The notes under the pieces: generated by a model
The model's database searches: none
Told to the model about the DNA's origin: nothing
The model's input: the letters and a program-made list of their open reading frames with translations, nothing else
From: a virus
Length of the DNA stretch: 21,958 nucleotides
Reading direction: 5' to 3' (one strand)
Virus record (IMG/VR): IMGVR_UViG_3300032282_005941
Location: 1 to 21,958 of that record
Program-made: the position numbers and the translations under genes
In this document: positions 1 through 21,958 of the stretch, piece after piece
Layout: every line of letters begins with the position of its first letter
Position numbering within the stretch: position 1 is the stretch's first letter

Positions 1-564
1 ATCCCTGTGGTGGCACTGTATCACCCAGTCCAGGTGCTAATGGAGCCTCAGAACCAATACCTATTTAAGCTGGATATCCAGAACGGTATTGAGACCTACT
101 ATAACAAGCGTGGGACCGATTCAGAGTTCGCTTGGGAGATGTTAGATACGGTTGAGAAGTTAAATAAGCTATCTGAATACAAGGACTCCGATGTGGCGGT
201 AGACATTGAAACCACCGGGCTGGACTTCCTCAAGGATGAGATACAGACTGTAGCCCTGAGCTTTAATCATAAAGGGAAGCTAGTTACCTTTACAGTTCCA
301 ATGTATCACAAGGAATTCGCTCACCCGGACGGATGGATTTCTACGGTAAATAAACTTTTGAGTGAAATCTTTACCAATGACTTAACACGGAAGATATTCC
401 ACAAGGCACAATTTGATACAAAGTTCTTGGCTAGGCAGGGTCTGTCTGATATAAGGAACATCTACGATACCAAGCTCATGCAGCATATGGTGGACGAGAA
501 TCTTCCGAAGAGCCTCAAGGATTTGGTATCCTACTACTTCCCCAACGAGCAGGGTGTAATCTAA
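1..564 (+). CDS. DNA polymerase piece 1: UDG-like C-terminus plus 3'-5' exonuclease motifs I/II (partial at left edge)
   Basis: The frame is open to the left edge, so the true start lies outside the window; the GTG at 7 is only the first internal start-type codon (residue 1 here). Residues 3-35 (ALYHPVQVLMEPQ and following) resemble the end of a family 4 uracil-DNA glycosylase with its catalytic HP motif. A linker follows, then a DnaQ-like exonuclease domain: ExoI DIETTGLD (Asp66, Glu68) and ExoII HKAQFDTKFL (Asp137). The usual ExoII Asn is Lys133. The protein stops at VSYYFPNEQGVI, before ExoIII, and the rest of the domain is in the next frame. A UDG-like domain fused to a PolA-type polymerase is known from SPO1-like phages. 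Expected role: proofreading subunit or domain of the replicative polymerase. The UDG assignment rests on about 30 residues and is less certain than the exonuclease assignment. Confidence 0.8.
   Translation: MPVVALYHPVQVLMEPQNQYLFKLDIQNGIETYYNKRGTDSEFAWEMLDTVEKLNKLSEYKDSDVAVDIETTGLDFLKDEIQTVALSFNHKGKLVTFTVPMYHKEFAHPDGWISTVNKLLSEIFTNDLTRKIFHKAQFDTKFLARQGLSDIRNIYDTKLMQHMVDENLPKSLKDLVSYYFPNEQGVI
551..556 (+). promoter_or_regulatory. Ribosome-binding site for polymerase piece 2
   Basis: AGGGTG lies 7 nt before the ATG at 564, inside the end of piece 1. It supports genuine re-initiation at the TAATG overlap rather than a dead frameshift. The match to AGGAGG is partial. Confidence 0.4.
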
Positions 565-1073
565 TGTTAGGTCAAGACGGCAAAAAGACAGACTGGAAGA
601 ACATGCCACTGCCAACGATGGCAAGGGGCAATGCTCTTGATGCTTACTTCACCATGAAGGTCTTTCAGAAGCTAGAGAAAAGAATCTCTGAGCTTAAGAT
701 GGCCAACCTCTATGATAAGCTCATGGTTCCAGCGGTCGAGTTCTTCAAGACCATGGAGCTTGACGGTCTTTTGATATCGGGTAGCAAGGTAAACGAACTG
801 GGGGTCTTGCTGAAGGATGATATCCTTAATAACGAGGATAGATTGTATTCCTTCAAAGAAGTAGATAAGACTCTAGAGCTTACCTCTACCGATGACCTAA
901 CTCGTATATTATATTCTTGCGATAAGAAGAAGAATATTGTAGAAGGTGGGTTCAACCTGTATCCCCCGATCACCTCGGAGAAGACTGGTGCCCCAAGCAC
1001 AAGCGCAGAAGCATTGGATATATTATTAGAACAACTTGAAGAAGAAATCAACCGCAGAGGTCTAAATGAATAG
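564..1073 (+). CDS. DNA polymerase piece 2: ExoIII region and thumb
   Basis: This 169-residue protein starts at the TAATG overlap with piece 1, in the -1 frame. Residues 6-36 (KKTDW, then MPLPTMARGNALDAYF) match the end of a PolA 3'-5' exonuclease domain; Asp26 is the likely ExoIII aspartate. The tyrosine normally four residues earlier is Gly22. The middle (NLYDKLMVPAVEFFKTMELDGLLI) matches the start of the PolA polymerase domain (pl..vl..mE..Gi.v). Near the end, SEKTGAPSTSAEALDILL is the PolA thumb motif (kTgaPSTd...L). It therefore bridges exonuclease and palm in a normal PolA chain and has no complete domain of its own. It overlaps piece 3 by 8 bp. It may be a separate subunit, or a segment joined by an unseen mechanism or an assembly error. 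Confidence 0.75.
   Translation: MLGQDGKKTDWKNMPLPTMARGNALDAYFTMKVFQKLEKRISELKMANLYDKLMVPAVEFFKTMELDGLLISGSKVNELGVLLKDDILNNEDRLYSFKEVDKTLELTSTDDLTRILYSCDKKKNIVEGGFNLYPPITSEKTGAPSTSAEALDILLEQLEEEINRRGLNE
1056..1060 (+). promoter_or_regulatory. Ribosome-binding site for polymerase piece 3
   Basis: AGAGG lies 5 nt before the ATG at 1066, inside the coding end of piece 2. It is a good Shine-Dalgarno match at suitable spacing, which favours independent translation of the palm/fingers polypeptide. Confidence 0.5.
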
Positions 1074-2154
1074 GTTTGAGAAGCTTGAACTTGAGAAGCA
1101 GATATCACAGTCTGCTATTAGATCTCTAAGCGACGCCAACGTCGTGAACGCTAGAGATTTCATCAAGGGTCTACTGGACTACAGAAGATCCAAGAAGCTC
1201 TATGATACCTATATCTCAGGTGTTAAGGAGGCAATGCAATATAATGGATCAGACAGGATTTACGTGGAGTATCGTCTCGATGGGACTGTCACTGGACGAC
1301 TCAGCAACGCTGGGTATGAAGCTGGCGACAATAGAATGGGTATATCATTTCATACTCTGCCCCGAGAGACGAAGTTCAATATTCGTGAATATGTTGTGGC
1401 TCCCAAGGGCTACAAGTTTATAACCGCAGATATGAAGAGCATGGAACTCCGAGTTCTAGCTCACTTAGCCAAGGAGAAGAACATGGCTAAGGCATTCAAT
1501 GATCGCATGGACCTGCATACGTATTCTGCTTCTATGACGTTCGGTAAGCCTATGGAAAAGGTAACAAAGGAGGAACGTCAGATTGCTAAGGAAGTTAGCT
1601 TCTTAACGGTCTACGGTGGAACGGAGAAGACGCTAGCTATGAAACGTGGTATTAGCTTCAAGAAAGCGAAGGGTATTATAGATGGCTGGATGGCTGCATT
1701 CCCAGGTGTTCCCAGATACATGGAACATGTTCAGAACTTTATTAATAGTAACAAGTATGCCTATACTATCTTTGGGCGTCGTCGCAATCTACCGAATGCT
1801 GCGTCCGAAGCTAAGTATATTCGGCAAGAAGCTTTTAGGCAGGGACTGAACTTTACGGTCCAGTCATCAGCCAGTGATACTCTAGTCTGCTGTATCCTAG
1901 GGCTGAATCAGGATCTAAAGCGGAAGAAAATGGGTGCCAAGATAATCGCAACGGTCCACGACTCCATAGAGTTGATTGCACCAATCGACCAAGTAGACGA
2001 GACCATCGCATTACTCTACCACCATATGGTTAACTACCCTTATATTAAGGAGAACTTCAATTTTGAGTTCTCAGTGCCGATGGAAGTGGAAGTGGTAGTT
2101 GGTGATTCTTTTGGCTCAGGCCAAGAGTATCATCTCAGCAATCCCACTTCCTAA
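1066..2154 (+). CDS. polA: DNA polymerase piece 3: family A palm and fingers (catalytic core)
   Basis: This 362-residue protein holds the catalytic part of a family A DNA polymerase. In order: DGTVTGRLS (canonical TaTGRLSS), NIREYVVAPKGYKF, motif A TADMKSMELRVLAH (canonical aDYSQIELR; the metal-binding Asp is kept), motif B RQIAKEVSFLTVYGG (R-x3-K-x3-F-x3-YG, with Phe at the position that disfavours dideoxynucleotides), GRRRNLPNA, NFTVQSSASD (Q-motif) and motif C ATVHDSIEL. Motif C reads HDS where most family members have HDE. It starts inside piece 2 with its own Shine-Dalgarno sequence. The first 40 residues are a charged helical linker without clear PolA match. There is no 5'-3' exonuclease domain, as is usual in phages. 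The last 20 bp overlap tail-to-tail with the minus-strand gene. Confidence 0.92.
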   Translation: MNRFEKLELEKQISQSAIRSLSDANVVNARDFIKGLLDYRRSKKLYDTYISGVKEAMQYNGSDRIYVEYRLDGTVTGRLSNAGYEAGDNRMGISFHTLPRETKFNIREYVVAPKGYKFITADMKSMELRVLAHLAKEKNMAKAFNDRMDLHTYSASMTFGKPMEKVTKEERQIAKEVSFLTVYGGTEKTLAMKRGISFKKAKGIIDGWMAAFPGVPRYMEHVQNFINSNKYAYTIFGRRRNLPNAASEAKYIRQEAFRQGLNFTVQSSASDTLVCCILGLNQDLKRKKMGAKIIATVHDSIELIAPIDQVDETIALLYHHMVNYPYIKENFNFEFSVPMEVEVVVGDSFGSGQEYHLSNPTS

Positions 2155-2521
2155 GAGACTTATTAATACGTGAATCAGGATCACTAGCAGTCTTCTTAGA
2201 AGTTAGTTTGCTTTTCATGCCGGACATTCTAGCACAGAATGACTTTCTTCTCGATGCTGACTTCTTAGACTTCTTGGCTTGTTCAGAGGATACTGGGGGT
2301 TTGAGATTATGCCCTTGAGCTTTGGCTGATGCTCTACCTTTAGCATTTAATCCACCTTCTGGATTCTTACCTTCTGATCTTTGCCAAGCAGGAGAGGATT
2401 CTTTCATACAAGATCCTTTAGAATATGGAGTCTTACCTGGAGTTGGCTTATAACCTTTCCAACATCTGCTCTTTTCTAGTATAATTTCAGCTATACGGTT
2501 ATAAACTTCATTAATCTTCAT
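2135..2521 (-). CDS. DUF6321-like basic Cys-containing protein
   Basis: This 128-residue, lysine-rich protein has no known function. Its conserved look is distinctive: WKGYKPTPGKTPYSKGSC, then PAWQRSEGKNPEGGLNAKGR, then SFCARMSGMKSKLTS, DPDSRIN and a terminal LRKWDC. I recall this pattern from proteins annotated DUF6321 in many marine phages and some bacteria; the family name is from memory, while the pattern is plain in the sequence. Cysteines occur near the N-terminus, in SFCARM and as the last residue. High basicity suggests nucleic-acid binding, which is inference. It is co-directional with the upstream small gene (11 bp overlap) and converges on the polymerase. The start ATG at 2521 has AGGAG about 12 nt upstream. 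Confidence 0.75.
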   Translation of the reverse strand: MKINEVYNRIAEIILEKSRCWKGYKPTPGKTPYSKGSCMKESSPAWQRSEGKNPEGGLNAKGRASAKAQGHNLKPPVSSEQAKKSKKSASRRKSFCARMSGMKSKLTSKKTASDPDSRINKSLRKWDC

Positions 2522-2738
2522 CGTCTAGAGACTCTCCTTTAGCCTTCTTTACCGCCATCATTCTTTTAACTCTTTCACCATACCATTTAGTGCCTGCTCT
2601 TGGGCCTGCCTTAGCTGGCTTGCCTTCATTAGATACTGGCTCTCTGGTGTCTGGGACTTGACTGGATGGGCGGCTACCAACCTTAGTCTCTACAATATAA
2701 TTAACAATAACATTTTTAATTCTCTCACGTATATCCAT
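2511..2738 (-). CDS. Small basic hypothetical protein
   Basis: This protein of about 75 residues is not recognised. The frame also allows a GTG start at 2747, but AGGTG at 2745-2749 lies 6 nt before the ATG at 2738 and overlaps that GTG, so the ATG is preferred. It begins with an amphipathic stretch (DIRERIKNVIVNYIVETKVG), continues with a Pro/Gly/Lys-rich middle containing GTKWYGERVKRMMAVKKAKG, and ends with an acidic tail (SLDDED). The RAGTKWYGERVKRM part looks like a short nucleic-acid-binding or phage peptide motif, but no function can be assigned. It overlaps and probably co-transcribes with the DUF6321-like gene. Confidence 0.6.
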   Translation of the reverse strand: MDIRERIKNVIVNYIVETKVGSRPSSQVPDTREPVSNEGKPAKAGPRAGTKWYGERVKRMMAVKKAKGESLDDED

Positions 2739-2782
2739 AAAATTCACCTATTATACTACAACTATCTAGGGGTTTAGCATCA
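2739..2782. promoter_or_regulatory. Divergent intergenic region
   Basis: This 44-bp gap separates the minus-strand pair from the thyX operon and should hold both promoters. It contains an exact TATAAT on the minus strand (2755 to 2750) and an overlapping TATACT on the plus strand (2752-2757). Neither has a convincing -35 box at 16-18 nt. The plus-strand start ATG has AGGGG at 2768-2772 as ribosome-binding site. Confidence 0.3.
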
Positions 2783-3541
2783 ATGATTTATGATTATTTA
2801 AAAGATAGCCGAAGTTTTGTTACCCTGGTCGATCAGATGCAGGTAGACCCGGCATTAAAAACCGTTAATTCGGCTAGAATAAGTTATAACAAGTATAAAG
2901 ATAAGTTTGAGGAGTCCGATAAAAAGTTAGCCACGTTCCTATGGGAGCATGAGCATACTAGCCCCTATCGACACTCTTATTATACTTTCCACATTAAAGC
3001 CCCATTATTCTTATTCCGCCAACTTATGAAGTATCAGGTTGGATCGGGATTTAGGACTTATGAGGCTAATGGGGAGACCGTCCGCCTAGAGATATTCGAT
3101 CACTTCTTTGACGGTGATAAGGGCTGCTCCTGGAACGAGATTTCAGGGCGGTATGTCGAGACCTCCACCGAGTATTACAAGCCCTGCTGGGCTCGTAGGA
3201 ACCCTCCCCATGGCAATAAGCAGGCATCCGAGGACTTCCCAATAAATAACGGGGTTCATGCCGTAATGCAAGACACAATAGATAAAACTATGAATGTCAT
3301 GCGTCAGGCATATAAGGAGCTACTACATTATGGTGTGGCAAAGGAGATTGCCAGAATGATCCTACCCCAAAACATTTATTCGGAAGCTTACTGGACAGTG
3401 AGCCTTCAATCTGTTATACACTTCCTACATCAAAGACTTAAGCCAGATGCCCAGCTTGAGATAAGATTGCTAGCCGAGGGCATATACGAATTAATTAAGA
3501 CTGATTTAGATAAACTAGGTTTAACCAAGGATAAATTATGA
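2783..3541 (+). CDS. thyX: FAD-dependent thymidylate synthase ThyX
   Basis: This is a 252-residue flavin-dependent thymidylate synthase making dTMP from dUMP with methylenetetrahydrofolate, NADPH and FAD. Family marks: VNSARISY (29-35, usual cARvSy), the HEHTSPYRHSYYTFHIKAP region (56-73), FRQLMKYQVG (78-87), SWNEISGRY (116-124), ARMILPQNIYSE (190-201) and HQRLKPDAQLEIR (216-228). The signature RHRxxSxNExSxRY is interrupted: KYQVG and SWNE, normally adjacent, are separated by about 27 residues (88-114), in frame. The first half KYQ departs from RHR; KHQ variants are familiar in phage enzymes, but Tyr84 in place of His is unusual. It is the first gene of the operon and overlaps the next by ATGA. 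With Dut and NrdJ it supplies dTTP. Confidence 0.93.
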   Translation: MIYDYLKDSRSFVTLVDQMQVDPALKTVNSARISYNKYKDKFEESDKKLATFLWEHEHTSPYRHSYYTFHIKAPLFLFRQLMKYQVGSGFRTYEANGETVRLEIFDHFFDGDKGCSWNEISGRYVETSTEYYKPCWARRNPPHGNKQASEDFPINNGVHAVMQDTIDKTMNVMRQAYKELLHYGVAKEIARMILPQNIYSEAYWTVSLQSVIHFLHQRLKPDAQLEIRLLAEGIYELIKTDLDKLGLTKDKL

Positions 3542-3909
3542 GTTCTAGAATTAAAGTTTATTTTATGACTGAAGATCCCGCTTTTTCAGAAGAGCAGGCA
3601 ATTAATTTTAATATTCGGCATTTCCGTAATCATCTGAAAAATAAGAATGGTGGTATAGAAGTAGATCCATGTGGTGGGTATACTGTATTGTCGGAAGAGG
3701 GCTCTGGTCAGATGTTTGTGGCCAAGTGTAATCCAAGAGATAGATTTAACCGTAGAGAGGGTTTAAAACAGGCAATCAAGCACTATATGAATTGCCGTAT
3801 TTTTAATCCATCTAGAGTTCAATTTATGTCCTCTTTTGATAATGTTTCAAATGATGAGTTTGCGGCTGTTTATTCTTACGGTATCCGCATAAATACAATA
3901 AATTTTTGA
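3538..3909 (+). CDS. Hypothetical protein, 123 residues
   Basis: This soluble protein of mixed composition is not recognised. It starts at the ATGA overlap with thyX and stops at the TGATG overlap with the gp47-like gene, so it is almost certainly translated by coupling within the operon. Visible features are a mid-protein segment VDPCGGYTVLSEEGSGQMFVAKCNPRDRF, which reads as beta-rich, and a helical QAIKHYMNCRIFNP. There are no membrane segments, signal peptide or zinc ligand pattern. A role connected to nucleotide metabolism or recombination is guessed from position only. Confidence 0.65.
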   Translation: MSSRIKVYFMTEDPAFSEEQAINFNIRHFRNHLKNKNGGIEVDPCGGYTVLSEEGSGQMFVAKCNPRDRFNRREGLKQAIKHYMNCRIFNPSRVQFMSSFDNVSNDEFAAVYSYGIRINTINF

Positions 3910-4958
3910 TGAAAACTGTAGTCATTGGGGATTGTCACTTTTATAATGCTTATCCAAGTTTTGATTACTTGGAAAAGCAGTTTGATACAATTAAGGAAAT
4001 CCTCAAGAGAGAAACCCCTCATCGGGTTATCTTTCTTGGGGATATATTCCATTTTAGGAAGCCAGATCCCGAGACCATAGTTAGGGTAAGTGATTTCCTA
4101 AAAGATATTAGCTATGGATATCCTGGATTAAGTGAAATTAATCTTATCCGCGGTAATCACGATACAGCCGCTAAGTCCGATACGAACCCATTAACTATCC
4201 TAGACATCTTTGATTTATTTCATAAGGTTAGGGTATACTCTGGATCAATGTATCATGAGGAGGACTCAATAGGCAAGTTGAGATATCATTTCATTTCCCA
4301 TTATGACGATGAGAATATCATCTGTCAAAATCTAAATGACATAACACCTCATAAAGATACTAAACATTTTGTATTTGGACACTTTGGATTTAAAGGCTGT
4401 ATCAACCCTAATGGTGACGAAGATTCACCATTGACCCTAGATGTATTTAAGCACACTACATTCCTAGGGCACATTCATAAACCACAGGATGAAGGTAATG
4501 TTCACGTAGTAGGAACTCCATATTCAACATCATTCTCTGAGGCTGATAATAAGCACCGATACGCAGTGATTGATGAAGAGACTGGAGAATACTACTTCAA
4601 GGATATTACTTGGGGCATAAGGTATCTCCAGTTTGATCTAGGATCTTTGGAGGCCAACAAGGAGTTTATAGTAGATACTGCATACACCACCGTCCTTCGT
4701 GTATACATTTCTCACCTACTAGACCAGAACTCTGTTGATCTTAGAAGAAAGATCATGGACGAATACAAGGTAGCATATGTCGATATTAAATTCCTTCCAA
4801 TGATGGAGGATGGGGAGAGTAGCAGTTATCGTCCCCGGAGCATGGTGTTTGAGATAAACGACGAGCTAATAAACAATTATCTTAATGAGGCTAAGACCGA
4901 GATCCCCAAGGATCTATTATTACAAGGTCTAAAGACTCTGAGAGACCATGATACTTAA
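3909..4958 (+). CDS. gp47: Recombination nuclease subunit, T4 gp47 / SbcD / Mre11-like
   Basis: This 349-residue calcineurin-like metallophosphoesterase is the nuclease half of the phage gp46/47 complex that resects DNA ends for recombination-dependent replication. Five metal motifs occur in order: IGDCHF (6-11), LGDIFHFRKPDPE, IRGNHDTAAK, FGHFGFKG and FLGHIHKPQ, followed by VGTPYSTSF, typical of SbcD-like proteins. The C-terminal part (DITWGIRYLQFDLGS onward) is the capping or partner-binding region. A TTG at 3906 is in frame, but the ATG at 3909, which overlaps the upstream stop as TGATG, gives the usual MKTVVIGD start and is preferred. It overlaps the gp46-like gene by 11 bp, as expected for subunits made in fixed proportion. 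Confidence 0.92.
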   Translation: MKTVVIGDCHFYNAYPSFDYLEKQFDTIKEILKRETPHRVIFLGDIFHFRKPDPETIVRVSDFLKDISYGYPGLSEINLIRGNHDTAAKSDTNPLTILDIFDLFHKVRVYSGSMYHEEDSIGKLRYHFISHYDDENIICQNLNDITPHKDTKHFVFGHFGFKGCINPNGDEDSPLTLDVFKHTTFLGHIHKPQDEGNVHVVGTPYSTSFSEADNKHRYAVIDEETGEYYFKDITWGIRYLQFDLGSLEANKEFIVDTAYTTVLRVYISHLLDQNSVDLRRKIMDEYKVAYVDIKFLPMMEDGESSSYRPRSMVFEINDELINNYLNEAKTEIPKDLLLQGLKTLRDHDT

Positions 4959-6531
4959 ACACTTAAAAGTAAAGAACTTCTACAGCTTCAAAGAACTTGA
5001 TCTAGATCTACTGCAATTCAAGAACATTGTTTACGTCAAAGGCGTGAACCGTGATACTGGAGGAAGCAATGGATCTGGCAAGAGTTCTATTCTTGAGATG
5101 ATCGTATTTGGTCTCTTTGGTAAGACTATCCGTAAGTCTACCGAAGAAGCACTAATTAACTGCGACAACAAAAAAGCTCTCGTAGTAGAATTAGATGTAG
5201 CCAAGCTTGGAGTAGGTGAAGTTAAGATTGTTAGAGGTAAGAGACCTAACATACTTAATTTCTATTTGGGCGGCCAAGACCTCACCCAGGATAATGCTCT
5301 CAAGACTCAAGAGAAGATAGAAGAGACCCTAGGGCTAAGCTATAAGACTTTTATAGCCTCAATAGTGTTCGGCCAGCATTCCGACCTTGAGTTCCTTTCT
5401 GCCACCGCTGATGATAAAAGAACTATCATCCGTAACTTCCTTAACCTAGAGGAAATCTTTACTTGGCGGGATAAGATTAAGGAACTTAAGTCTGAATATA
5501 ATGTTAATGCTAAGGTAGCGGAGACAATTATCCTAGAGTTAAAGTCCCAAGAAGATAAGCTCAAACTTAAGATGCAGGACATCGAGCCCTTTGAGATGCC
5601 TGAGACCATTCAGGAAGTCTTAATAAGGGAAACCACTATTAATAGTTTCGCTCAAACTATTAATAAGCTCAAGGATGAGCATGACGACCTTAAAGTTAAG
5701 GAAGATGAACTGTCTGCACAAATTAAGTTAGGTGAGTATTCTATTAAAGATACTTGTAAAACTTGCAAGAAGATTTATACCAAGAAGCAGACTAAAGCTA
5801 ACTTAAGAGGGTTGCAAAAGAGATTAAATTCTACCGTAGCCAAAGTTAATAAAATTGGTAACTCCCTTTATAAGTTAAGAGGAGAGCTTGCCAAATTAAA
5901 AACTAAGTTAACGCCTGCTCAATGGTATGAACTTAAGAAAAAGGAAGATTTATTTTTATCACAAAAAAAAATAAAGGATGAATATAATGAGATCCTTGCC
6001 CGCAGACAAGAGCAGGAATTAAAAAAGAATAACCTAGAACTTAATTATGAGATAATGCGATTCTGGGAAAAAGCATTCTCAGAACAGGGTTTAATTAAAT
6101 ATTTTATAAGAAATATTCTAGATTATCTCAATTTTAAGACAAATGAATACCTATCCCTGCTAACTAATAATCAGTTCGTCATTACTTTCAATGAAGAGTT
6201 GGAAGAGATTATTACTAATAACGGTAGGAAACTCTCTTACATATCTTTAAGTGGTGGCGAGAAGAGGAAAATAAATTTATCTGTCATGTTGGCACTCCAA
6301 TCACTTTTAAGCCATACGTCTAAAGAGCAATCAAACATCATATTCTTTGATGAGATTGCTGAGAATATGGACGAAGATGGGTGTGTTGGAGTATTAAATT
6401 TATTAAAGAGTTTAAAAGAAGAGGATAAGACTATCTTCTTAATTACACATAATGCCCATCTTAAGAGTTTATTAGATGGGTGTCAGATTTTAAAAGTAGA
6501 AAAGAAAAACGGTGAATCGAGGATTATATGA
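4948..6531 (+). CDS. gp46: Recombination nuclease ATPase subunit, T4 gp46 / SbcC / Rad50-like
   Basis: This 527-residue SMC-like ATPase is the partner of the preceding nuclease. The N-terminal half has MILKHLKVKNFYSF, Walker A GSNGSGKSS (39-47) and the Q-loop region SIVFGQHSDLEFL (138-150). Two heptad-rich coiled-coil arms (about 172-265 and 282-365) flank a zinc-hook CKTC (270-273). The C-terminal half has the ABC signature LSGGEKRK (434-441), Walker B NIIFFDEIAENMD (463-475) and an H-loop His in LITHNAHL (501). The arms are short compared with cellular SbcC (about 1000 residues) but normal for phage gp46. It overlaps the gp47-like gene upstream and nrdJ downstream (ATGA). Confidence 0.93.
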   Translation: MILKHLKVKNFYSFKELDLDLLQFKNIVYVKGVNRDTGGSNGSGKSSILEMIVFGLFGKTIRKSTEEALINCDNKKALVVELDVAKLGVGEVKIVRGKRPNILNFYLGGQDLTQDNALKTQEKIEETLGLSYKTFIASIVFGQHSDLEFLSATADDKRTIIRNFLNLEEIFTWRDKIKELKSEYNVNAKVAETIILELKSQEDKLKLKMQDIEPFEMPETIQEVLIRETTINSFAQTINKLKDEHDDLKVKEDELSAQIKLGEYSIKDTCKTCKKIYTKKQTKANLRGLQKRLNSTVAKVNKIGNSLYKLRGELAKLKTKLTPAQWYELKKKEDLFLSQKKIKDEYNEILARRQEQELKKNNLELNYEIMRFWEKAFSEQGLIKYFIRNILDYLNFKTNEYLSLLTNNQFVITFNEELEEIITNNGRKLSYISLSGGEKRKINLSVMLALQSLLSHTSKEQSNIIFFDEIAENMDEDGCVGVLNLLKSLKEEDKTIFLITHNAHLKSLLDGCQILKVEKKNGESRII

Positions 6532-8432
6532 AAGTAAAGCAACTTAATGAGTTAGGCCAAAAGATTTTTGAGCAACGTTATGCTTATCCTGGCGAGACTA
6601 AGTATTCAGATAGATGCCGAGCTATGGCGAAGCATATATCATCCGCAGAGAAGGATGAAGAGAAAGAGTTCTATGAGCGTAGATTCTTTGAAACACTAGC
6701 CGCTGGTGATTTTGTCCCAGGAGGAAGAATTATATTCGGTTCTGGACGTTCACGGCAGAACATGTTAAACTGCTACGTCCTTGAGCCAGAGGATAACGTC
6801 GATAGCATCGGCAAAGTCATCGCAGACATGTATAAGATTTCATGTGCTGGTGGTGGTATCGGATTTAACTTTAGCAAGATCCGCCCTCGTGGTGACGATA
6901 TCCAGAACATCAAGAACTCCGCTCCTGGTGCCGTATCCGTTATGAGAATGATTAACGAGATTGGTAACCACGTAAGAGCAGGTAAGAACCGTAGAACCGC
7001 CCTCATGGCGGAACTTAATGTTACTCATCCAGACATTATGGAGTTCCTCAAGGTTAAGCTAGACCTTGGTGAGCTAACCAACTTCAATATTTCGGTAGCG
7101 ATTACTGATAGATTCATTCAGGCTTGTGAGAATGATGAGGATTGGTATTTCACGTTCAACAACCGTAAGTATTACACTTATGAGATGACTCGTGTATCAC
7201 CAACGGGTGAGCGTGAGCAAGTTACCACTGTAGCTCTAGATCCTCAGGATGCTGTTGAGAGAGTTAAGCTTCACCAACTCAAGCACTTCAACGATACGTT
7301 TGAGGATGTTAAGGAAATGAAGTTCAAGGCTCTTGATCTATGGAACAAGATTTGGGAGAACTCAGTTAAGTCTGGTGATCCAGGAATCTTCAATATTGAT
7401 CTAGCTAACAACTACACCAACGTTTCATACTTTGAACGTATGAACGCTACAAATCCATGTGGTGAGATTACTCTACCACCATACGGAAACTGCTGCCTAG
7501 GCAACATCAACCTTGCTAACATGGTGGAGGATAATGGTGAGTTTGACTGGAAGAAGCTGGCCAATACCGTAAGACTTGGTATCCGATTCTTGGATAACGT
7601 CCTAACGGTAAACCACTACCCAATTCCAGAGTGTGATGAAGTCGGACAGAGATCACGCCGAGTTGGTCTAGGTGTTCTCGGTATGCACTACATGTTCATC
7701 AAGCTTGGAATCAAGTATGGTTCTGAGAAGTGCTTAGAGTTTCTTGATAGACTCTTTGCAACGATTCGTGATGAAGCTTACAAAACTTCAGTGTATCTAG
7801 CTCGTGATAAGGCTCCATTCCCTGCGTTCAACGCCAAGCTCTACCTGCAAGAGAGCTTTGCTAGAACGTTACCTGCTAGAATCAGAATGATGATTCGTGA
7901 GCATGGTATCCGTAATGCAGTTATGTTGACGGTTCCACCAACTGGAACTATCTCAATGGTTCACGGTGTTTCAAGTGGAATTGAACCAATCTTCGCTGCT
8001 ATGTATATGCGTAGATACCGTGTAGCTAACACTTGGGCAGAACAAGTTGTATTGGACCCACTCTTCAAGGAATATTTGGAGCAAGGAAAAGATCTAGGTT
8101 TATTCGTCGGAGCCTATGATGTAACCCCCGAGGAACACATGAAGGTTCAGGCCACGATTCAGCGTTATATTGATAACGCGATCAGCAAGACGATCAACCT
8201 ACCAAACACTGCTCAATGGGAGGAAATTTCCAAGGTTGCGTTGCAGTATGCCCCATATCTAAAGGGTCTCACGGTTTATCGTGCTGGCTCTAAGGGAATG
8301 GAACCACTGCAAGCTATTCCTCTTACCGAGGAGAACATTGAGAAGTATGCGAAGCCAGTCATTAAGACTGTTGCTACTGAAGCTGCGTCAGCCGAAGTAT
8401 GTAGAATCGGTGATAATAGCTGCGGAAGCTAA
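6528..8432 (+). CDS. nrdJ: Ribonucleotide reductase class II, adenosylcobalamin-dependent
   Basis: This 634-residue enzyme reduces ribonucleotides to deoxyribonucleotides using coenzyme B12. Marks: FVPGGRII (62-69), LNCYVLEPEDN with Cys82 as first redox cysteine, SCAGGGIGFNFSKIRP (105-120), ATNPCGEITLPP (307-318; Cys311 as thiyl radical site, Glu313), NCCLGNINLAN (321-331), RRVGLGVLGMH and PPTGT (470-474). The C-terminal CRIGDNSCGS supplies the external redox pair (Cys625, Cys632). No radical-generating small subunit or class I tyrosine-radical pathway tail is present nearby, and no intein. Between DWYFTF and KALDLWNKI there are about 50 residues (212-263) with weak family resemblance. The host must provide B12. 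It is coupled by ATGA to the gp46-like gene. Confidence 0.92.
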   Translation: MKVKQLNELGQKIFEQRYAYPGETKYSDRCRAMAKHISSAEKDEEKEFYERRFFETLAAGDFVPGGRIIFGSGRSRQNMLNCYVLEPEDNVDSIGKVIADMYKISCAGGGIGFNFSKIRPRGDDIQNIKNSAPGAVSVMRMINEIGNHVRAGKNRRTALMAELNVTHPDIMEFLKVKLDLGELTNFNISVAITDRFIQACENDEDWYFTFNNRKYYTYEMTRVSPTGEREQVTTVALDPQDAVERVKLHQLKHFNDTFEDVKEMKFKALDLWNKIWENSVKSGDPGIFNIDLANNYTNVSYFERMNATNPCGEITLPPYGNCCLGNINLANMVEDNGEFDWKKLANTVRLGIRFLDNVLTVNHYPIPECDEVGQRSRRVGLGVLGMHYMFIKLGIKYGSEKCLEFLDRLFATIRDEAYKTSVYLARDKAPFPAFNAKLYLQESFARTLPARIRMMIREHGIRNAVMLTVPPTGTISMVHGVSSGIEPIFAAMYMRRYRVANTWAEQVVLDPLFKEYLEQGKDLGLFVGAYDVTPEEHMKVQATIQRYIDNAISKTINLPNTAQWEEISKVALQYAPYLKGLTVYRAGSKGMEPLQAIPLTEENIEKYAKPVIKTVATEAASAEVCRIGDNSCGS

Positions 8433-8434
8433 TC

Positions 8435-8938
8435 ATGGTAATGAAATACAAAGGGATTGTTCACGATCCTAGGTTTGGGGGTAAGACTAAAAAGTGTTAC
8501 CCCCTATACTGTGAGCACTGTGACGAAGAGTTCATGGTTAAAGCTGTCTCAGCACCTAAGAAAAGAAAACATACTTGTGGTAAATATGCAACTCAAAGAT
8601 GCTCTGGATATGCTTGGACTCAAAAGTCGGACGATCAAGTTAGAAGAAAAGTTGAAAGATTTAATCATGAGGGATATAATAAGGATCAAGCTGATCAATT
8701 CTACAAATCCTCTATTGAAGGAATTGAAAACCGTATACAGGGTGTAGGCGGATCAGCACATTATAAAGCTGTAGTTCCTGATATGGATTATATGGTTAAA
8801 ACTGGACAGGCTAAACCGATGTCGGAACCTGAAATTCAAAAAGCAGAAAAAGTAAGAAAAGATTTAGTTGTTAAGCACACTGGTGGAAAGAAAAACTTTA
8901 ACGTAGGCAGATCAAACAACTCGCAATCATCAAAATGA
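8435..8938 (+). CDS. Hypothetical Cys-rich, probable zinc-binding basic protein
   Basis: This 167-residue protein is not recognised. The N-terminal third has CysxxCys YCEHC (26-29), then HTC (His46, Cys48) and Cys56, which looks like a treble-clef or ribbon zinc site; Cys21 is a spare ligand. The rest is basic and helical (QVRRKVERFNHEGY; IQKAEKVRKDLVVKHTGGKK) with a Ser/Asn-rich tail. GGAAG at 8424-8428 lies 6 nt before the ATG at 8435, supporting that start over the in-frame ATG at 8441. It sits between nrdJ and the helicase with an ATGA overlap to the latter, so a DNA-binding replication accessory role is possible; that is inference. Confidence 0.65.
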   Translation: MVMKYKGIVHDPRFGGKTKKCYPLYCEHCDEEFMVKAVSAPKKRKHTCGKYATQRCSGYAWTQKSDDQVRRKVERFNHEGYNKDQADQFYKSSIEGIENRIQGVGGSAHYKAVVPDMDYMVKTGQAKPMSEPEIQKAEKVRKDLVVKHTGGKKNFNVGRSNNSQSSK

Positions 8939-10254
8939 GCTACTCTTTTTCAGATAATATTCAGCGTGGTATCCTTTATCTTGTTAAGCATGATAAGGAT
9001 TTCTACTCTCAGATTTCAAGTCTTATTAAATCTGAGTATTTTGAGTTCCCATCTTATGCATTTATCTTTGATCGCGTAAAAGCGCACTATGATAAGTATA
9101 AGGTAATACCACCTGATGAAATTCTTCTAGAAGATATCAAGAAGAATCTTCCCAAGGGTCAACTACTTTCTGAGTATGAGGATGATATTGAGCAGATCAA
9201 TAACATCGACTCCTCTGTAAATGAGAACAGAGAGTTTGTCCTCGATCTTGTGGAGGATTTTGCGCGTAAGCAAGCCATCTCCCAAGCGATCAAGGAGAGC
9301 GTAGTTCTTCTCAAGGAGAATCGCATTTCTGAGATTGAGGAGAAGGTTCGTGAAGCGATGTTGGTTTCCCGCGAAGTTAACGTGGGGCAACTATACTTCC
9401 AGGATGTAGATAATAGATTCCATCGCTTGTTTGATGACAAGCAGAAGAAGAAGTATAAGACTGTGTTCAACACGTTTAATAACTTCTTAGACGGTGGCCT
9501 GAACTCCAAGGAACTTGCAATAGTTATCGCCCCTCCCGGCGTAGGCAAATCACTATACCTTGTCAACCAGGGTGCTGTTGCCCTTAAGGAGAACAAGAAA
9601 GTTCTGTATATCTCTTTGGAGATGGCTGAAGATAAGATTGCTCAGAGATTCGACTCTATTCTTACTTTGGTGCCAAACCACAAGCTTAAGGATAAGGCAA
9701 CCTACCCACTACTAAAGGAGAGACTCTCACAAGTCCAGAAAAGGTTTGATGGTGCTCAACTGATTATTAAAGAGTTCCCAGTGGGACAACTTAACGTGAA
9801 TCAGATCCGAGCTTTACTAGTTCAGCTAAAGCTACACCATGATTTCGTTCCTGAGATTCTGATTGTAGACTACCTTGAGCTTCTACGCCCGAATCGTCAA
9901 ATTGATGCCGAATATATGGCGCAGGAGAGGATCGCGCAAGAACTCCGTGGACTGGCAATGGAGCACAATCTGCTAGTTTGGACCGCAACCCAAACTAATA
10001 GAAGCGGTAAGAAGGTAGCTACTATTACTGATGCAGAGCTAGGTGATTCTTATGGTAAGATCCGCCCTGCCGATTGGGCAATCTCCTTGAATCAAACCGA
10101 GGAGGAATATGAGAAGGGTCGGATGCGAGTCTATGTAGTTAAGGCTAGAGATGCAAAGCAGCACTACAGAATTAGTGCTTCAGTAAATTATACTAACCTT
10201 ACCATGGAAGAAGTATCAGAGGCTGAGTTGGCCAGTCAGGATGCCTCAGGGTGA
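8935..10254 (+). CDS. Replicative DNA helicase, DnaB/gp41-like
   Basis: This 439-residue hexameric helicase of the DnaB/RecA-fold family unwinds DNA at the phage fork. A helical N-terminal domain (about 1-140; YFEFPSYAFIFDRVKAHYDKY resembles the DnaB N-domain) is followed by a short linker and the ATPase core. The core has FNNFLDGGLNSKELAIVIAPPGVGKS with Walker A (199-206), YISLEM (225-230), Walker B ILIVDYLELL (308-317), RGLAMEHNLLVWTATQTNRSG with sensor Gln353, and KARDAKQHYRI, which carries the basic finger region. The spacing and LEM motif are typical of DnaB and T4 gp41 proteins. No primase domain is present or visible in the window. It is the last gene of the thyX operon, and its stop lies within a hairpin. 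Confidence 0.9.
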   Translation: MSYSFSDNIQRGILYLVKHDKDFYSQISSLIKSEYFEFPSYAFIFDRVKAHYDKYKVIPPDEILLEDIKKNLPKGQLLSEYEDDIEQINNIDSSVNENREFVLDLVEDFARKQAISQAIKESVVLLKENRISEIEEKVREAMLVSREVNVGQLYFQDVDNRFHRLFDDKQKKKYKTVFNTFNNFLDGGLNSKELAIVIAPPGVGKSLYLVNQGAVALKENKKVLYISLEMAEDKIAQRFDSILTLVPNHKLKDKATYPLLKERLSQVQKRFDGAQLIIKEFPVGQLNVNQIRALLVQLKLHHDFVPEILIVDYLELLRPNRQIDAEYMAQERIAQELRGLAMEHNLLVWTATQTNRSGKKVATITDAELGDSYGKIRPADWAISLNQTEEEYEKGRMRVYVVKARDAKQHYRISASVNYTNLTMEEVSEAELASQDASG

Positions 10255-10271
10255 AATTTTTAACCTGAGGC
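10243..10271 (+). terminator. Hairpin at the end of the helicase gene, possible terminator or attenuator
   Basis: GCCTCAGG (10243-10250) and CCTGAGGC (10264-10271) form a perfect 8-bp stem with a 13-nt loop that contains the helicase stop codon. There is no T-run after the stem (CTTGATTTC follows), so this is not a classic intrinsic terminator. It could act with Rho, as an mRNA 3' end stabiliser, or as a partial terminator. Confidence 0.4.
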
Positions 10272-10299
10272 TTGATTTCAAGCCAACCCATGCTATAAT
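10272..10299 (+). promoter_or_regulatory. Sigma70-type promoter for the UvsY-like/gp32-like unit
   Basis: TTGATT (10272-10277), a 16-nt spacer and TATAAT (10294-10299) form a good vegetative promoter. The expected start, 7 nt past the -10 box, is about 10306, which is the A of the start ATG. The -35 box lies inside a short palindrome, GCTTGATTTCAAGC (10270-10283), that could be an operator or a hairpin in read-through mRNA. Confidence 0.6.
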
Positions 10300-10305
10300 A
10301 AGCTT

Positions 10306-10749
10306 ATGTATTACCTACCAAAAGATCAACTTAAGGATCTAGATATTGATAAGTATCTAGAAATCCATAACAAGCTCGCAAGCATCGACAAGGATGCTTT
10401 GCCTTCTGAGTTAGCAAGACATACCACAGTCTACTCTTATTACCATGGGCTTCTGATTTGGCAGAAGCGTAAGGTAGACCTTATGGTTAACCATAACCAA
10501 GCTATGTATTCTCTTACCAAGAATAATGAGCTACTGAATAACAAGAGTAAGGGTGCTAAAGCAACTGCATCCTACTTGGAAGATTACGTTCAGTCTAACG
10601 AAGAATACATCAAACTTAAATCAGATCTGATTTACCAAGAAGAAATTTACGGATATTTAAAGGCCATTTGCTCTATGTTGGAGCATAAGAAAGATATGTT
10701 GATCCAACTTAGTGCGAATTTACGATCAGAAACAAAACTTTACAATTAA
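10306..10749 (+). CDS. uvsY: UvsY-like recombination mediator
   Basis: This 147-residue all-helical protein has the plan of T4 UvsY, which loads the UvsX recombinase on gp32-coated single-stranded DNA. An early helix (RHTTVYSYYHGLLIWQKRKVDLM) is followed by a variable middle and a C-terminal pair of helices, YVQSNEEYIKLKSDLIYQEE then YGYLKAICSMLEHKKDMLIQ. These match the UvsY tail pattern of a charged D/EyxKl stretch, then a helix, then a residue series ending in I.L..LR. The identification is by pattern and by position directly before a gp32-like gene. No UvsX/RecA gene lies in the window. The start ATG has no Shine-Dalgarno sequence, and the promoter's -10 box ends only 6 nt before it, so the mRNA should be leaderless. 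Confidence 0.6.
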   Translation: MYYLPKDQLKDLDIDKYLEIHNKLASIDKDALPSELARHTTVYSYYHGLLIWQKRKVDLMVNHNQAMYSLTKNNELLNNKSKGAKATASYLEDYVQSNEEYIKLKSDLIYQEEIYGYLKAICSMLEHKKDMLIQLSANLRSETKLYN

Positions 10750-10767
10750 TAAAAAAAGAGAAAAATT

Positions 10768-11586
10768 ATGAACTTAAATGAACTACGCAAGAAGCATGAA
10801 GAACTCCTCAAGGGCAAGGTCTATGCCGGAGCCAATGAGGGTGGTGAGAAGTATCTCAAGGTAGAGCCTGGGAAGAATACTATCCGTATCCTTCCTTGGA
10901 AGGATGATGGCAAGCCTTTCTACGCAGAGGCTGTTATTCACCGCTATACCGATGAGGAAGGTAAGCTCAAGAACTATTTCTGCCGCAAGACGCAAAATGA
11001 GTCTTGCCCAGTCTGTGATTTCTACTTTGAGCTTTGGAAGATGCACAAGGAGCTTGGCTTGGCTCCAAAGACCAAGAGCAAGTTTGGTGATCTTGCCACT
11101 AAGATTAAGGGCACTCCACGCTACTACATGAATGTCGTGGATCGCCGTCATATGGAAAACAAGTCTGATGATGCGGCAGGAGCTATCAAGATTCTTTCTA
11201 CTGGCCAAAAAGTCTTTAAGAAAGTTCTAGATGGCCTGTTCAATCCAGACATGATGGATGAATCTGATCCCGAGAACACGAACGTCATCTCATTGAAGAA
11301 GGGTAATGATTTCGTTCTTGAACTTGGAAAGAGTGGTGAGTTTAACAACTACGACCAATCTACTTTCCGTATCAAGAAGACTCCTGCTGGGTCTGATCGT
11401 GAGATTAAGATTTGGATGGAAGTTCTCCACGACATTCACGGTAATGTCCAAATTGGAGAATACGACGAAGGGAAGAGACTGGTAGAATATCTAAGAGTGT
11501 CTTTGGATACTACTGGTGTTGCACCCTCATCACCTAAGGATGATGATATGGGTGAGAAACGGTTTAATAAGGAAGTTCAAGTATGA
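10768..11586 (+). CDS. 32: Single-stranded DNA-binding protein, T4 gp32-like
   Basis: This 272-residue protein coats single-stranded DNA during replication and recombination. The N-terminus is a basic helix (NLNELRKKHEELLKG) in the position of the gp32 cooperativity domain. YLKVEPGKNTIRILPW begins the OB-fold core. A zinc site is laid out as in gp32: His58, Cys72, Cys80, Cys83 (H-x13-C-x7-C-x2-C), in VIHRY, FCRKT and CPVCDFYFELW. KGTPRYYMNVV matches the gp32 core strand. The C-terminal tail is only mildly acidic (SSPKDDDMGEK) and ends KEVQV, unlike the strongly acidic T4 tail that recruits partners. A weak AGAG precedes the ATG. It overlaps the lipoprotein gene by ATGA. Confidence 0.85.
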   Translation: MNLNELRKKHEELLKGKVYAGANEGGEKYLKVEPGKNTIRILPWKDDGKPFYAEAVIHRYTDEEGKLKNYFCRKTQNESCPVCDFYFELWKMHKELGLAPKTKSKFGDLATKIKGTPRYYMNVVDRRHMENKSDDAAGAIKILSTGQKVFKKVLDGLFNPDMMDESDPENTNVISLKKGNDFVLELGKSGEFNNYDQSTFRIKKTPAGSDREIKIWMEVLHDIHGNVQIGEYDEGKRLVEYLRVSLDTTGVAPSSPKDDDMGEKRFNKEVQV

Positions 11587-12143
11587 AGAAATTCATGATT
11601 TTAGCAGTGCTAGCTGTTCTAGCACTAATGCCAAGTTGCAAGTTCGTAAGCGAATCAGAGCTTGACGGAATGTCTGTTGTCACTACGGATAGCCTTTTGA
11701 CCCCTGAAACCATCAAGGACCCAAAGATTGTTGCGATCCCTGATGATTTGTTTCCGGTAAGTCTTAAGGATAATCCAAAGTGGAAGGATAAGCATTTCGT
11801 TTTTGCTCCAGATGAGCTAATAAAGCCAGATGCTCCTAGAATTGATCTTACTCCAAGTGAAACCACTGTTTGGATCTTGGATGTTTTGGCAATGGCGGCA
11901 GGAGTAGCTAAGACGTTTGTCCCACAGCTAGCATTCTTGGAAGTAATTCTTGTAATGCTATCTAGAAGAAAGCGTCAGAACTATAAGGATGCTATTGCAG
12001 CAGTTGTGCCTTATGATGGTAATGTAGACATCGTGGGTGCTCTAGTGAGTGTAGCCAAGGCTCTTGGTGTAGCCCATAGTCGGCCTGAGCCTGTAGCAGC
12101 CACTGTAGACTCCCCACCACCTACAGCCACTGCTAAAGCTTGA
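11583..12143 (+). CDS. Predicted lipoprotein with internal hydrophobic segment, function unknown
   Basis: This 186-residue protein begins with a signal peptide: MKK, a hydrophobic core (FMILAVLAVLAL) and MPSC with Cys19 as the candidate lipidated residue. Met at -3 and Pro at -2 make the lipobox imperfect. After a soluble stretch rich in Asp and Pro comes a long hydrophobic segment (about 96-126, VWILDVLAMAAGVAK to VILVMLSRR) followed by RRKRQ, then a second mildly hydrophobic helix and a Pro/Ala-rich tail (SPPPTATAKA). It is coupled by ATGA to the SSB gene, odd company for an envelope protein, and is the last gene before a strong terminator. Possible roles include superinfection exclusion or envelope remodelling; none is shown by the sequence. 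Confidence 0.7.
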   Translation: MKKFMILAVLAVLALMPSCKFVSESELDGMSVVTTDSLLTPETIKDPKIVAIPDDLFPVSLKDNPKWKDKHFVFAPDELIKPDAPRIDLTPSETTVWILDVLAMAAGVAKTFVPQLAFLEVILVMLSRRKRQNYKDAIAAVVPYDGNVDIVGALVSVAKALGVAHSRPEPVAATVDSPPPTATAKA

Positions 12144-12144
12144 T

Positions 12145-12158
12145 CCTAGCTAGCTAGG
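12145..12158. repeat. Perfect 14-bp palindrome before the terminator
   Basis: CCTAGCTAGCTAGG reads the same on both strands and sits between the lipoprotein stop and the terminator stem. It could be a protein-binding site or a small cruciform; its function is unknown. Confidence 0.6.
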
Positions 12159-12163
12159 CTTTA

Positions 12164-12204
12164 CCCTCTCAAAGAGAATATCTTTGAGAGGGTTTTTTTA
12201 TTTT
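12164..12204 (+). terminator. Strong intrinsic terminator
   Basis: CCCTCTCAAAGA (12164-12175) pairs perfectly with TCTTTGAGAGGG (12181-12192) across a 5-nt loop. The stem is followed at once by seven T, then ATTTT. It ends the UvsY-like/gp32-like/lipoprotein unit. Confidence 0.93.
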
Positions 12205-12236
12205 CATATGTATTACTGACTATAATGATACATATG
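12205..12236 (+). promoter_or_regulatory. Promoter inside a 9-bp inverted repeat, upstream of the glycan island
   Basis: CATATGTAT (12205-12213) and ATACATATG (12228-12236) are perfect inverted copies with 14 nt between. TATAAT (12221-12226) lies in the loop, and the second arm ends in the start ATG at 12234. No good -35 box is seen (the position falls in the terminator T-run). The predicted transcript starts at about 12233. The repeat could be an operator or a hairpin hiding the start codon in read-through mRNA. Confidence 0.55.
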
Positions 12237-13430
12237 TCAGATAAATTAAAAATATTAGTTGTTAATCCAAACACAGGCGGATGTGCATATTACAGAAGCT
12301 TGATGCCTTACCATAAGTTACAAGAGCTTTACCCTGATAAGGTTGAAATTAAATTTGATGATAACCCATTAAAGCTTGATGTAAAGACGGGAAAATTTGA
12401 GTATCCTGGTGCAGAAAATGATGAGGCTCCTGAGGATATTAAATGGGCCGATGTTGTATTGATAAATAACATCAGTAACTACGGAGGACCATATACCGCC
12501 AGAGTTCAAGGCATAGCATTAAAGGCGGGTAAGTTTGTTCACTTTGATACTGATGATTTATTAACTGAGCTTTACGAAGAGCATCACTTAATAGATGTAT
12601 ATAAAAATCAGGGTCTTAGTGATTTAACAAAACACTTATATTATAATTCTCATTTGGTTACGGTGACTCAAACTAAATTTGCTGAAAGAATAAAGCCATA
12701 TTGTAGAAATATTTTAGCTATAATTAAGAACTCTATAGATTATAATTTACCTTGTTGGAACCACCCCAAGACAAAGACTAAGTATGTTAAGGTTGGGTGG
12801 GCTGGTGGAATTCACCATAATCCTGACGTTAAAATTTTCTCCGCAGTCCCACACTTAGTAAATCAAAAAATAGGTAGAGAAAATATTTTTTGGGATTTTT
12901 ATGGGATGCCTCCACCCCCAAAAGATGAAAAAGAAAAGGCTGATTGGCAAAATAAAGTTTGGGATCATTATAAAGCTGAGTTGCTAAAAGGATTTAAAGG
13001 ACAAAGAAATTGGAATACTCATTATGCAGTAGGACCTCATGAGTATGGAATATTCTATGCCAATATGGATATTGCAATAGCCCCATTAAAGATGAACCCA
13101 TTTAATGATTCCAAGTCAGATATTAAAGTAGCCGAGGCCGGACGCTACAAAGTGCCTATAATAGCTTCAAATGTCGGCTGCTACAGTGACACCATCCAGA
13201 ATGGGAAGACTGGTTACTTGATAGATCCAGATGCTCCAAAGACTGAGTGGGTTAGACTGATCAGCAAAGTTGCGACAGATCATAAGTTGAGACGAGAAAT
13301 GGGCGAAAATCTTCATGCAATAACTGAAGAAATGTTTGATACAAATAAAGTAGTAAAGTTTAGATTAAATATTTATAAACAAGCATTTGAAGCTCTTAAG
13401 TGGAATATAGGAAGAGAAATTAATATATGA
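12234..13430 (+). CDS. Glycosyltransferase, GT-B fold (GT4-like)
   Basis: This protein of about 398 residues transfers a sugar from an activated donor, probably to surface or virion glycans. The N-terminal half has ILVVNPNTGGCAYYRSLMPYHKL, the acceptor-domain start seen in GT4-like phage and bacterial enzymes, and FVHFDTDDLL. The C-terminal half has VGWAGGIHHNPDV (donor-domain entry), IAPLKMNPFNDSKSDIKVAEAG and VPIIASNVGCY...GKTGYLI, the GT4 E-x7-E region. An in-frame ATG at 12225 overlaps the -10 box TATAAT, so the ATG at 12234 (MSDKLKILV) is chosen. There is no Shine-Dalgarno sequence. It is first in the island, overlapping the next gene by ATGA. Bases 13131-13190 are markedly GC-richer than the flanks. 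Confidence 0.85.
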   Translation: MSDKLKILVVNPNTGGCAYYRSLMPYHKLQELYPDKVEIKFDDNPLKLDVKTGKFEYPGAENDEAPEDIKWADVVLINNISNYGGPYTARVQGIALKAGKFVHFDTDDLLTELYEEHHLIDVYKNQGLSDLTKHLYYNSHLVTVTQTKFAERIKPYCRNILAIIKNSIDYNLPCWNHPKTKTKYVKVGWAGGIHHNPDVKIFSAVPHLVNQKIGRENIFWDFYGMPPPPKDEKEKADWQNKVWDHYKAELLKGFKGQRNWNTHYAVGPHEYGIFYANMDIAIAPLKMNPFNDSKSDIKVAEAGRYKVPIIASNVGCYSDTIQNGKTGYLIDPDAPKTEWVRLISKVATDHKLRREMGENLHAITEEMFDTNKVVKFRLNIYKQAFEALKWNIGREINI

Positions 13431-14161
13431 AAACTTTTAAACATTCTGGAGATTTAGGGGACATCATTTATAGTTTACCAACTATAAGGGCATTAGGTGG
13501 TGGAGTTCTCTATTTAGATCCTACTGGAGGTGCATCAGATCCTTATATAAAAAAACAATGTATTGATGGTAGAACTAGGTTAGTGAAAGATACTATTGAT
13601 TTTATTTCACCAATAATTAAATCTCAACCTTATATTAAGGATGTTAAATATTGGGAAGGTGAACATGTAACTTTTAATCTAGATGAATTTAGACAAAAAT
13701 TTAATGATCCTTATAGAAGAAGTAAAACTTCAAACTTAGCTGATCTTCATCTGGAGCAATTTAAGTTACCCTTTTCTGAAGTTGAAAAGCCTTGGCTAGA
13801 GGTAGATGGTGATATAAAACTTGATAGAAAAATGATTGTATCTAGATCACCCCGTGTTCAAGGTGGGTTTGGATGGTTAAATGCTAATAAATTCGTTTTA
13901 AGAGATCAGGCAATTTTTGTAGGAATACCAAAAGAACATGAATTTTTTGAATGGACTTTTGGAATTGAAATTCCATATTACAAAACAGATACTGTTATTG
14001 AACTTGCTAAAGTTATAAAAGGATCTGAAATATTTATTGGAAATTCAAGTTTTGCACTATCATTAGCTATAGGTATGGGACACCCAAGAATAATGCAGGA
14101 AGTAGATCCAAAAGTCCCAACTACAGTGTTTGATAATTTAAGAAATATTAATTATTTCTAA
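13427..14161 (+). CDS. GT9/heptosyltransferase-like protein
   Basis: This 244-residue protein starts with FKHSGDLGDIIYSLPTIRAL, the glycine-rich entry loop (GDiiys.P.ir.L) of GT9-like enzymes. Near the C-terminus, VIELAKVIKGSEIFIGNSSFALSLAIGMGHPRI matches the GT9 donor-site pattern (a..li.ad..ig.dSg..hlA.a.g.P.i), with Asn-Ser-Ser in place of Asp-Ser-Gly. At 244 residues it is shorter than a full heptosyltransferase (about 320-350). The second domain core is reduced, so activity is uncertain. It overlaps the preceding glycosyltransferase by ATGA and is 2 nt before the next gene. Confidence 0.7.
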   Translation: MKTFKHSGDLGDIIYSLPTIRALGGGVLYLDPTGGASDPYIKKQCIDGRTRLVKDTIDFISPIIKSQPYIKDVKYWEGEHVTFNLDEFRQKFNDPYRRSKTSNLADLHLEQFKLPFSEVEKPWLEVDGDIKLDRKMIVSRSPRVQGGFGWLNANKFVLRDQAIFVGIPKEHEFFEWTFGIEIPYYKTDTVIELAKVIKGSEIFIGNSSFALSLAIGMGHPRIMQEVDPKVPTTVFDNLRNINYF

Positions 14162-14163
14162 TC

Positions 14164-15090
14164 ATGAAAAATATAATAGTTAGATTTGAAGGTGGCATAG
14201 GTGATTGTTTATTAGCTAATAGGTTCCTTTTTGCAATAAAGGAAGCGCACCCCGATTCAAATATTAAAGTAGCATTTGATACTGGTGTAAATAATAAGCA
14301 AGAAAAGTTAATGAAGCATTTGTGGCCTTCTACTTATGTAAATACTTATACTATTGGGGAAAAACTAAATCCTCAATTTATAACTAAAAATAATGAAGGA
14401 AGAAATGTTAATTACGTAAATCATCCTGATAATTTACCCAATAAATTTAAGGAAGATATAAAAAGTTCCGATATTTTTTATGATTTACACATAGCATCAT
14501 TAAAGTTTTTTAAGTACGATATCCCATGGATGAAGTATTACTGGTATTTTCCAAAACCAGAAGTAGTAACTGAATATAAAGGAAAATTACCTGAAAAATT
14601 TATATTAGTTCATTTTTATCCAAGACCAGATAGTTTTCATAGTTTAGATCAGAGCCAAGCAATAAATTTAATTAATGAATTAAAGAAAATATTACCTGTA
14701 GTTATTATATGTGAAGAAAAATATTTTGATTGGTATAAAGGATGCTCAGAATGGATTATTGATCCAAAGATAGAGGAGATTTTTTATATAGCTTCTAAGT
14801 GTGAAATATTCGTGGGAGCAGATTCATCAATTAGATATATTCCTCTTCATTTTGGAAAAGCATCATTTGTTCTTTCAAAACATTGCCAAGAGCCATTCAG
14901 GCTTGATAAAATTAATTTACATCATTTATGTAGATGGTCACTTTATAGAAATCTAACTTTACCAGCTAATATAATTCCTGAAATAATGGGTATTATAGCA
15001 TCAAATATTGTAAAAAATAAAGGATATTTTCTATTCCCAGAAATAGGCGGTAATTTAGAGTCAATTATTGGAGACCAAAATTTGCCATGA
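14164..15090 (+). CDS. GT9/heptosyltransferase-like protein
   Basis: This 308-residue protein has two GT-B style halves. NIIVRFEGGIGDCLLANRFLFAIKEAHPDSNIKVAF is a typical GT9-like N-terminus (GgiGD.l.a.p...ai...p...i.v). PEKFILVHFYPRPDSFHSLDQ begins the donor domain, and EIFYIASKCEIFVGADSSIRYIPLHFGKASFVLS contains the aDSs..h.a...gk..v pattern. Activity and sugar are unknown. It has no Shine-Dalgarno sequence, starts 2 nt after the preceding stop, and ends in an ATGA overlap with the GT17-like gene. Codon use is strongly AT-biased, like its neighbours. Confidence 0.7.
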   Translation: MKNIIVRFEGGIGDCLLANRFLFAIKEAHPDSNIKVAFDTGVNNKQEKLMKHLWPSTYVNTYTIGEKLNPQFITKNNEGRNVNYVNHPDNLPNKFKEDIKSSDIFYDLHIASLKFFKYDIPWMKYYWYFPKPEVVTEYKGKLPEKFILVHFYPRPDSFHSLDQSQAINLINELKKILPVVIICEEKYFDWYKGCSEWIIDPKIEEIFYIASKCEIFVGADSSIRYIPLHFGKASFVLSKHCQEPFRLDKINLHHLCRWSLYRNLTLPANIIPEIMGIIASNIVKNKGYFLFPEIGGNLESIIGDQNLP

Positions 15091-15908
15091 AAATTATAGA
15101 TTGTTTTCCATTTTTTAATGAATTAGATATTCTTAAAATTAGACTTGAAGAACTATACGATCACGTTGATTATTTTGTGTTAGTGGAAGCTTCAAAAACT
15201 CAATCTTTAATAGATAAACCATTTTATTTTGAAAAAAACAAAAAGGAATATTCTAAATTTTTAAATAAAATAATTCATGTAAAAGTAGAAGACTGTCCAA
15301 GTAATTCATATACTTGGGAAATGGAAAATTTCCAAAGAAATTGTATTTTGAGGGGATTAAGTAAAGTTTCTGAATTACATTCAGATGATGTAGTTTTAAT
15401 ATCTGATTTGGATGAAATACCCTCTTCAAAATCAATAAAATTAATAAGAGAGTCTGGTCTTTCCTACGGGTCTATAAACATGAGTTTTCATGCTTATTAC
15501 TTTAATATGGTAGCAAAAAGACCTTGGATAGGAACAGTTTTTTGTAAGGCTCGTTTATTAGAAAATAATACTCCACAACAATTTAGAAAACTTAAAGATT
15601 CTTTAGCCCTGTTAGATGGAGGGAAGATATTGGGTTGGCACCTGAGTTGGATGGGAGGATGCAGGAGAATTTGGGAAAAATCTCATTCTTGCATAGAGCC
15701 TTTTGATAAGTCTAAAATACCTCCTTATGAGGAATTTGAAAAGCAATTTTTTGACTTGATATCCAGAAATAAATTCATTCACATAGAAGATTTATCTAAG
15801 AACGGGGAATCTTTCTGTATTGATAATGATGTAAACTTTCCATCATTAGTAATTAGTAAATCAAATATATTTGTAAAATATTTTTTTAGAGGAAACAATG
15901 AACAATAA
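15087..15908 (+). CDS. Glycosyltransferase family 17-like (beta-1,4-GlcNAc transferase type)
   Basis: This 273-residue protein has the full GT17 pattern: IIDCFPFFNELDILKIRLEEL (3-23), VDYFVLVEASKTQS (27-40), KIIHVKVEDC (61-70), WEMENFQRNCILRGL (77-91) and VVLISDLDEIPS (102-113), with the metal-binding DxD at Asp107-Asp109. WHLSWMGG follows in the acceptor region. GT17 contains the eukaryotic bisecting-GlcNAc transferase MGAT3, but bacterial and phage members transfer other residues, so the sugar is not predicted. Its ORF overlaps the next gene by 11 bp, and AGAGGA in its 3' end is the Shine-Dalgarno sequence for that gene. Confidence 0.82.
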   Translation: MKIIDCFPFFNELDILKIRLEELYDHVDYFVLVEASKTQSLIDKPFYFEKNKKEYSKFLNKIIHVKVEDCPSNSYTWEMENFQRNCILRGLSKVSELHSDDVVLISDLDEIPSSKSIKLIRESGLSYGSINMSFHAYYFNMVAKRPWIGTVFCKARLLENNTPQQFRKLKDSLALLDGGKILGWHLSWMGGCRRIWEKSHSCIEPFDKSKIPPYEEFEKQFFDLISRNKFIHIEDLSKNGESFCIDNDVNFPSLVISKSNIFVKYFFRGNNEQ

Positions 15909-16455
15909 TAACAAGGTTGTATTTGAAGTTGGAGTTGGGAATCCTTATATATGTAGAACTAGACTTTTGATGGGTTCTGAAGTAAAATTACATTTATTTG
16001 AACCAAATATAACTACATATAAAAATTTAGTAAATTTTTATGGTCATTATTCTAATGTTACTATTCATAATATAGCATTATTTGATAGGGACGGAGAAAT
16101 TTTATTTTCTGATGATGGAGATTCTTCCTTTGTTTCTGAAGTAATGTCTCCAACGAAGTTTAACTCTTCAGATATAGCTGAGAGTAAAAATAAATATATT
16201 GTTCCTTGTAGATCAATTAAACACTATGATAATGGGGATATTGATTTATTGTTAGTTGACACAGAGGGTAGTGAGTGGATGATTTTAAAAAATCTTGTTA
16301 GTAGACCTGATGAGATAGTTTTAGAGACTCATAACTCAGAGTCTGGATACGTTAATCCACACTTACAAGAAATAAATGACTGGATGTCAAATAATAATTA
16401 TGTGTTAACTAGAAAAAATGAATCAGATTCTTTTTTTAAGAAAATTAAGGTGTAG
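15898..16455 (+). CDS. FkbM-type methyltransferase 1
   Basis: This 185-residue SAM-dependent methyltransferase is probably an O-methylase of sugars. VVFEVGVGNPY (7-17) is the SAM-binding motif I. LHLFEPNITTYKNL is the acidic motif II region (fEP....), and NVTIHNIALFDRDGEILF is typical FkbM. DLLLVDTEGSEWMILKNL is the conserved D.EG.E..vL motif, followed by VLETH. It is slightly short for the family, with a brief N-terminus before motif I. AGAGGA 4 nt before the ATG is a good ribosome-binding site. It is paired with a second FkbM gene directly downstream (3 nt gap). Confidence 0.82.
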   Translation: MNNNNKVVFEVGVGNPYICRTRLLMGSEVKLHLFEPNITTYKNLVNFYGHYSNVTIHNIALFDRDGEILFSDDGDSSFVSEVMSPTKFNSSDIAESKNKYIVPCRSIKHYDNGDIDLLLVDTEGSEWMILKNLVSRPDEIVLETHNSESGYVNPHLQEINDWMSNNNYVLTRKNESDSFFKKIKV

Positions 16456-16458
16456 AAA

Positions 16459-17115
16459 ATGAATATTGAATTTTATTCTTATGATAAATTTATAAAACCT
16501 GGAGATGTCGTTTACGATATTGGTGCTCACGAAGGAGAGATGAGCGTTAGTTTTTTAAATAAAGGAGCAAAAATTGTATATGCTTTCGAACCATCTCCAT
16601 TAAATCTTCCACAGTTAAAAGCCACAAGTTTACTTCATAGCTCTATAAAAATTTGTGATGTTGCTCTCCATGAAAAAGAGTATTCCTGCGTTACGAGATT
16701 CAGGGATTGTAAGCGTGGTGCTCCCCTCGACCAAGAGCAAAGTATAACATACGTGATACTTCAAAATTATATAAAGAACAATAACCTGGAGCTTCCAGAT
16801 TTTATAAAAATGGATATTGAAGGGATGGAAAGTATAATTTTGAAAGGTTTCGAATTTCTATTTCTAGGAAAACGTCCAATAATATTTGTAGAGATTCACG
16901 CCGCACCCAAAGACGAACGACAAAGCTACACTGACAATCCACACTGGGTATGGCCTGAAGACGGTGGATTTGATTTCAATAGTATAAAACAATATAACTA
17001 CGTATATATGAACGAGTTTGCTCAAATAGTCAGCAATGATGAAAACCTCAATCCCTCAGTAAAGCAACACAAGGGTTGTGTATTGATACCAATAGAAAAA
17101 CTTAATTTAGTGTAA
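16459..17115 (+). CDS. FkbM-type methyltransferase 2
   Basis: This 218-residue SAM-dependent methyltransferase is of the same broad family as its neighbour but not a close copy. PGDVVYDIGAHEGEMSVSFL (motif I, D.GAh.G), IVYAFEPSPLNLPQL (motif II), IKICDVALHEKE, PDFIKMDIEGMESIILKGFEFLF (kmDiEG.E..vl.G) and PIIFVEIHAAP. AAGGTG upstream gives a fair ribosome-binding site. Its 3' third departs in base composition: 16891-16950 has 31 G+C in 60 against 15 in 60 for 16801-16860. That stretch encodes a Trp/Pro-rich segment (NPHWVWPEDGGFDF) outside the core fold. Confidence 0.82.
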   Translation: MNIEFYSYDKFIKPGDVVYDIGAHEGEMSVSFLNKGAKIVYAFEPSPLNLPQLKATSLLHSSIKICDVALHEKEYSCVTRFRDCKRGAPLDQEQSITYVILQNYIKNNNLELPDFIKMDIEGMESIILKGFEFLFLGKRPIIFVEIHAAPKDERQSYTDNPHWVWPEDGGFDFNSIKQYNYVYMNEFAQIVSNDENLNPSVKQHKGCVLIPIEKLNLV

Positions 17116-17121
17116 TATTTT

Positions 17122-17958
17122 ATGAATAACAAAGTAAAAATTTTTGGAGTTAGGATGAGTTTAATTGGTGATTGTATAATGTCATTACCAATATTAGATC
17201 ATCTTAAAACAATATACCCTAACTCCTACATATATTTTTCTTTAGCCAAGAAATGTCAACAAGCAAAATTTTTATTTGAAAACCATCCGAATATAGATGA
17301 AGTAAAAATAAGTGATTATGAGGAAGAATTAGGCCCATCTGATTTTGAAATAATAAAAAATTGCGATATAGTGATAAATCCTAGACCCAACCACCCTTTG
17401 GAGTTTGATTGGTATAACCATAGATCCTGTGTGCAAGAAACATTTATTATGGCTGGATTAGACTTGAAAAATCTTAAAACTTTACCAAAATTAAATCTAC
17501 TCAAGCCTAGGAAAGAATTAAAAAATACTATAGCTTTTTGGCCGTTTGCTGGATATGGAAAAGGAATATCCAGAAGTCCATCGAAAGAGTGGTGGGAAAG
17601 ACTCTTAAGTAGATTTAAAAATTTCCAAATATTTCAATTTGGATCTGAACAAGATCCCCATATTGATACACCAAATCTTATAAGAAATAATCATAAAAAT
17701 TTTGAGCAACAAATATTAGAATCTTTAAATTGTTCTATTATAATAGGGACAGACTCAGGTTCCATGTGGGTCACAGGGGCTTATGGTGTAGCTCCGCAAA
17801 TAAATCTCTTAACTAATTGGTTACCGGGACATTTTAAAAATTTCTCTGCTCTGGCTCCAGAAGGTGAAAAGTGTTACAACTTTTTTGCTCAAGGATCTTG
17901 TGATAACATATCTACGACAGACGTACAAAATAAAATAATTGAACTGATAAATATATGA
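17122..17958 (+). CDS. GT9-type glycosyltransferase (heptosyltransferase-like)
   Basis: This 278-residue protein is the clearest GT9 member here: FGVRMSLIGDCIMSLPILDH (9-28), IYPNSYIYFSLA, ENHPNIDEV, INPRP, then IAFWPFAGYGKGISRSPSKE and EWWERLLSRF (the pF.g.g..r.w....w..l pattern), FQFGSEQD and SIIIGTDSGSMWVTGAYGVAPQINL (the conserved DSG and following helix). GT9 enzymes transfer heptose or related sugars to lipopolysaccharide core. The N-terminal domain is somewhat shortened. Its ORF overlaps the DegT-family gene by ATGA. It has no visible Shine-Dalgarno sequence. Confidence 0.83.
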   Translation: MNNKVKIFGVRMSLIGDCIMSLPILDHLKTIYPNSYIYFSLAKKCQQAKFLFENHPNIDEVKISDYEEELGPSDFEIIKNCDIVINPRPNHPLEFDWYNHRSCVQETFIMAGLDLKNLKTLPKLNLLKPRKELKNTIAFWPFAGYGKGISRSPSKEWWERLLSRFKNFQIFQFGSEQDPHIDTPNLIRNNHKNFEQQILESLNCSIIIGTDSGSMWVTGAYGVAPQINLLTNWLPGHFKNFSALAPEGEKCYNFFAQGSCDNISTTDVQNKIIELINI

Positions 17959-19112
17959 ATAATTTTAATTGGCCTTTAAACGTAAATAATTTTACTTTAG
18001 TTGATAAATTAAAAATTTGCAAGTTTATTTTAAATCCATTAAACAGATGGACACAAGATATTCAAGTTAAAAAATTTGAAGAAAAGTTTGCAAATTATAT
18101 TTCTAAGAAATATTCAGTTTATGTATCAAGTGGATCTACAGCGAACACTTTATTGGCGATGTATTTGAAGGATACTAAACCAAATAAGAAAGTAATTATA
18201 TTTCCATCAACAACTTGGATAACATCTGTATCCCCGTTTCTTAGGGAAGGATTTAGTCCCAAATTTATAGATGTATCACTTAAAGACTTTTCGATGGATC
18301 TGGATTTGTTAGAAATTTATTTGTCAGAATTTTCTGAAAAAGTGGCATGTGTGTTTTTAACTAGCTTATTGGGGTATGTTCCAGATATAGATAGATTAAA
18401 ATTTTTAGAAAAAACATATAATGTAAAAGTGATGCTCGATAATTGTGAAAATACTTTTGGAACATATAATCGTAAAAATGTTTCAAAAGAATTCACTTCT
18501 ACAACAAGCACTTACTTTGGGCACCAGTTACAAAGCATAGAAGGTGGATTTATTTTTACAGATTCTGAGGAAGAGTATAACTATTTCCTTATGGCGAGAA
18601 ACCACGGTATGGTAAGATCCATACCGGGAGATAAGAGTAAATATCAAAACTCTCTGGTAGATCCTAGATTTGACTTCAATATTTTGGGTAATAATTTTAG
18701 AAATACAGATTTAAATGCATTTATAGGTCAATTAGACTTTAAAAGATTAGATAGCTATATCGAAAGAAGATTAGAACTTTATACATTATTTAAAACTAAT
18801 TTGAATTCTGATAAATATGTATTACCTGAAAATTTTGAAAATAGAGTTCATGTCCCATTTTCTTTGCCAATAATTTGCAAAAATAAAGAAGATAAGATTA
18901 AAATTTTAAATTATTGTGATGCTAAAAAAATAGAGACTAGACCTATTATATCTGGTAATTTATTGCGACAAACCTGTTTGAAAAATTATGACAATTTTTC
19001 AAATTACCCTGTAAGTGAATTCTTGAATGAGAATGGGCTTTACATTGGGCTGTATTCAAAATTAAAAAATTCTCAAGTTGAGAATTTGGTAAAGGATTTA
19101 AATAGCATATGA
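17955..19112 (+). CDS. DegT/DnrJ/EryC1/StrS-family enzyme with His in place of the PLP lysine (ColD/RfbH-like)
   Basis: This 385-residue fold-type I PLP/PMP enzyme acts on nucleotide sugars. Marks: YSVYVSSGSTANTLLAMYL (53-71, SGt.Al), FPSTTWITSVSP (83-94), KVMLDNCENTFGT (158-170; Asp162 pairs with the pyridine nitrogen) and TSTYFGHQLQSIEGGFIFT (184-202). In aminotransferases the residue six before the Glu of GEGG is the Schiff-base lysine; here it is His190. That replacement is the mark of ColD and RfbH, which use PMP to remove the 3-hydroxyl, and the DNCE motif also resembles those enzymes. The GDP-mannose dehydratase two genes downstream would supply a ColD substrate. 3-dehydratase activity is inferred; a Lys at another site cannot be excluded. 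Confidence 0.85.
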   Translation: MNNFNWPLNVNNFTLVDKLKICKFILNPLNRWTQDIQVKKFEEKFANYISKKYSVYVSSGSTANTLLAMYLKDTKPNKKVIIFPSTTWITSVSPFLREGFSPKFIDVSLKDFSMDLDLLEIYLSEFSEKVACVFLTSLLGYVPDIDRLKFLEKTYNVKVMLDNCENTFGTYNRKNVSKEFTSTTSTYFGHQLQSIEGGFIFTDSEEEYNYFLMARNHGMVRSIPGDKSKYQNSLVDPRFDFNILGNNFRNTDLNAFIGQLDFKRLDSYIERRLELYTLFKTNLNSDKYVLPENFENRVHVPFSLPIICKNKEDKIKILNYCDAKKIETRPIISGNLLRQTCLKNYDNFSNYPVSEFLNENGLYIGLYSKLKNSQVENLVKDLNSI

Positions 19113-19474
19113 TTAATTTATTAGTTGATGAATGTTTTGCATTCGATTATCTTTCTATATTAGAAGTTAAAAAGAATATGAATCAAGATGAGAATTATGA
19201 TAATTGGATAAATTGTCTAAATTACTTAAAAACTCAATTAGGGGAAAAATGCATAGACATAATAAAATCTAAGGAATATGGGGTATTATACAAAGCAAAC
19301 TTATCCACTTTTGACGCAGTTGCAAAAGCTAGGAGTGGTGGTAATATCACCGCGAAAGAGGTAGATGATTGCAACATGGAAAGATATAATGCAAAAGTAG
19401 CCTTGCAAAAGGTATATTTCCCAGAGAGTGAGGTTACCGAGAGAAAGCTTTCTCCAAAGAAAATAGTGAAGTAA
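19109..19474 (+). CDS. Hypothetical protein, 121 residues, in the sugar cluster
   Basis: This small protein is not recognised. It begins MINLLVDECFAFDYLSILEVK and is predicted helical throughout, with a basic end (VTERKLSPKKIVK). There are no membrane segments or motifs for a known fold. TFDAVAKARSGGNITAKEVDDCN reads like an oligomerisation or partner-binding helix pair. It overlaps the DegT-family gene by ATGA and precedes gmd by 1 nt, so it is made together with both enzymes. Proteins of this general look sit beside sugar-nucleotide genes in other phage and marine bacterial islands, as far as I recall. Confidence 0.65.
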   Translation: MINLLVDECFAFDYLSILEVKKNMNQDENYDNWINCLNYLKTQLGEKCIDIIKSKEYGVLYKANLSTFDAVAKARSGGNITAKEVDDCNMERYNAKVALQKVYFPESEVTERKLSPKKIVK

Positions 19475-19475
19475 T

Positions 19476-20525
19476 ATGAAAAAAGTTATTATAACTGGTG
19501 TAACAGGTCAAGATGGTAGTCTGATGGCAGATTACCTTTTAAATAATTTTGATGATATTGAAGTTTATGGAACTCATAGAAGGCTTAGTGTTCCAAATCA
19601 TGGGAACATAGAGCATTTGCTTGGTAATAAAAGATTCAAAAAAATTGAACTAGATATAACAGATAATGAAAATGTAACTACAATAATACGACAAATTAAG
19701 CCGGATTATTTTATAAATTTTGCTGCAAATTCATTTGTTGGTAACAGTTGGAGAATGCCAATGAATCACTTCCAAAATAATTGCATTTCTGTAATGTATA
19801 TTTTGGAAGCTCTTAAGAATTTTTCACCAAGCACTAGATTTTATAATGCGGGTAGTTCTGAGCAATTTGGTGACGTTGATTATGTTCCCCAAGATATCAA
19901 ACATCCATTCAAGCCAAGATCACCCTATGGAGCCTCAAAATGTGCTGCACACCATCTTGTAAAAGTATACAGAGAGTCCTTTAATATGTTTGCAGTGCAA
20001 GGTATTCTTTTCAATCATGAGGGTATTCGTCGTGGAGAAGAGTTCGTCACCAGAAAAATAACTAAAAAGGTAGCGGAAATAAAATATTCCATTGATTCAA
20101 ATATCCACTTTGATCCATTAGAGTTAGGTAATCTGTATTCAAAGAGAGATTGGAGTGATGCTGAAGATTTTATAGATGGTATTTGGAAAATGTTAAATCA
20201 GCCGAAACCGGTCGATTATGTTTTATCCTCAGGAAAAGCTTATACCATAAAGCAATTTGTTGAAGAAGCTTTCAAAATTGTTAACATAAAAGGAACTTGG
20301 ATCGGTGAGGGATTGAATGAGAAATTCATAAGTACAAATTTAAAATTAAATAAAATTCTTATGGTAATTAATTCTGAATTTTATCGCCCGGCAGAAGTTG
20401 ATTTATTATTAGGTGATAACTCAAAAGCAATAAACGAGTTAGGTTGGAGACCAAAAACTGACTTTAATGAACTTGTAAATAAAATGGTAAAAAATGATTA
20501 CAATAATTTAATTAAATTTAAATAA
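19476..20525 (+). CDS. gmd: GDP-mannose 4,6-dehydratase
   Basis: This 349-residue short-chain dehydrogenase/reductase-fold enzyme converts GDP-mannose to GDP-4-keto-6-deoxymannose, the entry point to GDP-fucose, GDP-rhamnose, perosamine and colitose. Marks: ITGVTGQDGSLMADYLL with the NADP-binding GxxGxxG (8-14), the VYGTHRRLS region, LDITD, NAGSSEQFG (125-132) with the catalytic Ser/Glu, YGASK (Tyr151, Lys155), NHEGIRRGEEFVTRKIT, GNLYSKRDWSDAEDFIDG and FYRPAEVDLLLGD near the end. All are family-diagnostic, and length is normal. It is the last gene of the island. No fucose synthetase, rhamnose reductase or ColC homologue is in the window, so a later step must be host-encoded or elsewhere. Confidence 0.95.
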   Translation: MKKVIITGVTGQDGSLMADYLLNNFDDIEVYGTHRRLSVPNHGNIEHLLGNKRFKKIELDITDNENVTTIIRQIKPDYFINFAANSFVGNSWRMPMNHFQNNCISVMYILEALKNFSPSTRFYNAGSSEQFGDVDYVPQDIKHPFKPRSPYGASKCAAHHLVKVYRESFNMFAVQGILFNHEGIRRGEEFVTRKITKKVAEIKYSIDSNIHFDPLELGNLYSKRDWSDAEDFIDGIWKMLNQPKPVDYVLSSGKAYTIKQFVEEAFKIVNIKGTWIGEGLNEKFISTNLKLNKILMVINSEFYRPAEVDLLLGDNSKAINELGWRPKTDFNELVNKMVKNDYNNLIKFK

Positions 20526-20546
20526 TAAGTATAAATTGTTTAATTA

Positions 20547-20577
20547 GTGGGTAAATATACTATGAAAGGCTACCCAC
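20547..20577 (+). promoter_or_regulatory. Inverted repeat enclosing a -10 box
   Basis: GTGGGTA (20547-20553) and TACCCAC (20571-20577) are perfect inverted copies separated by 17 nt. The loop holds TATACT (20556-20561) and GAAAGG (20564-20569), the latter a possible ribosome-binding site for the ATG at 20579. No -35 box at ideal spacing is seen (TTGTTT at 20536-20541 is 14 nt away). It may be an operator or an RNA hairpin that hides the ribosome-binding site. Confidence 0.5.
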
Positions 20578-20578
20578 A

Positions 20579-20971
20579 ATGTCTGATACTGAAAAAAACA
20601 AAAGCTCAATAGATTTAAACTTAGTTAAAATAGATATAAGACTTAGCGAACTAGAAAAACGCTTAGATAAGACTAAAATAGACAAGTTTTTTGAGTTAGC
20701 TACTAGATTTGCCCTACCATTTATAATCGCTCTTGGTTCTATAGCATTTACTTTGCATAATAGGGTAGCCTACCTTGAGAATACTGGATTTAATAAATAC
20801 GATTATCAAAAAGAAATTAACGAAATTAAGATGCAATTAGATAAGTTTAAGGACACCGATCCTTGGATTCGGGATGCATTTACCAAGATGGACGTTAAAT
20901 TGGATGCACTCCGCGATGGTGTGGACAAGTTAAAAGAACGTGTAATAAGACTGGAAGGAACTAGCAAGTAA
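20579..20971 (+). CDS. Small membrane protein with coiled coils, function unknown
   Basis: This 130-residue protein has a charged heptad stretch (about 10-36, SELEKRLDK), one hydrophobic span (about 40-58, LATRFALPFIIALGSIAFTL) and a long second coiled coil (about 75-127, MQLDKFKD, MDVKLDALRDGVDKLKERV). The layout suggests a membrane-anchored oligomer. Some phage lysis accessory proteins (XhlA type) and baseplate or host-takeover proteins share coiled coil plus one span, but XhlA has its span at the C-terminus. No function is assigned. It has its own candidate promoter and inverted repeat. Confidence 0.7.
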   Translation: MSDTEKNKSSIDLNLVKIDIRLSELEKRLDKTKIDKFFELATRFALPFIIALGSIAFTLHNRVAYLENTGFNKYDYQKEINEIKMQLDKFKDTDPWIRDAFTKMDVKLDALRDGVDKLKERVIRLEGTSK

Positions 20972-20974
20972 GAG

Positions 20975-21003
20975 TTGACAGTTGGGTTGCGGCCTGTTAA
21001 AAT
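20975..21003 (+). promoter_or_regulatory. Near-consensus sigma70 promoter
   Basis: TTGACA (20975-20980) is a perfect -35 box; after 17 nt comes TAAAAT (20998-21003). The predicted transcript starts at about 21010, only 3 nt before the ATG at 21013, so the mRNA would have almost no leader and no Shine-Dalgarno sequence. This is the best promoter match in the window. Confidence 0.75.
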
Positions 21004-21012
21004 GGGCCCACC

Positions 21013-21453
21013 ATGCAAACTTTTCTGCCATACCCAGACTTCGCTGATTCTCTTGCCTGCCTTGATTACCGCCGCCTTGGCAAGCAGCGTGTAGAGGCCA
21101 TGCAACTCGTTAACAGCACGCTCAAGCTCGCTGACGACCCCAATGCCAAGGTCGGCTGGGCCAATCATCCTGCCCGCACCATGTGGACCGGCTACCTTGA
21201 TGCGCTCAAGCTATATCACAACCTAGCCATCAAGGAATGGATTTCCCGTGGCTACAATAACAATATGAAGCTCTACAATCTCTCGCAGCAGATTGTGATG
21301 CCTCATTGGCTTGGAAACGAGAAGCTCCATGCCAGCCACCGCAGTAACCTCCTTCGCAAGGACATTACACACTACAGCCAATTTACCTGGACCGAACCCG
21401 ACAATATCCCATATTTTTGGCCGGAGCCGAACTATAATGTCACCAATGGATGA
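21013..21453 (+). CDS. Pyrimidine dimer DNA glycosylase-like protein (MSMEG_6728 / DenV-related)
   Basis: This 146-residue protein starts MQTFLPYPDFADSLACLDYRRLGKQRVEAMQL, the hallmark of the MSMEG_6728 family annotated as pyrimidine-dimer DNA glycosylase and distantly related to T4 endonuclease V. Further family marks: GWANHPARTMWTGY, LYHNLAIKEWISRGY, MPHWLGNEKLHASHRSNLLRKD and PYFWPEP. The expected job is recognising UV photoproducts and cutting the glycosyl bond; family activity is mostly by annotation. Base composition is unlike the rest of the window: 39 G+C in the 60 bases at 21121-21180, against 13 in 60 at 18001-18060, with codons rich in C/G third positions. That points to recent acquisition from a GC-rich source. 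Confidence 0.85.
   Translation: MQTFLPYPDFADSLACLDYRRLGKQRVEAMQLVNSTLKLADDPNAKVGWANHPARTMWTGYLDALKLYHNLAIKEWISRGYNNNMKLYNLSQQIVMPHWLGNEKLHASHRSNLLRKDITHYSQFTWTEPDNIPYFWPEPNYNVTNG
21433..21438 (+). promoter_or_regulatory. Possible -10 box before the small membrane protein
   Basis: TATAAT lies 7 nt before the ATG at 21446, repeating the spacing seen at 10294 and 12221. There is no recognisable -35 box, so this is weaker and may be chance. Confidence 0.3.
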
Positions 21454-21676
21454 ATTTAGTTTATACCGCTGGGCAGCAACTTTAATGGTGCTAGGCCCAG
21501 CTTACTTTTGGTGGGGTTATGCCGCACCAATCTTTGTTTTTGGTATACTGCTTTTACTGTATGTGCATTATACCGCAGTTATTAAGTTACTAGCAACTTC
21601 GGTGCTGGTAATTAATAGTTCGATTTTGAAGGAGAAAGAGCAAGATGAAAGTAAAGTTGAAAATCTTCACGGATGA
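21446..21676 (+). CDS. Small two-span membrane protein, function unknown
   Basis: This protein of about 76 residues (MDEFSLYRWAATLM) has one hydrophobic segment (VLGPAYFWWGYAAPIFVF) running into a second (GILLLLYVHY to LLATSVLVI), then a charged tail (ILKEKEQDESKVENLHG). The frame stays open upstream to 21311, but that part overlaps the glycosylase in another frame and is not credible. An ATG at 21437 is an alternative start (adds MSP). The start overlaps the glycosylase stop, and the end overlaps dut by 32 bp. Small two-span phage proteins include holins, but nothing here proves that. Confidence 0.55.
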   Translation: MDEFSLYRWAATLMVLGPAYFWWGYAAPIFVFGILLLLYVHYTAVIKLLATSVLVINSSILKEKEQDESKVENLHG

Positions 21677-21958
21677 GTTATTCCGTAAGCCAGTGCAAGC
21701 TACTTCAGGATCAGCAGGGTGGGATATCTATGCTATTCAGGATAATACTATCCCACCACGGGAGATGAAGATAATTAAGACTGGATTTGGGATTCAAGTT
21801 CCGAAAGGTTGTTATGTGTCACTCGTTCCGCGTAGCTCCTACGGAAAGAAGAAAATCTTTATTGCAAACTCTCCGGGAACTATTGACAGCGATTATACTG
21901 GGGAAATTTGTGTAATGCTGTATAATCTCAGCGACGACTTCTTCTATATCAAGCAAGG
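21645..21958 (+). CDS. dut: dUTPase, trimeric (partial at right edge)
   Basis: The first 104 residues of a deoxyuridine triphosphatase run off the right edge; the enzyme hydrolyses dUTP to dUMP, feeding ThyX and preventing uracil in DNA. Motif 1 ATSGSAGWDIYA, motif 2 LVPRSSYGKKK and motif 3 IANSPGTIDSDYTGEI are all present in order. Motifs 4 and 5, including the C-terminal arm, lie outside. AAGGAG at 21629-21634, 10 nt before the ATG, supports this start. The motif 1 Asp and motif 3 Asp are intact. Confidence 0.93.
   Translation, partial: MKVKLKIFTDELFRKPVQATSGSAGWDIYAIQDNTIPPREMKIIKTGFGIQVPKGCYVSLVPRSSYGKKKIFIANSPGTIDSDYTGEICVMLYNLSDDFFYIKQ

Follow-up and report, generated by a model that had tools for sequence, protein, structure and literature searches.

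Three ORFs of a family A polymerase

The window, by which we mean the whole stretch of DNA analysed, is a 21,958-base IMG/VR virus record with the polymerase locus in its first 2,154 bases. ORF calling in window 1-2154 gave three plus-strand ORFs, in frames 1, 3 and 1: p1 (1-564), p2 (564-1073) and p3 (1066-2154). The window opens inside p1, leaving this ORF open at the 5' end and its start lost at the contig end; what remains encodes the C-terminal end of a uracil-DNA glycosylase (UDG)-like domain and a 3'-5' exonuclease domain that ends between motifs Exo II and Exo III, and matches PF01612 (DNA_pol_A 3'-5' exonuclease family; Pfam, E 9e-15). In relatives, full-length p1 has about 340 aa with a family-4-UDG-like N-terminal domain, and one full-length homologue (L002:4474-5496) has PF03167 UDG together with PF01612. 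p2 encodes Exo III, the exo/pol linker and the first palm/thumb helices; it had no Pfam match, and it matches the middle of the PHROG 17 'DNA polymerase' profile (E 6.6e-7), between the parts matched by p1 and by p3. p3 covers the rest of the thumb, the palm and the fingers, with matches to PF00476 (DNA_pol_A; E 1.5e-73) and to a PDB profile (E 2e-44). An earlier note, made from the sequence alone, had claimed PolA parts in correct order in three frames, and the ORFs and profile matches bear this out: window 1-2154 is confirmed as a family A DNA polymerase encoded as three ORFs.

The catalytic motifs are distributed over the three pieces, all on the plus strand. p1 carries Exo I (DIETTG, 202-219, metal ligands D and E), invariant in alignments, and Exo II (HKAQFD, 400-417, metal ligand D), whose F and D are invariant. 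Exo III (GNALD, 627-641), aligned with Klenow and phage PolA, is in p2, so that the four acidic metal ligands of the DnaQ-like exonuclease (PF01612) are all kept, three in p1 and one in p2. The G, N and D of Exo III are invariant in 35 sequences, but the tyrosine of Y-x3-D (Klenow Y497) is replaced by Gly in all 35 of these split-lineage sequences, while unsplit phage relatives retain Tyr; proofreading may therefore be changed. The family A (PF00476) polymerase motifs, with their catalytic aspartates, are all intact in p3: motif A (DMKSMELR, 1429-1452), invariant and aligned to DYSQIELR; motif B (RQIAKEVSFLTVYGG, 1576-1620), with the R, K, F and Y positions kept; and motif C (VHDSIE, 1954-1971), invariant. 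In the UDG-like domain, cysteines C15, C18, C93 and C109 are invariant in 27 p1 sequences and match the family 4 UDG iron-sulphur pattern, by analogy with which they may form an iron-sulphur site. The family 4 UDG active-site motif GEAPG is not kept in p1, which has VSESF or LSDSF there; we therefore call the domain UDG-like and regard glycosylase activity as doubtful.

With E. coli Pol I (Klenow) and unsplit phage enzymes as alignment references, break 1 mapped to Klenow 473-476, in the exonuclease domain between Exo II and Exo III, and break 2 to Klenow 614, in the thumb. The order p1-p2-p3 follows that of Klenow, namely, exonuclease, palm/thumb, fingers/palm. Around break 2, approximately 38 residues are matched by nothing in the unsplit enzymes of the alignment; these may be a subunit interface. 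The AlphaFold model of full-length p1 (mean pLDDT 84) matched a family 4 uracil-DNA glycosylase (4zbx, Z 18.5), and its residues 194-341 aligned to Klenow 324-472 (Z 12.0), ending at break 1; predicted structure and sequence agree on the position of this break. The last 30 residues of the p1 model were poor alone (pLDDT 38-60), which would be expected of residues that pack on p2. The AlphaFold model of p2 likewise had a mean pLDDT of 84, and matched Bst Pol 421-569 over its whole length (Z 6.4, rmsd 6.4-6.6) and Taq 450-527 with residues 70-159 (Z 7.2, rmsd 2.1-2.2); among the matches listed there were family A polymerases only. Such Z values are low for a helical protein and the fold match is weak alone, but together with sequence and gene order the predicted fold is consistent with a part of a family A polymerase.

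Recurrence of both breaks in a viral lineage

Searching viral contigs with each piece, a check that the earlier note had proposed, returned contigs of 58-100% identity with the same layout, and thus the same two breaks in relatives. Profile searches found 347 relatives with p3 and 238 with p1, the best 80 being kept in each case. All three pieces were present in 153 fetched loci, and both breaks were shared with the sole exception of L197, although p3 identity among relatives went down to 42%. Some of these loci came from the same contig, and the number with distinct p2 DNA was 106, or 105 without L197. Never among the 153 did p1 and p2 lie in one frame, and p2 and p3 did so once (L197:6235-7077). 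A continuous frame through 564 and 1066 in relatives, named in advance as the contrary finding, was thus absent from the 153, L197 joining p2 to p3 only. Compared with its nearest relatives, L197 has an indel at the p2/p3 joint near the contig end, and is either a rare natural p2-p3 fusion or an error. In three near relatives of the window, p3 was partly lost at contig ends, with both joints kept. Order and strand of p1-p2-p3 were kept in every locus read that had all three pieces.

These data bear on the reading of the locus as an intact gene spoiled by two sequencing or assembly indels, or as a decaying gene. The net frame change of zero and the origin of the record as a metagenome contig favor it, as does L197, whose p2/p3 join does arise from an indel. 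The same two breaks, however, are found in more than 100 distinct sequences from many samples; this conservation across independent contigs excludes sequencing error, which the earlier note had left possible. Decay is opposed by the intact catalytic motifs, by the whole genes found at joints (below) and by selection: dN/dS was 0.014-0.066 for p1, p2 and p3, each in its own frame (Nei-Gojobori), such that each piece is under strong purifying selection. We give indels or decay practically no chance, and conclude that the three-gene split is a real and old arrangement. As a separate observation, synonymous divergence between the window and L002 was 0.32 for p1 and about 0.36 for p2 yet only 0.05 for p3, which suggests a recombination edge near the p2/p3 joint.

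In a maximum-likelihood tree of p3 (56 clusters and 13 outgroups), all split members formed one clade with support of 100/99 on a long stem, in a tree where several outgroups had very long branches and unsure positions and where the bootstrap had yet to converge. A T4-type gp23 capsid gene, which lies outside the window, was present in 11 of the 11 relative records tested. Each of the 11 records had a single PF00476 match, and none had a match to PF00136 (family B core); neither PolB nor PolIII alpha was matched in 10 viral relative contigs, which are fragments of 53-111 kb. PF02916 (T4 clamp family) had 0 matches in relatives and in controls alike. No complete cultured genome was found, and another polymerase may lie outside these contigs. 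One 130-kb contig (L145, QCKN01000003.1) of a Prochlorococcus single-cell assembly carries both the split polymerase and gp23, and no other PF00476 gene was found in this assembly. The link to a Prochlorococcus host is weak, no psbA having been found on the contig with the polymerase; the contig may reflect a host link or a co-sorted virus. Elsewhere in the window, a run of ORFs at 12225-20525 appears by eye to encode glycosyltransferase-, heptosyltransferase-, FkbM-like methyltransferase-, aminotransferase- and GDP-mannose dehydratase-like proteins; these may make up a sugar pathway that serves to modify the surface or DNA.

Joints between the pieces

Both break sites given in the earlier note, TAATG at 564 and an 8-bp ATG overlap at 1066, were confirmed in the sequence. 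At junction 1 (TAATG, 562-566, plus strand) the p1 stop overlaps the p2 start; TAATG stands at the p2 start in 69 of the 105 distinct relatives, and the p2 start is ATG in 102 of them. At junction 2 (ATGAATAG, 1066-1073, plus strand) the p3 start overlaps the p2 stop by 8 bp, as in 60 of the 105 relatives, with an overlap of 4 bp in a further 17 and ATG, GTG or TTG as the p3 start. These starts were assigned by a nearest-codon rule, with single cases possibly a few codons off. The note's Shine-Dalgarno (SD) candidate before p3 also held up: AGAGG (1056-1060, plus strand) ends five bases before the ATG, and an SD-like 4-mer precedes p3 in 95 of the 105 relatives; before p2 the SD evidence is weak, at 59 of 105. 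In one relative with a TAATG-type joint (L052:3499-3505) the p2 start is seemingly ATC rather than ATG, which may be a rarely used start codon or an error in the sequence.

In many lineages p1 and p2 are separated by 45 bp to 2.3 kb containing stops and genes. The shortest separation is a 45-bp spacer (L006/L010), and whole genes or long spacers lie between intact flanking pieces in L011, L062, L092, L104, L195, L204, L210, L214, L229 and L236. In L011, with a p1 99% identical to the window's, the insert is a 271-aa ORF. A 91-aa ORF that probably encodes a membrane protein occurs in L092, L104, L133, L184, L189 and others. L210 has a family 2 glycosyltransferase at this joint, and L212 and L236 have ORFs nearly identical to it; L096 has a 2OG-Fe(II) oxygenase, and in L062/L083/L201, L195, L204, L214 and L229 the inserted genes are antisense. 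Inserts at the p2/p3 joint were found only in a few, again with flanking pieces intact: L096 has a DUF6445 protein there, and 0.5 kb with a frame that is P-loop nucleotide-kinase-like by eye separates p2 from p3 in L241/L242/L244. A Pfam scan of seven joint ORFs matched the 2OG-Fe(II) oxygenase, DUF6445 and glycosyltransferase, the others having no match.

Small antisense genes were also noticed near the locus. In the window, two small basic proteins are encoded on the minus strand after p3 (2135-2521 and 2511-2747), the first of them matching PHROGs of unknown function. Antisense ORFs of similar appearance, likewise basic, occupy the p1/p2 joint of L062/L201, as though one type of gene were moving from joint to joint. 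Directly 5' of p1, a minus-strand gene that is small-sigma-factor-like by eye is conserved in several relatives, namely L050 (2071-2421), L051 (2108-2467) and L052 (2123-2485).

Programmed -1 and +1 ribosomal frameshifting would instead make one polypeptide from the three frames, and the frame relations are in fact often constant, p2 being offset by 2 from p1 in 79 of the 105 distinct relatives and p3 by 1 from p2 in 83. The offsets nevertheless vary, and it is the start codons that are conserved; no slippery heptamer was noticed by eye at TAATG. Where whole genes lie at joints, frameshifting cannot join the pieces, and this applies to p2/p3 in L096 and L244 as well as to p1/p2 in many lineages. 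Frameshifts had been left possible by the earlier note; the insertions of 45 bp to 2.3 kb exclude them or make them very unlikely at p1/p2, and at the p2/p3 joint of the window they are unlikely but not impossible. Overall we regard frameshifting as highly improbable, and the joints are kept as gene starts, not as shift sites.

Many phage polymerase genes are interrupted by elements that are later removed, such as the intron of SPO1 gp31 and the split intein of MIJ3 PolB, and an intron or split intein might likewise rejoin the pieces here. The window has no room for one because its pieces overlap by 1 and 8 bp, with nothing between. Six relatives with inserts gave no Rfam match at the gathering threshold, and the joint inserts are ordinary genes, which fits neither intron splicing nor frameshifting. 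The probability of such rejoining is, in our estimate, close to nil. A homing endonuclease was considered as the cause of the breaks and rejected, since none was seen in the joint ORFs read, including the seven covered by the non-exhaustive Pfam scan, although an ancient, since lost one is possible.

A three-part polymerase and its precedents

The genes tolerated between p1 and p2 are also what one might expect if the products, though real proteins, were not one enzyme, that is, if p1 were a UDG-exonuclease-like protein on its own and the polymerase were p3, either alone or with p2. Good models of the UDG-like and exonuclease parts were obtained from p1 by itself, which likewise favors this reading. 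p1, however, lacks Exo III, and its last 30 residues do not model well alone; p2 carries Exo III together with the start of the palm/thumb; and the p1-p2-p3 order and strand do not vary among the full loci read. We consider this reading unlikely.

It is instead very probable that p1, p2 and p3 are co-translated cistrons whose products assemble noncovalently into one Klenow-like polymerase. The locus would thus be that of a three-cistron family A (Pol I type) polymerase, belonging to an uncultured tailed phage lineage with T4-type gp23, in which a single mRNA would yield three proteins by stop-start coupling. Translation of p1 would terminate at TAA, with re-initiation on the overlapping AUG to give p2, and p3 would be initiated from its SD and the overlapping start inside the p2 end. 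The three proteins would then bind noncovalently to rebuild the enzyme: p1 would contribute the family-4-UDG-like domain and an exonuclease core with Exo I and II, p2 would complete the exonuclease site with the Exo III Asp and supply the exo/pol connection and first palm/thumb helices, and p3 would bring motifs A, B and C along with the rest of the thumb, palm and fingers. The earlier note's picture of three coupled polypeptides with one break in the exonuclease domain is matched by the same layout in relatives; coupled translation, noncovalent assembly, enzyme activity and the role as replicase are what we infer. More tentatively, the three-part build may itself be functional: p2 would complete the exonuclease site in trans, the amount of re-initiated p2 and p3 would allow the phage to set its proofreading or switch it, and to exchange parts of the polymerase, and the added residues at break 2 would be a subunit interface unknown from other Pol I enzymes. 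We think this unlikely.

Phage replicative polymerases in separate polypeptides have precedents, among them gp43A/gp43B of the T4-related Aeromonas phages 25 and 44RR, whose halves are reported to co-purify and to be active as a polymerase (PMC2988022). That T4-type polymerase, however, is of family B and in two pieces, with a homing endonuclease or untranslated spacer, whereas p1-p2-p3 is of family A and in three pieces, with no homing endonuclease found; a UAAUGA overlap has been described as suggestive of translational coupling (review, PMC2988022). Family A polymerase in separate genes is known from the two-gene MEP401/MEP402 PolA of marine OM43 phages (PMC10580990), but there a small ORF parts the two pieces, the break is near Klenow 699 and not at 473 and 614, and this PolA falls outside the split clade in the p3 tree, on a long branch. 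Rhodothermus phage RM378, reported to have a T4-like capsid protein (PMC4360716), also places exonuclease (Rm378p024) and polymerase (Rm378p092) on different proteins, but its two genes lie 57 kb apart and are cut between domains, whereas p1-p2-p3 is cut inside domains; we rejected RM378 as the same system because its pieces are PolB. Among other essential phage enzymes, the genes-in-pieces NrdA ribonucleotide reductase of Aeh1 is likewise rebuilt from polypeptides of one broken gene, with the mobE homing endonuclease in the break (cited in PMC2988022), although the enzyme is different. Related to p1 across UDG and exonuclease are the unsplit UDG-Exo-PolA of SPO1-type Herelleviridae (SPO1 gp31, LysYB1) and the phiLo polymerase (PDB 9qhs), each of which is instead one polypeptide, that of SPO1 with a group I intron in its gene.

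The passages searched of the Far-T4 genome paper list DNA polymerase among the replication genes and do not mention a split (PMC4360716), and split genes are unmentioned in a survey of virioplankton family A polymerases (PMC6302109). A paper on phage KASIA that speaks of a split into three was set aside, as it concerns the terminase and not the polymerase. Split phage polymerases are thus already known, and we found no published description of a three-gene PolA in the open-access literature.

Textbook Pol I-type polymerases consist of a single chain. A Pol I that is naturally built of three subunits, with an exonuclease site shared by two polypeptides and a thumb cut in two, and that is maintained throughout a divergent phage lineage, would reveal how much breakage a replicative polymerase can bear while staying essential, and its natural breaks would be ready-made split sites for engineered polymerases. 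It also explains why this lineage may be overlooked or split by gene callers and PolA marker surveys, and it allows one to test directly if such splits regulate proofreading or are neutral relics.
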